Source of the DNA: Cryobacterium sp. PAMC25264
Lineage (GTDB): Bacteria > Actinomycetota > Actinomycetes > Actinomycetales > Microbacteriaceae
Assembly: GCF_019443325.1 (NCBI RefSeq)
Contig: NZ_CP080383.1
Location: forward strand, 3,286,001 to 3,350,000
Direction: 5' to 3'
DNA: 64,000 bases
Part shown: positions 1 to 64,000 of the stretch, piece after piece
Layout: every line of letters starts with the position of its first letter
Position numbering within the stretch: position 1 is the first letter of the stretch
Notes under the pieces: model-generated
Seen by the model: only the letters and a program-made list of their open reading frames with translations
What the model was told of the DNA's origin: nothing
The model's database searches: none
Program-made: the position numbers and the translations under genes

Positions 1-141
1 GAGTCCTGGGCCACCGCGGCCGACCACGCCGCCTACGCCGAGTGGCGCACCACCCCGGAAGGCGTCAGCCGGCTCGGCGAGATCCTCGCGGCCCCGCCCG
101 TGAAGACGGTCTTCTCCGAGCGGATCCCGCTGGGCCTTTAG
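1..141 (+). CDS. C-terminal end of a putative antibiotic biosynthesis monooxygenase-like (ABM domain) protein (partial)
   Basis: Frame 1 is open from the window edge to a TAG at 139-141, giving the last 46 residues of a protein whose start lies outside the window. The tail has the pattern W-x(6)-AAYAEWR, then L-x(5)-PP and a final F-S-E. This resembles the C-terminal half of small ABM-domain (YgiN-like) proteins, which act as cofactor-poor monooxygenases or simply as dimeric ferredoxin-like folds. The call rests on weak pattern similarity only. The gene is convergent with the LysR regulator that follows, with 14 bases between the stops. Confidence 0.5.
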   Translation, partial: ESWATAADHAAYAEWRTTPEGVSRLGEILAAPPVKTVFSERIPLGL

Positions 142-155
142 CCCCAGCCGTTGGC

Positions 156-1091
156 TCAGGCCGCCGTGCCCACCCGGTCGCCTGCTGCACCGAGAACCTC
201 GGCACCGGTCCGCGCGGCGGCGACGTCTTCGAGCAGTTGCTCGAGGAACGCCGACGCGGCCGGGCTCGGCTCGTCGGCCACCGCGACGGCCACGGTCCAC
301 TCGGGAACGCTGGCCGGCAGCGGCACGGCCACGAGGTCGTCGGGCCGCTTCTGCGCGAAGCTCGTGGGCACGATGGCCACGCCGAGGTTGTAGCCCACCA
401 GGTCGAGCAGCGGATGCACGTCGTTGACCTCCAGCGCCGCCCGGTACTCGAAGCCGGCCGCGGCGAACGCGCGCCGGGCGAGCATGTGCGCGCCCCAGCC
501 AGCCTGGAAGCCGACCAACGGCTCGGCCCGGAGGGTCTCCAGGTCCACCTCGGCGAGGGACGCAACGGGGTGATCGGGGTGGCAGAGCACCACCATCTTC
601 TGGCTGCTCAACGGGTGCAGGCGCACCCCGGGCGGGGTGTCCCCGGTGACCACAACCAGGGCCACGTCGGTCGTGCCACTTGCCACTCCCTCGATGAGCT
701 CAACGGAGCCCACCTGACGCAGCCGCACCTCCACACCTTGGTTGGAGGTACGGAAGCGGGCGAGCTCGGCGGGCAGGTCCACGGAGCCCAGGCACGGCTC
801 GGCGCCCACGGTGAGGCGGCCGCGCATCAGGCCGCGCACCGCGGCGACAGCGTTCTGGGCCGCGGCGGCACTCGCGAGCGTGCGCAGCGCATCCGCCAGC
901 AGGGCCTGGCCGGCGGCCGTGAGCTCGACCCGACGGGTGCTGCGGATGAACAGCGAGGTGCCCAGCTCGATCTCGAGCGCCCGAATGGACGCGGAGAGCC
1001 CCGACTGGGAGATGTGCAGCAGCTCGGCTGCCCGGGTGAAGTGACGTTCGTCGGCGACCGTCACGAAGTGCTCAAGCTGGCGCAATTCCAT
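156..1091 (-). CDS. LysR-family transcriptional regulator
   Basis: This 311-residue protein starts MELRQLEHFVTVADE and has the LysR winged helix-turn-helix in residues 1-60 (AAELLHISQSGLSASIRALE). An effector-binding domain of the usual two-lobed type covers about residues 90-295. Length is normal for the family. No divergent target gene sits against its start: the next gene upstream (SDR, same strand) ends 148 bases away, with a dispersed palindromic repeat between. It may therefore control itself and a remote target. The effector cannot be read from the sequence. Confidence 0.9.
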   Translation of the reverse strand: MELRQLEHFVTVADERHFTRAAELLHISQSGLSASIRALEIELGTSLFIRSTRRVELTAAGQALLADALRTLASAAAAQNAVAAVRGLMRGRLTVGAEPCLGSVDLPAELARFRTSNQGVEVRLRQVGSVELIEGVASGTTDVALVVVTGDTPPGVRLHPLSSQKMVVLCHPDHPVASLAEVDLETLRAEPLVGFQAGWGAHMLARRAFAAAGFEYRAALEVNDVHPLLDLVGYNLGVAIVPTSFAQKRPDDLVAVPLPASVPEWTVAVAVADEPSPAASAFLEQLLEDVAAARTGAEVLGAAGDRVGTAA

Positions 1092-1163
1092 TGTGCAAGT
1101 CTATGACTGAGTCCCTCTCTGCTCAGAACCTCCCGCTCTGACCCCACGCGGGCCCACCCCATC

Positions 1164-1224
1164 CGCGAACCGTGAGAAAAGCACCCAAAAACGCCCCCGG
1201 GAGGTGCTTAACTCACAGTTCGCG
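1164..1224. repeat. Dispersed 61-bp palindromic repeat, copy 1
   Basis: This is an imperfect inverted repeat whose outer arms read CGCGAACCGTGAG on the left and CTCACAGTTCGCG on the right, with inner arms AAGCACC / GGTGCTTAA. It is one of seven related copies in the window. It lies 15 bases past the stop of the SDR gene (which ends at 1240 on the minus strand) and upstream of the LysR gene, so it could act as the SDR terminator. Confidence 0.85.
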
Positions 1225-1239
1225 GGCCTGGAGAGGGCC

Positions 1240-1920
1240 TCAGTAGTCGATGCGACCGGCTCTGTTATGGAACTCGCCGGTGGGGCCGGACGGGCTCACG
1301 AGGGCTAGCGCCACCGTCGCATCCGTGCCCTCGGTGACGGTTTGGTGCCCACCGTGGTTATTGAAGTCCGTAGCGGTGTACCCGGGGTCGCTCACGTTGA
1401 TACGGAAGGAGGGCAGGTTCTTCGCATACTGCACGGTGAGCGCGATGACGGCGGCCTTTGAGGCCGCGTACGGGATGGCGGGCACCGGGAACTCGTCATG
1501 TCCCTCGGTGGAGAGAAAACGCGGCCACCCGACTCCCGACGCGACATTAACGATCACCGGATGCGCCGAGCGGCGGAGCGCGGGCAGCGCGGCCTGGGTG
1601 ACGCGCACGATCCCCAGCACGTTCGTGTCGAACACGTCGGCCATCTTCTCGGTCGTGAGGTCGTCGACACCGAAGGAAGTGCCCAGGATGCCGGCGTTGT
1701 TGACCAGCACGTCCAGGTCGGGCAGGGAGGCGAACAGGGCGTCGACGCTCGCCTGGTCGGTAACGTCCAGCTGAACGGGGTGGGCGCCCAGGTCGCGGGC
1801 GGCATCCCCGTTCGCGAGGTCTCGCATGCCGGCGTAGACGGTGTGACCGGCCTCGACGAGGCGGCGGGCGGTTTCGAGGCCGAGGCTTTTGTTTGCCCCG
1901 GTGATGAGTGTGAGTGTCAT
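1240..1920 (-). CDS. SDR-family NAD(P)-dependent oxidoreductase
   Basis: This 226-residue classical short-chain dehydrogenase has the Rossmann nucleotide motif TGANKSLG at residues 7-14, NNAG at 74-77, catalytic Ser128 and the YxxxK pair at Tyr151/Lys155 (YAASK). It is soluble and of standard length. The substrate is unknown; small actinobacterial SDRs of this type reduce aldehydes, ketones or quinones. It is transcribed divergently from an XRE regulator 101 bases away, an arrangement in which the regulator commonly controls the reductase. Confidence 0.88.
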   Translation of the reverse strand: MTLTLITGANKSLGLETARRLVEAGHTVYAGMRDLANGDAARDLGAHPVQLDVTDQASVDALFASLPDLDVLVNNAGILGTSFGVDDLTTEKMADVFDTNVLGIVRVTQAALPALRRSAHPVIVNVASGVGWPRFLSTEGHDEFPVPAIPYAASKAAVIALTVQYAKNLPSFRINVSDPGYTATDFNNHGGHQTVTEGTDATVALALVSPSGPTGEFHNRAGRIDY

Positions 1921-2021
1921 AGGTCAATGCTCTTGCCCGCACCGGGTTTCTCCCAGGCCCCACTCGACGGTGGGACTGCGAGTACCACGATGAATCACCC
2001 GGCCGCGGGCAGAATGGGGCC

Positions 2022-2870
2022 ATGAGTGAATTCGCCGAGGTACTGCGAGCGTGGCGCGACCGGGTGCGGCCGGCGGATGTCGGGTTACCGTCCGGCGCGG
2101 GCCGGCGAACCACCGGGCTCCGCCGCGAAGAGCTCGCCGCCCTTGCCGGCGTGAGCGTGGACTACATAGTGCGACTGGAGCAGGGCCGGGCAGTCAATCC
2201 CAGCCCGCAGATGCTGGGTGCCCTGGCCCTCGCCCTGCGCGTGACCCCGACCGAACGCGATCACCTCTTCAGAGTCGCCGGCGTCGCGCCGCCTGCCCGC
2301 GGAACCGTTCCTCAGCACGTGACCGCCGGTGTGCAACGGATCATCGACAGGCTCGGGGACGTGCCGATGGCCGTGTTCACCGCGTCGCACGACATCCTGC
2401 TGTGGAATCCGCTCTGGGCAGCGCTGACCGGTGATCCGTCGCGTTACGTGGGTATCGAACGCAATCTGGTCTGGCGGCATTTCATGTGGGGCCACGAGGG
2501 AGTCGAGTTCGACGCCCAACACGAAGAGGACTTCGCCAGCGACCTCGCCGCTGACCTGCGCACGGCGGTGGGCCGGTACCCGCACGACGGCGCTCTGGCG
2601 CAGCTGGTGGCCCGGCTGCGCGCCGCGTCGGACGAGTTTGAACACCGCTGGGGCGAGGCGCGGGTGGCCGAGCATCGCTCGAGCCGGAAGACCGTGACCC
2701 GCACAGCGGTCGGCCCGATCAGCGTCGACTGCGACGTGCTGACGGTTCCCGGCGGCGACCTGCGCATCGTCGTCTACACCGTCGTTCCCGGCAGCGTAGA
2801 CGAGCAGAAACTCGACCTACTACGGGTCACCGGCCTGCAATCGCTCACCACAGCCCCGCTGAGCGGGTAA
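2022..2870 (+). CDS. XRE-family transcriptional regulator with MmyB-like ligand-binding domain
   Basis: The protein has 282 residues. An N-terminal helix-turn-helix (RREELAALAGVSVDYIVRLE, about residues 35-55) is followed by an MmyB-like C-terminal domain (about 100-270) that in this family is thought to bind a hydrophobic ligand through a PAS-like fold. It is divergent from the SDR gene. The 101-base intergenic region holds a short inverted repeat CCCAC-N6-GTGGG (1959-1974) that could be part of an operator. It is convergent with hspR downstream, and a dispersed palindrome separates the two. Confidence 0.88.
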   Translation: MSEFAEVLRAWRDRVRPADVGLPSGAGRRTTGLRREELAALAGVSVDYIVRLEQGRAVNPSPQMLGALALALRVTPTERDHLFRVAGVAPPARGTVPQHVTAGVQRIIDRLGDVPMAVFTASHDILLWNPLWAALTGDPSRYVGIERNLVWRHFMWGHEGVEFDAQHEEDFASDLAADLRTAVGRYPHDGALAQLVARLRAASDEFEHRWGEARVAEHRSSRKTVTRTAVGPISVDCDVLTVPGGDLRIVVYTVVPGSVDEQKLDLLRVTGLQSLTTAPLSG

Positions 2871-2905
2871 GCGGATGGGCCGCGAAGCGAGCGCGCCCAC
2901 CCGAC

Positions 2906-2965
2906 CACGAACCGTGAGAAAAGCACCCAAAACACCCCCGGGAGGTGCTTAACTCACAGTTCGCG
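2906..2965. repeat. Dispersed palindromic repeat, copy 2
   Basis: This is the same family as copy 1: left arm CACGAACCGTGAG, right arm CTCACAGTTCGCG, inner arms AAGCACC and GGTGCTTAA. It sits between the convergent XRE regulator (ends 2870) and hspR (ends 2979), where a bidirectional terminator would be expected. Confidence 0.85.
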
Positions 2966-2978
2966 GGATCGGGAGGGG

Positions 2979-3392
2979 CTACCTGTCGAGGGGGCGCCAG
3001 ATCACGATCTGGTTGGAGCGGCGGGTGCGGGTTCCCGCGCGCATCGAGATGACCTCACCGGCTGAACCGGCCGCGAAGACCCGGCGGCCCGGCCGGTTGA
3101 GCAGTTCATCGGCCAGGGCAGCTTCGAGGTTGCCGACGCGGTTTTGCAGTGAGCGCACGGTGTCCTCGAGCGCGAGAATGCGGCGGATGCCCTCCAGGCT
3201 CACGCCCTCTGCACCCAGGTCGGCGATCTCCCGCAGCCGGGCCACGTCGCGCATGGAATAGCGGCGCGAGCGGCCCGGCGTGCGGTCGGGGCTGACGAGG
3301 CCCAGGCGGTCGTATTGCCGCAGGGTTTGCGGGTGCATCCCGGCAAGCTCTGCGGCGGTACTGATCACGAAGACCCGGGTGTTCTCATCCAT
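2979..3392 (-). CDS. hspR: Heat-shock transcriptional repressor HspR (MerR family)
   Basis: The protein has 137 residues with a MerR-type helix-turn-helix near the N-terminus (AAELAGMHPQTLRQYDRLGL) and a coiled-coil dimerisation segment at about residues 75-100. HspR represses the dnaK operon by binding HAIR sites and uses DnaK as co-repressor. That fits this locus: hspR is the last gene of dnaK-grpE-dnaJ-hspR, 9 bases after the dnaJ stop, and two HAIR sites lie upstream of dnaK. The C-terminal tail is basic and arginine-rich. Confidence 0.95.
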   Translation of the reverse strand: MDENTRVFVISTAAELAGMHPQTLRQYDRLGLVSPDRTPGRSRRYSMRDVARLREIADLGAEGVSLEGIRRILALEDTVRSLQNRVGNLEAALADELLNRPGRRVFAAGSAGEVISMRAGTRTRRSNQIVIWRPLDR

Positions 3393-3401
3393 CGACGTTC
3401 A

Positions 3402-4415
3402 TTACCCCTTGGCCCGGGCGATGAGCTCGTCGCGCGGGTTCTCCTTGGGCAGGGCCTCGTTGAAGGCGAGGAGTTTCTCCTCGGCGTCCTTCGACAGGTG
3501 TGACGGCACGGCCACCTGCACCACGGCGAGCAAGTCGCCGGTGCCCTTCTGGGTGACAACACCGCGGCCCTTGACGCGGAGAACGCGGCCGCTGGGGGTG
3601 CCGGGTGCCACGCGCAGCTTCACCGGGGGTCCGCCCAGGGTGGGCACCTCGATGGTGGCGCCCAGAGCGGCTTCGACGAAGGTCACCGGCACGTTCACGC
3701 GCAGGTTGAGACCCTCGCGCTCGAAGACCGGATGCTTGCGCACGGTCACGGTGAGCACGATGTCGCCGGGCTCGCCGCCATCCGGGCTGGGTTGCCCCTG
3801 CCCGCGCAGCTTGATCTTCTGGCCGTCGGCAACGCCCGCGGGGATCTTGACCTTGATCGGCCGGCCCTCCTGCGTCTGCAGGGTGATCTGATCGCCGTGG
3901 GTGGCCGTGATGAAGTCGACCGTGGTGGACGCGATGACGTCGCGGCCCTTACTGGGGCCGCCGAAACCACGGTAGCCGCCGCTCGGCGTGCCGAACCGGC
4001 CGCCGGCAGCGCCGGCGCCCTGTCCGCCACGGCCGAACATGCCACCGAGGATGTCGTCGAATCCGGCCTGCTCATAGGAGTAGCCCTGTTGCCGGGCTCC
4101 CCCGCCGAACATGCCGCCGAAGACGTCGTCGAACCCACCCTGCTGGCCGCCCTGGCCAGGGGCGGTGAAGCGAGCTCCACCGCCCATGGCACGCACGGCG
4201 TCGTACTCCTTGCGCTGTTCAGGGTCGCCGATCACCGAGTGGGCCTCGCTGATCTCCTTGAACTTCGCCTCCGCTGCGGGGTTACCCGGGTTGGAGTCGG
4301 GGTGGTACTTCCGCGCGAGCTTGCGGTACGCCTTCTTCAGGTCGGCGGCGGAGACGTCTTTCGAGACCCCGAGAACCTTGTAGAAGTCCTTGTCGAACCA
4401 GTCCTGGCTAGCCAT
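3402..4415 (-). CDS. dnaJ: Chaperone DnaJ / CbpA-type (no zinc finger)
   Basis: The protein has 337 residues from the ATG at 4415, whose first 8 bases overlap the end of grpE. The J domain covers about residues 9-75 with the HPD motif (KYHPDSNPG). A Gly/Phe-rich linker (about 80-165) and the C-terminal substrate-binding domains follow. No CxxCxGxG repeats are present, so this is a type II (zinc-finger-less) J protein even though it sits in the dnaK operon. The reading frame stays open further upstream, but that stretch lies inside grpE and has no J-protein sequence. The protein stimulates DnaK ATPase activity and delivers clients. Confidence 0.95.
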   Translation of the reverse strand: MASQDWFDKDFYKVLGVSKDVSAADLKKAYRKLARKYHPDSNPGNPAAEAKFKEISEAHSVIGDPEQRKEYDAVRAMGGGARFTAPGQGGQQGGFDDVFGGMFGGGARQQGYSYEQAGFDDILGGMFGRGGQGAGAAGGRFGTPSGGYRGFGGPSKGRDVIASTTVDFITATHGDQITLQTQEGRPIKVKIPAGVADGQKIKLRGQGQPSPDGGEPGDIVLTVTVRKHPVFEREGLNLRVNVPVTFVEAALGATIEVPTLGGPPVKLRVAPGTPSGRVLRVKGRGVVTQKGTGDLLAVVQVAVPSHLSKDAEEKLLAFNEALPKENPRDELIARAKG

Positions 4416-5093
4416 CGCTCGGTACCTGCACGACGACCTTGGCTGCCCGCAGGAGCGAGGAACCGAGGTAGTAGCCGGTCTCGACGACATCGCCGACGGT
4501 TTCCACCTCGACGTCCGGGCTGGGCTGCTGGAAGATGGCCTCGTGCACGGTGGGATCGAAGACGTCGCCGACCGAACCGTACGGCTTGAGGCCGATGCGC
4601 TCGGTGCTGGCGCGCAGCTTCGCGGCGATGGTCGCGAAGGCGGTGTCGCCCTCGAGGTCGCCGTGCTTCTCCGCCCGGTACAGGTCGTCGAGCACCGGCA
4701 GCAACACCTTGACGACCTCTCCGGTGACGCGCTCGCGCTCGATCTCGCGGTTCGCCTCGGTGCGCTTGCGGTAGTTCGCGTACTCGGCGGTGACCCGCTT
4801 GAGGTCGGCGAGGTGCTCGTTCGAGGGGTCGTTGGCTTCGAGGGTGGCCGCATCCAGGATGTCCTGCACGGTCAACTCGTCCTCTTCGATGCCCTCGGCA
4901 CTCGCGGCGTCAGGGGTTTCGCCCTGCTTCACCTCGGATGCCTCGGTCGCGCCGACCGCGGCGGCCAGCTCGGCCTCCGCGTCCGTTGCGGCATAGGACC
5001 CGCCCGCCGCGGGGGCGCCCGATTCGGGCGCTCCCGCAGCAGAGGCGGATTCTTCTTCGGGACGGTTCTCGTCCGGGCGCTTGGAGTCGCCCA

Positions 5094-5094
<1 letters not shown>
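4408..5094 (-). CDS. grpE: Nucleotide exchange factor GrpE
   Basis: The protein has 228 residues. A low-complexity acidic/Ala-rich N-terminal tail (about 1-75) precedes the long coiled coil (LADLKRVTAEYANYRKRTEAN) and the beta domain of GrpE (about 150-225, with VGDVFDPTVHEAI). GrpE releases ADP from DnaK. Its ATG overlaps the last base of the dnaK stop codon (TAATG), and its 3' end overlaps the dnaJ start by 8 bases, so the operon is tightly coupled. Confidence 0.96.
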
Positions 5095-6959
<1,865 letters not shown>

Positions 6960-6998
6960 GTGAGAGTATCTCCTTCAAAAGATGGGGTTCAAGGCGTA

Positions 6999-7027
6999 TT
7001 TCTAAGACTTGAGTGTTGCTGACTCAA
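6999..7027 (-). promoter_or_regulatory. Predicted dnaK promoter
   Basis: On the minus strand TTGAGT (7022-7027) and TAGAAA (6999-7004) are separated by exactly 17 bases. The -35 hexamer lies inside the right half of the HAIR operator, so HspR binding would block polymerase. Confidence 0.6.
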
Positions 7028-7028
7028 G
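7008..7028. promoter_or_regulatory. HAIR operator 1 (HspR binding site), perfect match
   Basis: CTTGAGT-N7-ACTCAAG matches the known HAIR consensus at every arm position. It lies 49 bases upstream of the dnaK start and overlaps the predicted promoter. Confidence 0.93.
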
Positions 7029-7070
7029 TGTGGCACCGGCGGAAAATCTCGTCAAGTTGATGCGGTCAAA

Positions 7071-7091
7071 CTTGAGTCACAGAGGCTCAAC
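7071..7091. promoter_or_regulatory. HAIR operator 2, degenerate right half
   Basis: CTTGAGT-N7-GCTCAAC has a perfect left arm and two mismatches in the right arm. It is centred 63 bases from HAIR 1, about six helical turns, and lies towards the divergent two-component system. It could strengthen HspR repression of dnaK or extend HspR control to the response regulator. Confidence 0.65.
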
Positions 7092-7169
7092 TCTCAGCAT
7101 CTTCACAACCTCAGGACCCCGGATGCCCCCGTGGGAGGCACTCCCAGGCGAATCCTGAGACAATATCGT

Positions 7170-7949
7170 GTGCCAGCCTTGCCCCCGCCCGACCCGATTG
7201 CGGACTCCGTGCGCCGGCGCGCCGTGCTCGCCAAGCTTCCGCGCATCTCCCGGCTCGACGGAACGGCCATCCGGGTTCTGCTCGTCGATGACGAAGACAC
7301 CCTCACCACACTGGTGAGCCTTGCGCTCAGTTATGAGGGCTGGTTGGTGGATGTGGCGCACACCGGTCAGGATGCGCTGCGCGCGTACCGCGCCAACCGG
7401 CCGGACGTGATCATCCTCGACATCATGCTGCCGGACACCGACGGGCTGAGCGTGCTGCGGCACCTGCGCGACAATGGATCGAGCACTCCCACCCTCTTCT
7501 TGACCGCTCGGGACTCCGTGGACGACCGCATCATCGGTCTCACGGCCGGCGGCGACGATTACATGACCAAGCCGTTCAACCTGGAGGAGCTCGTGGCCCG
7601 GCTGCGCGGGCTGCTGCGCCGCGCCGTGCAGGCCGCGCCCGACGACGGCTCCCGGCTCGTGGTCGGCGATCTCAGCCTCGACGAGACCAGCTACCAGGTG
7701 CGGCGCGGCGAAACCGACATCATGCTCACCACGACGGAGTTCGACCTGCTGCGCTACTTCATGCGCAATCCGATGCGGGTGCTCAGCCGCGCGCAGATCC
7801 TCGACGAGGTGTGGAACTACGACTTCGCCGGCAAGGCGAGCATCGTGGACCTCTACGTGTCCTACCTGCGCAAGAAGATCGACGCCGACCGCGCGCCGAT
7901 GCTGCAGACCGTACGCGGCGTGGGGTACCTGCTGCGGGCCGCCGAGTGA
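7170..7949 (+). CDS. OmpR/PhoB-family response regulator
   Basis: The chosen GTG at 7170 gives 259 residues; a GTG at 7131 in the same frame would add 13. A non-conserved leader of about 34 residues precedes the receiver domain (RVLLVDDED; phospho-acceptor about Asp84 in ILDIMLPDTDG; conserved Lys in MTKPF). A winged-helix DNA-binding domain follows (about 165-258, TVRGVGYLL). Actinobacterial TrcR/MprA-like regulators often carry such a leader. Its TGA overlaps the GTG of the kinase gene. It is divergent from dnaK, with a degenerate HAIR site in the shared region. Confidence 0.9.
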   Translation: MPALPPPDPIADSVRRRAVLAKLPRISRLDGTAIRVLLVDDEDTLTTLVSLALSYEGWLVDVAHTGQDALRAYRANRPDVIILDIMLPDTDGLSVLRHLRDNGSSTPTLFLTARDSVDDRIIGLTAGGDDYMTKPFNLEELVARLRGLLRRAVQAAPDDGSRLVVGDLSLDETSYQVRRGETDIMLTTTEFDLLRYFMRNPMRVLSRAQILDEVWNYDFAGKASIVDLYVSYLRKKIDADRAPMLQTVRGVGYLLRAAE

Positions 7950-9580
7950 CCACCCGCTGGAGCCTCCGGCGCCGCCTCGTGGTGGGCATCGCGGGTGTCG
8001 TGGCCAGCATGATGCTCGCCTCGGGCATCCTGAGCATTGTGGCGCTGGGTACCTCGACGATCACGGTGGCGGATGCGCAACTGACGGCCTCGATCTCGGC
8101 GTTGAGCCGTTCGGTCGACAAGTTCGGTCACAGCCCTGGCGCCGCCACGGATGGGATCGACCACAGCCGGGCGGGGCACAGCGGGGACGGTGACGCCGGA
8201 GGCGGCTACACCGACAAGGGCTACACCGGCGTCAGCCCGGGCGCCGATCAGCCGGACACCGCCGCCCGCGAGACCGGCGAGGTGCGTACCAAATCCCTCG
8301 TCGACTTCGTCGGGCACGGGCGCGGCAGCGTCATCGCCATCCTCTGGCGTGGCGATGTGGTCGACTCCGCCCTGTTCTCCGATACCGGAGCCGTGGTGCT
8401 CACCACGGATGTGGCCGCAGACATCGCTCGGTCGGTCGAGGCCTCAGGCGGCACGGCACCCAACCGCACCCTGGAGTTGGGCGAGCTGGGTCGCTACCGA
8501 CTGGCCACGGTGGTCAACGACGGCGACGTGCTCGTGGCCGCCGTGCCCCTGGCCGCGGCCGACCAGGCGCAGCTGCGCCAGGGTGTGGCCATCGCCATTC
8601 TGACCGTGCTCGCCCTGATCGGAACCATCGTGGGCACGATCGTGGTGGTGCGACTGGCGCTCCGCCCGCTCGGCCGGGTGGTCGACACGGCCGTGGCGGT
8701 CACTTCGCTCAAGCTCGACGCGGGCGACCACGGCATCGCGCCCCGTGTCGCGCCCGCCGACACCGACCCCCGCACCGAGGCTGGCCAGGTGGGTGAAGCC
8801 CTCAACCAACTGCTCGACCACGTCGACACGGCGCTGAGTGTGCGGGCGGCGACCGACCGGCGCATGCGCCGGTTCGTCACAGATGCCTCGCACGAACTGC
8901 GCACTCCGCTCGCCGCCATCCAGGGCTATGCCGAGCTCACCCGGCAGGACAGCGCGGAGCTGCCCGAGGTGACCGAGTACTCACTCGCGCGCATCGAGTC
9001 AGAGGCCCGGCGGATGAGCTCGCTCGTGGCCGACCTGCTGCTGCTCGCCCGCCTGGACGAGGGACAGGACCTCCACGTCGACGACGTTGACCTCGCTGAC
9101 CTGCTCCTCACCGCGGTCAACGACGCCCGCGCCTCTGCACCGGGGCACACCTGGATCGCAGAGGTGCCGGACATGGCGGTCGTCGTGCGCGGCGACCGGG
9201 AACGGCTGCACCAGCTGCTGGTGAACCTGCTCTCCAACGCGCAGGGGCACACTCCGGCGGGCAGCATCGTGACCACCGCGCTGCGCGTGGGCGACCCGGG
9301 TCTGCCGGTGCAGCTGAGCGTGCGGGACAATGGCCCGGGCATCGACGCCGATCTGCTCCCGGTGATCTTCGAGCGGTTCGCCCGCGGCGACGCCTCACGG
9401 ACCACGGGGTCGGTCGGCATCCGCAGCACGGGCCTCGGCCTGGCAATCGCCCAGTCGATCGCCGAGGCGCACGGTGGCACCATCCGGGCGTTCTCCTCCC
9501 CCGCCGGCACCACCTTCACGGTCGCTCTCCCCCTCCCGCCCGCGCCCTCCCGCCCCTCCCGCCCCTCCCGCGAACTGTGA
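7946..9580 (+). CDS. Sensor histidine kinase (OmpR-partner class)
   Basis: The GTG at 7946 overlaps the regulator stop (GTGA) and gives 544 residues. Membrane helices lie at about 13-37 and 205-230, flanking an extracytoplasmic sensor that contains a Gly-rich, Asp-rich stretch. HAMP is followed by HisKA with His316 (DASHELRTPLAAIQGY), then HATPase with the N box (LLVNLLSNAQGH), DNGPGID, FERFARG and GLGLAIAQSI. It phosphorylates the regulator encoded just upstream. The C-terminus runs through a Pro/Ser/Arg-rich tail straight into dispersed repeat copy 3, which supplies the final Arg-Glu-Leu and the stop. Confidence 0.95.
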   Translation: MTTRWSLRRRLVVGIAGVVASMMLASGILSIVALGTSTITVADAQLTASISALSRSVDKFGHSPGAATDGIDHSRAGHSGDGDAGGGYTDKGYTGVSPGADQPDTAARETGEVRTKSLVDFVGHGRGSVIAILWRGDVVDSALFSDTGAVVLTTDVAADIARSVEASGGTAPNRTLELGELGRYRLATVVNDGDVLVAAVPLAAADQAQLRQGVAIAILTVLALIGTIVGTIVVVRLALRPLGRVVDTAVAVTSLKLDAGDHGIAPRVAPADTDPRTEAGQVGEALNQLLDHVDTALSVRAATDRRMRRFVTDASHELRTPLAAIQGYAELTRQDSAELPEVTEYSLARIESEARRMSSLVADLLLLARLDEGQDLHVDDVDLADLLLTAVNDARASAPGHTWIAEVPDMAVVVRGDRERLHQLLVNLLSNAQGHTPAGSIVTTALRVGDPGLPVQLSVRDNGPGIDADLLPVIFERFARGDASRTTGSVGIRSTGLGLAIAQSIAEAHGGTIRAFSSPAGTTFTVALPLPPAPSRPSRPSREL

Positions 9581-9629
9581 GCTAAGCCCCGAAAATCCCC
9601 GGATTTTGGGGCTTAAGTCACAGCTCGCG
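9569..9629. repeat. Dispersed palindromic repeat, copy 3 (encodes the histidine-kinase stop codon)
   Basis: Outer arms are CGCGAACTGTGA and TCACAGCTCGCG; inner arms are AAGCCCC and GGGGCTTAA. The kinase gene ends inside the left arm: CGC GAA CTG TGA reads Arg-Glu-Leu-stop. The next gene starts 13 bases after the right arm. Confidence 0.88.
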
Positions 9630-9641
9630 TAACGTTTGGGC

Positions 9642-10145
9642 ATGCCTCGCCTCGTTGTCGTGCTCCCGCTGGCGCCGCTGACGGTCGGCGCGAGCTTCGC
9701 CGTGGCCGAGTGGCCGCTGCACGTCACGGTCCTGGCGCCCTTCCAGACGGATGCCGCCCCCGCCGCCATCGGCGACGCCCTCCGTGCGGCCGTGGTCGGC
9801 CGGCCACCCCTCGCCCTCGTCGCCGGAGCCGACGAGCTGTTCGGGCGGAGCCACAACATCCCCGTCACGCTGCTCCTGGCGCACGCCGGGCTCGTCCGGC
9901 TGCGCGGCGCCGTGGTCGACGCCATCCGCCCGTTCGCCGCGGACCCCGACGAACCGGCCTTCGCCGGCCCGGACTTCCGCGCCCACGTGACGCACAAACC
10001 TCCTGCCAGGCTGCACCCCGGCGACACGCTCACGCTGAGCCAGATCGCCCTGGTCGACATGCTCCCGCGCGCGCACGCCGCCGGCCGCACGGTCCTGGCC
10101 GCCCACCCCCTCCGCGCCCCCACCATCACCCCTCGCGAACTGTGA
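9642..10145 (+). CDS. 2'-5' RNA ligase / 2H phosphoesterase-family protein
   Basis: The ATG at 9642 gives 167 residues. The two HxT signature motifs of 2H phosphoesterases are visible: HVTVL near residue 28 and HVTHK near residue 118. Family members cleave or ligate 2'-5' or cyclic phosphodiester bonds in RNA or nucleotides; the real substrate here is unknown. The gene is bracketed by repeat copies 3 and 4, and copy 4 provides its last residues (Arg-Glu-Leu) and the TGA. It is convergent with the Gfo/Idh/MocA gene downstream. Confidence 0.75.
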   Translation: MPRLVVVLPLAPLTVGASFAVAEWPLHVTVLAPFQTDAAPAAIGDALRAAVVGRPPLALVAGADELFGRSHNIPVTLLLAHAGLVRLRGAVVDAIRPFAADPDEPAFAGPDFRAHVTHKPPARLHPGDTLTLSQIALVDMLPRAHAAGRTVLAAHPLRAPTITPREL

Positions 10146-10194
10146 CTTAAGCACCTATAAACGCGGTTCTCCGGGGCTTAAGTCACAGTTCGCG
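10134..10194. repeat. Dispersed palindromic repeat, copy 4 (encodes the stop of the 2H phosphoesterase gene)
   Basis: Arms are CGCGAACTGTGACTTAAG and CTTAAGTCACAGTTCGCG, which are perfect complements over 18 bases around a diverged core. The upstream gene stops at the TGA inside the left arm. The minus-strand oxidoreductase gene ends 13 bases beyond the right arm. Confidence 0.9.
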
Positions 10195-10207
10195 GTGGAC
10201 GGGTACC

Positions 10208-11308
10208 TCAGACCAGCCAGGCCTCCCGCCCGGTCAACGGCACCGGCTCGGGCCGCTCTGCAGTGGTCGTCAGGTCGATCCGTCGCCCCTCGGCAGCCGA
10301 CTGCAGCAGGGCCGTCATCACGTCGAGGGAGTGCAGGGCCAGCTCGCCGGTGGCGCGGGCCGGCCGCATCGGGCTGGCCGTGACGAAGTCCAGCAGGCCC
10401 ACCCCGCGGGCGCCCTCCCGGTAGCCGGCCGCGGCGGGCAGTGCGCGCCACTCGGTGGCACCCACCTCGAAGAGCCCGGTCTCGCCGTCGAACCGGTTGG
10501 GGTCGGGCACCGAGAGGGTGCCGGTCTCGCCGTGCACCTCGATCGGCGCCGAGCGGGTGGCCACCACATCGAAACTCGTCGTGATCGTGGACAGCACCCC
10601 GCTCTCGTGCTCCAGCACCCCCGACACATGCGTGTCGATGGTGACCGGGATCACCGTGCCGGCCCGCGGGCCGCTCTCAATGGTGCGTTCAGGGCGCAGC
10701 CGGCTGGACGCCCCGGTCACCGACCGCACCGGCCCGAGCAGGTGCACGAGTGCGGCCACGTAGTACGGGCCCATGTCCAGCAGCGGCCCGCCGCCGGCCT
10801 GGTAGTAGAAGTCGGGGTTGGGGTGCCAGCGCTCGTGACCGGGGGTCATCATGACGGCGGATGCGGCGAGCGGGCGGCCGATCAGACCGGCGTCCACGGC
10901 GTGCCGTGCGGTCTGTAGCCCCTCCCCGAGCACGGTGTCGGGCGCGCTGCCCAGGCGGACGCCGGCGGCGAGCGCGGCGGTCACCATGGCGCGGGCATCC
11001 GTCATCGTTGCGGCCAAGGGTTTCTCGCCGTAGACGTTCTTGCCCGCCTTGATGGCGGCCAGAGCGATCTCGGCGTGCGCGGCCGGGATGGTGAGGTTGA
11101 GCACGGTATCGACCTCGTCGCTGGCCAGAAGCTCTGCCACGGTGAGCGCCCGCGCGTGCGGCAGGGTTCCCGCGACAGCCCGGGCACGCTCGGCGTCGAG
11201 GTCGGCGACCGCCGTGATCTGCAACTGCGAGCTGCCCACGAGAGTCTCGAGGTAGGCGGTCGAGATGTTGCCGAGTCCGACGATTCCTAGGCGGTGCGGG
11301 TGGCCCAC
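10208..11308 (-). CDS. Gfo/Idh/MocA-family oxidoreductase
   Basis: The GTG at 11308, 22 bases inside the thuA-like gene, gives 366 residues. The N-terminal Rossmann fold is RLGIVGLGNIS, and the EKPL motif typical of the family (NVYGEKPLAATM) marks the cofactor-binding domain; the C-terminal domain is the mixed alpha/beta sheet of GFO_IDH_MocA. Such enzymes oxidise sugars, inositols or sugar derivatives with NAD(P). It is the last gene of a three-gene operon with ThuA-like and second Gfo/Idh/MocA genes. Confidence 0.9.
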   Translation of the reverse strand: MGHPHRLGIVGLGNISTAYLETLVGSSQLQITAVADLDAERARAVAGTLPHARALTVAELLASDEVDTVLNLTIPAAHAEIALAAIKAGKNVYGEKPLAATMTDARAMVTAALAAGVRLGSAPDTVLGEGLQTARHAVDAGLIGRPLAASAVMMTPGHERWHPNPDFYYQAGGGPLLDMGPYYVAALVHLLGPVRSVTGASSRLRPERTIESGPRAGTVIPVTIDTHVSGVLEHESGVLSTITTSFDVVATRSAPIEVHGETGTLSVPDPNRFDGETGLFEVGATEWRALPAAAGYREGARGVGLLDFVTASPMRPARATGELALHSLDVMTALLQSAAEGRRIDLTTTAERPEPVPLTGREAWLV

Positions 11309-11991
11309 AGCATGCCCCTCTCGATGATGGTGCGCACGGACGGGTCGGCGAGAATATCCGGGCTGTGCCCAGGTGTCGTGACGACCAGGCGGCCTGCTCC
11401 CCAGAGCCGCGTCCACACCGCGGGTGAGGTGATCGGGCGGTGCCAGGGTTCCCAGGCGGGCGCCGGATGCGTGGTGGTGGCGAGCACGTCGATGAGATCG
11501 TCGTGCAGCACCCAGTACTGCTCCGTGGTGAGGTCGAAGTCGGCCAGCCCCGCGGTGATCGGGTGTTCGCGGCCGAGCGGGGTGATCTCCACGGTGTAGT
11601 CGAGGTAGTTGTTCTCCTGGGCGCCGTCGACGCGTTCCGCCGGCGGACGGCCCGGATGCGTGGCGAACTGGCCGCCGATCAGCTGCAGGTAGTCGGCCGA
11701 GGCGCGGAAGGAGTCGGCGATGCCGCCGTGCCAGCCGGTCAGGCCCGTTCCGGCCTCGACGGCGGCGCGGAGGCCGGCGACCTGTTCCCCCGTGATCTCG
11801 GACATGGTCACGCTCTGCACGATGAGGTCGACGCCGGCCATGGTGGCGGCGTCGGCGTAGACCTCTGGGGACTCCTCGATCTGCACGGCGTAGCCGTTGT
11901 CGGCCAGGAACGGCAGGAACATCTCGGTGGCGGCGACGGGATGGTGGCCGTCCCAGCCTCCGCGCACGATCAGGGCGCTCTTGTCGGTCAT
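11287..11991 (-). CDS. ThuA-like domain protein
   Basis: The protein has 234 residues and starts MTDKSALIVRGGWDGHHP. Its glutamine-amidotransferase-like fold carries the GLTGWHGG motif seen in ThuA (trehalose utilisation) proteins. ThuA homologues assist sugar catabolism alongside Gfo/Idh/MocA dehydrogenases, as here. The ATG overlaps the stop of the upstream dehydrogenase gene (ATGA), and its own stop overlaps the next gene's start, so the three products are translationally coupled. Confidence 0.88.
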   Translation of the reverse strand: MTDKSALIVRGGWDGHHPVAATEMFLPFLADNGYAVQIEESPEVYADAATMAGVDLIVQSVTMSEITGEQVAGLRAAVEAGTGLTGWHGGIADSFRASADYLQLIGGQFATHPGRPPAERVDGAQENNYLDYTVEITPLGREHPITAGLADFDLTTEQYWVLHDDLIDVLATTTHPAPAWEPWHRPITSPAVWTRLWGAGRLVVTTPGHSPDILADPSVRTIIERGMLWATRTA

Positions 11992-13181
11992 GATGCCTTC
12001 CGTTCCACTGTGGTCATTCGGGATGCGGCGCCCGCGCTGGCCTCGACGGCGTCGAGCACCCGCTGCACGTCCAGCGCCTCGCCGAAGCTCGGCGACGGCG
12101 CGGTTCCGGCGCCGATGGCGGTGACGAAGTCCACCACCTGGTGGGTGAACAGGTGCTCGTAGCCCAGCCCGTGCCCGGTCGGCCACCAGTTGGCGACGTA
12201 CGGGTGCACCGGGTCGGTCACGACGATGCGGCGAAATCCCTCCGCCTCGGGGTCGGTGCCACGGCCGTCGAAGTACTCGAGTTCATTCATCCGTTCGAAG
12301 TCGAACGCGATCGACCCGGTCTCACCGTTGATCTCGATGCGGTTGGCGTTGCGGCGCCCGGTGGCCATGCGGGTGGCCTCGAAGACGCCCAGGGCGCCGC
12401 CGGAGAAGGCGGCGGTGAACGCCACGGCGTCGTCCACCGTGACCGGCCCACGGGCGGCCTGCTCGTCGGCGACGCCGCCGAGCCCGGCCGCGGCAGCGCG
12501 TTGCGGCCGTTCGGTGACGAAGGTGCGCATGGTCGCGGAGACCGAGGTGATGCTCTCGCCGATGAGCCACTGCGCGGTGTCGATGCTGTGCGCCCCGATG
12601 TCGCCCAACGCTCCCGAACCGGCCAGGGCTTTGTCGAGCCGCCAGCTGAGCGGGGCGTCGGGGTCGCGCAGCCAGTCCTGCAGGTAGCTGGCGCGCACAT
12701 GACGGATGCCGCCCAACCGCCCCTCGGCGATGAACCGCCGCGCCAGGGCCAGCGCCGGTGTGCGCCGGTAGCTGAACCCGCACATCGAGAGCACCCCGTC
12801 GGCGGCGGCCTGCTCGGCGGCGGCGGTCATCCGTTCGGCGTCGGCCACCGAATTGGCCAGCGGCTTCTCGCAGAGCACGTGCTTGCCGGCCGCGAGGGCG
12901 GCCAGTGCGATCTCGGCGTGGCTGTCGCCCGGGGTGCAGATGTCGATCACGTCGATGTCGTCGCGGGCCACCGCCTCGCGCCAATCGGTGGACCAGTCCT
13001 GCCAGCCCAGGGTACCGGCGCGCGCGGCGGTGGTCTCCGGCGAGCGGCCCACCAACAGGGCAAGCTCGGGCTCGCACGGCAGGTCGAAGAACCGCGGCGC
13101 CGTGCGCCAGGCCTGCGAATGGGCCGCGCCCATGAACGCCGTTCCGATCAACGCCACCCGCAAGGGGTTCTTCCCGGCCAT
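11988..13181 (-). CDS. Gfo/Idh/MocA-family oxidoreductase
   Basis: The ATG at 13181 has a good Shine-Dalgarno (AAGGAG) and gives 397 residues. The N-terminal nucleotide-binding motif is ALIGTAFMGAAHS, and the family EKPLANSV segment follows. This is the first gene of the operon and is longer than the downstream paralogue, as in other sugar-catabolic pairs. It is divergent from a LacI-type regulator whose target this operon probably is. The substrate is unknown; trehalose-like disaccharides or inositols fit the ThuA context. Confidence 0.9.
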   Translation of the reverse strand: MAGKNPLRVALIGTAFMGAAHSQAWRTAPRFFDLPCEPELALLVGRSPETTAARAGTLGWQDWSTDWREAVARDDIDVIDICTPGDSHAEIALAALAAGKHVLCEKPLANSVADAERMTAAAEQAAADGVLSMCGFSYRRTPALALARRFIAEGRLGGIRHVRASYLQDWLRDPDAPLSWRLDKALAGSGALGDIGAHSIDTAQWLIGESITSVSATMRTFVTERPQRAAAAGLGGVADEQAARGPVTVDDAVAFTAAFSGGALGVFEATRMATGRRNANRIEINGETGSIAFDFERMNELEYFDGRGTDPEAEGFRRIVVTDPVHPYVANWWPTGHGLGYEHLFTHQVVDFVTAIGAGTAPSPSFGEALDVQRVLDAVEASAGAASRMTTVERKAS

Positions 13182-13257
13182 GCGCGCTCCTTCATTCGAC
13201 AGCATCGTCCAACGGTTGTTCCCATCGAGAATGCCAGGGCGCCGCGCCGGAGGCATC

Positions 13258-13271
13258 TTTTTGCGCAAAAA
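13258..13271. promoter_or_regulatory. Candidate LacI-type operator
   Basis: TTTTTGCGCAAAAA is a perfect 14-bp palindrome with a central CG, the form expected for LacI-family sites. It lies between the sugar operon and the lacI-type gene, 24 bases before the regulator's start. A second short palindrome, CAACGGTTG, is at 13210-13218. Confidence 0.6.
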
Positions 13272-13294
13272 TAGGCACTGGAGAGGTGGTGCGG

Positions 13295-14340
13295 ATGGCC
13301 GACACGACGAGGGTGACCCTTGGCGACGTTGCGGGGCGGGCGGGCGTCTCGATCACCACGGCGTCCCGCGCCCTGGCCGGCCGCGGCGACCTGGGCCGAG
13401 CCACCCGGGAACGGGTGCTCGCCGCAGCCGTTGCGCTCGGCTACGACCGGCGCACCTCGGCCCGAGGTAGGCCCAGCACGCACGACCCGCGCCTGATCGA
13501 GCTGGTGCTCGGGTCCTTCGGCAACGATGCGTGGACCGATGAGGTCACCGCCGGCGCCCGGCGCAGTGCCTTCGAGCACGGCTACGACCTCGTGCTCACC
13601 CTCGAGCGCGACAATCCAGCCGACGACTGGCCCGCCCGGGTCGCCACCCGACGACCCTCGGGGTGGTGCTCGGTCTGATCCGGCCCACCCGCCGGCAGCT
13701 CACCGAGCTCCGGGGACTCAGCATCCCGCTCGTGCTGCTCGACCCGCGCTCGGATCCGGGCGGCGAGCTGGCCAGCGTGGGCACCACCGACGACCAGGGC
13801 GGCTACGACGCCGGCGCACACCTGGCCGGCACGGGCCTGGGCCGGTTCGCCGTGATCAGGGGCACGCCGCGGTTCCGGTTCGGCAAGGCCCGTGAGGAGG
13901 GGTTCCGCCGGGCGATCGCCGAGCACGCACCCGGTGCCCCGGTCACCCGGCTGGACCTCGGCTGGGGCGGCGGGGACCTCAACGCCACGATCGCCGAGCT
14001 GTTTGCCACCGACCGGGCGCCGTTGGGCGTCTTCGCGTGCAACGACGCCATGGCCCTCTCCGTCTACCCTGCGGCGCGGCGGGCCGGTTTGCGCATCCCC
14101 CACGACATCAGCGTGGTGGGCTTCGACGATGACCCGCGCGCGGCCGTAGCCTCACCGCCGCTGACCAGCGTGCACCAACCGTTGGGCCAGATGGCCGCCC
14201 GCGCCGTGGCCCTGGTGCAGGAGCTGCGGGCCAGAGGCGGCGAGCACTTCGACCGCGTAGAGCTCCCCACCCGCCTCGTCGTGCGAAACTCCACCCTCCC
14301 CTCCCCCTCCCCCCTCCCCCCTCCGCGAACTGTGACTTAA
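13295..14340 (+). pseudogene. LacI-family regulator, interrupted by a one-base frameshift
   Basis: Residues 1-55 from the ATG at 13295 form a LacI helix-turn-helix (TLGDVAGRAGVSITTASRALAG), followed by the start of the periplasmic-binding-like domain. The first frame stops at 13676-13678. The rest of the domain (VVLGLIRPT onward, including GVFACNDAMA and ISVVGFDDDP) continues in another frame to 14340. Adding a single G to the GGGG run at 13660-13663 would join the halves as Ser-Gly-Val-Val-Leu. Either the regulator is dead and the adjacent sugar operon is constitutive, or this is a homopolymer error. The stop TAA lies inside repeat copy 5. Confidence 0.85.
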
Positions 14341-14384
14341 GCCCCAAAAATCCCCGAATTTCGGGGCTTAACTCACAGTTCGCG
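14324..14384. repeat. Dispersed palindromic repeat, copy 5 (encodes the lacI stop codon)
   Basis: Arms are CGCGAACTGTGACTTAAG and CTTAACTCACAGTTCGCG, with an inner CCCCGAA / TTCGGGG hairpin. The lacI-type gene reads through Arg-Thr-Val-Thr and stops at the TAA of the left arm, a different frame from copies 3 and 4. Confidence 0.9.
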
Positions 14385-14560
14385 AGCCGAAACGTCCCGC
14401 CGAAGACGGACTCGTTGTGCGGCTGCCGAGCTCGACCTTCTGGCATTGACCTGCTCCCAGCTCCACCCCGCCTGGGCAGGACCAGGAGGAGCATGACAAT
14501 CCCCGGCGCGGCAACCGAACCGTCACCGTCTGGCGCGCAGGGGCTCGCCCACGGCGGGGC

Positions 14561-15349
14561 TCAGCCGGAGGTGGTCGCCTGTGGTTGTGGCAATCCCTCG
14601 AACGGTTCAATCCGATCGAGGAAGGCGGCTCGGTCCTCCGACCCCAAGGTCGTGGCACCGTACGAGATCTGGACCGACCGAGCGTTCCAGCCATTGTCGA
14701 CCCCTATCTCACCTGCCGCTTTGCCGGACCGATCCCGGTCGATGTCGTTCATGGACACCGACACCCACTGCGAATCCCCGAATGCGGTGCCGAACCATTG
14801 CCATTGTGCGGCCGGGTCGTCTGATCCAGACCGCTCGGCGCTCTCGGCCGAACGGTCGGGATCGATGCTTTCACGCTCCAGTGCGCCCAGGCCGTACGCG
14901 CTGGTGACATCGGAGATGAGCTGCATGATGCGAGTCCAGTCCTCCGCACGTGAGGGGATGCTCAAGCTCTCGCGTCCGGCCGAGTTGAACGTGACGTACA
15001 ACGAATCCCCGCCGTAGCCGTTGCCCTCCTGCGGGAAAAACGTGCCCTCGCCGCCAGAGGGCCCGTCTTCCCATTCGAGCCTGAATTCATCGCTGAGGCG
15101 AGCCTCGATCTCCCCCAGGATGCTGGCCGACACCGTCCTGATCTCCTCGGCAGGGGGAGCTCGCAGCACGTCCTCGGCATCCATACCGTCGTGTCCCGGA
15201 TAGTCGGACCAGTCCACAGTGACCGTTTCCCCGCTGTCGGCCCGGTAGGTCGTCGTCGGCGACGGGGCGCAGGAGGTCAGGGTGATCGCGAGGGTCAGCG
15301 CCGCAAGCATGCCGGCAACGGCACGTCCTGCGACGGATGGTCTACCCAT
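14561..15349 (-). CDS. Putative lipoprotein of unknown function
   Basis: The protein has 262 residues with a lipoprotein signal: basic N-terminus, hydrophobic stretch about 11-24, lipobox LTSC with Cys27. The mature part is acidic and soluble, with a Ser/Glu/Asp-rich segment at about 165-185, and should be anchored on the outer face of the membrane. I recognise no domain. It stands alone between repeat copies 5 and 6 and is convergent with the lacI-type gene. Confidence 0.8.
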   Translation of the reverse strand: MGRPSVAGRAVAGMLAALTLAITLTSCAPSPTTTYRADSGETVTVDWSDYPGHDGMDAEDVLRAPPAEEIRTVSASILGEIEARLSDEFRLEWEDGPSGGEGTFFPQEGNGYGGDSLYVTFNSAGRESLSIPSRAEDWTRIMQLISDVTSAYGLGALERESIDPDRSAESAERSGSDDPAAQWQWFGTAFGDSQWVSVSMNDIDRDRSGKAAGEIGVDNGWNARSVQISYGATTLGSEDRAAFLDRIEPFEGLPQPQATTSG

Positions 15350-15392
15350 AGTGACAACGTATCGTGCGCTCGGTGCAGCAACCCACCGCCGT

Positions 15393-15453
15393 CGCGACCT
15401 GTGACCTAAGCACCCAAAATCCCCGAATTTCGGGGCTTAACTCACAGATCGCG
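15393..15453. repeat. Dispersed palindromic repeat, copy 6
   Basis: Left arm CGCGACCTGTGACCTAAG, right arm CTTAACTCACAGATCGCG, with a CCCCGAA / TTCGGGG core like copy 5. It lies past the 3' end of the EamA gene (15501) and upstream of the lipoprotein gene. Confidence 0.88.
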
Positions 15454-15500
15454 AGGTGACGTGGCCCTGTCGACCGACCGAGAACGCCTTGCCGCGGGAG

Positions 15501-16523
15501 TCAGGTGCCCTGGGCCCTGCCGGCCGGCTCGCCGGCTCCGCAGCGGACCGGTAAGCCATAAAGACCCGGTGGCGACGCCGTCGCTTTCGTAACCGCAGGT
15601 ATCAAGGGTGCACTCCGACTGACACTCGGGGCGGTACGGTGCCGTTGTTCGAGGGACCGGCCCCACGCGGTGCCGGCGAGGATGAGGGCGATGCCGAGGA
15701 CACCGGCAAGGCCCACGGCGTCACGAGCGAGCGTGATTCCCGCGATGGCGGCCCAGATCGGCTCGGTGCCGAGGAGCAGGCTCACCCGCGAGGGTGAGGT
15801 GCGCCGCACCGCCCAGGTTTGCACGAGGAACGCGAACACCGTGCAGGCCAGGACCAGATAGAGGAACAGGCCCCAGCGCCCCGGGTCGAGATGGCCAAGG
15901 AAGTGCGGGATGGAGTCGCCGTAGAACAGGGACGCCACCGAGAAGAGCACCGCGCAGGTGGCCAGCTGCACAGTGGTGAGGTGCAGCGAGTTCATCGGCC
16001 TCGTGCCGGATAGGGCGAACATCGAGGTGACGTGTACAGCACGGATGATCGCTGCGATCAGGATGAGCGCATCCCCCAGACTCGGCGCCTGGAAGACGCC
16101 GTTACTGGCCAGCAGCGCGACGCCCAGGATGGCGATCGTGGCAGCGACCAAGAACCGGCCGGGCAGTCGGCGCCCGGACACCGCCGAGTCGAGGAGCGGG
16201 GTGAACACGATAGTCAGGCTGATGATCAGCCCGGCGTTCGTGGCCGAGGTGTGGGCGATCCCGAAGGTTTCGAACACGAACACGGCAGCCAGCACCACGC
16301 CGAGAAGCATTCCCACCCGCAGTTCGCTCGCGGTGATGCGGCGCCGCTGCCCGGCCACGATTGCGGCCATGACCGCGGCGGCCAACAGCATCCGGACCGC
16401 GAGGAGTGCGACCACGGATTGGGGTGTGACGAGTTCTTTGCCGACGAGGTACGTCGATCCCCAGCTGGCGGCGACCAGGAGCAGGAGCAGGTCGACGCGG
16501 AATCGGCTGAGAAGGGCGGGCAT
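15501..16523 (-). CDS. EamA/DMT-family transporter
   Basis: The protein has 340 residues with about ten predicted membrane helices, starting with VDLLLLLVAASWGSTYLVGKE, the classic EamA opening. Two EamA repeats cover residues 10-140 and 150-285, followed by a hydrophilic tail of about 50 residues that is longer than usual. DMT transporters export metabolites or amino-acid-like compounds. It is divergent from a LysR regulator 72 bases away, the usual partner for such exporters. Confidence 0.9.
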   Translation of the reverse strand: MPALLSRFRVDLLLLLVAASWGSTYLVGKELVTPQSVVALLAVRMLLAAAVMAAIVAGQRRRITASELRVGMLLGVVLAAVFVFETFGIAHTSATNAGLIISLTIVFTPLLDSAVSGRRLPGRFLVAATIAILGVALLASNGVFQAPSLGDALILIAAIIRAVHVTSMFALSGTRPMNSLHLTTVQLATCAVLFSVASLFYGDSIPHFLGHLDPGRWGLFLYLVLACTVFAFLVQTWAVRRTSPSRVSLLLGTEPIWAAIAGITLARDAVGLAGVLGIALILAGTAWGRSLEQRHRTAPSVSRSAPLIPAVTKATASPPGLYGLPVRCGAGEPAGRAQGT

Positions 16524-16550
16524 GTCACCATCGTCGGGGATGAACTCAAC

Positions 16551-16577
16551 TAAGACAAGACAGGGGTTTTGTGCTTA
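16551..16577. promoter_or_regulatory. Candidate LysR-type operator between eamA and lysR
   Basis: An imperfect inverted repeat, TAAGACAA ... TTGTGCTTA (arms differ by one inserted base), lies in the 72-base region between the divergent transporter and LysR genes, just upstream of both starts. Confidence 0.45.
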
Positions 16578-16595
16578 ATACGTTAGTTTGACCTT

Positions 16596-17498
16596 ATGGA
16601 ACTGGGTCAGTTGCGAGCGTTGCGAGAGTTGGGCGACCGCGGCAGCATTGCCGCCGTCGCCGCGGCGTTGTACGTGACACCCTCGTCGGTATCGCAACAG
16701 ATCAGCGCCCTGCAGCGCACCTCGGCCGTTCCGTTGACGGCCAGAGACGGTCGCCGCACGGTGCTCACCGACGCCGGGCGGGCGCTGGCGCTGGCGGCGA
16801 TCGACGTGGAAGTGGCGTTGGAACGCGCCGGACAGGCAGTGGCTCGCTTCCAGGGTGACCAGCTGGGCACGGTATCGGTGGCGGCCTTCCACAGCGTGGG
16901 GCTGGCCGTCTTCGCACCGTTGATCGCCGCCAGCCTGAGCCACGACCGGCCCGATGTGCAGGTGAGCGACTTCGACGTGGCCCAGGAGGACTTCCCCCTC
17001 CTCACCACCGATCACGATCTGGTTCTCGCCCACCGGATGGTCGGCAGCCCGCGGTGGCCGACATCGGTGCGGGTCGAGCCGCTCCTGTACGAGCCGCTCG
17101 ATATCGCTGTCCGCCGCGATCACCCACTCGCCGCCAGGGCCGCGATCGAGCCCGCGGATCTCCACGACGAGGCCTGGGTTGCCGTGCACGAAGGGTTCCC
17201 GCTCCGGCAAGCCCTGTCGGTGATCGCGGGCATCGGCGGCCGCGAGGCACGCGTGCTGCACCAGATCAACGAGTTCGCCGTTGCGGCCTCGGTGGTCGAG
17301 ACGAGCGGATGCGTCGCACTGATGCCCCGATACACGACCGACCTGCGCGACCATCCGAACCTGGTTCTTCGCCCGCTCGCCCGCACCGACCTAGGCCGGC
17401 ACATCGACTGCCTGGCGCGACCGGAAACCTTGGAGCGTGCCAACGCGAAGGCGGTCCTGTCGCAGATCAGGACCATCGCCGAGGCCCTCGCCCGATGA
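16596..17498 (+). CDS. LysR-family transcriptional regulator
   Basis: The protein has 300 residues. The winged helix-turn-helix occupies residues 1-60 (AAVAAALYVTPSSVSQQISAL) and the effector-binding domain residues 85-295. It is divergent from the EamA transporter, so the likely role is effector-dependent control of that exporter. Effector unknown. Confidence 0.9.
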   Translation: MELGQLRALRELGDRGSIAAVAAALYVTPSSVSQQISALQRTSAVPLTARDGRRTVLTDAGRALALAAIDVEVALERAGQAVARFQGDQLGTVSVAAFHSVGLAVFAPLIAASLSHDRPDVQVSDFDVAQEDFPLLTTDHDLVLAHRMVGSPRWPTSVRVEPLLYEPLDIAVRRDHPLAARAAIEPADLHDEAWVAVHEGFPLRQALSVIAGIGGREARVLHQINEFAVAASVVETSGCVALMPRYTTDLRDHPNLVLRPLARTDLGRHIDCLARPETLERANAKAVLSQIRTIAEALAR

Positions 17499-17615
17499 TT
17501 ATTCGATCTGTTTTCGTTGGCTCTCTGGCGGGCCCTTCCTCTATGTCGACCAGTCAACGAACCAATGGTCAGCTCAGTGGATCGGAACCGCAAGGCGAGG
17601 AGGGCCGGCCGGATC

Positions 17616-18239
17616 TCAACGTGGCCAAAGGGGTCGAACCAACCGCGACCCCTCCCGCACAGGCTCGGCATCGAAACGCGTGACCGTCTCCGCGATCCCC
17701 CGCTCGGCCCATTCGACGCCGATCAGGAGTTCGCCCTGAGGCGGCGTCGGCCAGATCCAGAAGTCTCGCGACCAGGAGTCCATGAACACCTGAGGACGGT
17801 CGGTGCCCTCGATCACGGGGCCCTCTCCGGCGAGCGTCTCGATCTCCCCGGTACCGGCCCACGGTGACTCACTCTGGGTGGAAACCATCCGCCCGTCACT
17901 GTATTGGATGCCCCACCGCAGCCCATCGGGCTGGAACTGCTGATCCATGTGGCCGCGACCGTGTGCCCGGTTCAGGTACGCGAAGACTCGTTGACGCGCC
18001 TGCACTCCGACCTCATTGATACGGATGTTCAGCCGCAGCAGGAATCCCTCGCTGAAGCAGCGGAGCCCGTCGACCAGTATCACCGTGGAGTCGGACCGGC
18101 CCAGCTCTTCCGGCGTTCCGACGGACACGGGCATCTCGTGCCAGCCCGGCCCCATCCACCCGGCAACATCGAACGGTGTCAAGTCGTCGTCGTCGGTATA
18201 CGAACGGGCGGGAATCTCGGGAAAGAACGAGTCGGTCAT
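17616..18239 (-). CDS. Hypothetical protein
   Basis: The protein has 207 residues and is soluble, rich in Asp, Trp and Gly, with no signal peptide or membrane segment. Near the N-terminus is YTDDDDLTPFDVAGWMGPGW, and the middle part has NRAHGRGHMDQQF. I do not recognise a family. It is monocistronic: 206 bases without a gene lie upstream (18240-18445) and it is convergent with the LysR gene. The frame shows normal high-GC3 codon use, which supports a real gene. Confidence 0.7.
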   Translation of the reverse strand: MTDSFFPEIPARSYTDDDDLTPFDVAGWMGPGWHEMPVSVGTPEELGRSDSTVILVDGLRCFSEGFLLRLNIRINEVGVQARQRVFAYLNRAHGRGHMDQQFQPDGLRWGIQYSDGRMVSTQSESPWAGTGEIETLAGEGPVIEGTDRPQVFMDSWSRDFWIWPTPPQGELLIGVEWAERGIAETVTRFDAEPVREGSRLVRPLWPR

Positions 18240-18445
18240 CTGTGAACCTCTGGTCTCGACGGAGCTGTGCGGAGCAGGTGCGTTTGCGGGAGGGATATGC
18301 GCGTTCGTGCGTCACCCGAGGCTATCGAGCGAACGTTTCTTGGGACAACGGAAGCAAAACAGGATGCGGAGAGCGCTTCTATCCTTCTCAAGTCACTTTT
18401 TCCCAAGAACGAGCTCGCGCAACGGATGTCGCGTGGTCGCCCCGT

Positions 18446-19318
18446 TTACCGGCCGATCTCGTCGAGCTCGGCGAGGTCTTCGGCAGACAACGCCAGGGCC
18501 GCGCCGGCCACGTTCTCGCGCAGGTGCGCGACCGAGGAGGTGCCGGGGATCAGCAGGATGTTCGGTGAGCGCTGCAGCAGCCAGGCCAGTGCCACCGACA
18601 TCGGCGTGGCCTCGAGCCGTGCGGCCACTGCGGAGAGCGCCGTGGACTGCAGCGGCGTGAAGCCGCCGAGCGGGAAGAACGGCACATACGCGATGCCCGC
18701 CGCGGCCAGGGTGTCGATCAGCTCGTCGTCGTGCCGGAACGCCAGGTTGTACATGTTCTGCACGCTCACGATGGGGGCGATCGCTCGAGCCTCGGCCACC
18801 TGCTCCCCCGTCGCGTTGCTCACCCCGAGCTGACGGATCAGCCCCTCGTGCTGGAGCTCGACCAAGGCGCCGAACGCCTCGGCGATCGATTCGGCCACAG
18901 GGCCCTCGGCGTTGCCCAGCCGCAGGTTGACGACATCGAGAACCTCGAGCCCCAGGGTCTCCAGGTTCTCGTGCACGGAACGACGCAGGTCGCCGGGCTG
19001 ACGGGCCGTGGGCCATCCGCCCTCTGCATCGCGGTTGGCGCCGACCTTGGTGACGACGTGCAGCGACTCCGCATAGGGGTGCAGCGCCTCGCGGATCAGT
19101 TGGTTGGTGATGTGCGGGCCATAGGCCTGGCTGGTGTCGATGTGGGTGATGCCCAGGTCGACGGCTTCCCGGAGCACCGCGATGGCGCCGTCGTGGTCGG
19201 CGGGCGGGCCCATGACCCAGGGTCCGGCGAGCTGCATGGCGCCATAGCCGAACCGGGTGACGGTGAGGTCGCCCAAGTTCCAGGTGGCTCCGGGAAGCGA
19301 GATGGTGGACGTGTTCAT
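18446..19318 (-). CDS. Aldo/keto reductase
   Basis: The protein has 290 residues with a TIM-barrel AKR fold. GITHIDTSQAYG carries the catalytic Asp and Tyr, VVTKVG the Lys. The position normally held by the catalytic His appears to be Asn/Arg (VVNLRLGN), which would alter carbonyl activation. SNATG and the C-terminal LLIPGTSS NADPH-binding segment are present. It is divergent from an HxlR regulator, so it is probably induced by reactive carbonyl or redox stress. Confidence 0.88.
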   Translation of the reverse strand: MNTSTISLPGATWNLGDLTVTRFGYGAMQLAGPWVMGPPADHDGAIAVLREAVDLGITHIDTSQAYGPHITNQLIREALHPYAESLHVVTKVGANRDAEGGWPTARQPGDLRRSVHENLETLGLEVLDVVNLRLGNAEGPVAESIAEAFGALVELQHEGLIRQLGVSNATGEQVAEARAIAPIVSVQNMYNLAFRHDDELIDTLAAAGIAYVPFFPLGGFTPLQSTALSAVAARLEATPMSVALAWLLQRSPNILLIPGTSSVAHLRENVAGAALALSAEDLAELDEIGR

Positions 19319-19366
19319 GGGGTGGCCTTCCGATCAGGTTGGTTGGGTGCTGGTGGTTCCCAACGG

Positions 19367-19396
19367 ATACTTGCCCCAGTATTGTGAAGTAACTTC
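19367..19396. promoter_or_regulatory. Candidate HxlR operators between the aldo/keto reductase and hxlR genes
   Basis: Two short perfect inverted repeats lie close together in the divergent promoter region: ATACT-N6-AGTAT (19367-19382) and GAAGTAACTTC (19386-19396). A third, GGCACT-TTGG-AGTGCC, is at 19410-19425. HxlR regulators bind short dyads of this kind. Confidence 0.45.
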
Positions 19397-19469
19397 CCGC
19401 TGAGAAGACGGCACTTTGGAGTGCCTAAGTCACCCGAACTGTCCCAGACACCCACTGAAGGAGCGCCGA

Positions 19470-19895
19470 ATGTCGACGTCGACCGCCGCGCAACGCCGAG
19501 AAGAAGCCCGGGCCAGGTACAACGCCTTCCTGGCGGTGTGCCCCAGCCGAAAGCTGCTGGATCGGATTTCCGACAAATGGGTGACGCTGATCCTCGCCGC
19601 ACTCGGCAGCGGCCCCGACTGCGACGGTGACCCGCGTCCCATGCGCTTTTCAGAACTCTCCCGGCTTCTGGCTGGGGTCAGCCAGAAGATGCTCACCCAG
19701 ACGCTGCGATCCCTCGAGCGCGATGGCCTGATCACCCGCACCGCCACCGCCACGGTGCCCGTCACGGTCACCTACGAGCTGACCGCCCTGGGCCTTTCCC
19801 TGCACGAGCTGATGCGCGGCCTCAAGTCCTGGGCGGAAATGAACATGGATGACGTCCTCACCAACCGCGCCGCACACGACACCCAGGTCGCCTGA
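19470..19895 (+). CDS. HxlR-family transcriptional regulator
   Basis: The ATG at 19470, preceded by GAAGGAG, gives 141 residues. The family signature [14 protein letters not shown] is at the N-terminus (the conserved Cys can sense electrophiles in related proteins), and the winged helix [20 protein letters not shown] follows. It is divergent from the aldo/keto reductase gene, the usual pairing. Six in-frame upstream codons form no sensible extension and lie before the Shine-Dalgarno. Confidence 0.92.
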
Positions 19896-19965
19896 GCCGA
19901 GCTCGCGGCCGCTGCGCCACTGGCTTCTCGACGTGGCGGCCCCAGCGACCCGGTAATTTAGGGGG

Positions 19966-20469
19966 ATGGAAATTCGGGAAGCACGCGCGGACGACTGGGT
20001 CCAGATCTGGCCGTTCCTGCGCGACGTCGTGGCGGCCGGCGAGACGTACTGCTGGCCGCGCGACACCACCGAGGAGGCTGCCCACACCTGGTGGATGGCC
20101 AAGCCGGGCGGGCGCGTGTTCGTGGCTGACGACAACGGCCAGGTGCTCGGCACCGCCGAGCTGCACCCCAACCAGCCCGCGGCCGGCGGCCATGTCTCCA
20201 ACGCCGGCTTCATGGTGGCCCCGCAGGCCGCCGGCCGCGGCATCGGCCGAGCCCTGGCCGAGCACGTGCTGGTGCAGGCCGCTAACGCGGGCTTCCACGC
20301 CATGCAGTTCAACGCCGTGGTCGAAACCAACCACAACGCGGTGAGCCTGTGGAAGTCGCTGGGTTTCACCGTGCTGGCCACGGTTCCCGCCGCATTCCGG
20401 CACCCGGTCAACGGCCCGGTGGGCCTGCACGTGATGTACCGCTCCCTCGAGACGCCCCCGCCGGTCTGA
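19966..20469 (+). CDS. GNAT-family N-acetyltransferase
   Basis: The protein has 167 residues. The GNAT core includes the acetyl-CoA pyrophosphate-binding segment QAAGRGIGRALAEHV and the later FNAVVETNHNAVSLWKSLGF motif. It is similar to L-amino-acid and toxin acetyltransferases of the phosphinothricin class, but the substrate cannot be set from sequence. It sits alone, 70 bases after hxlR. Confidence 0.88.
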   Translation: MEIREARADDWVQIWPFLRDVVAAGETYCWPRDTTEEAAHTWWMAKPGGRVFVADDNGQVLGTAELHPNQPAAGGHVSNAGFMVAPQAAGRGIGRALAEHVLVQAANAGFHAMQFNAVVETNHNAVSLWKSLGFTVLATVPAAFRHPVNGPVGLHVMYRSLETPPPV

Positions 20470-20544
20470 GCCCGGCCGGAATCTGATCGTGGGCGCGGGC
20501 ACATCCGTCGCCCGCTGTTCACCGTGCGGCCTTAGTCTGGCCTC

Positions 20545-21867
20545 ATGACCGAGACACTCGACGGCGCCACCTCCAGCCCGGCCGGCCCCACCCCCACCCG
20601 CGCCGCCGTGCTCGCCTGGAGCCTGTGGGACTGGGGGTCGGCCGCGTTCAACGCCGTGGTCACCACCTTCGTCTTCGCCGTGTACCTCACCGGCTCGTCG
20701 TTCGGCGACAAAGACGTCATCGCCGCCCAGCTGGGCTGGGCGCTGGCCATCGCGGGCTTCCTCATCGCGGTACTGGCCCCCGTCACCGGCGCCCGCTCGG
20801 ACTCCTCCGGCCGGCGCAAGTACTGGCTCGGCGTGAACACCTTCATCGTGGTCGCCCTCACCGCCGCCATGTTCTTCGTGCAAGCCTCCCCCGACTACCT
20901 GCTCCTGGGCCTGGTGCTGCTCGCCGCGGGCAATGTGTTCTTCGAGCTGGCCGGGGTGAGTTACAACGCCATGCTCGCCCAGGTATCCACCCCGCGCACC
21001 ATCGGCAAGGTCAGCGGCTTCGGCTGGGGCATGGGCTACATCGGCGGCATCGTGCTGCTGCTCATCGTGTACTTCGGCTTCATCAACCCCGAGGTGGGCC
21101 TGTTCGGCGTCACCAGCGAGAACGGTCTGTCGGTGCGGGTGACCATGCTCATCGCCGCGGCCTGGTTCGGCCTGTTCGCGCTGCCGCTGCTGCTACGGGT
21201 GCCCGAGTACCAGGCTCCGGATGCCGAACGGCGCGCCAAGGTGGGCTTCCTGCAGTCCTACGTGGAGCTCGGCCACGACGTGGCCCGGCTCTGGCGCACC
21301 AGCCGCCAGACCGTGTACTTCCTCGTGGCGAGCGCCGTGTTCCGGGACGGCCTGGCCGGGGTGTTCACGTTCGGCGGGGTGCTCGCCGCCTCGGCGTTCG
21401 GATTCTCGCCCGGCGAGGTGATCATCTTCGCCATCGCCGCCAACGTGGTCGCCGGCATCGCCACCATCAGCGTGGGTGTGCTCGACGACAAGCTCGGCGC
21501 CAAGCCCGTGATCATCACGGCCCTGGTCGGCCTGATCGTCAGCGGCAGCCTGGTGTTCCTACTGCACGACGGCGGCCAGATCGTCTTCTGGACGGCCGGA
21601 CTCGCCCTCTGCCTGTTCGTCGGCCCGGCCCAGTCCGCCAGCCGCACGTTCCTGGCCCGCATCATCCCGGCCGGCCGGGAGGGCGAGGTGTTCGGCCTGT
21701 ACGCCACCACCGGCCGGGCCGCCAGCTTCCTGGCGCCCACCGCGTTCGCGCTCATGGTGACGCTGTTCGGCGAAACCTATTGGGGCATCCTGGGCATCGT
21801 GCTCGTGCTGCTGGTGGGGCTGCTCCTGCTGCTGCCGGTGCGTGCCAAGCCCAGCCGGATGGCCTGA
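20545..21867 (+). CDS. MFS transporter, UMF1/Atg22-like
   Basis: The protein has 440 residues with twelve predicted membrane helices. The opening SLWDWGSAAFNAVVTTFVF is typical of the UMF1 family (related to yeast Atg22). The MFS-A-type loop ARSDSSGRRKYW follows helix 3. Substrate unknown; Atg22 exports amino acids from vacuoles. It is convergent with a lipoprotein gene; only six bases separate the stops. Confidence 0.9.
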   Translation: MTETLDGATSSPAGPTPTRAAVLAWSLWDWGSAAFNAVVTTFVFAVYLTGSSFGDKDVIAAQLGWALAIAGFLIAVLAPVTGARSDSSGRRKYWLGVNTFIVVALTAAMFFVQASPDYLLLGLVLLAAGNVFFELAGVSYNAMLAQVSTPRTIGKVSGFGWGMGYIGGIVLLLIVYFGFINPEVGLFGVTSENGLSVRVTMLIAAAWFGLFALPLLLRVPEYQAPDAERRAKVGFLQSYVELGHDVARLWRTSRQTVYFLVASAVFRDGLAGVFTFGGVLAASAFGFSPGEVIIFAIAANVVAGIATISVGVLDDKLGAKPVIITALVGLIVSGSLVFLLHDGGQIVFWTAGLALCLFVGPAQSASRTFLARIIPAGREGEVFGLYATTGRAASFLAPTAFALMVTLFGETYWGILGIVLVLLVGLLLLLPVRAKPSRMA

Positions 21868-21873
21868 GCCGAT

Positions 21874-22437
21874 CTAGCCGCCGGGGAGGGTCGCGATGAC
21901 GGCGGCCCAGAGCACCGGATCGGTTCCGGTGCCGACCGAATTCAGCGTGGCCCCCGTATTGACCATGGTGAAGGGCACCGACTGTATGGTCTCGTCGCAA
22001 GACGCGGTGACCTCGGTGGGTTCGACACCCGGGGATGACGCGGTGATGGTGATCGAGTTGTCGTCGCCGCCCTGACAGGCCAGTCGCAGTTCGTAGCTGC
22101 CCGGAGCGACGTCGGCCGCGACGCCGGACCCGCTGTCCTGGGCGGCCGTGACCTGGCTGTTCGTGTAGAAGACGTACTGGTCGGTTCCGGTGATCGGGAA
22201 TACCTCGCCAGCGAATTTCGCCGACGCGTCGGCGTTCCAGGTAGCGACTGGTGTCGGGGTGGGTGCTGCCGTCGGGGTGCGTGCTGCCGTCGGAGTGGCC
22301 GAGGCACTGGGAACCGACGCGGGGGTGCCGCCGGCCGCCGGTCCGCCGGCGCTGCTGCACGCCGTCAGTCCCACCGTCGCGGTCAGAATTCCCAGGGCGC
22401 CGATGAGGGTGCGCGAACGTCTCTGCGCGCGACTCAT
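21874..22437 (-). CDS. Putative lipoprotein, paralogue of the adjacent lipoprotein
   Basis: The ATG at 22437 has a GGAAGG Shine-Dalgarno and gives 187 residues. Lipobox LTAC with Cys27 is followed by a Thr/Pro/Ala-rich spacer (about 35-65) and a globular domain with the segment GSYELRLACQGGDDNSITI. The gene immediately upstream encodes a protein with the same layout and a matching segment. Two conserved Cys in the mature domain could form a disulfide. Function unknown; probably exposed on the cell surface. Confidence 0.8.
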   Translation of the reverse strand: MSRAQRRSRTLIGALGILTATVGLTACSSAGGPAAGGTPASVPSASATPTAARTPTAAPTPTPVATWNADASAKFAGEVFPITGTDQYVFYTNSQVTAAQDSGSGVAADVAPGSYELRLACQGGDDNSITITASSPGVEPTEVTASCDETIQSVPFTMVNTGATLNSVGTGTDPVLWAAVIATLPGG

Positions 22438-22441
22438 GGCA

Positions 22442-22984
22442 TCACCCTTCCGCACCGGGCAGCAACTCGGTGACAGCGAGAGCCCATTCCACGGGCGCTT
22501 CGCTGTCGCTGAGCAGGGTGAATTCCGTACCATCGCTGGTGGTGGAGAACGTCATGCCCGAGGACACGTCGGAGCATCCGCTGGTCAGCGTCGTGCCGAC
22601 GTCGTTGTTCGCGCTGAGGGTCACGGTGGTGTCCGCGTCGCCTCGGCACGCCAGATACACCGAGTAGCTGCCGGCCGGCAGGGTCGACGCCGTGAGGGAG
22701 AACGACCCCGGCGCATCACCCTGGAATCGTCCGTTCTGGGCCAGCTTGAATCCGTCCGAACCGCTGGTGGGCACGGCGCCGGCGGCCCAGGCGGCGGTTT
22801 CGGCTGGATCGATGAAGGCCGTCGGAGTGGGCGTGGCCGTCACGGCGGGAGAGGCGCTGGACGCGTCCGGAGCGCTGGCGGTGGGCTCGGGTTGACCGGG
22901 CGTGCAGGCGGCCAATCCAGCCGCGAGGGTGATTCCCCCCAGAGCGATCAAGACGGTTCGACAGGTGTTCCGCGTGTTCCCCAT
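22442..22984 (-). CDS. Putative lipoprotein, paralogue of the adjacent lipoprotein
   Basis: The protein has 180 residues from the ATG at 22984. Lipobox LAAC with Cys27 is at the same position as in the downstream paralogue. A Thr/Pro/Ala spacer precedes a domain with GSYSVYLACRGDADTTVTL. The stop is 4 bases from the next start, so the pair is one operon and looks like a tandem duplication that has since diverged. Confidence 0.8.
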   Translation of the reverse strand: MGNTRNTCRTVLIALGGITLAAGLAACTPGQPEPTASAPDASSASPAVTATPTPTAFIDPAETAAWAAGAVPTSGSDGFKLAQNGRFQGDAPGSFSLTASTLPAGSYSVYLACRGDADTTVTLSANNDVGTTLTSGCSDVSSGMTFSTTSDGTEFTLLSDSEAPVEWALAVTELLPGAEG

Positions 22985-23155
22985 CGATTCAGTCAACCGC
23001 AGTCGAGGCCCCGATGACAGGCACGATCGCTCCCGGGCGTGTTGAATCGGGGCCGGTCCGGCCGGATTTCGACAGGCCCGGGCGCCGGCTGTCGACCCGA
23101 TCGAACCCTCGTGCGTGGGGCCGAATTGCATACTATTTCGGCGAAAGGGTGAATG

Positions 23156-23422
23156 TCAGTACTCGAGGTCATCCGCGGCGAGCCACGGAAAGTCGACCTC
23201 ACCTGTCACGGCGGCCGCCAGTTCCACGTCGTGGATTTCCAGCACCACGCACACGCCCGGCGACACGAGAACCGCCACCGCGACGTCTCCGGCAACGGGC
23301 AGCGAGACCATTCCGCCGCCGTCTCGCACCGCGCTGGTGAGTGCCGTCGCGAGTTCGGCCACATCGCACGACCTCTGCAACCGGAACGGGCGATCGCCGA
23401 CCGTGAGGGTATACACCTGCAT
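23156..23422 (-). CDS. Small hypothetical protein
   Basis: The ATG at 23422 has a strong GGAGG Shine-Dalgarno and gives 88 residues. The protein is small and acidic, made of short beta strands (MQVYTLTVGDRPFRLQ, then VSPGVCVVLEIHDVE), with no membrane segment. I recall similar short proteins in other actinobacteria but no assigned function. It is divergent from the mpg gene, 127 bases away. Confidence 0.6.
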   Translation of the reverse strand: MQVYTLTVGDRPFRLQRSCDVAELATALTSAVRDGGGMVSLPVAGDVAVAVLVSPGVCVVLEIHDVELAAAVTGEVDFPWLAADDLEY

Positions 23423-23549
23423 CACGCCTCCTCGATCGACACCTCAGAGTAGGCCCCTGGGAACGAACGTGTATACCGCTTGACAGGCCCGGCCGCGCGT
23501 GGGTGAACCGGGCGGCTCGCGGGTGCGGTCTCGCAGGTACGGTGGAGCG

Positions 23550-24221
23550 ATGGAACATCTCACGGGCTTGCAGCTGGCGACGCGGGACTTTTTCGCCCGC
23601 GACTCGCTCGAGGTGGGGCCCGCGCTGTTGGGCTGTGTGCTGCAACGGTCGGATGCGCACGGCACCGTAGCCATCCGCCTCACCGAGGTGGAGGCGTACG
23701 GCGGCGAGCGCGACCCGGGTGCCCACGCCTACCGGGGCAAGACGGCCCGCACCGCGAGCATGTTCGGCGAGCCTGGGCACCTCTACTGCTATTTCACCTA
23801 CGGGATGCACCACGCGATCAACCTCGTCACCGGCCAGGCCGGTCAACCCTATGGCTGCCTGATCCGCGCCGGTGAGGTGATGGCGGGTGTCGACCTCGCC
23901 CGCGCCCGGCGCCTGAAGAAGCCGCGCAGCAGCCTGCTCCGCGACTGGGAGCTGGCCCGCGGCCCGGCGTGCGTGGCGCAGAGTCTGGCGGCCACCCGGG
24001 AGAACGACGGCGACGACCTGTTCGGCGGGCAGTGGAGCGTCTGGGTGCCCGAGCATCCGGTCGCCGTGCCGCACCTCACCGGGCCACGCGTGGGCCTCAG
24101 CGGCCCGAGCGGCACCGAGAACTTCCCCTGGCGGTACTGGCTGCCCGGCGAGCCATCTGTCTCCGCCTACAAGAAGGCCCGCCCTCCGCGGCATCCTGAC
24201 GGTTCGCTGAACGAAGCCTGA
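23550..24221 (+). CDS. DNA-3-methyladenine glycosylase (Mpg/AAG family)
   Basis: The ATG at 23550 gives 223 residues. Family landmarks are LGCVL, the catalytic-region EVEAYGG, HAYRGKTARTASMFGEPGH and YCYFTYGMHHAINLV. These enzymes remove alkylated or deaminated purines such as 3-methyladenine and hypoxanthine, starting base-excision repair. An upstream in-frame GTG would add 17 Gly/Arg-rich residues that do not resemble the family. Confidence 0.95.
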   Translation: MEHLTGLQLATRDFFARDSLEVGPALLGCVLQRSDAHGTVAIRLTEVEAYGGERDPGAHAYRGKTARTASMFGEPGHLYCYFTYGMHHAINLVTGQAGQPYGCLIRAGEVMAGVDLARARRLKKPRSSLLRDWELARGPACVAQSLAATRENDGDDLFGGQWSVWVPEHPVAVPHLTGPRVGLSGPSGTENFPWRYWLPGEPSVSAYKKARPPRHPDGSLNEA

Positions 24222-24283
24222 CCATTGCGTCTCGGTCCGAAATCCACCGGCACCGGCGCGGGCGGTCGGGGCAGACTGGTGCG

Positions 24284-25084
24284 ATGACCAACTCACTCAT
24301 CCAGAAGGCCGAACTCCTCAACGCTCTGCACGTGCCCGGCACGCCGCTCGTCGTGACCAACGTGTGGGACGCCATCACGGCGAAGATCGTCTCCGAAGCC
24401 CCCGGCGTGAAGGCCCTGGCCAGCGCCTCGCACTCCGTGTCCAACGTACGCGGACTGCAGGATGGCGAGGGCCTGAGCGTGGACGAGGCCATCATCGCCG
24501 CCCGCATCATCACGGGTGCCACCGATCTGCCGGTCTCGATCGACTTCGAGAAGGGCTACGCAGCGGATACCGCTGGCGTGACCCGGAATGTGCGTCGCCT
24601 CATCGAGGAGGCGGGTGCCGCGGGCATCAACCTCGAGGACTCGGTCGGTGCGCCGAAGGCTCCGCAGTTCGATATCGCCACCGCCGCAGCGCGCGTGGCA
24701 GCCGCCCGCGCGGGTGCCGAGGAGGCCGGCGTTCCCCTGGTGATCAACGCCCGGGTGGACACCCTGGCCGGCGGCGGCGAGTGGGCCGAAGCCGTTCAGC
24801 GCGCCAACGCCTACCTCGATGCCGGCGCCGACGTGGTCTTCTTCCTCGGCCTCGGCGATGAAGACAAGGTCAAGCGCGCCCTCGACGAGGTGAACGGGCG
24901 CCTCTCGGTGATCGGCCACCCCGGCGCCGTGCCGCTACCCCGGCTGGCCGAACTCGGCGTCTCCCGGGTGAGCTTCGGCCCCGGCACCCTGGGCCTCGCC
25001 CTCGCCGCGCTGCAGAGGGCCGCCACCCAGCTCACGGCCCTCGGCGACTACCCCGACGACCTCGGCTTCCCCTTCGAGATCTAA
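24284..25084 (+). CDS. Isocitrate lyase / PEP mutase-family protein
   Basis: The protein has 266 residues with a TIM-barrel fold. Family motifs are SIDFEKGYA, GINLEDS (metal-binding Glu/Asp) and VINARVD. The loop where true isocitrate lyases carry KKCGH is absent, so it is more likely an oxaloacetate- or 2-methylisocitrate-type lyase or a carboxyvinyl phosphonate mutase relative. A second member is encoded at 30724-31497, with low identity by eye. Confidence 0.85.
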   Translation: MTNSLIQKAELLNALHVPGTPLVVTNVWDAITAKIVSEAPGVKALASASHSVSNVRGLQDGEGLSVDEAIIAARIITGATDLPVSIDFEKGYAADTAGVTRNVRRLIEEAGAAGINLEDSVGAPKAPQFDIATAAARVAAARAGAEEAGVPLVINARVDTLAGGGEWAEAVQRANAYLDAGADVVFFLGLGDEDKVKRALDEVNGRLSVIGHPGAVPLPRLAELGVSRVSFGPGTLGLALAALQRAATQLTALGDYPDDLGFPFEI

Positions 25085-25097
25085 CCGGTGCCGCCTC

Positions 25098-25125
25098 CCC
25101 CGGCCGACGCGCGACGCGGCCGGGG
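25098..25125. terminator. GC-rich hairpin after the PEP-mutase-family gene
   Basis: CCCCGGCCG and CGGCCGGGG form a 9-bp stem with a 10-base loop, 14 bases after the stop. No T-tract follows, which is common for actinobacterial terminators. Confidence 0.5.
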
Positions 25126-25235
25126 CTGGGCGGCCCGTTTCCCTCGTGACCGGTCGGTGTCAGGATGCTGCTGCCTGGTCCGTCTCGTGCACCTCGGTTC
25201 GAGCGGCGGGCATGCCGATCTCTCGAGGGGGAAGC

Positions 25236-26420
25236 ATGACGACCTTTGGTGTGGAGGAGGAGTACTTCCTCATCGACCCGCACACCCTCCGGCCGGTCGG
25301 TGCGGCGGACGCGGTTCTGGGCGAGCTGGAACCGGAGACGACCACGACCGGCCTCGTCACACACGAGTTCCTCACCTCGCAGGTGGAACGGGCCACCCCC
25401 GTCTTCACCGGTCTCGACGAGGCCGAGGCCGACCTGGCCCGGTTTCGCGGCCGCCTCACCTCCGCGGCCCGATCGCACGGTGTGCTGGCCGTCGCAACGG
25501 GCACCCCGTTCGACGCCGAGGCCGAGGCCGACCTGGCCCGGTTTCGCGGCCGCCTCACCTCCGCGGCCCGATCGCACGGTGTGCTGGCCGTCGCAACGGG
25601 CACCCCGTTCGACGCCGAGGCCGTGACGGCCGTCACGCGGTCGAGCCGGTACCAGCAGATCCGGGCCGGCCTGGGCGATATCGTGCGGGACCACCAGATC
25701 TGCGCCACCCATGTGCACGTGGGCGTGCCCGACCGGGAGGCCGGGGTGCAGGCACTCAACCACGTGCGGGTCTGGCTGCCCACCCTGATGGCACTCAGCG
25801 GCAACTCGCCCTTCTGGCGGGGCCGTGACACCGGGTTCGAGTCCTGGCGGGCCGTGATCATGCGGCGGTGGGCCACGACCGGATGCCCGCCCGCGTTCGC
25901 GGATGCGGCCGACTACGACCGGCGCATCCGTCGGCTGGTCGGCGTGGCCGGCACCGTGGACACGGCCACCGTGGCCTGGTACGCCCGGTTGTCGGAACGG
26001 TATCCCACCCTGGAGGTGCGGGTCGCCGACGCCCAGCTCGACCCCGGCTCAGCGGCGCTCCTGGCGGCGCTTGTTCGGGGCCTGGTCATCACCGGCCTGG
26101 CCAGCGCCGTCCGGGGTGCGCCGCCGCCGGAGCTGGAGCCGGAGTTGCTGGACGCGTCGCTCTTTCACGCCTCCAGGGACGGTATCGGCGGCCGGCTGCT
26201 CCATCCCGTAACCCGGGAGCTGGCACCGGCACGCACGGTGGTGGACGGCCTGCTGCACCAGGTGGATGATGCCCTGACCATCGCCGGGGACCAGCTGCGG
26301 GTCGCCGCACTGCTCGATCGGCTCTGGGTGTCGGGCACCGGCGCCCAAGCGCAGCGACACGCACTGCAGAGCGATGGTCTCGCCGGGCTGCGCGGGCTGT
26401 ACGACCCGGCGCGCACCTGA
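25236..26420 (+). CDS. YbdK-type carboxylate-amine ligase (glutamate-cysteine ligase 2 family) with an internal duplication
   Basis: The ATG at 25236, with GAGGGGGA upstream, gives 394 residues. The N-terminus (TFGVEEEYFLID) and later ATHVHVGVPD and LEVRVADAQLD segments are those of the GCS2/YbdK family, which ligates carboxylates to amines (weak glutamate-cysteine ligase activity). Residues about 62-94 are repeated exactly as about 95-127 by a 99-bp tandem duplication. The family has a single copy there, so the enzyme is 33 residues longer than expected and may be misfolded. No partner gene is adjacent. Confidence 0.9.
   Translation: MTTFGVEEEYFLIDPHTLRPVGAADAVLGELEPETTTTGLVTHEFLTSQVERATPVFTGLDEAEADLARFRGRLTSAARSHGVLAVATGTPFDAEAEADLARFRGRLTSAARSHGVLAVATGTPFDAEAVTAVTRSSRYQQIRAGLGDIVRDHQICATHVHVGVPDREAGVQALNHVRVWLPTLMALSGNSPFWRGRDTGFESWRAVIMRRWATTGCPPAFADAADYDRRIRRLVGVAGTVDTATVAWYARLSERYPTLEVRVADAQLDPGSAALLAALVRGLVITGLASAVRGAPPPELEPELLDASLFHASRDGIGGRLLHPVTRELAPARTVVDGLLHQVDDALTIAGDQLRVAALLDRLWVSGTGAQAQRHALQSDGLAGLRGLYDPART
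25418..25623 (+). repeat. Exact 99-bp in-frame tandem duplication inside the YbdK-type gene
   Basis: Positions 25418-25524 and 25517-25623 are identical, so the period is 99 bp (33 codons). The 8-bp word CGAGGCCG flanks each unit, the signature of slippage or recombination at short direct repeats. No base differs between copies, so the event is very recent or a misassembly. Confidence 0.97.
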
Positions 26421-26430
26421 TGCGGGGTGC

Positions 26431-26925
26431 CTACCCGGCGGCCAGGACCTCGGACACGAACCCGGCCGAGCGGGTGCGGAGCATGGCCATACGCTCCAGG
26501 CGGGCGGCGTCCACGTCGAAGCCGATATAGGCCATCGAGGGCAGCTTGCGCACGTTGACGGAACACTGGAACTCGGCGCAGACCCAGGTGGCGATGGTGT
26601 TGCCGTTGCGGCCGGAGGACCCGGCGCGTTGAGCGCTGAAGAGCACCACCTCGTTGGGTAGCTTCACGTCCCGGCACCAGGAGCACTGGGCGCGGCGGGC
26701 CGGCGATGCATCCGCCTGCCGGAGCACGATGCCGACGGGCTCGCCGTCGTCGACGGGAACGACCACGTAGGCGCGGCGTTTCATCTTGGGATCGGTCCAG
26801 CCGAGGAAGTCCTGAGCGGGCCAGTCGATCTCGTCGAAACTCTTCGGCAGGGTGATGTCCGCGACGACCTTGCGGGAGGCGTTCACGAAGGAGGCCTTGA
26901 TGGCGGTGGGGGTGAGGGGGAACAT
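26431..26925 (-). CDS. FBP-domain (FusB/FusC-like) protein
   Basis: The ATG at 26925 gives 164 residues. The C-terminal half has two Cys pairs, CSWC (about 91-94) and CAEFQC (about 128-133), matching the four-Cys zinc finger of the FBP_C / FusB family, whose staphylococcal members rescue EF-G from fusidic acid. Actinobacterial relatives are of unknown role and may bind EF-G or ribosomes. It follows a TetR gene by 7 bases on the same strand and probably shares its operator. Confidence 0.8.
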   Translation of the reverse strand: MFPLTPTAIKASFVNASRKVVADITLPKSFDEIDWPAQDFLGWTDPKMKRRAYVVVPVDDGEPVGIVLRQADASPARRAQCSWCRDVKLPNEVVLFSAQRAGSSGRNGNTIATWVCAEFQCSVNVRKLPSMAYIGFDVDAARLERMAMLRTRSAGFVSEVLAAG

Positions 26926-26932
26926 GCGGATC

Positions 26933-27523
26933 TCAATCAATGGTGGGGTCGAGGGAGTGTGCGGGCCAGTTGCGGAGCGACGTATCGACGGCGTCGAGCA
27001 CTCGCGCCCAGCTCTCGGCGGCCGGCGGGGTCGAGTGCTCGAAGCCGCCGCCGGCCTCGAGCGCGACGAAACCGTTGATGGCGCTGCCGATGAGGCGCAC
27101 GGCGTGCACCTCGTCGTCGGGCGTCAGGCCGTAGCCGCTCACGATTCCGCGGGCCGCCCGGGCGATCCGGCCGCCGGCGGCGGCGGCCACGGTATCGGGG
27201 GCGGCGCGGCGTTGCGCGACCTGCCACCGGCCGGGGTGGGCGCGGGCGTAGTCGCGGTGCGCGTCGGCGAACGCGAAGAGGGCGTCCCGGCCGGCCTTTC
27301 CCGGCAGGGTCTCGGCCAGCCGGTCGCCGAGCTCTCCGAGCGCGAAGGCCGCGGTCGCATCAAGTAGGGCGTCGAGCCCTGCGGTGTGCGAGTAGACGCT
27401 GGCCGGCCGCACGTCGAACCGGCGGGCGAGTGCCGACACCGTCACCGCCGGCAGCCCGCTGGCGTCCGCCAGCTCGGCGGCGGCCTCGACGAGTCGCGCT
27501 TCGGTCAGTCCCGGTCGTTGCAT
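26933..27523 (-). CDS. TetR-family transcriptional regulator
   Basis: The protein has 196 residues. An N-terminal TetR helix-turn-helix (TVSALARRFDVRPASVYSHTAG) precedes an all-helical ligand domain of the TetR_C_33/WHG type. A near-perfect 15-bp-arm palindrome lies 8 bases before the start, so it almost surely represses itself and the downstream FBP gene. Confidence 0.9.
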   Translation of the reverse strand: MQRPGLTEARLVEAAAELADASGLPAVTVSALARRFDVRPASVYSHTAGLDALLDATAAFALGELGDRLAETLPGKAGRDALFAFADAHRDYARAHPGRWQVAQRRAAPDTVAAAAGGRIARAARGIVSGYGLTPDDEVHAVRLIGSAINGFVALEAGGGFEHSTPPAAESWARVLDAVDTSLRNWPAHSLDPTID

Positions 27524-27531
27524 ACCGAACT

Positions 27532-27567
27532 CCTATGGGGTGTAGTGGATTAACTACACCCTATAGG
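27532..27567. promoter_or_regulatory. TetR operator
   Basis: CCTATGGGGTGTAGT-N6-ACTACACCCTATAGG: 14 of 15 arm positions are complementary. The site is AT-richer than its surroundings and ends 8 bases before the tetR start codon. Confidence 0.85.
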
Positions 27568-27579
27568 AACGGTTGCGGT

Positions 27580-28704
27580 TCAGTCGAGTTTCGCGTCGCC
27601 GACTTCCGCCAGCAGCCGGAACTGAGCGCGGCCCGAGGCCACCCCGTTCACCTGAATCTCGAGCGCGTGCTCGCCCGGGTAGTAGCGCCGGGTGGTGATG
27701 GCTCGGAACGAGTGGGTGCGCCGGAGTTCCACCCGCTCGCCCGGCGCCAGGGTCACCGTGGTGAGCTTGAAGGTCTTGCCGGCCAGCGTGCCGTTGGCCT
27801 TCTGGTGGTGCACGACGTAGTCCACCGCGAGTCGGGACGACTCTGCGCCGGCGTTGCGGATGCTCACGGTGAATCCGATTGTGCCGCCGAAGTCCACGTC
27901 CGTGGCATCCAACTCCGGCCCGTGCACCTCCACCTCGGCGGGGTGGAAGCCGAGCTGGGCCAACGCCTGCGGGTTGCCCGTCTTGACCAGGGTGCGCAGC
28001 GCGTGCCGCACGAGCTGCGCGGTGTTCTCGTCTGGGGCGGCCAGCCAGGCGGCCGTGGTGGCGGTGACCAGGTCGGGCTGGTGCCGGCTGAGGTCGTTGA
28101 GGTGGTTGGCCACCGACCGGCGCACCACCTCGTCGTCGTCCCGGTAGAGCGCGTGCAGCACGGGCAGGGTGGCGGTGGGGTCGTTCAGCAGGGCCGGCAC
28201 CCGGACGGCCCAGGGCAGGAACGGCCGGGTGCCCTCGGAGGCCAGCCGGCGCACGGCCGGGTCGGCGGAACCTGTCCAGTCGAGCACGATCGGCAGGGCC
28301 CGGGCGAGGTCGTGGGCGAGCAGCAAGCGAATGGCGAACTCGGCCGTGAGCCGCGGGGTGAGGGCGGCGAGCATCCGCATGCCGTCGTCGAACGCCACCC
28401 CGGTGCCGGCGTCGATGGCCTTTCGGGCGATGGCGGTGGTGACCGGCCAGATCAGCCAGCCATCGAAGGGCAGCGGGCCGGCGGCCGCGCCGCGGATGGT
28501 GCCGGCAAAGCTGTCGTAATCGCCGGGCAGGTCAGCCAGCAGGGCATCACGCAGCAGGTCACTGCGCTCCCGCAGCGACAGTGGCCCGAGCGCGTCGGCC
28601 GCGTCGTGCAGGGTGGGCAGCTCGGCGCGCGGGGCGGCGGCCTGGATCGCCGCGGCGAGCGCCCGGGCGGTGGAGACTCCGATGAGTTCGTCGGCGAAGG
28701 GCAT
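27580..28704 (-). CDS. DNA alkylation repair protein (AlkD-like HEAT-repeat)
   Basis: The ATG at 28704 has a GGAG upstream and gives 374 residues. Helical HEAT-like repeats run from about 60 to 235 (DPAVRRLASEGTRPFLPW and EVVRRSVANHLNDLSRH are characteristic of the AlkC/AlkD superfamily). A C-terminal beta-sandwich of about 110 residues (FGGTIGFTVSIRNAG) is typical of the AlkC-like subgroup with an Ig-like domain. It should bind alkylated DNA and excise N3/N7 adducts. A longer in-frame start lacks a Shine-Dalgarno. Confidence 0.85.
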   Translation of the reverse strand: MPFADELIGVSTARALAAAIQAAAPRAELPTLHDAADALGPLSLRERSDLLRDALLADLPGDYDSFAGTIRGAAAGPLPFDGWLIWPVTTAIARKAIDAGTGVAFDDGMRMLAALTPRLTAEFAIRLLLAHDLARALPIVLDWTGSADPAVRRLASEGTRPFLPWAVRVPALLNDPTATLPVLHALYRDDDEVVRRSVANHLNDLSRHQPDLVTATTAAWLAAPDENTAQLVRHALRTLVKTGNPQALAQLGFHPAEVEVHGPELDATDVDFGGTIGFTVSIRNAGAESSRLAVDYVVHHQKANGTLAGKTFKLTTVTLAPGERVELRRTHSFRAITTRRYYPGEHALEIQVNGVASGRAQFRLLAEVGDAKLD

Positions 28705-28930
28705 GCGGCTCCATTTGGGGACGGGGTTGCCCCTATGTTTTTGTCGAGCGGTGAGTCGGTGGTCGGTTTTGTAGAGGGTACCGTTTCGGAGCATGGTGTG
28801 GAGGAACGTCGCAGCGTCCTCGGGTGAGGGCGATTGGAGCCTGGTTGTGGGCGTTTACGTTGGGCCGTTTTGCGCTCGGGTATGGTGAGCACACGAGGAC
28901 GAGGTGCATCGTCGGGAGGAGCAGGCGCGG

Positions 28931-29332
28931 GTGACCGACACTCACTCATTTCGATTGGCCGGCAAGGTACGAGTCTTTCAGGTTCTCTGGATTGTTGGCT
29001 TCCTGATCGGCACCAGCACACACGCCGCCGACTTGCTGTTGGGCGGTGCGAACGTCTATGAGTCCTTCCCCGCTCCGCTTCGCCTGTTCTGGATCTCGTT
29101 GGCGGTGGTGGATCCCCTCGTCGTTGTTCTCCTCCTGTTGAAGAAGCAGGCCGGCGTCATCCTCGGTGTCGTCGTCATTGTGATCGATGTCGGCGTGAAT
29201 TCCACGGTCTATGCCACGATAGGCGGCCTTTCGCTCTGTGGCGTGGTGAGCCAGACGCTCTTCGGCGTTCTGATTCTCCTCACGACTCGACCGCTGTCCG
29301 TCTGGTTCACCGCCATCAAACGCTCACGATAG
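28931..29332 (+). CDS. Hypothetical membrane protein
   Basis: The GTG at 28931 follows GGAGGAG and gives 133 residues with four predicted membrane helices (about 13-32, 46-66, 70-90, 95-118). No family recognised. It stands alone; 226 bases upstream (28705-28930) show nothing beyond possible divergent promoters, and 233 bases follow (29333-29565) with no gene. Confidence 0.7.
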   Translation: MTDTHSFRLAGKVRVFQVLWIVGFLIGTSTHAADLLLGGANVYESFPAPLRLFWISLAVVDPLVVVLLLLKKQAGVILGVVVIVIDVGVNSTVYATIGGLSLCGVVSQTLFGVLILLTTRPLSVWFTAIKRSR

Positions 29333-29565
29333 TTGCCACGTCAGTGCCACCCTCTGGTCAATCAGAGGGCCGCGAGGCGGTTGCCGTCACGGGGCTCACG
29401 CCCAGGTCGACGCTGGAGAGTGGGCCCGGTCCCACCGACTGCCGCTCCGGCCGGCGCAGCCGAAAACGTCGGCTAGATGAACCCTTCGGTGCACCATGCC
29501 CCGCCCAACGAGGCATCCCACAACAGAGCCTCCCTCTGGCCCGGCCGGGGTTCTACGGTGGAGTC

Positions 29566-30456
29566 ATGACTGATTTCATCACTCTCAACAACGACGTCCG
29601 GATGCCTGCCCTCGGGCTCGGTGTCTTCCAAAGTTCCGCAGAGGACACGGCCGCGGCCGTCGAGTCCGCCCTGCGCACGGGGTACCGGCACATCGACACG
29701 GCGGCGGCCTACCTGAATGAGCGGCAGGTCGGCGAGGGGATCCGCGCATCCGGGGTGAACCGCGACGAGATCTTTATCGAAACAAAGGTGTGGATCAGCC
29801 AGTACGGCTATGACGAGACCCTGCACGCGTTCGACGTGAGCACCCGCAAGCTCGGCGTCGACACCCTCGACCTGCTGATCCTGCACCAGCCGGCCCCGTG
29901 GCAGTTCGACAGCACCCTCGCGGCCTACCGGGCGCTCGAGACCCTGCTGGGCGACGGCCGGGTGCGTGCGATCGGGGTCAGCAACTTCACCGGGACCCAC
30001 CTGGAGCGGTTGATGGCGGAGCGCACCGTGGTGCCGGCCGTGAACCAGATCGAGTTGCACCCCTACTTCGCCCAGCAGGAGAACGAGGCGGCGAACACCG
30101 CCCTCGGCATCGTCACGCAGGCGTGGTCCCCTATCGGCGGCATCACCTTCTACCCGGGCAACTGGAACGACGGAACGGCCAAGAACCCGCTCAACGACCC
30201 GGTGATCAAAGCGATCGGCGGAGAACACGGCAAGAGCAACGCCCAGGTAATGCTGCGCTGGCACGTGCAGCAGGGGCGCAGCGCCATCCCCAAGTCCGTG
30301 CGTCCCGAGCGCATCGCTGAGAACTTCGACATTTTCGACTTCGAACTCAGCACCGACCAACTCGCACAGATCGATGCGCTGGACCTGGGCGTGCGCAGCG
30401 GCCCCGACCCTGACGCGGTGCGCCCGCCCGGCCAGTTCAGCATCCCCGAGAACTGA
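29566..30456 (+). CDS. Aldo/keto reductase, 2,5-diketo-D-gluconate reductase type
   Basis: The ATG at 29566 with GGTGGAG gives 296 residues. The full AKR tetrad is visible: Asp and Tyr in YRHIDTAAAYLNE, Lys in ETKVWI, His in LILHQP. GVSNF and IPKSVRPERI (NADPH phosphate binding) are present. It reduces aldehydes, ketones or sugar derivatives. It is followed by a strong hairpin. Confidence 0.92.
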   Translation: MTDFITLNNDVRMPALGLGVFQSSAEDTAAAVESALRTGYRHIDTAAAYLNERQVGEGIRASGVNRDEIFIETKVWISQYGYDETLHAFDVSTRKLGVDTLDLLILHQPAPWQFDSTLAAYRALETLLGDGRVRAIGVSNFTGTHLERLMAERTVVPAVNQIELHPYFAQQENEAANTALGIVTQAWSPIGGITFYPGNWNDGTAKNPLNDPVIKAIGGEHGKSNAQVMLRWHVQQGRSAIPKSVRPERIAENFDIFDFELSTDQLAQIDALDLGVRSGPDPDAVRPPGQFSIPEN

Positions 30457-30462
30457 GCCGTC

Positions 30463-30487
30463 CATCAGCGTGCCCGACACGCTGATG
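30463..30487 (+). terminator. Perfect hairpin after the aldo/keto reductase gene
   Basis: CATCAGCGTG-CCCGA-CACGCTGATG is a 10-bp perfect stem with a 5-base loop starting 7 bases after the stop, followed by ATTTGG. The rest of the 267-base gap to the next gene shows nothing else. Confidence 0.75.
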
Positions 30488-30723
30488 ATTTGGCAGCCGA
30501 TTAACGAGAGATAGTGAGCTTTCTAGGACGCAATTGCCGAAAGCATCCTTGCAATCTCACTTTTGCCTTTTTGGGTGCGAGCCCGGGCAGTCGTTCCAGG
30601 CGACCTCGTGCCCGCCTACGCGCGGCGGCTGCCCGCCTGAGTCGGCGCTGCGGCCCCTCTTGCGGGCGGGCTGCACGCTAGTAGCGTGACAACAGACACT
30701 GCTGGCACGGAAGGGAAACGCCA

Positions 30724-31497
30724 ATGGACACGTTCCGGGAACTCCACAACGCTGACGCCCCGCTGCTGCTGCCCAATGCCTGGGATGTCGGTTCCGCCCT
30801 GGCCTTCGAGGCGGCAGGTTTTCCTGCCATCGGCACCACCAGCTTCGGCATCGCGGCCAGCACCGGCCTGCCCGACGGCGGTGGGTCCACCCGTGCTGCA
30901 ACCATGGCCCTCGCGGCGCTCCTGTGCCGCCTTCCGGTGCACATCACCGCCGACATCGAAGACGGCTATTCCGACGATCCGACCGAGGTCGTGGACGTCG
31001 TGTCCGACCTGGCCGACCTGGGGGTTGTCGGAGTCAATCTGGAGGACAGCAGGGACGGGCACCTGGTCGATCCCGCGGTGCTTGCGGCCAAGGTCGCCGC
31101 GATCAAGCGACACCGCCCCGACGTGTTCGTGAATGCCCGGGTGGACAACTTCTGGTTCGACGAGGAGGCCACGGTGCAGGCTGTCCTGCTCCGCGCGCTT
31201 GCCTACGCCGACGCAGGCGCCGACGGGATCTTCGTGCCCGGCGTGACGGACCCGGTGGACATTCGCAGCATCACCGCCGGCATCGACCTGCCGGTCAACG
31301 TACTGGCCCACCCCACCCTGACGGTGGCCGAACTCGGCGCCCTGGGCATCCGCCGGGTGAGTTCGGGCTCACTGCCCTACCGCGCAGCCGTGGATGCTGC
31401 GGTGAACGTCGCCACGGCGCTCCGCGACAACCAGCGGACGCCGGCCGCGACGTCCTACTGGGAGATGCAGTCGCGCCTCGAGGCATTCAGCGACTGA
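30724..31497 (+). CDS. Isocitrate lyase / PEP mutase-family protein
   Basis: The protein has 257 residues. Family motifs are LPNAWDVGSA, ADIEDGYSD, GVNLEDS and VNARVDNFWF. A Shine-Dalgarno (GGAAGGGAAA) precedes the ATG. Like the gene at 24284 it lacks the KKCGH loop of true isocitrate lyase and belongs to the oxaloacetate-decarboxylase / PEP-mutase-like group. The reaction is not assignable. Confidence 0.87.
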   Translation: MDTFRELHNADAPLLLPNAWDVGSALAFEAAGFPAIGTTSFGIAASTGLPDGGGSTRAATMALAALLCRLPVHITADIEDGYSDDPTEVVDVVSDLADLGVVGVNLEDSRDGHLVDPAVLAAKVAAIKRHRPDVFVNARVDNFWFDEEATVQAVLLRALAYADAGADGIFVPGVTDPVDIRSITAGIDLPVNVLAHPTLTVAELGALGIRRVSSGSLPYRAAVDAAVNVATALRDNQRTPAATSYWEMQSRLEAFSD

Positions 31498-31552
31498 CGA
31501 AGCGTTACCGCATAGGGTCGAGGAAATCGGAATCTCGACGTTTGGAGTCCCA

Positions 31553-31840
31553 GTGAGCACGGTTACCGGCCCGATGCACTTTTCCTTCACCGCTCCCATC
31601 GGGGTGCTGGTGAAGGGCGATCTGTGGTCCTGCGTCGAGATTCCGGGCTCCGTGAAGCTGTTCGGTACCGGGAAGGCCGTCCGCGTGGTCGCCCAGGTGG
31701 ACGAGGAGCCGGTGACGGCCGGGTTGATGCCCACGGGGTCGGGTGGACACATGCTCTCGATCAGCGCCAAACTGCGCAAGAAGCTGGGCAAGGATCTCGG
31801 GGACAACGTGACCGTGCTGCTGTCGGAACGCTTGACCTGA
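31553..31840 (+). CDS. DUF1905-domain protein
   Basis: The GTG start gives 95 residues covering a DUF1905 domain (FTAPI ... GSVKLFGTGKAVRV ... MPTGSGGHMLSISAKLRKKLG), a small beta-barrel of unknown role often found fused to or next to YdeI/OmdA-type proteins. Here it is free-standing. The Shine-Dalgarno is weak (GGAG ten bases upstream). Confidence 0.85.
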   Translation: MSTVTGPMHFSFTAPIGVLVKGDLWSCVEIPGSVKLFGTGKAVRVVAQVDEEPVTAGLMPTGSGGHMLSISAKLRKKLGKDLGDNVTVLLSERLT

Positions 31841-31961
31841 CCGGGCCCGACCGGTGTAGCGTGAGCAACTGAGGTAAAAACGCATCCCAGCCGTGCTGGC
31901 CTTGCGCATACACGCGGCATCGAACGAGTCGCCACTTCTTCACTAAGAAGGAGTGTGCACC

Positions 31962-33434
31962 TTGACGCCCGACCAGCCACGACTCGACGCACGAGCGTCC
32001 ACGGCCGAATCCGACCCGGCCCGAACATTGCGGGGCGCCTGGCTTGCCCTCGCCGGTCTGTCGGCCGTGTTCCTCATCGAGATGCTCGACAACTCGATCC
32101 TCAATGTGGCGCTGCCCACCATCGGCAGAGAGCTGCACGCGTCGACGACGGCCCTGCAGTGGGTCACCGGCGCGTACGCCGTCGTGTTCGGTGGGTTGAT
32201 GTTGGTGTTCGGCGCGATCGCCGACCGGTTCGGCCGCCGCCGGATCATGCTCATCGGGCTGGTCCTGCTGGGAGCGGCGAGTCTGGCCACCGGGTTCGTC
32301 ACGACCGCGGACCAGCTGATCTGGGTGCGAGCGGCCATGGGTGTTGCCGCAGCCATGACGACCCCCGGGTCGATGGCATTGGCCTTCCGGCTGTTCGACA
32401 CGGATGACCTGCGCGTCCGCGCGCTCACGCTCATTTCCACCGCCGGGCTTGTCGGGCTCGCGGTCGGCCCGACCGTGGGTGGGTTGGCGCTCGCGGTCGC
32501 TCCCTGGCAGGTGCTGCTCCTGGTGAACGTGCCCATCGCCGCGCTCGCCTTCGTCGGCATCCGCCTCGGTATCGCTGCCGACCTGGCGGCGGAGCTCCAC
32601 CACGATCCGATCGACAGTGTGGGAGCCGTTCTCGGCACGGCGACGATAGTGCTCGCTCTCGTCACTCCGACTCTGTACGTCGACGAGGGGTCCGGCTCCT
32701 GGGTGCCGTGGACCGGCGCCGGCGCCACGGTCGTTCTGGCGATCGCCTTCGTGGTGCGGGAACGTTCCGCCCGGGCACCACTACTCGATCTGCGTCTCCT
32801 CGCGTTGCCGCTGGTCTCCACCGGACTCGCGTACAAGGCGGCGGCCGGGCTGGCGGTGGCCGGCCTCGGCTACCTGGTGACCCTGCAGCTGCAGTTCGCC
32901 TGGGGCTGGTCGCCGGCCCTGGCGGCGGTGGGGATGCTGCCGCAGGTGGTGGTGCTGCTCGCCGGCGGTCGGTTCGTGGGGCCGGTGGTGCAGAGGCTCG
33001 GCCTGGGCCGTGCCGCGTGGATCAGCGCCGCCGCAGTGGTGCTCGGTCTCGCCGTCTTCGCCCTGTTCGGCCGGCTCGGGTACGGCGGGGTATTCATCGC
33101 GCTCGTACTTGTCGCCGCGGGGATGCGCGTGGTCGGTGTGGTCGCAGGCACCAGCGTGCTGCAGGGGCTGCCGGTCAGCCGCACCTCGATGGGCGCGGCA
33201 CTGGTGGACACCTCGAGTGAGCTCGCCACGGCTATGGGCATCACCATCACCGGCACGATCCTCGCCGCGCTCTTCACCGGGAGCATCGCTACGGTGAACT
33301 GGTCCGCCGACCAGAGCTCCCAATTCCAGACGGCGGTCACCGTGGCGGGCCTCACACTCACCATCATCGCCGCGGCGCTCGTCGCCGTCGCCGGCACCCG
33401 TTCCCGGAAGACGGCAGTCAACCCGGCCCGGTGA
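31962..33434 (+). CDS. MFS transporter, DHA2 (EmrB/QacA) family
   Basis: The TTG at 31962 is preferred because AAGGAG ends 8 bases before it; the in-frame GTG at 31953 overlaps the Shine-Dalgarno itself. This gives 490 residues with about 14 membrane helices. Motif D1 (FLIEMLDNSILNVALPTI) and motif A (ADRFGRRRIMLIG) mark a proton-driven multidrug exporter. It is convergent with the heliorhodopsin gene; 36 bases separate the stops. Confidence 0.92.
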   Translation: MTPDQPRLDARASTAESDPARTLRGAWLALAGLSAVFLIEMLDNSILNVALPTIGRELHASTTALQWVTGAYAVVFGGLMLVFGAIADRFGRRRIMLIGLVLLGAASLATGFVTTADQLIWVRAAMGVAAAMTTPGSMALAFRLFDTDDLRVRALTLISTAGLVGLAVGPTVGGLALAVAPWQVLLLVNVPIAALAFVGIRLGIAADLAAELHHDPIDSVGAVLGTATIVLALVTPTLYVDEGSGSWVPWTGAGATVVLAIAFVVRERSARAPLLDLRLLALPLVSTGLAYKAAAGLAVAGLGYLVTLQLQFAWGWSPALAAVGMLPQVVVLLAGGRFVGPVVQRLGLGRAAWISAAAVVLGLAVFALFGRLGYGGVFIALVLVAAGMRVVGVVAGTSVLQGLPVSRTSMGAALVDTSSELATAMGITITGTILAALFTGSIATVNWSADQSSQFQTAVTVAGLTLTIIAAALVAVAGTRSRKTAVNPAR

Positions 33435-33470
33435 TGCTCGCACCCGCCGGCGTTGTGGGGCTAACCCGAC

Positions 33471-34274
33471 TCAGCTGGCGATGGCGGGGATGATGGCGCC
33501 GGAGAACACCTGCCAGGCCAGCGCAGTCTTGGCCACGAGGCTCAGCGTGATGTACGTGCGTTCGCCCTGCAGATAGCTCTTCCACTTGCCCACCTGCTTG
33601 TACTGCAGCCACTGGTTGATAGCGAAGGTGTTGAAGAACACGAACAGCGAGATCACGATGCCGACAACGAAGCCGGGGGCCGCAACGTCGCTGGCGCTGC
33701 CCGGGCGCAGGAAGTAGATCAGGATCAGGATCCACGGAACGATGCCGACCATAGAACCGAAGATGAAGGGCAACAACCGGCCAGTACCGGGCTGTTCGTA
33801 CTTCTCCTGAAGTGCGCCGAACATGATCATGGCCGCGTTGACGGCGAAGACGGCGCACAGCGCGCCGATGTCGGTGACACCGTTGATCGCCAGGATCAGC
33901 CAGATCATGATGGACGAGCTCAGGGAGTACTCGACCCACCGGAAGTAGTTGTGATTGTTCAGCAGCCCGGTCTTGTAGCGGTCGAAGAACCAAGGACTCG
34001 AGATGAGGAAGTGGAAAAGAGCGCTCAGCGCGAGGAAGGCGACGACACCGACACCGATGTTCACCTCGAAGAGCGTGACTCGCTCCGGCGGGATCGGGAC
34101 CCCGGGCGGGCCGGCCAGGTAGTCCGCCGTCACGGAGAACAGAACCTGCGAGCTCAGCAGTGTGAGGATCACCGCAAAACCAATTGCCTGAACCAGGTGC
34201 AGGCTCCCGGCGACGACGTTGTAGATACGCAGCCGATCGATCTGCTGGTCCGGTGTGTAGTCCTTCTTGGCCAT
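33471..34274 (-). CDS. Heliorhodopsin
   Basis: The ATG at 34274 has a strong AAAGGAG and gives 267 residues with seven membrane helices. The helix-7 segment SLVAKTALAWQ carries Lys249, the expected retinal Schiff-base lysine. RWVEYSL in helix 3 gives Glu115, the counterion position of heliorhodopsins. His26 and His88 match the two conserved histidines of the family. Heliorhodopsins have the N-terminus inside, opposite to other rhodopsins, are not known ion pumps and probably signal or regulate. The gene lies 66 bases after terC on the same strand, so co-transcription is likely. No retinal-synthesis gene is in the window. Confidence 0.92.
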   Translation of the reverse strand: MAKKDYTPDQQIDRLRIYNVVAGSLHLVQAIGFAVILTLLSSQVLFSVTADYLAGPPGVPIPPERVTLFEVNIGVGVVAFLALSALFHFLISSPWFFDRYKTGLLNNHNYFRWVEYSLSSSIMIWLILAINGVTDIGALCAVFAVNAAMIMFGALQEKYEQPGTGRLLPFIFGSMVGIVPWILILIYFLRPGSASDVAAPGFVVGIVISLFVFFNTFAINQWLQYKQVGKWKSYLQGERTYITLSLVAKTALAWQVFSGAIIPAIAS

Positions 34275-34296
34275 GGGCCGACTCCTTTGCATCCGG

Positions 34297-34313
34297 CGGG
34301 CGTGAGCCGCCCG
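34297..34313. repeat. Hairpin between terC and heliorhodopsin genes
   Basis: CGGGCG-TGAGC-CGCCCG is a perfect 6-bp stem in the 66-base spacer. No T-tract follows in the direction of transcription, so it is a weak terminator candidate at best and may be a processing or attenuation element. Confidence 0.45.
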
Positions 34314-34340
34314 TGTGGTCATCTTGGCAGTTCCCTGGGG

Positions 34341-35351
34341 CTAGCGGGGCCGCCGGGCGAGCACCGGGCTGAGGCTGGCCACCTCGTCCGGTGTGGCATC
34401 GCGGAACATCTGGGCTCCGGTCGGCTCAACAGCTCGCCGCCCTTGCCCGCGGGTGGCGATGAGACTGGCGCCTACCGCGGCGGCGAGGATCACAATGATG
34501 ACGGCCAGCGAGACGGTGGTGGGGACCTTGACCAGGTCGTGCAGCGCCATTTTGACGCCAACCCAGATAAGGATGGCCGCCAACCCGATCTTGAGGTAAA
34601 TGAAGCGGTGGATCAGATCGGCCAGGAGGAAGTACATGGCGCGCAACCCCAGGATAGCGAAGGCGTTCGCGGTGAACACCAGGAACGCCTCGTCGGTGAC
34701 GGCGAAGATCGCGGGGATCGAGTCGATGGCGAAAATGATGTCGGTGAACTCGATGAGCACCAGCACCGCCAAGAGGGGTGTCGCCACGAGTACCCCGCCG
34801 GCTCGCACGACGAGCCGCTGCCCGTAGAAGACGTCGGTCGTAGGGACGACGCGGCGGAAGGCGCGGTAGATGCGCGATTGGGTGGGGTCGGCGTGTTCGT
34901 TGCGGCGGCGCAGCATCTGGATGCCTGTGACCACCAGGAGGGCGGCGAAGACGTAGAGAATCCATCCGAACCTCTCGATGAGCGTGGCGCCCGCGGCGAT
35001 GAAGATGCCACGGAACACCAACGCACCCACTACGCCGAGGAAGAGGATGCGGTGCTGGTACTTGGCCGGCACACCGAAGCTGGCGAAGATGATGGCCCAT
35101 ACGAACACGTTGTCGATGGCCAGAGACTTCTCGATGAGGAAGCCGGCGAAATACTGCTGACCCAGCTCGCCGCCGAAGAGCCGCCAGATGATCACGCCGA
35201 AGCTGATCCCCGAGGCAACCCAGAAGATCGACCACCCGGCCGCTTCCCTCACACCGATCACATGGGCGGTGCGGTGGGCCACGAGGTCGATGGCCAGCAT
35301 GACGACGATGACGGCACAGACGGACAGCCACGCCCAGAGCGGAACGTTCAC
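34341..35351 (-). CDS. TerC-family membrane protein (Alx-like, probable Mn2+ exporter)
   Basis: The GTG at 35351 is chosen because GGAAGG lies 9 bases upstream; a GTG nine bases earlier would abut the Shine-Dalgarno. The protein has 336 residues with about nine membrane helices. TerC motifs include EKSLAIDNVFVWAIIFA and LIEFTDIIFAIDSIPAI, whose acidic residues bind metal. Alx-type TerC proteins export manganese or load it onto secreted proteins and are classically controlled by yybP-ykoY riboswitches, exactly as seen here. The heliorhodopsin gene follows. Confidence 0.92.
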   Translation of the reverse strand: MNVPLWAWLSVCAVIVVMLAIDLVAHRTAHVIGVREAAGWSIFWVASGISFGVIIWRLFGGELGQQYFAGFLIEKSLAIDNVFVWAIIFASFGVPAKYQHRILFLGVVGALVFRGIFIAAGATLIERFGWILYVFAALLVVTGIQMLRRRNEHADPTQSRIYRAFRRVVPTTDVFYGQRLVVRAGGVLVATPLLAVLVLIEFTDIIFAIDSIPAIFAVTDEAFLVFTANAFAILGLRAMYFLLADLIHRFIYLKIGLAAILIWVGVKMALHDLVKVPTTVSLAVIIVILAAAVGASLIATRGQGRRAVEPTGAQMFRDATPDEVASLSPVLARRPR

Positions 35352-35364
35352 GGTAAGCACCCTT

Positions 35365-35393
35365 CCGAGAGGACGCACGGTGCGTCGTCTCGG
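35365..35393 (-). promoter_or_regulatory. Expression-platform hairpin of the terC riboswitch
   Basis: On the minus strand CCGAGA and TCTCGG flank an inner GACGCA/TGCGTC stem. The 5' arm overlaps the 3' strand of riboswitch helix P1 (35391-35393) and the 3' arm covers the first two bases of the Shine-Dalgarno (35361-35366). Metal-stabilised P1 would therefore compete with this hairpin and free the ribosome-binding site. Confidence 0.6.
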
Positions 35394-35480
35394 AGGTCTT
35401 TCCCGCTCGGGTCGAGCCCACATCACCGAGCCGTGGGGCCGTACTGGCGACGATGCGATTGGGGGATACTCCCCTCCTGG
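35391..35480 (-). ncRNA. yybP-ykoY-type manganese riboswitch upstream of terC
   Basis: Read on the minus strand, the leader has CCAGGAGG then GGGAGTA at its 5' side and GAAAGACC then TCCG at its 3' side. These are the two conserved loops (GGGGAGUA and AAGACC) of the yybP-ykoY class, which in known examples meet to bind Mn2+. GGAGG (35474-35478) pairs with CCTCC (35392-35396) as helix P1. A promoter is placed so that transcription would start at P1. The downstream gene is TerC, the typical target. Confidence 0.85.
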
Positions 35481-35485
35481 CAACT

Positions 35486-35515
35486 ATCAGATCATGGGAT
35501 TTGCCGACCCGTCAA
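35486..35515 (-). promoter_or_regulatory. Predicted terC promoter
   Basis: On the minus strand TTGACG (35510-35515) and TCTGAT (35486-35491) are separated by 18 bases. Start of transcription would fall close to 35480, at the 5' edge of the riboswitch. Confidence 0.5.
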
Positions 35516-35525
35516 GAGGTCAAGA

Positions 35526-36815
35526 TCAGAGTTTGCCGAGCGCCGCCGGCACCGTGTCCAGCCTGACGGTCACGGAACCGGCACCGGCCTCCAGGTCCAC
35601 CTCCGCAGACCCGGCCGGGGTGTCGATGAGGTACCGGCCGGCGAAGCCCCGCACCAACACGACACCGTCGGCATCCGTCGCCGTGCGCGTCTCGGGGTGC
35701 CACCACTCGCCGCGCACCAGCGCGTGCAGGGCATCGTAGGCGGGCTTCCTGGTGCCGTCCCGCCGGATCAGCCCAGACGGTGCGCCGAGCCAGGCCCCGT
35801 GATCGGTGATCCCCCAGTAGGTCAGCGACTCCACCGCGGGGTGCGACACCACAGTTCGGTAGTGGCGCACGATCTCGTCAGCCTGGCGGGCCTCCCCTGC
35901 GGGAGTCGACGGCCACGACTCCGGCTGGTAGTCGTTGAGGTCCACGATGTGTGCGGGCATCAAATCGCCCGACAGCAGCGTCGTTTCGGTCAGCTGCAGC
36001 GGCAGCCCGAACCGGGCGAACCGTTCCAGGATCCCCCACACCTGCTCCTCGCCCCGGTACCCCTGGTGCATGTGGGTCTGCAGTCCGATCGCGTCGATCC
36101 GGATGCCCGCCGACAGGCAGTCGTCGATCAGCCTCTCGTAATCGGCGGAGAGGTCGAAGTCGTTGAGTACCAGCCGGGCGTCCGGGTTCGCGGCCCGCGC
36201 CTCCTCGAACGCCAACCGCACCATTCCCACTCGGCCCAGGCGCTGGGCGAGCCGGGTCACGGCGTTGTCCTCCGCGGTGAAGACCGGCAAGATCACCACC
36301 TCGTTGATCGCGTCCCACAGGTCCACAACACCCGCGAAGTCGGTGACCTCGCGGCGGATTCGCTCACGGATAGCCTCTTCGACCCCCGTGTCGCTGAGCT
36401 CGAGCAGCCACTCCGGGGCCAGGGTGTGCCAGAGCAGCGGGTGCCCCTTGACGGTGACCCCGCGCGCAGCGAACCACTCGGCCGTGCGGCGGAGACGCTC
36501 GGTGTCAGGCCGGCCGCGTTCCGGCTCGAAGCCGCGCCAGTAGAAGGGCAGCGTCATGGTGTTGAACAGGCCCAGCCAGTCTTCAGCCAGGGCGGCCGGG
36601 TCCGGCGCCGGCTGGCCACCGAACACGTCCGACGGCCGTGCCTGACCAGAACGCGAGGGTCCGCCGAGCCAGTCGATGAAGTCGAAGCCGATGTTGCCGA
36701 ATCCGAACGCCTGCCGGGTCTGTTCGACCGAAACCGTGCTGTCGGCAACAGGCCGACCCCACGAATCGAGCAGGCGAACGCGTGCATCCGCACAGCGGTG
36801 GGTGAGTTCAGGCAC
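35526..36815 (-). CDS. GH10-like endo-1,4-beta-xylanase
   Basis: The GTG at 36815 has AAGGA eight bases upstream and gives 429 residues. A short N-terminal beta domain (about 1-45) precedes the GH10 barrel: GHPLLWH, WDAINE with acid/base Glu172, THMHQGYRG, and nucleophile Glu277 in QLTETTL. About 60 C-terminal residues form a small beta domain. No signal peptide is visible, so it probably acts in the cytosol on imported xylo-oligosaccharides or plant glycosides rather than on polymeric xylan. No transporter is adjacent. Confidence 0.85.
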   Translation of the reverse strand: MPELTHRCADARVRLLDSWGRPVADSTVSVEQTRQAFGFGNIGFDFIDWLGGPSRSGQARPSDVFGGQPAPDPAALAEDWLGLFNTMTLPFYWRGFEPERGRPDTERLRRTAEWFAARGVTVKGHPLLWHTLAPEWLLELSDTGVEEAIRERIRREVTDFAGVVDLWDAINEVVILPVFTAEDNAVTRLAQRLGRVGMVRLAFEEARAANPDARLVLNDFDLSADYERLIDDCLSAGIRIDAIGLQTHMHQGYRGEEQVWGILERFARFGLPLQLTETTLLSGDLMPAHIVDLNDYQPESWPSTPAGEARQADEIVRHYRTVVSHPAVESLTYWGITDHGAWLGAPSGLIRRDGTRKPAYDALHALVRGEWWHPETRTATDADGVVLVRGFAGRYLIDTPAGSAEVDLEAGAGSVTVRLDTVPAALGKL

Positions 36816-36946
36816 GACGGTGTCCTTCGATACGGGGCGATCTCCCTGAAACCTACCGGCCGGTGCCCGAGCAGCCCAGGCTTTTCGGCGCACTTTCGAG
36901 GTGTGGGTGCTGTCTCGGGCGACTACCGGCGCACCGGGCGCGAGCG

Positions 36947-37548
36947 CTAGATCAGCGGGCGCTTCTCCACCTGCTCGTAGCTCCGGCTGGCGTCGACCCG
37001 GGCCGCCCAGAGCACGGTCTGCCCGGTGGCTAAGGACTTCTGTACGTCGATGATGCGCTGGTTGCTGCTGCCCCGGAACTGCAGGCGCAGGTCCTTCCGC
37101 GCCTCATCGAAGGGCCCGTCCACGAGTACGTCGATCAGGCCGAGCAGCTCGAGCTTGTCGGGGCTGTCGAGCAGCAGCTCCTCGAAGACGTACCCCGTCC
37201 ACGACCAGATGTCCTTGGCACCGCCGAACTCTGCGCGCACCCTGCGCACGAGCGACAGGCACACCCGGTGTTCAGGAACGGCTCGCCGCCGAGCAGGGTG
37301 AGGCCCTGCACGTACGGCTGGGCCAGGTCGGAGAGGATCCGGTCTTCGAGCTCGGCCGTGTACGGGGTGCCGTAGCGAAAATTCCAGGTGGCCCGGTTGA
37401 AGCAGCCCTCGCAGGCGAACAGGCATCCGCTCACGTAGAGGCTGCAGCGCACACCCTCGCCGTCGACGAACATGAACGGTTTGTAGTCGCCGACGAAGCC
37501 CTGGCTGAGCTTGTCGGCGAGCCATTCCCCGGGCTGCGGATGCCGCAT
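36947..37548 (-). pseudogene. nrdG: Anaerobic ribonucleoside-triphosphate reductase activating protein NrdG, one-base frameshift
   Basis: From the ATG at 37548 the first 95 or so residues are NrdG: the radical-SAM motif Cx3Cx2C is SGCLFACEGCFN, followed by TLLGGEPFLNTG. The frame then shifts; the remainder (VCLSLVRRVRAEFG onward) continues in another frame to 36947. One extra G in the GGG run near 37266-37268 would restore a continuous protein of about 199 residues. As written the activase loses its C-terminal half and NrdD could not be activated. It lies 1 base after the nrdD stop. Confidence 0.88.
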
Positions 37549-37549
37549 C

Positions 37550-39799
37550 CTAGAGCGAGCCGCTTGACCCGGTGGCGCCGGCCATGTGCTTGACCCTGGA
37601 GACGATCTCCTGGTGGCGGCCGTGCACCATCGGGCGGGCCTGCGGGTTGCCGAGGTAGCCGCAGGTGCGCTTGACCACATCGCAGCTGGCCGGGTCGTCG
37701 TTACCGCAGTCGGGGCAGGCGAAACCACGATCGGTCGGGGTGAAGTCGCCGGCGAAATCGCATTTGTAGCAGCGGTCGATGGGGGTATTGGTGCCCAGGT
37801 AACCCACCCGGTCGTAGGCGTAGTCCCAGACCGCCTCGAGGGCCTTGGGGTTCTGCTGCAGCACCGGGTACTCGCAGTAGTGGATGAAGCCGCCGGAGGA
37901 GAACACCGGGTAGTCCTTCTCGAAGTCGAGCTTCTCGAACGGGGTCGGGTTCTTGCGCACGTCGTAGTGGAAGCTGTTCGTGTAGTAATCCTTGTCGGTG
38001 ATGTTCTCCACCGAACCGAACTTGGCCTTGTCGAGGCGGGAGAACCGGTCGGTCAGGCTCTCACTCGGAGTCGAATAGACGCTGAACTGGTAGCCGTACT
38101 CGGCGGTCCACGCCTTGGTGTGCGCGTCGAGGGACTTGAGGATGTCAAGCGTGAACGCCTTCGCCTCGGCGTCGCCCTCCCAGGCGCCGCCGAAGAAGGC
38201 CGCGGCCACCTCGTAGAGGCCGATGTAGCCCAGCGAGACCGTGGAGCGGCCGTCCTTGAAGAGGGTGTCGACCGAGTCGGTGCGGGCCAACTGCTGGCCG
38301 AACGCTCCGTAGACGTAGAGGATCGGGGCGTTGGCGGGGGTCGCCTGCTTGCACCGTTCGATGCGGTAGACGAGCGCGTCACGGGTGATGGCCAGGCGCT
38401 CCTCGAGGATACTCCAGAACTTCGCTTGGTCGCCGGCGGCCTCCAGGGCGATGCGGGGCAGGTTCACCGTGACCACGCCCAGGTTCATCCGCCCCTCGGA
38501 GACGTCGTTGCCGTCGGCGTCTCTCCAGCCCTGCAGGAAGGAGCGGCAGCCCATCGGCACCTTGAAGCTGCCGGTGATGTCGATGAGCTTGTCGTAGCTG
38601 AGCACATCCGGGTACATGCGTTTGGTCGAGCACTCCAGGGCGAGCTGTTTGATGTCGTAGTTCGGGTCGCCCTCGGCGAGGTTGAGGCCGCGTTTAAGGG
38701 TGAAGATGAGCTTGGGGAAGATGGCGGTGCGCTTCTCGCTGCCGAGCCCGTCGATGCGGATCTGCAGGATCGCCCGCTGGATCTCCCGCTCGAACCAGTC
38801 GGTTCCCAGCCCGAAACCGAGAGAGACGAACGGGGTCTGTCCGTTGGAGGTGAACAGGGTGTTGATCTCGTACTCGAGGCTCTGCATCGCGTCGTAGATG
38901 TCCTTGCGGGTCTTCTCCTCGGCGTAGGCGGTGTGCTGGGACTCGTCGGCGATCCACGTGTGGGCGTCGGCGAGGTGCTTGGCGTAGTTGGCCCGGGCGT
39001 AGGGGGCCAGGAGTTCGTCGGTGCGGTTGGCGGAGCATCCGCCGTACTGGCTGGACGCCACGTTGGCGATGATCTGCGAGATCTGCGCGGTAGCGGTCTG
39101 GATGGAGCGGGGCGGCTCAACGTCGGCGTTGCCGATCCGGAAACCACGGCTGAGCATGCCCGTGAAGTCGATCAGGCAGCAGTTGGTCATGGGCGCGTAG
39201 GGGCTGTAGTCCAGGTCGTGAAAGTGGATGTCGCCCTTCTGGTGCGCGTTGGAGACGTGGGAGGGCAGCATCTTGTGGCCGATGGCCTTGCCCACAGCGC
39301 CGGCGGTGAGGTCGCGCTGGGTGTTGAAGACGTCGCTGTCTTTGTTGGCGTTCTCGTTCACCACGCTCGAGTCTTTGCTGAGCAGGTTGATGATCGAGTG
39401 GTTGATGTCGGTGGACTTGCTGCGGGCGAAATCACGCTGGGTGCGGTAACCGATGTACTTCTCGGCCAGGTCGTATTCGTGGCTTTCGAGCAGCGCGTGC
39501 TCCACGATGTTCTGCACCTCGTAGATCTTGATGTCGGTGGTGAACCGGCCAGCGATCTCCCGGTCGACCGCGGCGACGATGTCGACGATCGCCCGGTGCA
39601 CCAGCGGGTTCATGTCACGGTGGATCTCCACGGCCGCCTTGACCAGGGCCTCGTACACCTTGGTGTTGTCGAAGGGCACCCGGCGACCGTCGCGTTTGAC
39701 GACCTGGATGGCGTTCAGCACCGGCGCGGCGAGCGTGTGGGCGACGGCGTCGTCGCGGGTGGCAGTGGTCTGGGCCGGGGCGCTGATGGGTGAATTCAC
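37550..39799 (-). CDS. nrdD: Anaerobic ribonucleoside-triphosphate reductase NrdD (class III)
   Basis: The GTG at 39799 gives 749 residues. An ATP-cone allosteric domain occupies about residues 28-120. The catalytic barrel follows, with the C-terminal zinc-binding Cys pairs (CYKC and CPDC) and the glycyl-radical motif RTCGYLG (Gly714). It makes dNTPs without oxygen and needs the NrdG activase encoded immediately downstream. Putative NrdR boxes lie upstream. It implies that the host meets anoxia. Confidence 0.96.
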   Translation of the reverse strand: MNSPISAPAQTTATRDDAVAHTLAAPVLNAIQVVKRDGRRVPFDNTKVYEALVKAAVEIHRDMNPLVHRAIVDIVAAVDREIAGRFTTDIKIYEVQNIVEHALLESHEYDLAEKYIGYRTQRDFARSKSTDINHSIINLLSKDSSVVNENANKDSDVFNTQRDLTAGAVGKAIGHKMLPSHVSNAHQKGDIHFHDLDYSPYAPMTNCCLIDFTGMLSRGFRIGNADVEPPRSIQTATAQISQIIANVASSQYGGCSANRTDELLAPYARANYAKHLADAHTWIADESQHTAYAEEKTRKDIYDAMQSLEYEINTLFTSNGQTPFVSLGFGLGTDWFEREIQRAILQIRIDGLGSEKRTAIFPKLIFTLKRGLNLAEGDPNYDIKQLALECSTKRMYPDVLSYDKLIDITGSFKVPMGCRSFLQGWRDADGNDVSEGRMNLGVVTVNLPRIALEAAGDQAKFWSILEERLAITRDALVYRIERCKQATPANAPILYVYGAFGQQLARTDSVDTLFKDGRSTVSLGYIGLYEVAAAFFGGAWEGDAEAKAFTLDILKSLDAHTKAWTAEYGYQFSVYSTPSESLTDRFSRLDKAKFGSVENITDKDYYTNSFHYDVRKNPTPFEKLDFEKDYPVFSSGGFIHYCEYPVLQQNPKALEAVWDYAYDRVGYLGTNTPIDRCYKCDFAGDFTPTDRGFACPDCGNDDPASCDVVKRTCGYLGNPQARPMVHGRHQEIVSRVKHMAGATGSSGSL

Positions 39800-39831
39800 G
39801 CTCTCAGCATAGGGACGGCGACGCCGCAAAA

Positions 39832-39879
39832 TCACTATATTTGGGTGCCGTTGGTCCCTAGCGCCGCTACATGTAGTGG
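39832..39879. promoter_or_regulatory. Candidate NrdR-box pair upstream of nrdD
   Basis: Box 1 (39832-39847) begins TCACTATATTT and box 2 (39864-39879) is CCGCTACATGTAGTGG. Aligned to the NrdR consensus ACACWATATATWGTGT they match at about 10 and 11 of 16 positions. Their centres are 32 bases apart, three helical turns, as in known NrdR promoters. Confidence 0.5.
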
Positions 39880-39951
39880 TCGGGTTGTCGAGATGGCCGG
39901 AAACACGCCGTGCGATCCGGCCGCGGATTCCGGTGCACATGTGTGCATCTC

Positions 39952-39967
39952 ACACGCCTCGGCGTGT
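39952..39967. repeat. Short inverted repeat in the nrdD / HAD-OsmC intergenic region
   Basis: ACACGCC-TC-GGCGTGT is a perfect 7-bp dyad. It lies in the 311-base region 39800-40110 that otherwise holds only the NrdR boxes and the Shine-Dalgarno of the next gene. It may be an operator for the HAD-OsmC gene. Confidence 0.4.
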
Positions 39968-40110
39968 CTCGAATCCGCAAACATTGAGGGTTCGATAAAC
40001 GCGTCTTCCGGCGCAGGAGCGGCAAGGATGGAAGGGGCGGATGCTGGCCGCACAACTCACCGTGGCCGACGCATCCCGCACCACCGGCTGAACGGAAAGG
40101 AACCGATCCC

Positions 40111-41328
40111 ATGACCCGCACCACCCCGGCTGTGATCGTCTTCGATGTCAACGAAACGCTTTCGGATATGTCGGCCATGAAGGCCCGGTTCGTGCAGGTC
40201 GGCGCGCCCGCTCACCTCGCCTCGGCGTGGTTCGCGGCGCTGCTGCGGGACGGTTTCGCCCTCGCTGCGGCGGGCGGCACGGCGCCGTTCTCGGTGATCG
40301 GGTCCGAGCTGCTGCGCCAGGTGCTGCGCGATGTGCCTCTCATGCGCGAGCCCGACGAGGCTGTGGAGCACATCATGGCCGGGTTCGGTCTGCTCAAGCT
40401 GCACTCCGATGTGCCCGAGGGTGTGCGCGCGTTGACGGGCACCGGGATGCGCCTGGTGACGCTGTCGAACGGGTCCGCCGAGGTCGCCAGGTCGCTGCTG
40501 GCCGCGGCCGGGCTCGAGGGCCACTTCGACGCGCTGCTCAGCGTCGAGGAGGCCGGGGCGTGGAAGCCGATGCGGGCCGCGTACGACTACGCGGCCGAAG
40601 CCTGCGGCGTGCGCCCGGCCGAGCTGTTGCTCGTGGCGGTGCACCCGTGGGACATCCATGGGGCCGCCGAGGCCGGCCTGGCCACCGCCTGGCTGAACCG
40701 CGGCGGCGACACCTACCCGAGCTACTTCACGGCCCCCGACTATACGGTCACCCGCCTGGCGGAGCTGGCCACAGTGCTGGCGGATGCGCCGGACGCGGCA
40801 GGCGCGGACCCGTCTCCGGACACCGCCCCCGACGCGCCCGACTCGCCTGCCGAGGCCGACCCGGCCGCTTCAGCCGACCCGACCGAGGGCCTCGTCGTCG
40901 TGACCGAGAGCGGCACGGGCGGCTACGCCCAGCAGATCACAGTTGGCCCGCACCGGCTCACCGCCGATGAGCCCAGGCCCATCGGCACCGACACCGGGCC
41001 GTCCCCCTACGACCTGGTGCTGGCCGGCCTCGGCGCCTGCACCTCGATGACGGTGCGCATGTACGCCGAACGCAAGAAGTGGCCGTTGGCGAAGGTAACG
41101 GTCACCCTTCGGCACACGCGGGTGCACGCGAAAGACTGCGCCGACTGCGAGACCGTGGTCGGTCAGATCGACCACATCGAGCGCCTCCTCCATTTCGAGG
41201 GCGACCTCGACGCCGAGCAGCGTCAGAAACTGGCCGAGATCGCCGACAAATGCCCCGTGCACCGCACTCTGCACTCGGAGATCATCGTGCACACCACGGT
41301 GCAGGACGCGGCCCCCGCACGGCCCTGA
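40111..41328 (+). CDS. Fusion protein: type II haloacid dehalogenase-like HAD hydrolase plus OsmC-family peroxidase domain
   Basis: The protein has 405 residues in one uninterrupted frame. The HAD part (about 1-220) has FDVNETLSD (nucleophile Asp), LSNGS, WKP and [10 protein letters not shown]. An Asp/Ala/Pro-rich linker (about 228-255) leads to an OsmC domain (about 258-400) with its two redox cysteines in [10 protein letters not shown] and DKCPVHRTL. OsmC domains reduce organic hydroperoxides; HAD type II enzymes remove halide or phosphate. The combination is unusual and suggests linked detoxification of halogenated or oxidised organics. Start has AAAGGA upstream. Confidence 0.9.
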
Positions 41329-41332
41329 GGAG

Positions 41333-42559
41333 TCACGCGCGTGCGGACTCGAGTCGCCTCACGGTGTCGGTCAGTACCGATGTGACCGTGGGGGTGGTGG
41401 CGACGGCCGCGAGACGTTCGGCCAGTCCGAGCGCAGCCCTGACCACCAGTGGATGGTCCAAGCCGTACGTTTCCACGCCACCGAAAACATCTCCGATCAG
41501 GTCCTCCGGCGTGGGCCAGTGCAGCAGCACGCGTAGGTGTCCGGCGTCGTCCGTGAGGCCGGTCGCGGCCGGCTCGCGACTGAGCACGGGCACGAGTGCG
41601 GTGGCGGCCAAGTCCAGAGCGGTCACGGCCGTGTAGGGGTCGTTGGAGCCGGAGGCCAGTCCGCGCACCGCCACCTCGACCAGCTGCTGCATGGCGAACC
41701 GCACGTCCTGATGCGGGGTGCGCGCGACCCCGAGGGTGAAGGCGGCGCGCACGGCGTCGGCCATCTCCTCGGCGGGACGGCCCGGTGACACGCGCACGAG
41801 ATCCTCGCCGGCGATCCTGTGCACACCCGGCATGGCGACGACATCGATCACGCAGTCGTGGGCCCGAGCGATCTCGCAGAGAGCAGCCAGGTCGACCCTC
41901 TCCACGTAGCCGTGGGTCGAGGCCGGCACGGCCTCCGGCGACAGCACGGGCGGCACGGCGGCCTGCACACTGCTCGCCGCGGGATCCGCGGGATAGATCA
42001 GGTCGACCGCTCGGGTGAGGTCGGTTTGCACCCGACGCTGCAGGGTGGTGATCTGCACCGAGTCGGCGATGTGGTGGATGAAGAACACCAGAACCGCCAC
42101 ATTGAGGATGCCCAACAACACCGCGACATTGGTCGAGATCACGGGCACGAAGTCGTTGCCGCCGTCTTCGACGGTTCGCACCGAGCGAAGAACCACGAGA
42201 GCGTAAAGGAAGGTGGCGGTGAAAGACGCCAGCACCAGCTGGTTCGCCCGGTCGGCGAGAAAATTGCGCACCAGGCGCGGCCCGTACGTCGACGACGTCG
42301 TTGCCAAGACCGAAATGGTGATCGAGAACGATGTCGCGGCCACCGTCAGCATGGAGGTGCCGATGATCTCGAGGATGGCCCGGCCACCGCTGGCGCTGAG
42401 CACGTCGAGGAAGAGGACCTGACCGTCCCCCTCGGCGAGCAAGAACCTGTCGAGCGCCACGAGGGCTTCGGCCAGCACGATCGCGGTGAGGCCGAGCACA
42501 CCCGGTAGAAACCAGAAGGACTCCCGGCTGCGGAGTATGAAGGAGCGCATCAGGGCCAC
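41333..42559 (-). CDS. DUF2254-domain membrane protein
   Basis: The GTG at 42559 (or ATG at 42550) gives about 408 residues. Four membrane helices in the first 170 residues (ESFWFLPGVLGLTAIVLAEA, IIGTSMLTVAATSFSI and others) precede a large cytosolic domain, the standard DUF2254 layout. Function unknown. It is convergent with the HAD-OsmC gene, 4 bases between stops. Confidence 0.88.
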   Translation of the reverse strand: MALMRSFILRSRESFWFLPGVLGLTAIVLAEALVALDRFLLAEGDGQVLFLDVLSASGGRAILEIIGTSMLTVAATSFSITISVLATTSSTYGPRLVRNFLADRANQLVLASFTATFLYALVVLRSVRTVEDGGNDFVPVISTNVAVLLGILNVAVLVFFIHHIADSVQITTLQRRVQTDLTRAVDLIYPADPAASSVQAAVPPVLSPEAVPASTHGYVERVDLAALCEIARAHDCVIDVVAMPGVHRIAGEDLVRVSPGRPAEEMADAVRAAFTLGVARTPHQDVRFAMQQLVEVAVRGLASGSNDPYTAVTALDLAATALVPVLSREPAATGLTDDAGHLRVLLHWPTPEDLIGDVFGGVETYGLDHPLVVRAALGLAERLAAVATTPTVTSVLTDTVRRLESARA

Positions 42560-42618
42560 GACTTTCTTGACGGACGAATGAGGTCCGTTCAGGTTAGCCG
42601 AGCGCTACCTCGCCGGGC

Positions 42619-43140
42619 TCAGTGCACGCGCACGGCCTCGTTGTGTTCCACGAGGTGCCAGGTGGCGCCTTCGTCGTCGCTGACCCAGCCTTCCCAGGTG
42701 TAGCCGTCTTCGGTGATCGAGGTGAAGTTCCAGCGCACCGGGCGGCCGTCGGTGCCGGTGCCGTCCTGTCGCAGGCCGTTACGGTACGGGGTGGCGATGA
42801 GGTGGCAGTACTCGCCGAGGGTCGGGGCGAAGTAGCTCACCCGCCAGGCACCGGCCAACTGGTCGTAGACCCGAACGGCGGTCGCCACGGTCTCAAAGCC
42901 CGACGGATGCGTGTCGCTGGCCACGACCTCCACGTCCTGCACGGCGCGGCCGTCGAGGATGAACTGCACGATCCAGGTGAAGTCCCGTTCGGTCCACTCT
43001 CCCGTGGCCTCGTCGAGCCGGCTGCCGTGCGCCGCCCAGGTGCCCACGAGCTGGCCGAAGCGGCGCATACGCCCGGGGTATTCCGGGGTCGGACCGTCGG
43101 CGATCAGCGCCTCGGCAAAACGGGACTCTGAGTCGGTCAT
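42619..43140 (-). CDS. Hypothetical protein, DUF1579-like
   Basis: The ATG at 43140 gives 173 residues. The protein is a soluble beta-rich fold with many Trp (GTWAAHGSRLDEATGEWTERDF, TSITEDGYTWEGWVSDDEG), similar in pattern to small lipocalin-like DUF1579 proteins. No catalytic motif seen. It follows dcd on the same strand with repeat copy 7 between. Confidence 0.65.
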   Translation of the reverse strand: MTDSESRFAEALIADGPTPEYPGRMRRFGQLVGTWAAHGSRLDEATGEWTERDFTWIVQFILDGRAVQDVEVVASDTHPSGFETVATAVRVYDQLAGAWRVSYFAPTLGEYCHLIATPYRNGLRQDGTGTDGRPVRWNFTSITEDGYTWEGWVSDDEGATWHLVEHNEAVRVH

Positions 43141-43219
43141 GCCCCCGATTTTACTGCCCCGCCCAACACCCCGCCCAACCCACCATGTAACGCCCGCGTG
43201 AACAGCACGTTCCACCACC

Positions 43220-43279
43220 CGCGAACTGTGACTTAAGCACCCAAAACGCCCCCGGAAGGGGCTTTTCTCTCAGTTCGCG
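43220..43279. repeat. Dispersed palindromic repeat, copy 7
   Basis: Left arm CGCGAACTGTGACTTAAGC, right arm GGGGCTTTTCTCTCAGTTCGCG read in two parts (GGGGCTTTT and CTCAGTTCGCG). It is the most diverged copy on the right. It lies 18 bases past the dcd stop. Confidence 0.8.
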
Positions 43280-43297
43280 AGGGGGTTCGCGAGGGGT

Positions 43298-43903
43298 TTA
43301 GCCGCCGAGGCTGCCGGCATCCGTTGCGGTGGTGTCGGTGCGGTGAAAGTTGAGGTGCGAGCGGGACGCGGTCGGGCCGCGCTGGCCCTGATACCGGGAG
43401 AGGTAGGAGGCCGAGCCGTAGGGCTTCTCGGCCGGTGAGCTGAGCTGGAAGAAGCACAGCTGGCCGATCTTCATGCCCGGCCAGAGCTTGATCGGCAGGG
43501 TGGCCACGTTGCTGAGTTCGAGGGTGACGTGCCCGGTGAACCCGGGGTCGATGAACCCGGCGGTGGAGTGGGTGAGCAGGCCCAACCTGCCCAGCGAGCT
43601 CTTGCCCTCGAGCCGGGCGGCCACGTCGTCGGGCAGGGTGACGGACTCGAAGGTGGCGCCGAGCACGAATTCGCCCGGGTGCAGGATGAAGGGTTCGTCG
43701 CCCTTGGCTTCGATCAGCCGGGTGAGTTCGGGCTGGTCTTCGGCCGGGTCGATGAACGGATACTTGTGGTTATCGAAGAGCCGGAAGAACCGGTCCAGCC
43801 GCACGTCGATGCTCGACGGCTGGATCATGTCCGGGTCGTAGGGGGCGAGCGCGATTCGTTCCGCGTCGATCTGGGCCTTGATGTCACGATCCGAGAGAAG
43901 CAC
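43298..43903 (-). CDS. dcd: dCTP deaminase
   Basis: The protein has 201 residues. Family motifs are QPSSIDVRL, the substrate loop [13 protein letters not shown] and [16 protein letters not shown] with its catalytic Glu region. Actinobacterial enzymes of this type often convert dCTP straight to dUMP (bifunctional deaminase/dUTPase). The C-terminus extends to a flexible tail. It supplies dUMP for thymidylate synthesis. Confidence 0.95.
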
Positions 43904-43972
43904 GCTGCCAGCCTATCGGCACAAGTCTTGATAGGCTGGCACGGTTCCATGCGGCTTCGGCGGCCTGGACGC

Positions 43973-44046
43973 GCGGATGTAGTTCAATGGTAGAACTTCA
44001 GCTTCCCAAGCTGATAGCGCGGGTTCGATTCCCGTCATCCGCTCCA
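43973..44046 (+). tRNA. tRNA-Gly (anticodon CCC)
   Basis: The acceptor arms GCGGATG and CATCCGC pair fully. The anticodon stem TCAGC/GCTGA encloses the loop TTCCCAA, giving anticodon CCC for GGG codons. The T arm contains GGTTCGATTCC. The 3' CCA is encoded (44044-44046). Confidence 0.96.
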
Positions 44047-44232
44047 TCGCACGAACCTGATCCGCAGTCGGCTGTCACCACCGCTTGATGTTGTACCAAG
44101 CACCCCGATCTTAATCATCAACAGTCCAGCGGGAGCGAGGACGTAGCTCATAGTGACAGGTCGCCTGCCTGTCGTCGCCATGGGGGATGATCGGAACCAT
44201 GACACCACCCCTGCAATCCAGCACCGTCAACC

Positions 44233-44745
44233 ATGACGGCTAGCGGAACCGAGCGCCTGCTGCTGAGGACGTGGCAGAGCGGCGACGCCGCGTTTCACCG
44301 TCAGCTCTGGGCGGAGCGGGACCCTCGCGTCCCCGCTCACCGTCGACTCACTCACGATGGCCATCCGAGCCTCACCGAGATGGAGGATTGGATACGCAGC
44401 TACGAGCACGAGCCGGCGCCCGGACTGCTCGTCGTGCAGCGCAGAGGGTCTGGAACTGTTCTCGGGTACTGCGGCCTCATCGAGAACAGCGTCAGCAGCA
44501 CTGAGGATCCTGAGCTCGCGTTCGACTTCCTCCGCGCGTTCTGGAATCACGGGTACGCGACCGAGGCGGCCAGCGAGGTCATCAATCGCTCACGAGCGCT
44601 TGGCTACCGGCACCTTTCGTCGACCGTCCGGGCGTGGAACACGGCGTCGCTGCGAGTCCTCGCGAAACTGGGCTTCGTAGATACAGGCGAGCAGGAGAAC
44701 GACGACGTGCACGGAGATTTGCTTCTGCTGAGAAAGACGCTCTGA
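44233..44745 (+). CDS. GNAT-family N-acetyltransferase (RimJ/RimL-like)
   Basis: The protein has 170 residues. The opening TERLLLRTWQSGDAAFHRQL and the GHGYATEA-like segment WNHGYATEAASEVI are typical of the RimJ/RimL-type acetyltransferases, as is WNTASLRVLAKLGF. Substrate could be a ribosomal protein N-terminus or a small molecule. It is the first gene after the tRNA, with 186 bases of apparently empty sequence between. Confidence 0.85.
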   Translation: MTASGTERLLLRTWQSGDAAFHRQLWAERDPRVPAHRRLTHDGHPSLTEMEDWIRSYEHEPAPGLLVVQRRGSGTVLGYCGLIENSVSSTEDPELAFDFLRAFWNHGYATEAASEVINRSRALGYRHLSSTVRAWNTASLRVLAKLGFVDTGEQENDDVHGDLLLLRKTL

Positions 44746-44899
44746 CGGATGTGGAACCCGGCCTTGACGGTCGGCGCTCATACCCCTGGTCATGTCAGAA
44801 CTCCTTTCCGGACAGTGATCCTGACCAGTTGCGTCGGCGGCGGACGAACGACAGCGACCGGGTTGCGGCCCCGATGAGCGGTATCGCTAGCATGGGCCG

Positions 44900-45442
44900 A
44901 TGATCGTATGGCTGAATGGCACCCATGGTGTGGGAAAGACGACCACAGCCGCCCTCGTGCAGCAGTTGATACCCAATTCCCGAGTGTTCGACGCTGAGAA
45001 GGTCGGCGAAACACTTATGGACGTCAGCCCCGGGCTACCGAAAACAGATAACTTCCAGCACTGGCCTCCGTGGCGGCCGCTCGTCGTCGAGACGGCTCGC
45101 CGCATCCTCGACTACACCGGCGGCATCCTTGTGATGCCGATGACTGTGCTGCTCGAGCCGTACTGGCGGGAAATCAGCCACGGCTTCGCCTCCTTCGACG
45201 TTCTCGTGCACCACTTCGTGCTCCACGCCGATCAAGAAACCCTCAGGGGACGAATTCAGAACGACTCCGTGATGGGTCCCTCCTCATTTCGGTTCGGCCA
45301 TCTCCTGCCCTACGCCGAGGCCTTCCAATCTTGGTTGGGGACAGAAGCGCACGTCATTGAAACCTCGGCGCTCACGCCTGCTCAGGCCGCGTCGGAGATC
45401 GCGCAGAAGGTCAACAACTACCCGCATCCGTTCTCTGAGTGA
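44900..45442 (+). CDS. P-loop ATP-binding protein, TmrB-like (tunicamycin-resistance type)
   Basis: The protein has 180 residues. The Walker A motif is NGTHGVGKTTT at residues 6-16. Segments FDAEKVGETL, WPPWRPLVV, GILVMPMTVL and HHFVLHADQETLRGRI follow the layout of Bacillus TmrB, an ATP-binding tunicamycin-resistance protein. Codon use here is a little more relaxed than in neighbouring genes, which may point to acquisition. Confidence 0.8.
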   Translation: MIVWLNGTHGVGKTTTAALVQQLIPNSRVFDAEKVGETLMDVSPGLPKTDNFQHWPPWRPLVVETARRILDYTGGILVMPMTVLLEPYWREISHGFASFDVLVHHFVLHADQETLRGRIQNDSVMGPSSFRFGHLLPYAEAFQSWLGTEAHVIETSALTPAQAASEIAQKVNNYPHPFSE

Positions 45443-45511
45443 CCATTCAGCCAGGAATTCCGCGCCGCGGAAGGGCGTTCCCACTAGACACGCGATCGAA
45501 AGGAACATGCC

Positions 45512-46330
45512 ATGGCTAAGACCTGGTTCATCACCGGAGCATCGAAGGGCTTCGGCCGCGAATGGGCGGAAGCGGCCTTGGAGCGCGGAGACTCCGTCGC
45601 CGGGACCGCACGGAAGCTGGAAACGCTTGACCATCTGCGGGATGCGTACCCTGAGACGTTCCTGCCACTCCGTCTGGACGTGACGGACAGGGATGCCGAT
45701 TTCGCGGCGGTCCAGCGGGCCGCCGAGCACTTCGGGCGGCTCGACGTTGTTGTCAACAATGCCGGCTATGGCCATTTCGGCATGGTGGAAGAACTGGCAG
45801 AGGGCGAGGCGCGCGCCCAGCTTGAAACCAATCTGTTCGGTGCGCTCTGGGTCACCCAGGCCGCGGTTCCCATCATGCGTGAGCAAGGCTCCGGGCACAT
45901 CATCCAGGTGTCCAGCATCGGCGGAATCAGCGCCTTCCCCTCCGTGGGGATCTATCACGCATCCAAGTGGGCGCTTGAGGGCCTCTCTCAGGCGCTCGCC
46001 CAGGAAGTCGCGGGTTTCGGCATCCACGTGACTCTGGTGGAACCCGGTGGGTTCTCCACCGATTGGTCTGGACCGTCGGCCTCCCACAGCGAACAGCTGC
46101 CCGAGTACGCCGAGGTGCGGAAGGCTGCCGCGAGTCGTCCGTCCGCGATGGACCCCGGCGACCCCACGGCCACCCGAAGCGCGATCCTCAAAGTCGTCGA
46201 CGCCGAGACACCGCCCCTGCGCATCTTTTTCGGGCGCGCACCGCTTGCGATTGCGACGAAGGACTACGAATCCCGCCTGGCCACGTGGAATGAATGGCAG
46301 CCGGTCTCCATCGAGGCTCACGGCAACTGA
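45512..46330 (+). CDS. SDR-family oxidoreductase
   Basis: The protein has 272 residues. TGASKGFG nucleotide motif at 8-15, NNAG at about 85-88, the catalytic Ser in VSSIGG and YHASK for Tyr/Lys. The closest pattern is the group annotated as SDR family NAD(P)-dependent reductases of ketones. A Shine-Dalgarno AAAGGAA precedes the ATG. It follows the TmrB-like gene by 69 bases on the same strand. Confidence 0.9.
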   Translation: MAKTWFITGASKGFGREWAEAALERGDSVAGTARKLETLDHLRDAYPETFLPLRLDVTDRDADFAAVQRAAEHFGRLDVVVNNAGYGHFGMVEELAEGEARAQLETNLFGALWVTQAAVPIMREQGSGHIIQVSSIGGISAFPSVGIYHASKWALEGLSQALAQEVAGFGIHVTLVEPGGFSTDWSGPSASHSEQLPEYAEVRKAAASRPSAMDPGDPTATRSAILKVVDAETPPLRIFFGRAPLAIATKDYESRLATWNEWQPVSIEAHGN

Positions 46331-46336
46331 GCACCC

Positions 46337-46382
46337 GGGTGCGGGTCTCACGGATCGGCCGCGGTGGGCTGAACCCGCACCC
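46337..46382. terminator. Inverted repeat between convergent SDR and phosphotransferase genes
   Basis: GGGTGCGGGT and ACCCGCACCC are perfect 10-base complements separated by 26 bases. The left arm also overlaps a 12-bp palindrome, GCACCCGGGTGC (46331-46342). Placed between convergent 3' ends, it could terminate both genes. Confidence 0.55.
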
Positions 46383-46444
46383 CTGCGACGAGGTGCCTCC
46401 GTCCCTGCTATCGAGAGCGACCAGGGATGCTACCGATAGTGGCG

Positions 46445-47200
46445 TCAGCCGTTCCAGGCGCGCAGGAACGCGGCGTCGCGGGCGTAGTCCTCGGCTTCGT
46501 CCAGCAGGTGTGGCTTGCCCAACTCGTCGGCCTTCACCCTCGACATGTCGGCCAGGTCGTGCAGGCGGATGACCGCGACCCGCAGCACATCCGCCCACGA
46601 CGCATCCGACCCGTAGGCATCGAGGATCAGCTGGGTGCGCCGCCGGGCGTGCTCCATGCCGGGCGCGCTCGGCGGGGTGACCCCGGTGAGCGGCACCGCC
46701 CGCGTGGCGAAGTACGCGATGTCCCAGAGGCGCGGTCCGGGTGAGCACATGTCGAAGTCAATCGCGCCGGTGAGGTGGCCGTCGGTGAACGCGAGGTTGT
46801 GCGGGGCGAAGTCGTTGTGGCAGATCACCTCGCTGGGCACCTTCGCGCGGGACTGCCACACACGGTCGTCCAGGGCGAAGCCGATGCTCGCGTCGTGCAG
46901 CTGGCGGAGCAACCGGGCGCCATCGGTGAGCACGCTCTCCGCCCACACCCAGTCGGGCAGCGGGTACACCGGAACATCGCCATCGATGAAAGTCAACCGC
47001 TCGCGGTCGCCCTCGACGCCGAGGGGCCTCGGCGCCCAGTCCACACCCGCCATGGCGAGGTAGTCGAGGTACGCGTGCACGGTCGGGGTCCACGGGCCGC
47101 CGGTGCGCAGCACAGTATCGCCGTCGCGGTGGACCTCGTTCATGTTGCCGCCGGCCAGAACTGTGGTCGAAGGCTCCGGGTTCATTGGCGCAGGGTTCAT
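46445..47200 (-). CDS. Aminoglycoside phosphotransferase-family kinase
   Basis: The protein has 251 residues. The kinase-like fold has the Brenner motif HNDFAPHN (His128-Asp130) and the metal-binding IDFD (147-150). The family includes antibiotic phosphotransferases and metabolic kinases for choline, homoserine or macrolides, and nothing here fixes the substrate. An ATG five codons downstream is an alternative start. Confidence 0.88.
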   Translation of the reverse strand: MNPAPMNPEPSTTVLAGGNMNEVHRDGDTVLRTGGPWTPTVHAYLDYLAMAGVDWAPRPLGVEGDRERLTFIDGDVPVYPLPDWVWAESVLTDGARLLRQLHDASIGFALDDRVWQSRAKVPSEVICHNDFAPHNLAFTDGHLTGAIDFDMCSPGPRLWDIAYFATRAVPLTGVTPPSAPGMEHARRRTQLILDAYGSDASWADVLRVAVIRLHDLADMSRVKADELGKPHLLDEAEDYARDAAFLRAWNG

Positions 47201-47247
47201 CCGCTCAGGCTACGCGACGGCACGCCCGCGTCGCGGCGTGAGCCGAC

Positions 47248-47571
47248 TCACTCGGCGCGGAGCGTGTCCGGTGCGGGAGAGGGCCGCCGGTAGCGGTCGC
47301 TGTCGGCGCCCACCGCGGACGCGGCGCCGTACTCGTCGGCCACCACGGCGATCCCGTCACCACTCGCTTCACGGATGCGCACGGGTCGTTCGGTGCCGTC
47401 CGGCAGCGACGGGTACCGATCGGCCAGGAAGCCGATCCCCAGGTCCTCCAGAATCTCCTCAGCCTCCAGCCAGTCGACCGGCCCCGCAGTCACCCAACGC
47501 CCCAGGCGATCCGGGCACAGCCCCCTCGTGCGCTCAGGCCGCTGGCGCAGGTCCGGCCGAGGGAGTGGCAT
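47248..47571 (-). CDS. Small hypothetical protein
   Basis: This 107-residue reading frame has a central acidic helix (GPVDWLEAEEILEDLGIGFLADRYPSL, read in parts) and high-GC3 codons. It overlaps the 3' end of the antiporter gene by 38 bases on the same strand, so it may be the last gene of the gadBC operon. No family recognised and the start is uncertain. Confidence 0.5.
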   Translation of the reverse strand: MPLPRPDLRQRPERTRGLCPDRLGRWVTAGPVDWLEAEEILEDLGIGFLADRYPSLPDGTERPVRIREASGDGIAVVADEYGAASAVGADSDRYRRPSPAPDTLRAE

Positions 47572-49243
47572 CGGGTATCGGCAGCAAGCCGAGCCTCTCG
47601 AGTGCGTCGTTGGTCAGACCCTCCTCGAAGGCATCTTCAGCACCTTCCAGGCGATCAGCAGCGGATTCGGCAGACGCCTCGGACACGCGCACGTTCGAGC
47701 CGTTCGACGCCGTCGACATGGCAGGAACCAGAAAACTGCTGTCGTGGCGTTTTTGGCCTGGTTGCGCGTCCTTCCAGCTCGGCTTTCTGAACTGGTAGAT
47801 CAACAGCGCCGCCCCCACGAAGACCACGAGTCCGCCGGCCACCAGGCTGACGTAGGTGACGGGGTTGCCGATGGGCAGCTGGGTGGGCGGGAAGAACGAG
47901 ACAAGCAGCGAAAATGCCACCGCGATGAATCCGATTCCCGCGACGATCCACATGCCTGCGTTCCCACCGGGGATCTTGAAGTCGCGCGGGAGGTTGGGCT
48001 GGGTGTAGCGCAACCGGATCGCGGCGGCGTACATGAATAGATACATCACGATGTACAGGCTGACGGTCACCGTGGAGATCAGGAAGAACGCTGCGCTGAC
48101 ATCGGCTGTGAACAGGTAAATCGATGAGACAACCGTGACGATGATGGCCTGCAGAATCAGGATGTTCCGCTGGATACCCACACTGTTGGTCTTCTGCAGA
48201 ATCGGCGGCAGCAGCCCGTCGTGTGCGGTGGCGAGCATCGCCCGGCTGGGCGCCGAGATCCAGGCCAGGGCGCCGCTGAGCGCCCCGTAGCAGACCAGTG
48301 CTGCCAGGATCTGCAGGAGCCAACTCATGTTCCACAGCCCGACGATCACAGTGCCCATCGCGTCGAAAACACCCGTCTGCAGCACGATGTCGTCGTACGG
48401 CACCAGACCGGCGACGGCGATGGATCCGAAGAGGAACACGACGACCGCGATCAATGAGGCGAGAAGCATCGCCAGGGGGAATCCACGTCGCGGGCTCTTC
48501 ATTTCACGCACATGCACCGCCTGCACCTCGACGCCGGCGAAGAGCAACATGATGTTGCCGAGAAATGCGAGCGAACCGAGGCCCGTCAGCAGGGGAAGAA
48601 CTCGGGGTGTGGTTTCTCCGCCGGCGGTGATGGCGACTGCCGGGTCGGTGGCTCCCGACCATCCCATGGCGTGGCCGGTTGCCGCCCAATAGATGAACAG
48701 TCCGAGCAGCACAGCGCCGGGAACAACGGTTCCGACCAGGAAGCCGTATTTGGCGACCTTCGCCAGGACCGCGTTTCCGCGGAAGGCGAGCAGGGTGGCC
48801 AACCAGTAGGTGGCGATGCAGAACAGCCCCACATAGATGTGCGCATCCGCCAGGCCAGCGCTGTTCAGGGCATAGGCCGCGGCCGCGGCGGCGAAGGCCA
48901 GGCCGGTGGGGTACCAGACGACGTTCTGGGCCCACTGCAACCAGATTCCGACGAAGCCCCAACGCTGTCCGAATGCCTCGCCGATCCAGGTGTAGACGCC
49001 GCCCCGGCGGTCGGCGAAGGCGCTTCCGAGTTCCGCGGAGATCAGTGCGGCGGGAACAAGGAAGAGAATCGTGGCGAAGCCGATGTAGACGAACATCGTG
49101 AGTTCTTCTTTGGCCATGATCGGCAGGCCTCGAAGACTGGTCACCACGGCGGCCGCGGTGAGAAATGCCACTGTCGGCACAGTCATCACGGCCGCCGGGC
49201 CCTTCGTCTTCACGGTGGCTCTGGTGCCGAGTTTGTCGGTCAT
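47534..49243 (-). CDS. gadC: Glutamate/GABA antiporter GadC (APC superfamily)
   Basis: The protein has 569 residues with about twelve membrane helices. GFATILFLVPAALISAELG and RRGGVYTWIGEAFGQRWGF are the typical GadC/glutamate-GABA antiporter N-terminal helices. A cytosolic C-terminal extension of about 80 residues could act as the pH-sensitive plug known in Escherichia coli GadC. It swaps external glutamate for GABA. Its ATG overlaps the gadB stop (ATGA), so the pair is translationally coupled. Confidence 0.93.
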   Translation of the reverse strand: MTDKLGTRATVKTKGPAAVMTVPTVAFLTAAAVVTSLRGLPIMAKEELTMFVYIGFATILFLVPAALISAELGSAFADRRGGVYTWIGEAFGQRWGFVGIWLQWAQNVVWYPTGLAFAAAAAAYALNSAGLADAHIYVGLFCIATYWLATLLAFRGNAVLAKVAKYGFLVGTVVPGAVLLGLFIYWAATGHAMGWSGATDPAVAITAGGETTPRVLPLLTGLGSLAFLGNIMLLFAGVEVQAVHVREMKSPRRGFPLAMLLASLIAVVVFLFGSIAVAGLVPYDDIVLQTGVFDAMGTVIVGLWNMSWLLQILAALVCYGALSGALAWISAPSRAMLATAHDGLLPPILQKTNSVGIQRNILILQAIIVTVVSSIYLFTADVSAAFFLISTVTVSLYIVMYLFMYAAAIRLRYTQPNLPRDFKIPGGNAGMWIVAGIGFIAVAFSLLVSFFPPTQLPIGNPVTYVSLVAGGLVVFVGAALLIYQFRKPSWKDAQPGQKRHDSSFLVPAMSTASNGSNVRVSEASAESAADRLEGAEDAFEEGLTNDALERLGLLPIPDATPSAGPAPAA

Positions 49244-50670
49244 GAGCGCGCACCGACCACAGGGACTGCCGCGCTGCCGGAGTGGTTGAAACTTGTGGCT
49301 TCTGCATCGGTGAGCGGGCGGGACGGCGGCCGGTTGTCGAGCTTAGCGATGGCGTTGCCGAGGTCGGTCAGCAGAAGATCTGCCATATCGATGCTCACGC
49401 CGTGGCGCACGATGATGCGCTGCACGGTCACTATCTCCTGCGCCGGCGGTAGCGTGTAGGCGGGAACGAGCCAGCCGCGAGTGCGCAGCTCTTCGGCCAG
49501 ATCAAAGAGATTGAACCCGGAGGCGGTGTCGTTCAGCTTCCAGGTGACGGCCGGGATGCCGTGCTGGGGATCTCCATCGAAGACAATGTCAAAACGGCCT
49601 GTGGCACGAATCCCCTCGCTGAGGTGCTTCGCTACCGAGTACGTCGCCGACTGGACTTTCCGGTAGCCCTCTTTTCCGAGCCGGAGGAAGTTGTAGTACG
49701 AACACACAACTTGACCGCCCGGACGGGAGAAGTTCAGGTTGAAGGTCGGCATCTGCCCGCCCAGGTAGTTGACGTTGAAGATCAGCTCTTGGGGCAGGTC
49801 AGCGGCTTCCCGCCAGATCACCCATCCGCTTCCCAGCGGAGCGAGCCCAGTCTTGTGGCCGGACACGTTCAGCGACTTCACTCGAGGAAGGAGAAAGTCC
49901 CACCGAATGTTCGGGGCGCAAAACGGTGCGACAAAGCCGCCACTGGCAGCATCCACGTGGATGTCGATGTCGAGCCCGGTTCTGCTCTGCAGTTCGTCCA
50001 GCGCCGCGCTGATCGCGTCGACGTCTTCGAACTTGCCCGTGAACGTCTGGCCGAAGGTGACCACGACACCGATGGTGTTCTCGTCGCACAGGGCCACGGC
50101 TTCCGCCGGCGTCATGATGTTGCCGGCGTTCATTGGCGCCTGCCGCAGTTCTACATCGAAGTAGCGGGCGAACTTGTCCCAGCACACCTGCACCGGCCCG
50201 CATACCAGGTTCGGCCGGGTGGTGTCCTGGCCCGCGGCACGTCGGCGAGCTAGCCATCGCCACTTCGCCGCCAGACCGCCGAGCATCGCTGCCTCACTCG
50301 AGCCCGTGGTGGAAGTGCCGACCGTGGTTGCGGCCTCCGGCGAGTGGAAGAGATCGGCGAGCATGTGGATGCATCGTGATTCGAGCTCGGCAGTCTGCGG
50401 GTATTCGTCCTTGTCGATGATGTTCTTGTCGATGGAGTCGTCCATCAACTGGCGCACCTCCGGCTCTACCCAGGTGGTGCAGAACGTGGCGAGGTTCATG
50501 CGTGCGACACCGTCGAGCATGAGTTCGTCTTTCACCAGCTGGTACACATCCCTCGGTTCCTGTTCGATCTCCGGGAAGCGGGTTCTGGGCGCGCGGGTCG
50601 TCATCGGCGTTGTGGCGAAGATGTCGTCCATCTCGTTGTTGACGACCGCAGCGGGCCTGGTGAGTGTCAT
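49240..50670 (-). CDS. gadB: Glutamate decarboxylase GadB
   Basis: The ATG at 50670 gives 476 residues, close to the E. coli enzyme (466). The PLP lysine is Lys273 in SLNVSGHKTG, and HVDAASGGF contains the PLP-binding Asp. The C-terminus (AATSFNHSG-like segment TSFNHSGS) contains a His where E. coli GadB has the auto-inhibitory His465. It consumes a proton converting glutamate to GABA, and with GadC forms the glutamate-dependent acid-resistance system. Confidence 0.95.
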   Translation of the reverse strand: MTLTRPAAVVNNEMDDIFATTPMTTRAPRTRFPEIEQEPRDVYQLVKDELMLDGVARMNLATFCTTWVEPEVRQLMDDSIDKNIIDKDEYPQTAELESRCIHMLADLFHSPEAATTVGTSTTGSSEAAMLGGLAAKWRWLARRRAAGQDTTRPNLVCGPVQVCWDKFARYFDVELRQAPMNAGNIMTPAEAVALCDENTIGVVVTFGQTFTGKFEDVDAISAALDELQSRTGLDIDIHVDAASGGFVAPFCAPNIRWDFLLPRVKSLNVSGHKTGLAPLGSGWVIWREAADLPQELIFNVNYLGGQMPTFNLNFSRPGGQVVCSYYNFLRLGKEGYRKVQSATYSVAKHLSEGIRATGRFDIVFDGDPQHGIPAVTWKLNDTASGFNLFDLAEELRTRGWLVPAYTLPPAQEIVTVQRIIVRHGVSIDMADLLLTDLGNAIAKLDNRPPSRPLTDAEATSFNHSGSAAVPVVGARS

Positions 50671-51354
50671 TGGATTCTCTTTTCGATTGTTCAGTTGTGA
50701 AATGTGGGGGTCGGTTGAGCGACATGGATGGCGGGCGGCCACCTGCGTGCGAGGCGGCCAAGCCGGGAGCGCCGACGCTCGAACGTCGGCTCTGCAGAGG
50801 CCGATGGGTGCGCCAACCGAACCAGCGGCGCGGACCCGTCACAGTGCTCGCGGAAACACATCACGCGGAGCTGGAGACGGGGAGAAGTCATTGCGGTCCT
50901 TGGTGTCAACGGAGTGAATTCCGTTACCGAGGATCAGAGCAACAACTCGAGCGTAGCACCGCGCATGGCCTGCCCAGCCGCGGGCCGGCGGCATCCGACC
51001 GGTCGAAGGCAGATTGAACCTGGGAGCCCGCTGAGAGAACTGTCAGAGGCGCACGCACAGGAATATGGTTCAAACAGTTGCTCCAATCCTCGGCAGCGGA
51101 ATCATCTCCGCCCAGACCAAGGATCTCGATGACCAACCTCCCCGTCGCACTCCCCCTCGAGGCGTGCCCGAGCGGCCCACCGGGCGCAGCTCGTCAGCGG
51201 GCCGGCTTGCCCAGGACTGTGCCGAACCCTTCGGCCGGCCTCCGGCGGCCTCAGCGCCCCGACCCCGATGAGCAAGCTCCCGGCACCTGAATCGCCGAAT
51301 CGCTTTTCGCTGAGCGCAACCCGCGTTCATCATTGAACAGAAAGAGCTGACCAG
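50671..51354. other. 684-base region without a convincing gene, upstream of gadB
   Basis: Reading frames here are short and lack the codon pattern of real genes. Two clear dyads are present: GCCGACG-CTCGAA-CGTCGGC (50771-50790, a 7-bp perfect hairpin) and AACGGA-GTGAAT-TCCGTT (50908-50925). They are candidate operators for the gadBC promoter or for the BON gene on the other side. An uncharacterised small RNA cannot be excluded. Confidence 0.6.
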
Positions 51355-52029
51355 ATGACAATAACCACAGCAGTTCGCAAGGATCACGAACTCCAAACTT
51401 CCGTTCAGGACGAGCTTGAGTGGGATCCGTCGCTCAACGCCGCCCGCATCGGCGTCGCTGTCGATGACGGCGCCGTGTTGCTCTCGGGCCAAGTCGGCAA
51501 TTACCTCGAAAAGGTTCAGGCCAACCGGGCGGCGCTCCGAGTGCGTGGGGTCGGCACGGTTGTCAACGACCTGGTCGTTCACAATCCGTCCACAGCACCC
51601 ACCGAGATCGACCTGGCCAAATCGATCACGGAAGCTCTTCGCTGGTCGGCCAACGTGCCCGACAGCGTGAAGGCCGAAGTGCACGGGAACACCGTGACAT
51701 TGCTCGGCGACGTTCAGTGGAACTTCGAACGCAATGGCGCGCGCCGCGCGATCGAGTGGGTACACGGCGTCGACCACATCGACAACCGGATCACCCTTCG
51801 CGCTCGTCCCACAGCGGATGACGCCGCAGCCCGTATCCGTGCGGCGCTGGTGCGGAACGCAGCGCTCGACGCCGACAAGATCCAGGTGCAGATCGAGGGC
51901 AATCACGCCACGTTGACCGGCAGCGTGCAGTCGTGGGCCGAACGTCATGAAGCCGAGGCCGCCGCGTGGTCCTCCCCCCACATCACTCAGCTGAAGAACG
52001 AGATCCTGGTCAAGCCCCTCCGAGGCTGA
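51355..52029 (+). CDS. BON-domain protein with three BON repeats
   Basis: The protein has 224 residues with no signal peptide. Three BON domains lie at about 10-78, 85-150 and 155-222, each with the pattern V-x-VDDGxVxLSGxV (VAVDDGAVLLSGQVGN; VHGNTVTLLGDVQW; IEGNHATLTGSVQSW). BON domains bind membranes or polysaccharides and are common in osmotic and envelope stress proteins (OsmY, Kbp). It is convergent with the GAF-ANTAR gene. Confidence 0.9.
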   Translation: MTITTAVRKDHELQTSVQDELEWDPSLNAARIGVAVDDGAVLLSGQVGNYLEKVQANRAALRVRGVGTVVNDLVVHNPSTAPTEIDLAKSITEALRWSANVPDSVKAEVHGNTVTLLGDVQWNFERNGARRAIEWVHGVDHIDNRITLRARPTADDAAARIRAALVRNAALDADKIQVQIEGNHATLTGSVQSWAERHEAEAAAWSSPHITQLKNEILVKPLRG

Positions 52030-52039
52030 CTGTTCCGAA

Positions 52040-52064
52040 CGGCTCGTCGTCTACCGGCGAGCCG
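52040..52064. terminator. Hairpin between convergent BON and GAF-ANTAR genes
   Basis: CGGCTCG-N11-CGAGCCG gives a 7-bp perfect stem 11 bases past the BON stop and 16 bases past the GAF-ANTAR stop on the other strand, suiting a bidirectional terminator. Confidence 0.6.
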
Positions 52065-52079
52065 CTCCGCTCGCCCGGG

Positions 52080-52823
52080 TCAAGCAGAGCGGAGAAACGG
52101 CGACGCGACCTCGTCGACGCTCACCCGAAGGTGGCTCACGCTCTCGGCCACAGCGCCAATGGTCAGATTGCGATCTCTCGCGTATTTCCGGAGCAGGATG
52201 AACGCGTCGTCCATACTGAGCGACAGCTGGTTGGCGATCATGCCTTTGGCTTGCTCGATCAGAATGCGGCTCTCCAGCGCCCTGCGCAGCTGATCCTCCA
52301 TCTGGTGGCCTTCGCGAAGCGCCCGCTCGTGCATAATCCCAATGGTTGCGACGTCGGCAAGGGCCTGGGCCAGCGCCTCATCACGCACGCTGACGTCCAC
52401 CGGCGCCGCCCGGAACAGATTCATCGTGCCGATCACGGTGCCGCGCAGCTTCATCGGCGTGGCCACCGCCGAGTGGAAACCACGGTCCAGGGCAGCCCGC
52501 CTGAACGCCGGCCACGATTCAGATCGCCCTATGTCGTTGACGGCCACGGACCTGCCCGTGCGAAATGAATCGATGCACGGGCCCGCCCCAGCATCGAGCT
52601 GGACAGTCTCCACAAACCCCACTGCCTCGCTGATTGACGTCATGACCCGGAGACTTCCCGTGCCATCGACCAACACCAGCCCTCCGGCCTGCATGTCGAG
52701 AATCTCGGTGCAGCCGTGCACGAGAGTGTGGATGAGGTCGATCATGTGGTGCGTGGTGGTCAATGCGTCTGAGACCGCCACGAACGCGGCACTGATCTGC
52801 GCTTCCCGAGACATGCCATTCAT
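52080..52823 (-). CDS. GAF and ANTAR domain-containing transcription antitermination regulator
   Basis: The protein has 247 residues. An N-terminal GAF sensor domain (about 10-160, with AGAGPCIDSFRTGRSVAVND) precedes a C-terminal ANTAR RNA-binding domain (about 175-240, LRRALESRILIEQAKGMIANQ). ANTAR proteins bind paired hairpins in nascent RNA and prevent termination. The target is not evident; the neighbours are gadBC and the BON gene. Upstream 277 bases (52824-53100) have no gene. Confidence 0.92.
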   Translation of the reverse strand: MNGMSREAQISAAFVAVSDALTTTHHMIDLIHTLVHGCTEILDMQAGGLVLVDGTGSLRVMTSISEAVGFVETVQLDAGAGPCIDSFRTGRSVAVNDIGRSESWPAFRRAALDRGFHSAVATPMKLRGTVIGTMNLFRAAPVDVSVRDEALAQALADVATIGIMHERALREGHQMEDQLRRALESRILIEQAKGMIANQLSLSMDDAFILLRKYARDRNLTIGAVAESVSHLRVSVDEVASPFLRSA

Positions 52824-53100
52824 GGGTTTCTGTTTCTATCGGATGATCTGGCGGCGGAGGATCTGGCAACCCAAAACAGGTTCCCCGTAGAGGCCACGGA
52901 CAACGTGAGATGAAGATAGGCGGCAGCCCCACTCTGGGCGAGAATCGCAGCGTCTCACTGGCTCGGAGGACGAGGCCTACGGGCACAGCATGCGGTTGTT
53001 CTGAAGCCTATCTAGTCAAGGTCACCTGGTGCGGGTATCTGGAAGTCGGATACCCCCGGCGCCGTGACACTACCGACCAGTCCTGACTGCTCCCGACCGT

Positions 53101-53643
53101 CTAACCGGCGGCGTTCGGCAGTTGCTCGGGGCAGTCCCCGCCCGGCTCCGTTGCAAGTTCGAAGTGCCACATCTCGTTGGCGTAGGTCTGACAGAGCCCG
53201 TAGTCAGCACCGTGCTGGCTCAGCCAGCTGTCCGCATCCGTTCGCCCGATGTCGACGGCCTCGCCGGTGACGTGCCTGGACTGCTCGGGCGAGAGCACGA
53301 ACTCCCCCGCCGCCTCCAGGCTGCCGTACTCGATCACCGCGGCGTCGAGCAGGGACTGCTGGTACGCGGCGCTCCGCCATCCGCTGGTCACGACGAAATC
53401 GATCTCGTCGGCGATGGCGTCGCGGGCGGCATTCTGCATGGCAGCGCGTAGATCGGGGTCGAGATTGGTGATCGCGGGCAGATCGTCGGCAAAGGGCGAC
53501 ACCGCCTCACCTTCCTCGATCAGGCCGTCTGCGGCGCCCATGACGTGGGTGTCCGCGGTCCACTGCCCCCCACTGGCGGAGGCGCCATCACGCGGCAGTA
53601 CTGCCAGAACCGCCCCTGCGGCCGCCAAGGCGCCGACCACCAC
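53101..53643 (-). CDS. D-alanyl-D-alanine carboxypeptidase-like protein (M15B, VanY type), start uncertain
   Basis: From the first in-frame GTG (53643) the protein has 180 residues: hydrophobic N-terminus, then the M15 domain with TSGWRSAAYQQSLL, SRHVTGEAVDIG (zinc His and Asp) and WHFEL (zinc His). A strong AAGGAG (53688-53693) lies 44 bases upstream and the frame stays open to there, coding KTKTLTILSLVVV, but contains no ATG, GTG or TTG. The true start may have been lost by mutation or may be a rare codon. It follows the RR-HK pair on the same strand. Confidence 0.8.
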   Translation of the reverse strand: MVVGALAAAGAVLAVLPRDGASASGGQWTADTHVMGAADGLIEEGEAVSPFADDLPAITNLDPDLRAAMQNAARDAIADEIDFVVTSGWRSAAYQQSLLDAAVIEYGSLEAAGEFVLSPEQSRHVTGEAVDIGRTDADSWLSQHGADYGLCQTYANEMWHFELATEPGGDCPEQLPNAAG

Positions 53644-53687
53644 CAGGCTCAGAATCGTGAGTGTTTTCGTCTTCGACGCGGATGCGT

Positions 53688-53693
53688 CTCCTT
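53688..53693 (-). promoter_or_regulatory. Orphan Shine-Dalgarno upstream of the VanY-like gene
   Basis: AAGGAG on the minus strand is not followed by any standard start codon at normal spacing; the codons ACG CAT CCG or GCA TCC GCG stand in the expected place. Confidence 0.5.
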
Positions 53694-53801
53694 CTTATCG
53701 ATCGGAGACATCAGTCCACCAGCGCAGCCGTTGCCGCTGCGTTGCGGAAAGCGCATACGCTCCCGATACACCGCCAGTCATCAGCACCGGTCGGCAGCCG
53801 G

Positions 53802-54908
53802 TCACCCTCCGGCGTTGGTAGCGGTGGGCCCCGGGAACCGCACTGTCACGGTGAGTCCGCCAGAGGGGCGCGCCGCGATGTCGAGCCCCGCGTTGTGCAC
53901 GTCGACCACCCGGGCGACGAGGGCGAGGCCGAGGCCGCTGCCCACCGGCGCACGGCCCGGCCCTGCCGAGCGCGTGCCGACGCGGGCGACCCCACGAACG
54001 AACGGCTCGGTGAGGCTGCCAAGCAGCTCGGCGGCCACGGCCGGGCCGGAGTTGCTCACCGTGAGCTGAACGGACCCGTCGGCCACGGTCTCGGTGCGTA
54101 CCTCGAGCCAGCCGGGCGGCACCGTGTTGTGGCGGATGCCGTTGAGGATCAGGTTCGCCGTCACCTGCCGCACGAGCGTGCCGCTGCCGTCGAAGTCCCC
54201 CTCGCCGAGCTCGCTGCTCAGGGAGACACCGGCTTCGTCGGCCAACGGGCGGAGTTCCCTGATCACGTCGCCCGCGATCTCGGCCAGGTCGAGCGGGGTG
54301 CGGGTGATCGCGCGACCCTCGTCGATGGTCGCCAGGGCCAGCAGCGCCTCCACCACCTCGATGCCGCGCCGGTTCGTCTCGTCCAGCCGACGCAGCAGCT
54401 TGTCGATGTCGAGGCCGGTCGGGTCGGCCAGCGCGACATCGAGCATCGACCGTTCGATCGCGTAGGGGGTGCGCAGCTCGTGCGCGGCGTTCGCGGCGGA
54501 CCGGCGCTGGTCGTCGAATGAGGCCTGCAGTCGGTCGAGCATCGAGTCGAACGTGTCGGCGAGTTCGTGGAACTCGTCCTGCGCGCCGCCCAGGTGCACC
54601 CGGTGGTCGAACGAGCCCGCGGCGACGCGCCGGGCGACCCCGTTGATCTGCTGAAGCGGGCGCAGCATCCGCCCGGCCAGGAACCAGCCGCCGCCGAACC
54701 CGATCACCAGGAGCACAATGAGCACCTGCCAGGTGCGCGGCCAGAGCGCGGCGAGCAGGTCGCTGCGACTGGGCACGAATGGGCCGCCGTTGTCGATGTT
54801 GCCGTCGGGCACGAAGCGGAGGATGTAGAACACCAGCGCCAAGAGTGCGATGCCCGCCACGAGCAGAAAGCCGGCGTAACTCAGGGTGAGTCGCAGCCGG
54901 GCGCTCAC
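53802..54908 (-). CDS. Sensor histidine kinase
   Basis: The GTG at 54908 overlaps the regulator's stop (GTGA) and gives 368 residues. Membrane helices at about 10-30 and 60-79 flank a very short extracytoplasmic loop, typical of intramembrane-sensing cell-envelope kinases. HAMP (about 80-132) is followed by HisKA with His143 (AANAAHELRTPY) and a HATPase with NLILNGIRHN and GSGLGLALVARVV. The next gene encodes a VanY-like peptidase, so an envelope or peptidoglycan signal is likely. Confidence 0.93.
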   Translation of the reverse strand: MSARLRLTLSYAGFLLVAGIALLALVFYILRFVPDGNIDNGGPFVPSRSDLLAALWPRTWQVLIVLLVIGFGGGWFLAGRMLRPLQQINGVARRVAAGSFDHRVHLGGAQDEFHELADTFDSMLDRLQASFDDQRRSAANAAHELRTPYAIERSMLDVALADPTGLDIDKLLRRLDETNRRGIEVVEALLALATIDEGRAITRTPLDLAEIAGDVIRELRPLADEAGVSLSSELGEGDFDGSGTLVRQVTANLILNGIRHNTVPPGWLEVRTETVADGSVQLTVSNSGPAVAAELLGSLTEPFVRGVARVGTRSAGPGRAPVGSGLGLALVARVVDVHNAGLDIAARPSGGLTVTVRFPGPTATNAGG

Positions 54909-55588
54909 GAGTGTCCCTGAGCGGCATCCGCGGCGTCAAGCCGGTACCCGACACCGGCGACGGTGTGGATGAGCCAGGGGTCGCCGAGCCGTTTGCGCAG
55001 CGACGAGATGGTGATGCGCACCGCGTTCGTGAACGGGTCGGCGTTTTCGTCCCAGGCTCGTTCGAGCAGAGTTTCGGCGCTGATCACTCCGCCGCGGGCG
55101 GCCAGGAGAACCTCGAGCACGGCGAACTGCTTGCGGGTGAGGGCTACGTAGCGCCCGTCGCGGTAGACCTCCCGCCGAAGGGTGTCGAGTCTGAGCCCGG
55201 CGTACTCCTGTACCGGAGGCGCACCCTCGGCCGGGCGCCGGCCCAGGGCCCGCAGGCGCATGACGAGCTCCCGCAGTTCGAACGGCTTGGTGACGTAGTC
55301 GTCGGCGCCGATCTCGAAGCCGCGGATCTTCTCGTCGAGCAGGTCGGCCGCAGTCAGCATGAGGATGCGGCAGGGCAGCCCGGTCGTGATGATCCAGCGA
55401 GCGACGTCGTCGCCGTGGGTGCCGGGAATGTCCCGATCGAGGATGACGGCGTCGTACTCGTTCACGGCCAGGTACTCGAGCGCGGTGTCGCCGTCGCCGA
55501 CGATGTCCGAGGCAATGGCCTCCAGTCGGAGACCGTCGCGGATCGCCTCGGCCAGATAGGGCTCGTCTTCGACGATCAGTACGCGCAT
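54905..55588 (-). CDS. OmpR-family response regulator (VanR-like)
   Basis: The protein has 227 residues. Receiver domain with acidic pair ED (VLIVEDEPYL), phospho-acceptor Asp51 (AVILDRDIPG) and Lys in VTKPF; winged-helix domain at about 125-220 (TVAGVGYRLD). It is first gene of the RR-HK pair, with the VanY-like peptidase gene 159 bases beyond the kinase stop. Confidence 0.93.
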   Translation of the reverse strand: MRVLIVEDEPYLAEAIRDGLRLEAIASDIVGDGDTALEYLAVNEYDAVILDRDIPGTHGDDVARWIITTGLPCRILMLTAADLLDEKIRGFEIGADDYVTKPFELRELVMRLRALGRRPAEGAPPVQEYAGLRLDTLRREVYRDGRYVALTRKQFAVLEVLLAARGGVISAETLLERAWDENADPFTNAVRITISSLRKRLGDPWLIHTVAGVGYRLDAADAAQGHS

Positions 55589-55662
55589 CCCCTCATCGTA
55601 GGCAACGGAGGTTATCGTCCGCGTATGCGGGCGCGCCGGTTGAGGCTGGGACGGCGAGGCCG

Positions 55663-55770
55663 ATGAGGTGCACGGCCCTACGACGCCTGAACGTCCAGCG
55701 CTACTACGGACTCGGCGAGGAACTCCATCCCTCCCGGCTCTCGCAGGTCGACGAAGAGTGGTACCGGTAG
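55663..55770 (+). other. Possible gene remnant or very short ORF
   Basis: A 35-codon frame opens with ATG and ends RLSQVDEEWYR-stop. The last 25 codons read like the C-terminus of an enzyme (RYYGLGEELHPSRL), but there is no upstream body and no Shine-Dalgarno. It may be the tail of a deleted gene in the 235-base gap between the response regulator and CAP genes. Confidence 0.25.
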
Positions 55771-55823
55771 CGCCGCCGGCCGGCCGCCGTTCTAGCCGCT
55801 GCAGGAAACGGAAGTCGCCAGGG

Positions 55824-57008
55824 TCAGCCGCGGACGGCCGGAGCGGGAGATCCGGCGGCCTGCCACTCCTGCAGGGTGACGGGGCGGTTCATGCCGGGGC
55901 CGGCGTACCAGATCGTGGAGTTGCCGCGGTAGGAGTAGAAGGTGTCTCCGGGCATCCGCTGCACCGACCGGGGTGTGGGAAAGGCCTCCGCCTGCCATTC
56001 GGCGTAACCGAGCGGGCGGCCGGCGCCGGTCCTCAGGTCGAGCATACGGGCGAACTCGGGAGCCCAGCTCAGCTTGAGATAACCCTCGTTGCTTCGCTGC
56101 ACCGGGGTGCGGAAGCCGGAAGCGGCCCACTCGTTGTAACTGAGCTTGTGGTTCACGCCGTCGGCGCCTTCCACGAAGATCTCCGCTGAGGTGCCCCACT
56201 GGTAGTAGTAGCTGTCCTTGATCCACCCGGCGGTGCGCGGGGCCGGTTGGCCTGCGGTGAGCCACTGCGGGAAGGACAGCGGCGTCCACATCCACGTGCT
56301 CTCGCCGCCGGGCCAGAACGTGACCGCGTACACGGTCGGCGACCACGGATACTTCACGAAGTCGGTCGACGCCGGTGTCGGCGTGCGAAGCCTGTAGACG
56401 TCGCGCCACTTGGCGAAGCTCAGGGGGACCGCCGTCTCGCTGCCGTCGGCGCCGGTCACGATCTCGAAGATCGTCGAGTCGTAGACGACTTTGGAGAGCG
56501 TGACAGCGTCGGCCGCCGCGGTGTCTCCAGCGGGGGCGGGCGGGGTCGCCGTGCGGTCGGCGGGGTAACCGGCGAAGATCTGCACCCAGAGGTTCTGGCT
56601 GGGGTCGTAGCCCACGCCGATGCGGGTGTAGCGGTCGTTCACGATGTTCGCGTAGTGGCCGGGGGATGCGATCCACCCCGCCGTCACCTGGCTGGCATCA
56701 CGGTAGCCCTGGGCGATGTTCTCGCCGTTGGTGTCCCAGCCGGGCGTCAGGCGATCCGAGCGCCAGGTGTTGTCGCTATGCCTGTAGCCCGACACGGCCA
56801 TCTCGTCGGCCCAGGCCTGAGCCACCCGGTTGAGTTCGTCGCTCTCGACGAGCGGGACGCCACCGTCGCGTGTGCGGGTCTCGTTGGTGAGCCGCACCAC
56901 CGCGGACCGTTCGTCGGCGGGGGCCGCGTTCGCCGCTCCCGCTCCCCCAGCAAGAATCGACAGGGCAACAAGCACGGCGCCGAGCTTCAGCGTGAGTCTG
57001 GTGCGCAT
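55824..57008 (-). CDS. Secreted CAP (SCP/PR1)-domain protein with C-terminal Trp-rich repeats
   Basis: The protein has 394 residues. A Sec signal peptide ends near residue 29 (GGAGAANAAPADE). The CAP domain (about 35-150) has HSDN, GENIAQGY and SPGHYANIVND, the pattern of bacterial CAP proteins. The rest (about 165-390) contains at least four spaced copies of a motif with LSFxxW / LxYxEWxxxG or similar followed by P-x-P, probably cell-wall or carbohydrate binding. No lipobox or sorting signal, so it is free in the medium or wall-bound through the repeats. Confidence 0.85.
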   Translation of the reverse strand: MRTRLTLKLGAVLVALSILAGGAGAANAAPADERSAVVRLTNETRTRDGGVPLVESDELNRVAQAWADEMAVSGYRHSDNTWRSDRLTPGWDTNGENIAQGYRDASQVTAGWIASPGHYANIVNDRYTRIGVGYDPSQNLWVQIFAGYPADRTATPPAPAGDTAAADAVTLSKVVYDSTIFEIVTGADGSETAVPLSFAKWRDVYRLRTPTPASTDFVKYPWSPTVYAVTFWPGGESTWMWTPLSFPQWLTAGQPAPRTAGWIKDSYYYQWGTSAEIFVEGADGVNHKLSYNEWAASGFRTPVQRSNEGYLKLSWAPEFARMLDLRTGAGRPLGYAEWQAEAFPTPRSVQRMPGDTFYSYRGNSTIWYAGPGMNRPVTLQEWQAAGSPAPAVRG

Positions 57009-57107
57009 GATTCTCCCAGGGCTTCATGCCTGGACACCATCGCGGCACCGGGCCCCCGAGCTTGACACAGTACGGGTCGGCCACGCCAGGAAGCGGCGGG
57101 AACCGGG

Positions 57108-57611
57108 CTAGGTCGCGTTGACCACATCGACGCTGTCGACGGCGGCAGTCATCGACTCCAGGAATTCACGCACAAGGGCGGCGTCTTCGGGCCCGAGGGC
57201 TTTGACAGCGTCGATCATGCGCGCATGCATGCCACCGAGGGTCTGGCGCACCTCGTCCTCGGAACCGACTGTGGCGGTGACCATATTGCTGCGCCGGTTG
57301 GTCGGGTGCGGGGTGCGCTGCACGTGCCCGCTCTTCGTCAACCTGTCGAGCAAAGCGGTGACGGATGCGCTGGTCATGCCCAGATGATCGGCCAGAACCC
57401 GGCCGGAGACGATGCGCTGCTCGCTTTCGGCCTTGATGAGGAACCGGAGAGCCTGGAGATCTCTCGTGCCCATGTGCAGGGCATCCCGGGTGCGCACACT
57501 CATGGCCTGTTCTGCTGCGCGATACTCCAGCAGGGAGGCGATCACTTCGTCGGCGTGTGGCGTGATCACCGGTTCAGCTACGCCCTCCGATGGGGAGGGT
57601 ACGTTTTCCAT
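57108..57611 (-). CDS. MarR-family transcriptional regulator
   Basis: The protein has 167 residues. The winged helix (VLADHLGMTSASVTALLDRLTKSGHVQR) is clear, with a wing HPTNRRSNMV. It is 9 bases downstream of a second MarR gene on the same strand with the same layout, so the pair probably arose by duplication and may form heterodimers. It lacks an obvious Cys redox sensor. Confidence 0.9.
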   Translation of the reverse strand: MENVPSPSEGVAEPVITPHADEVIASLLEYRAAEQAMSVRTRDALHMGTRDLQALRFLIKAESEQRIVSGRVLADHLGMTSASVTALLDRLTKSGHVQRTPHPTNRRSNMVTATVGSEDEVRQTLGGMHARMIDAVKALGPEDAALVREFLESMTAAVDSVDVVNAT

Positions 57612-57620
57612 CCTGTCAGC

Positions 57621-58169
57621 CTATGGCTTGACGGGCCCGGACCGAGCTGGTGGGACCTCCGTGCCCACCTGGGCATCGATCTCGTCCACGGCCGCACGCA
57701 TGCTCTTCAGGAAATCGATGACGACCTTCGCCTGCGCGGGGTTCAGTCGATTGGCCACCTCGACCATGCGTTCCGGCACGTCGCCGAGGGCGGCCTGCAT
57801 CTCGGCATCCGTCGTGGCGGTCGGAATCAGAATGAGCGCACGACGATCGAACGGGCTGTGCTCCCGGCGTACCTGCCCGGAGCGCTCGAGACGGTCGAGC
57901 AGGGCTGTGGTGGACGCGCTCGTGATCCCCAGATACGCAGTCAGTTCCTTGGGGCCGATGGAGCGGCCCTGCTGCTTCGCGGTCACCAGATACCGCAGGG
58001 CGAGGAGGTCGTTCTCTCCCAAGCCCATGGAGCGCTGAGTCCGGCTGCGCATGGCAGACTCCGCCGCTCGATAGGTTCTCATCGCCTCGAGAACTGCCAC
58101 ACTTCGCTCGCGCTGGGCGTCGTCGGAGTACGAGTAATGCGTTGCCGCGTCCTGCACCGAATAAACCAT
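57621..58169 (-). CDS. MarR-family transcriptional regulator, probably leaderless
   Basis: The protein has 182 residues with the winged helix ELTAYLGITSASTTALLDRLERSGQVRR and wing SPFDRRALIL, alike the next gene. No Shine-Dalgarno precedes the ATG. Instead a -10-like TAGTAT lies 6 bases before it inside the dyad-like TTAGTTGACCTAGTA, so the transcript may start at the AUG and be autorepressed. It is divergent from a small-protein / GlsB pair. Confidence 0.9.
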   Translation of the reverse strand: MVYSVQDAATHYSYSDDAQRERSVAVLEAMRTYRAAESAMRSRTQRSMGLGENDLLALRYLVTAKQQGRSIGPKELTAYLGITSASTTALLDRLERSGQVRREHSPFDRRALILIPTATTDAEMQAALGDVPERMVEVANRLNPAQAKVVIDFLKSMRAAVDEIDAQVGTEVPPARSGPVKP

Positions 58170-58176
58170 CTATAAA

Positions 58177-58192
58177 TACTAGGTCAACTAAC
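58177..58192. promoter_or_regulatory. Candidate MarR site 1
   Basis: TACTAGGTCAACTAAC overlaps the predicted -10 of the marR pair. A related sequence is found 110 bases away (58287-58305), sharing TACTAGGT and ACTAA. Confidence 0.55.
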
Positions 58193-58286
58193 AAGATCCT
58201 GGCTGAGCATCTCCCGGGTGAATCCGGGCCCCGCCGATAGTGGCGAAACAGGTGATTTGCGAAATGTTTTCCTTCGTGTACTTTAT

Positions 58287-58305
58287 TACTAGGTAGACGA
58301 ACTAA
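58287..58305. promoter_or_regulatory. Candidate MarR site 2
   Basis: TACTAGGTAGACGAACTAA shares TACTAGGT and ACTAA with site 1. It lies 27 bases before the start of the divergent small gene, where it would block that promoter. Confidence 0.55.
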
Positions 58306-58331
58306 TAGAACTCCTAGCTAAAGGCACTGTC

Positions 58332-58628
58332 ATGACGATCCCCTTCACCCGGTCCCGCACGGATGCGCCGACCGTCGACATTGCCTGGTACAACCCCGAA
58401 ATCAACCTGTGGGTCGCCGCGGCCAACGGTGAGCACGCGGGCATGGTCGAGTTCGTCGACGGGCACTTCACGGTGCGCAGCAGCACCGGTTCCATCATCG
58501 CGGAAGCAAGCAGCATCCCGGCCGCCCAGGCGGCCCTCGCTCGGCACATCGAGACCCCCACCGCTGTGGAGCCACGCCCCTTCAACAAGCGCGACCCGCG
58601 CCCCTTCTACCTGCGCCACGCGGCCTGA
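58332..58628 (+). CDS. Small hypothetical protein
   Basis: The protein has 98 residues. Soluble, with an opening MTIPFTRSRTDAPTVDIAWY and a positively charged Pro-rich C-terminus (RPFNKRDPRPFYLRHAA). No family recognised. A candidate MarR operator lies just upstream, and the gene is followed by glsB, so it is probably part of the MarR regulon. Confidence 0.7.
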   Translation: MTIPFTRSRTDAPTVDIAWYNPEINLWVAAANGEHAGMVEFVDGHFTVRSSTGSIIAEASSIPAAQAALARHIETPTAVEPRPFNKRDPRPFYLRHAA

Positions 58629-58713
58629 CCCTCTTCTTTTCTTCCCCCCTTATCAGCACCACCCTTTCCCGCACCACCGCCACCAGTTCCCTCATCAGAA
58701 AGTAGACACACTC

Positions 58714-58974
58714 ATGGGCTTTTTCGGATTCCTCCTCCTCGGCCTCCTCGCCGGAGCCATCGCCAAGCTCATCCTCCCCGGTAAGAACGGCGGCGGATGG
58801 CTGATCACCCTCGTGCTCGGCGTCGTCGGCGCACTGCTCGGCGGATTCCTCGGCAGCCTCCTCTTCAACGCTCCGCTGGAGGACTTCTTCTCCATCCAGA
58901 CCTGGCTCCTGGCCATCGGTGGCTCGATCATCGTGCTCGTGATCTACGGCGCGCTCACCGGACGCCGCCGCTAG
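58714..58974 (+). CDS. GlsB/YeaQ/YmgE-family stress-response membrane protein
   Basis: The ATG at 58714 gives 86 residues with three membrane helices (about 2-18, 28-52, 63-82). The opening LLLGLLAGAIAKLILPG and GWLITLVLGVVGALLGGFLG are characteristic of the transglycosylase-associated / GlsB family, induced by general and envelope stress. It sits 85 bases after the small gene and before a strong terminator. Confidence 0.92.
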   Translation: MGFFGFLLLGLLAGAIAKLILPGKNGGGWLITLVLGVVGALLGGFLGSLLFNAPLEDFFSIQTWLLAIGGSIIVLVIYGALTGRRR

Positions 58975-59001
58975 GCAGCACCCCGCAACCACGCACTGCA
59001 C

Positions 59002-59037
59002 GACGCGGCACCGGCCCCACGGGGTCGGTGCCGCGTC
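59002..59037 (+). terminator. Strong terminator hairpin after glsB-type gene
   Basis: GACGCGGCACCG and CGGTGCCGCGTC form a perfect 12-bp stem around a GC-rich 12-base tip, 27 bases after the stop; AGTTAACC follows. The remainder of the 248-base gap to the next gene shows nothing else. Confidence 0.82.
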
Positions 59038-59222
59038 AGTTAACCTGCACGCCCGCGCTGGCCACCGCACTGCCCCTGCCCGCTCCCCGGCACTGGAGCT
59101 GACCCGAGCCCGCTCACGGCACCCATTGCCGGTTGCCGTTTCCTGGTTACTATCGAGGGGCAGGTTGGGGCCATCGCCCGCCCCCGGCGAGCATCCTGAG
59201 CGGGAGAGCATAAGGAGCCCCC

Positions 59223-59999
59223 ATGTCTCGCACCTATCTCGTCACCGGCGCCGCTTCCGGCATCGGCCAGGCCACCGCCGAACGCCTCCGCAGCCAGGGT
59301 GACCGCGTCATCGGCGCCGACCTCCACGACGCCGATATCCAGGTCGATCTGTCCACCGCGGCGGGCCGGGAGGAGCTCATCGCCCGGGCCGGCGAGCTGA
59401 GCGGCGGCACCCTCGACGGCGTCGCGGCGATCGCCGGTCTCGCCGCCCCTATCGCGGCCACCGTGGCGGTGAACTATTTCGGCGCCATCGGCACCCTCAC
59501 GGGCGCCCGGCCGCTACTGGCCACCTCCTCGGCGCCGCGGGCGGTCGCCGTCTCCTCGATCTCCTCACTGCAGCCGGCCGATACCGTCCTGGTGGACCTG
59601 ATGCTGGCCGGAGACGAACCCCGCGCCCTGGCGCGGGCCGAAGAGCTGGCCGCGGGCACGGATGCGCATCAGATCTACGCGTCCTCCAAGCAGGCCCTCT
59701 CCCGATGGCTGCGCCGCACGGCCCCGACAGCGAATTGGGCCGGCGCCAAAATAGCGCTGAACGCAGTGGGCCCCGGCGTGGTGATCACGCCGATGACCCG
59801 CGAGCTGATGGCGACCCCGGAGTCCGTCGCCGGCCTGCTGGAGATGGTGCCGATGCCGCTGAATGGTCCGGTGCAGCCGACCGAGGTCGCCGACCTGCTC
59901 TGCTGGCTGCTCAGCGAGGGCAACTCCCACGTGACCGGGCAGATCGTCTTCATCGACGGCGGCTATGACGCGATGACCCGCTCCGACACGGTCTGGTAA
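59223..59999 (+). CDS. SDR-family oxidoreductase (hydroxysteroid dehydrogenase-like)
   Basis: The protein has 258 residues. TGAASGIG nucleotide motif at 8-15, catalytic Ser in AVSSISSL, YASSK as the Tyr/Lys pair, and a C-terminal GQIVFIDGGYDAM. The usual NNAG is replaced here by AIAGLAA, as in the 3-alpha-hydroxysteroid dehydrogenase / carbonyl reductase subgroup. A good Shine-Dalgarno (AAGGAG) precedes the ATG. Confidence 0.9.
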   Translation: MSRTYLVTGAASGIGQATAERLRSQGDRVIGADLHDADIQVDLSTAAGREELIARAGELSGGTLDGVAAIAGLAAPIAATVAVNYFGAIGTLTGARPLLATSSAPRAVAVSSISSLQPADTVLVDLMLAGDEPRALARAEELAAGTDAHQIYASSKQALSRWLRRTAPTANWAGAKIALNAVGPGVVITPMTRELMATPESVAGLLEMVPMPLNGPVQPTEVADLLCWLLSEGNSHVTGQIVFIDGGYDAMTRSDTVW

Positions 60000-60003
60000 C
60001 CGA

Positions 60004-60035
60004 CCTTCGGGCGCATCCGGGACGCCCGTCGAAGG
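60004..60035 (+). terminator. Hairpin after the SDR gene
   Basis: CCTTCG-GGCG ... CGCC-CGT-CGAAGG forms two stacked stems (6 bp and 4 bp with a short bulge) beginning 5 bases after the stop. Confidence 0.55.
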
Positions 60036-60118
60036 CTGGCCGGCGGGCCTCGGATGCAACCGGTTGACTCCAACCGGACACCGGACGTTCACGTCCAGGC
60101 AGTTCACTCGTGGGTGTC

Positions 60119-61018
60119 ATGGAATTTCGTCACCTTGAAGCCTTTCGCGTCATCGCCGAGGAGTTGCACTTCGGTCGTGCGGCGCAGCGGCTCTTCCTCG
60201 CCCAACCCTCGGTGAGCCAGATGCTGCAGAAGCTGGAAGGCGATGTCGGCGTCCTTCTTGTGCATCGCAGCTCCCGGAGCGTGCAGCTGACCCCGGCCGG
60301 AACGGTGTTCCTGGCCGAGATCGACAGGGTCTTCACCGCAGCCGACCGGGCCGTGGCGCTGGCCCAACAAGCCGCGGGGCGGGGCGGGGCCCTGCGAATC
60401 GCCACCAATTACCCGGCCAGCCGGCTGCTGCTTCTGCCGCTTCTGGAAGACCTGCGCAAGCGCGAGCCCGACACCACCACAATCCTGCGGGAGATGGGCT
60501 CCCCCGCGCAGCTGCACGCTCTGGCCCGCGGCGACCTCGATCTGGGCCTGGTCTACGGGCCCATCACCGAGCCGGGGATCACGAGCAGGTACCTTCTCAG
60601 CGTGCCCGTTGTCGCGCTGGTGCGTAAGGGGCATCTGCTCGCCGGAACCGCTGAGGTCAGCTTCGAACAGATCGCCCGCTTTCCCTACCTGACCGGCATA
60701 GTGTCGGCCAGCCCGATTGTCGAGGGGTCGATTCTGGCGGCGGCGCGAGCCCAGGGTGTGCCGCTGCGGGCGGCCAACTCAAGCACCGATCACGCCAGCT
60801 ATCAACTTGAGGTGGAAACCACCGACAGCATCGGCTTCAGCTCGCTGCCGCGAGCGGAACAGAGCAAAGCCAACGGGCTGCACATTCTGCGCCTTACCCC
60901 GGTCGAACCCGTCGTGGAGATCCACGTGGCGTGGAACCAACTGAATCGTGAAGCCTCGGTGAACTCTGTCATCGAGAGCCTCATCGAGCTTGCCGAGACG
61001 CTGCGTTTTGCCCAATAG
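60119..61018 (+). CDS. LysR-family transcriptional regulator
   Basis: The ATG at 60119 gives 299 residues (a GTG three codons upstream is possible). The helix-turn-helix is in residues 1-60 (AAQRLFLAQPSVSQMLQKLE) and the effector-binding domain in 88-295. It has no divergent neighbour. A hairpin CGATTG-N7-CAATCG at 61032-61050 follows it and is itself followed by the palindrome CGAACGTTCG. Confidence 0.9.
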   Translation: MEFRHLEAFRVIAEELHFGRAAQRLFLAQPSVSQMLQKLEGDVGVLLVHRSSRSVQLTPAGTVFLAEIDRVFTAADRAVALAQQAAGRGGALRIATNYPASRLLLLPLLEDLRKREPDTTTILREMGSPAQLHALARGDLDLGLVYGPITEPGITSRYLLSVPVVALVRKGHLLAGTAEVSFEQIARFPYLTGIVSASPIVEGSILAAARAQGVPLRAANSSTDHASYQLEVETTDSIGFSSLPRAEQSKANGLHILRLTPVEPVVEIHVAWNQLNREASVNSVIESLIELAETLRFAQ

Positions 61019-61146
61019 TGCCCCCTTTCAGCGATTGTGCAGAGCAATCGAACGTTCGGATTCTGGTCGTTGATGCCCGTCGCCGCAGCAGACACGATGG
61101 TGCACGACCGGCCCTGAGATCCTGCGGCCGCCAACGAAAGTGACCC

Positions 61147-61983
61147 ATGCAACTCACCCCACTCGGCGTCCTTGCGGGAATGCCCAGCTCCGGCCAGGGC
61201 AGCTCCGGCTACCTCGTGCAGACCTCCGCTTCATCGCTGCTACTGGATGCCGGACCCGGCACCGCACTCACGCTCAGCAGCCACCTCGATGACCGGCCGC
61301 TCGACGCGGTGTTCATCAGCCACCAGCACAGCGACCACATCTACGACCTGCTGCCACTGGGCAAGATGCTGCTCGGCCGGCGCCTGCACCGCGACGAGCG
61401 CACCGGCGAGCTCACGGTCAACGAGGCCGTCGCCGCCGTGCCGCTGTTCGTGCCGCGCGGCGCACTCGCGGCCCTGGTCACCTTGGCGCAGTTGTTCCCG
61501 GTGACGACGCATCCGCTGCTGGACCGCTCCTTCGACCTGGCGTTCGACGTGCACGAGTACGAGCCGGGCGAGACGCACACCGTCAACGACCTGGCGCTGC
61601 GTTTCGAGCTGCTGCAGCATGTCACGCCCAACTGCGGCATCCGCGTCGAGGCCGGCGACGACAGCCTCGTCTACACCGGCGACACCGGCGTCACGGATGC
61701 GCTGCCCGCCCTGGCCGAGGGCGCCGGCACCCTGCTCAGCGAGAGCACGCTGCGCGAAACCGACCGGAGCGGCCACGGCCACCTCACCGCTACCGAAGCC
61801 GCGGACGCCGCGCGCGCCGCCGGCGTGGCAGAGCTGGTGCTCACCCATTTCAGCAGCACCGACCCCGCCGACCACGCCTGGCACCGCGACCGGGCCGCCG
61901 GTATCTTCGCCGGTCCAGTTGCCATCGCCCAGCCCACCATTCCCCTCACCGTCGCCCCCACCCAGAAGAAGGTTTCCGCATGA
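61147..61983 (+). CDS. MBL-fold metallo-hydrolase
   Basis: The protein has 278 residues. Metal-binding HQHSDH at residues 59-64, with further His/Asp in LQHVTPNCG and VYTGDTGVTD, and a final VLTHFSSTD. This is the ribonuclease-Z-like branch; members hydrolyse phosphodiesters, lactones or cyclic nucleotides. Its stop overlaps the start of an ABC solute-binding gene (ATGA), so it is translationally coupled to an uptake system and may process the imported compound. It has no signal peptide. Confidence 0.9.
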   Translation: MQLTPLGVLAGMPSSGQGSSGYLVQTSASSLLLDAGPGTALTLSSHLDDRPLDAVFISHQHSDHIYDLLPLGKMLLGRRLHRDERTGELTVNEAVAAVPLFVPRGALAALVTLAQLFPVTTHPLLDRSFDLAFDVHEYEPGETHTVNDLALRFELLQHVTPNCGIRVEAGDDSLVYTGDTGVTDALPALAEGAGTLLSESTLRETDRSGHGHLTATEAADAARAAGVAELVLTHFSSTDPADHAWHRDRAAGIFAGPVAIAQPTIPLTVAPTQKKVSA

Positions 61984-63335
61984 ACGTGTTCCGCCCGTCC
62001 CGCTCAGCGCCGTCGTTCTCAGCGCCGTCGTCACACCCAGCTCGTCGCCGGCTCGCCGCCCTCCTCGCGGTCGGCTCGGTGCTGACTGTCACCGGATGCG
62101 CCGCCGCCGCCGAGGCCGGCCCCGCCGAAGACGTCACCATCACCTTCAGTTCCTACAACTACGGCACCGCCGGTGCGGCCGGTGAGGGCACCCAGGCCCT
62201 GCTCGACGCGTTCGCCGACCAACACCCGAACATCACCGTGGTCCCCGAAGCCGTTCCGGTGGCGGATGTTCTCACCAAGACCAAGACCGCCGTGGCGGCA
62301 GGCATCGCGCCGGACGTGGTGCAGCTGGGCTATAGCAAGCTCGCCGAGGCGCTGGAGACCCTGCCGATCCAGTCGATCGAAGACATCGCCGGCGACGAGT
62401 GGACCGAACACGCCGAGGGCATCAACCAGGCCCTGATCGAGACCGGCGAACGCGACGGTACCGCGCATGCCCTGCCCTACACGGTGTCGATCCCCACGGT
62501 GTTCTATAACGCCGACCTCTTTCGGGCCGCCGGGCTCGACCCCGAATCGCCGCCCACAAGCATCGAGGAGGTAGCGGCGGCCGCCGAAGCCATCACCTCC
62601 ACGGACCACTACGGTGTCTACTTCGGCGCCGTCGACACCGGCAAGTCCGACTACCTCACCCAGTCGGTCATCAACAGCGCCGGCGGTGCGATCGTGAACG
62701 CCGACGGCGACATCACCCTCGATTCCCGCGAGGCCATCGCGGGCCTCACCGCCGTGCAGGACCTCACCATGCAGGGCCTGCAGCCCGCCGTGGCCGTAGA
62801 TGATGCGGTCGCCGCGTTCTCCTCCGGTGACCTGGGCATGCTCGTGATGACCACGGCGGTGCTCGGAAACATCAGTGCGGCAGCCGAGGGCAACTTCGAG
62901 CTGCGCACGAGCGGCTTCCCCACCTTCTCCGACGATCAGGAGGCCCGACCCACGCATTCCGGCGCGAGCCTCGTGGTCCTCAGCGACGACGCAGCCAAGC
63001 AGCAGGCCGCCTGGGAGTTCGTGAAGTTCCTCACCAGCAAGGAGGGCTACACGATGATCACCGAGAACATCGGCTACCTCCCCTTGCGCGCTGACCTCGC
63101 TGACGACCCCGAGTACCTGGCCGACTACTTCGCCGAGAACAAGCTGCTGGTGCCCGCCCTCGACCAGCTGGCCACCCTGGCGCCATACCTGTCCTTCCCC
63201 TCAAACAAGGCCAACCAGGCCACCGTGCTCTTCCAGGACAACGCGGTCTCACCCATCGTGTTGCGCGACGCCGACGTGAAGACAACGCTCACCGAGGTGG
63301 CCGACCGCATCCGCGATCTCGTCGGCGCTCCGTGA
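61980..63335 (+). CDS. ABC transporter extracellular solute-binding lipoprotein (family 1, sugar type)
   Basis: The protein has 451 residues. The lipobox TVTGC places the anchor at Cys40; an SBP_bac_1-type bi-lobed domain follows (VAAGIAPDVVQLGY; YTVSIPTVFYNADLFRAAGLDP; AWEFVKFLTSKEG). Such proteins feed oligosaccharides, polyols or glycerol-3-phosphate to the permease. Four-base overlaps with the genes on both sides show a tight operon. Confidence 0.93.
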   Translation: MNVFRPSRSAPSFSAPSSHPARRRLAALLAVGSVLTVTGCAAAAEAGPAEDVTITFSSYNYGTAGAAGEGTQALLDAFADQHPNITVVPEAVPVADVLTKTKTAVAAGIAPDVVQLGYSKLAEALETLPIQSIEDIAGDEWTEHAEGINQALIETGERDGTAHALPYTVSIPTVFYNADLFRAAGLDPESPPTSIEEVAAAAEAITSTDHYGVYFGAVDTGKSDYLTQSVINSAGGAIVNADGDITLDSREAIAGLTAVQDLTMQGLQPAVAVDDAVAAFSSGDLGMLVMTTAVLGNISAAAEGNFELRTSGFPTFSDDQEARPTHSGASLVVLSDDAAKQQAAWEFVKFLTSKEGYTMITENIGYLPLRADLADDPEYLADYFAENKLLVPALDQLATLAPYLSFPSNKANQATVLFQDNAVSPIVLRDADVKTTLTEVADRIRDLVGAP

Positions 63336-64000
63336 CGGTAATGCTCTCTCCGGCCCCGGGAGCGGTCTCCGCCGCGCCCCGGGGCCGCGGGCCCCACCGC
63401 CCCAGCCCGCGAGCCGGCCGCGCCTGGCCGTACCTCACTCCGTTGCTGGTACTGCTGTTCGCCTGGGTGTACGGGCCGGCTCTGTTCACCGGCGTCCTGT
63501 CGTTCCTGGAGTGGAACCTCACGGGTGCTCCCGGCGGGTTCGTGGGCCTGGAGAACTACGCCCGCCTGCTGCGCGAGCCCGAGTTCGGGCGGGCGGCGGG
63601 CCAGACCATGCTCTACGCGGTGGCCCTCCTGCCGTTCTCCACCATCGTTCCGATGTTCCTGGCGATCATGCTGTGGCAGCGGCCCGGCCGGGCCAGCACC
63701 GTTTATCGTTCGTTGCTCTTCCTGCCCGTCATGGTCGCTCCGGTTGCGGTGGCGGTGTCCTGGCGATTCCTCCTCAATCCGCTGCAGGGCCTGGTCAACG
63801 AGGTCATCGGTGTCGTCGGTCTGCCGCCGATGAACTGGCTGGGCAACCCGGCGAGCGCCCTCATAGTGATCGTGCTGGTGACCGCGGCCAAGGTCACCGC
63901 GTTCAACATGCTGCTCTACAGCGCCGCCCTCTCTACGCTGGACCGGCGCACCCTGCAGGCCGCCCGGCTCGAATCCGCCAGCGCCTGGGAGACGACGCGG
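63332..64000 (+). CDS. ABC transporter sugar permease (partial, runs off window)
   Basis: The GTG at 63332 overlaps the solute-binding gene's stop (GTGA); 223 codons are open to the window edge. After a Pro/Arg-rich cytosolic N-terminus of about 30 residues, helices include PYLTPLLVLLFAWVYGPALF and LFLPVMVAPVAVAVSWRFLL. The binding-protein-dependent permease EAA-type region has begun (AARLESASAWE). It should pair with a second permease beyond the window. Confidence 0.9.
   Translation, partial: MTVMLSPAPGAVSAAPRGRGPHRPSPRAGRAWPYLTPLLVLLFAWVYGPALFTGVLSFLEWNLTGAPGGFVGLENYARLLREPEFGRAAGQTMLYAVALLPFSTIVPMFLAIMLWQRPGRASTVYRSLLFLPVMVAPVAVAVSWRFLLNPLQGLVNEVIGVVGLPPMNWLGNPASALIVIVLVTAAKVTAFNMLLYSAALSTLDRRTLQAARLESASAWETTR

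Follow-up and report, generated by a model that had tools for sequence, protein, structure and literature searches.

In Cryobacterium sp. PAMC25264, a heliorhodopsin gene (HeR) lies downstream of a terC gene whose leader appears to belong to the manganese-type yybP-ykoY class, and the pairing of HeR with TerC recurs in other genomes. Based on the analyses described here, this recurrent association is genuine, and a reading of the locus as a single Mn2+-driven operon is doubtful. The reading that we prefer, which is plausible but tentative, is that a manganese-controlled TerC/Alx protein is paired with a HeR that would be transcribed mainly on its own, the two proteins being functionally linked in one process. 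New here are a linkage above chance, its occurrence in all gene orientations, and the participation of different TerC lineages; the adjacency itself is already in print. The window is the whole stretch of DNA that was analyzed (64,000 nucleotides of contig NZ_CP080383.1), and its features at this locus are as follows.

33471 to 34274, minus strand: HeR gene, 267 aa, with an ATG start (MAKKDY...) common to relatives; identified by PF18761, NF038020, and 48C12 relatives in the PDB.
34275 to 34340, minus strand: gap between terC and HeR, containing the presumed HeR control block, with promoter-like TGCCAAGAT at 34329-34321 and the Shine-Dalgarno-like AAAGGAG at 34288-34282.
34341 to 35351, minus strand: terC gene of the Alx subfamily (TerC-H clade), 336 aa, presumed GTG start; TIGR03718, PF03741.
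35352 to 35478, minus strand: predicted yybP-ykoY-class (Mn2+) leader of terC, with the GGGGAGTA motif and P1 GGAGG/CCTCC; identified by covariance model R1 and covariation in relatives.
35361 to 35396, minus strand: hairpin of the P1 3' strand with the terC ribosome-binding region (GGAAGG), the presumed OFF state; ViennaRNA.
35486 to 35515, minus strand: promoter-like pair TTGACG-18-TCTGAT of terC (TTGACG at 35515-35510, TCTGAT at 35491-35486; 9/12 bases).

In profile searches, the HeR product matched PF18761 (E 2e-94) and NF038020 (345 bits, cut-off 100), and its best solved relative in a PDB comparison was the 48C12 heliorhodopsin (297 bits). When the alignment was read by eye, K249, E115, H26, and H88 of the window protein (267-aa numbering) fell opposite K241, E107, H23, and H80 of 48C12; we take these to be the Schiff-base lysine, the counter-ion glutamate, and the two characteristic histidines. 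By its profile matches and these residues the protein is assigned as a heliorhodopsin, as the initial annotation had proposed for a seven-helix protein with Lys249, Glu115, and both histidines. Its closest named relative is the HeR of C. zongtaii (97% identity). A longer HeR start (ATG at 34322, 283 aa) is disfavored because the equivalent ATG in the related locus L043, counted by eye, is out of frame.

The terC product scored 393.6 bits against TIGR03718 (TerC/Alx; cut-off 246.4), which places it in that family. HeR sits downstream of terC on the same strand, with 66 nt (34275-34340) between the terC stop and the HeR ATG, and a terminator scan returned 0 intrinsic-terminator-like sites in 33300-35700, hence none between the two genes, so that the arrangement described initially is borne out. 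The promoter that had been placed ahead of terC is seen as the pair listed above, which is absent from the list of a generic promoter scan. When the source genome was searched whole (4.06 Mb, one contig), one HeR gene and three TerC/Alx genes were found, and the HeR-linked TerC has just 41% and 44% identity to the other two. Upstream of terC, window positions 35526-39940 contain a GH10-like gene (by family profile) and genes whose translations resemble an anaerobic ribonucleotide reductase and its activator.

The initial annotation had also placed a yybP-ykoY-type leader ahead of terC. Rfam RF00080 gives no call on this sequence at the gathering score (45 bits) or at E<=10, and its cut-off is reached in 0/40 related genomes, the source genome included. 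A covariance model, R1, was built from 23 other leaders (5/23 from the same genus), drawn from 25 motif-bearing leaders among 40 TerC copies examined upstream, with the window and locus L154 left out. R1 finds the leader at 35346-35478 on the minus strand (60.3 bits, E 6.5e-13) and also matches the E. coli alx leader, which was not in the training set (35.4 bits, E 9.8e-7); E. coli mntP, which we take to be an accepted yybP-ykoY riboswitch member, was not matched at E<=10. A search of the whole genome at E<=1, which scored 150 of 7163 first-look candidates, gave three R1 matches, and these are the three terC leaders, the third being weak (25.8 bits). Leaders with the GGGGAGTA motif precede all three terC genes of the source genome and, with GAGGAGTA permitted, 25 of the 40 TerC copies examined (window included). 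In the 23 aligned leaders the consensus fold has 24 pairs, with both-side changes in 15; pairing cells amount to 94.0% and the covariation score to 0.456, where shuffles gave 79.4% and 0.178. Because a model built from other loci matches the window as well as E. coli alx, though not mntP, the reading from Rfam alone that there is no leader was set aside, and the sequence is treated as a yybP-ykoY-class leader below the Rfam score, with Mn2+ presumed from the class as its ligand. Mn2+ is the reported ligand of the yybP-ykoY class (PMC13274385), and an Rfam-called leader of this class is in print for the C. glutamicum terC gene cg2157 (PMC3890552).

Other sequences were noticed by eye upstream of TerC-H genes. 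Palindrome-like sequences, for example TGAAGCATGCTTCA, occur at the TerC-H promoter region in L157 (G316), L163, L172, L174, L178, L190, and L067; in L157, which has the closest TerC outside the window's tree group, they are present without the riboswitch motif. Their form suggests an operator, perhaps one bound by a metal-responsive repressor and possibly exchangeable with the riboswitch. In small-genome relatives (L156, L168, L169, L173, L176, L184, L187, L192, and L193), TerC-H genes without the riboswitch motif have an AT-rich near-palindrome just upstream (e.g. AATAATATTCAGTAAT).

In the window leader, the P1 3' strand (CCTCC) has two pairing options, one with the 5' GGAGG, as in the aptamer, and one inside the hairpin that takes in the ribosome-binding region; the energies calculated with ViennaRNA are -60.3 kcal/mol with the hairpin and -52.9 kcal/mol with P1 enforced. 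In 25/25 leaders the free ensemble shows three or more of the five P1 3' bases paired to the 30 nt preceding the start codon, and enforcing P1 left the ribosome-binding site more unpaired in 22 of the 24 enforceable leaders (mean 0.11 to 0.52). The exceptions are L171 and the window itself (unpaired 0.29 free, 0.25 with P1), whose site is not opened because it pairs with the first codons in the P1-enforced fold. The OFF state is well supported by these modeled folds, and the ON state of the window leader is proposed only by analogy. Because the leader can mask the terC ribosome-binding site, TerC translation is the most likely step of its action, and, since no intrinsic terminator was found in the scan, it reads as translational control; the element looks like a switch that is local to terC and presumably ON with Mn2+.

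The same features bear on the proposal of a single Mn2+-controlled operon, in which one transcript from the TTGACG promoter would carry both terC and HeR, and HeR would go up with manganese. Consistent with this proposal, a TerC family gene stands next to HeR on the same strand, as in the HeR-TerC operon group, across a 66-nt gap in which no intrinsic terminator was found, and the arrangement and leader are kept in L034, L036, L213, L215, and L216 (some of them perhaps duplicate strains) and in the far relative L154. What weighs against it is that terC translation seems to be the target of the switch and that, where one promoter would be expected, a second promoter-like block and a Shine-Dalgarno-like sequence of HeR's own are seen in the gap.

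This TGCCAAGAT block lies 47-55 nt upstream of the window HeR ATG. Across 74 related loci (80 minus L109-L113, in which the match begins inside the protein, and minus L090, which is too short), 34 have TGNTANNNT at most 75 nt upstream of the HeR start; a control of mononucleotide shuffles only puts the expected number at 2.1. These are not 34 independent events, because the loci are related; 31 of the 34 lie within L034-L074 and 3 in L075-L108 (mostly small-genome lineages). Six window-lineage HeR loci with TerC nearby (L034-L036, L039, L043, and L044) have TGCCAAGAT instead of TGNTANNNT, 51-55 nt upstream, and L046 and L048, which are without TerC, carry TGCCATGAT. Of the TerC-linked loci in the genus set, 9/10 have TGCCAAGAT and L199 has TGCTAGTGT; TGCCAAGAT is also kept in L217, where terC is lost. 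The putative HeR promoter may be weak, because its presumed -10 hexamer starts with C and not T, and terC read-through could contribute as well. By eye, the terC-HeR gap of L154 (about 135 nt) is very C-rich and G-poor, resembling a Rho-utilization stretch.

Because HeR has this promoter-like block in the gap, its obligatory control by manganese is doubtful. The earlier suggestion that HeR is expressed under high manganese is weakened by the apparent confinement of the switch to terC, by the promoter-like and Shine-Dalgarno-like sequences of HeR, and by L035 and L217, in which the block and HeR stayed intact although deletions took most of terC with some of the leader (L035) or both terC and leader (L217). 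Moreover, HeR cannot share a terC transcript in L156, L199, L223, and L225, because these pairs are convergent or divergent, and on this evidence we regard the single operon as improbable. Separate promoters for the two genes, which the initial annotation had named as an argument against its own proposal, are indicated in part, by the second promoter-like block. In the freshwater bacterium Aurantimicrobium photophilum, HeR mRNA is reported to go up in the dark along with carotenoid genes (PMC8591293), which fits HeR regulation of its own.

HeR was found in 33 of 57 genomes of the genus Cryobacterium. Within the flanks examined, a TerC-H gene or its remains lies beside HeR in 10 of these 33, and 23 are without a TerC neighbor; the survey took in 45 HeR loci, second HeR copies included, and some of the 10 may be the same strains as named-genome loci of the other set. 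The TerC-linked Cryobacterium loci are arranged as follows.

terC to HeR in tandem, seven loci: L001 (the window), L213, L214 (remnant), L215, L216, L218, and L226.
terC and HeR convergent, two loci: L223 and L225 (broken terC).
terC and HeR divergent, one locus: L199.

R1 matches a leader in all nine of these loci besides the window, that of L214 being truncated (27 bits). Outside the genus, Arthrobacter sp. H16F315 (L067) has the order HeR to terC, G181 (L156) has a convergent pair, and G879 (L154), a member of another family, has the order terC to HeR; in G742 a smaller TerC-family gene lies behind HeR by its coordinates. Among the best 80 HeR loci of named genomes, a TerC match was present in the flanks fetched for nine; in two of the nine, L075 and L099, TerC is not immediate or is of another type (3 kb and 0.4 kb off). 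G412, G1178, G404, G400, and other Cryobacterium have a second, more divergent HeR-family gene (about 120-285 bits), whose examined flanks are free of TerC, and G412 has three HeR matches covering the full profile.

Counting terC adjacency against a random background, as the initial annotation had advised, gave a number above expectation. Adjacency was seen in 2/67 sampled HeR genomes of the family and 2/124 of the order and phylum. This count leaves out 8 of 108 phylum HeR genomes, in which the match is fragmentary or carries a stop, and 13 family genomes whose HeR matches are all weak but whose TerC-H positions were inspected. The 4 cases with the window, or 3 without it, compare with 0.205 expected by random placement (P(>=3) = 0.0012). 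The calculation assumes random gene order, adjacency was scored by eye in tables of coordinates, and the genomes, being related, are not independent. Chance adjacency is disfavored by this count. TerC was also the commonest Pfam family among 83 immediate-neighbor proteins of HeR, with 8 (window's included) followed by GNAT acetyltransferase with 5, in a tally made with a crude gene finder from 43/44 loci, L155 missing. TerC-H itself is patchy (38/398 family genomes); HeR is present in 19 of the 38 family genomes with TerC-H and 61 of the 360 without, a comparison inflated by shared ancestry, and the two genes are adjacent in only two of the family genomes having both. The conserved adjacency sought in relatives is patchy, yet it recurs.

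In the trees, neither the TerC-linked HeRs nor the HeR-linked TerCs form one clade, and TerC-HeR adjacency is shown computationally, from the sequences, to have arisen more than once. L154 and L155 are on very long branches and the HeR bootstrap had not settled; after duplicate removal the G181 pair (L016) lies outside the labeled groups, so that the change counts of 5 and 6 omit it, and L075 and L099 are labeled in the TerC tree only. The L154 proteins have 40% (HeR) and 58% (TerC) identity to those of the window, and gene order and leader match. The L043 HeR is sister to the window HeR group (support 99/87), whereas the L043 TerC groups with the L039 TerC and those of other genera, apart from the window TerC, which groups with the TerCs of L034, L036, and G316.

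A scar of the 3' end of window-type terC was found upstream of HeR, at matching distance, in L039 (38, the best shuffle giving 29) and L043 (36, best shuffle 31), each with 200 shuffles. With the same number of shuffles, the scar was not above shuffles in L044 (29 versus 31) or in seven loci of other arrangements (L037, L040, L042, L046, L048, L050, and L053). L039 and L043 both have a different TerC nearby, and the simplest reading is that this lineage lost the old terC and another TerC came to lie nearby; of all the observations, this one hints most strongly at selection for linkage. Losses were seen in other loci. In L035 (Cryobacterium sp. 1639), a deletion has taken most of terC together with some of the leader, with HeR and the promoter-like block intact, and the L214 remnant is the same. 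In L217, terC is gone but for its scar (57 versus 33 in 100 shuffles), HeR and the TGCCAAGAT block are intact, and R1 finds no leader; by eye, this scar comes after sequence resembling a ribonucleotide reductase activator gene. Beside HeR, terC is broken in L044 and L225, and in L218 HeR has an internal stop alongside an intact terC. Because an intact HeR can remain where terC is lost, and a TerC neighbor is missing from most HeR genes, the pairing appears favored but not obligatory.

These losses on both sides, the patchiness of TerC-H, and the many HeR genes without TerC would also be expected if there were no functional link, HeR and TerC-H being accessory cargo that gathers in the same flexible regions. 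Such gathering is harder to reconcile with adjacency above random placement, with TerC as the top neighbor family of HeR, and with a TerC of another lineage near HeR where window-type terC left its scar, and we consider it a rather unlikely explanation that keeps some weight.

In the preferred reading, that of a manganese-controlled TerC/Alx functionally linked to a largely self-transcribed HeR, Mn2+ would stabilize the aptamer and raise TerC translation, and HeR would be produced chiefly from a promoter of its own, supplemented by terC read-through. The two proteins would serve one process, given that their genes are linked repeatedly, in every orientation and with TerCs of different lineages. 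In its likeliest form, HeR would be a light-dependent, non-essential modulator of Mn2+ handling by TerC under photo-oxidative stress, either of export or of the loading of exported enzymes, by a putative HeR-TerC interaction analogous to the action of HeR on the neighboring ABC transporter OmrDE. A stronger version, possible but on the unlikely side, is that HeR is a light-driven regulator of TerC-H in a light-tuned manganese module, in which the riboswitch would set the amount of TerC by Mn2+, HeR would set its activity by light, and selection would rebuild the linkage with new TerC lineages and orientations.

To our knowledge, most heliorhodopsins are without a known function. The window HeR has a neighbor with a defined likely ligand (Mn2+) and a readable RNA sensor, and natural variants are on hand in which terC is lost, a different TerC is nearby, HeR is broken, or the genes take every orientation; together these allow a concrete test of light-tuned metal handling by a heliorhodopsin. 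The recurrent pairing makes a light-manganese link, which we infer from sequence comparison, directly testable.

The initial annotation knew of no described heliorhodopsin-TerC system, a statement that does not hold: in its account of helR operons, Cho et al. (2024) (PMC11109279) lists TerC family proteins as one of ten frequent operon-neighbor groups. This was the only open-licence PMC paper found with both "heliorhodopsin" and "TerC", and none was found with both "heliorhodopsin" and "riboswitch"; the terms "riboswitch", "Cryobacterium", and "Mn2+" are absent from the main text of Cho et al. (2024). Its reported experiments concern HeR and OmrDE, the adjoining ABC transporter that HeR modulates. 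Bulzu et al. (2021) (PMC8612252) describes oxidative-stress neighbors of HeR under a <10 bp rule, which the 66-nt gap of the window would fail. TerC proteins elsewhere are reported to act in manganese detoxification and in metalation during secretion (PMC13274385, PMC10550928).

The window leader appears to share the GGGGAGTA motif, P1, and a site before terC with RF00080 and with the E. coli alx and C. glutamicum cg2157 leaders. It is unlike RF00080 members in scoring under the Rfam cut-off, in belonging to a model (R1) that misses E. coli mntP, in its translational-looking platform, and in having a HeR gene downstream. Like OcHeR-OmrDE and other reported HeR-neighbor pairs (PMC11109279, PMC9529153, PMC9769723), the window HeR is encoded beside a protein that it may regulate; unlike OcHeR with OmrDE, its partner is TerC and the interaction is putative. 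As in the helR operons listed by Cho et al. (2024), the window HeR has a TerC family gene as its neighbor in a predicted operon, and beyond what is described there, the evidence from HeR's own promoter-like block, from the terC scars, and from the multiple gene orientations comes from the present analysis.
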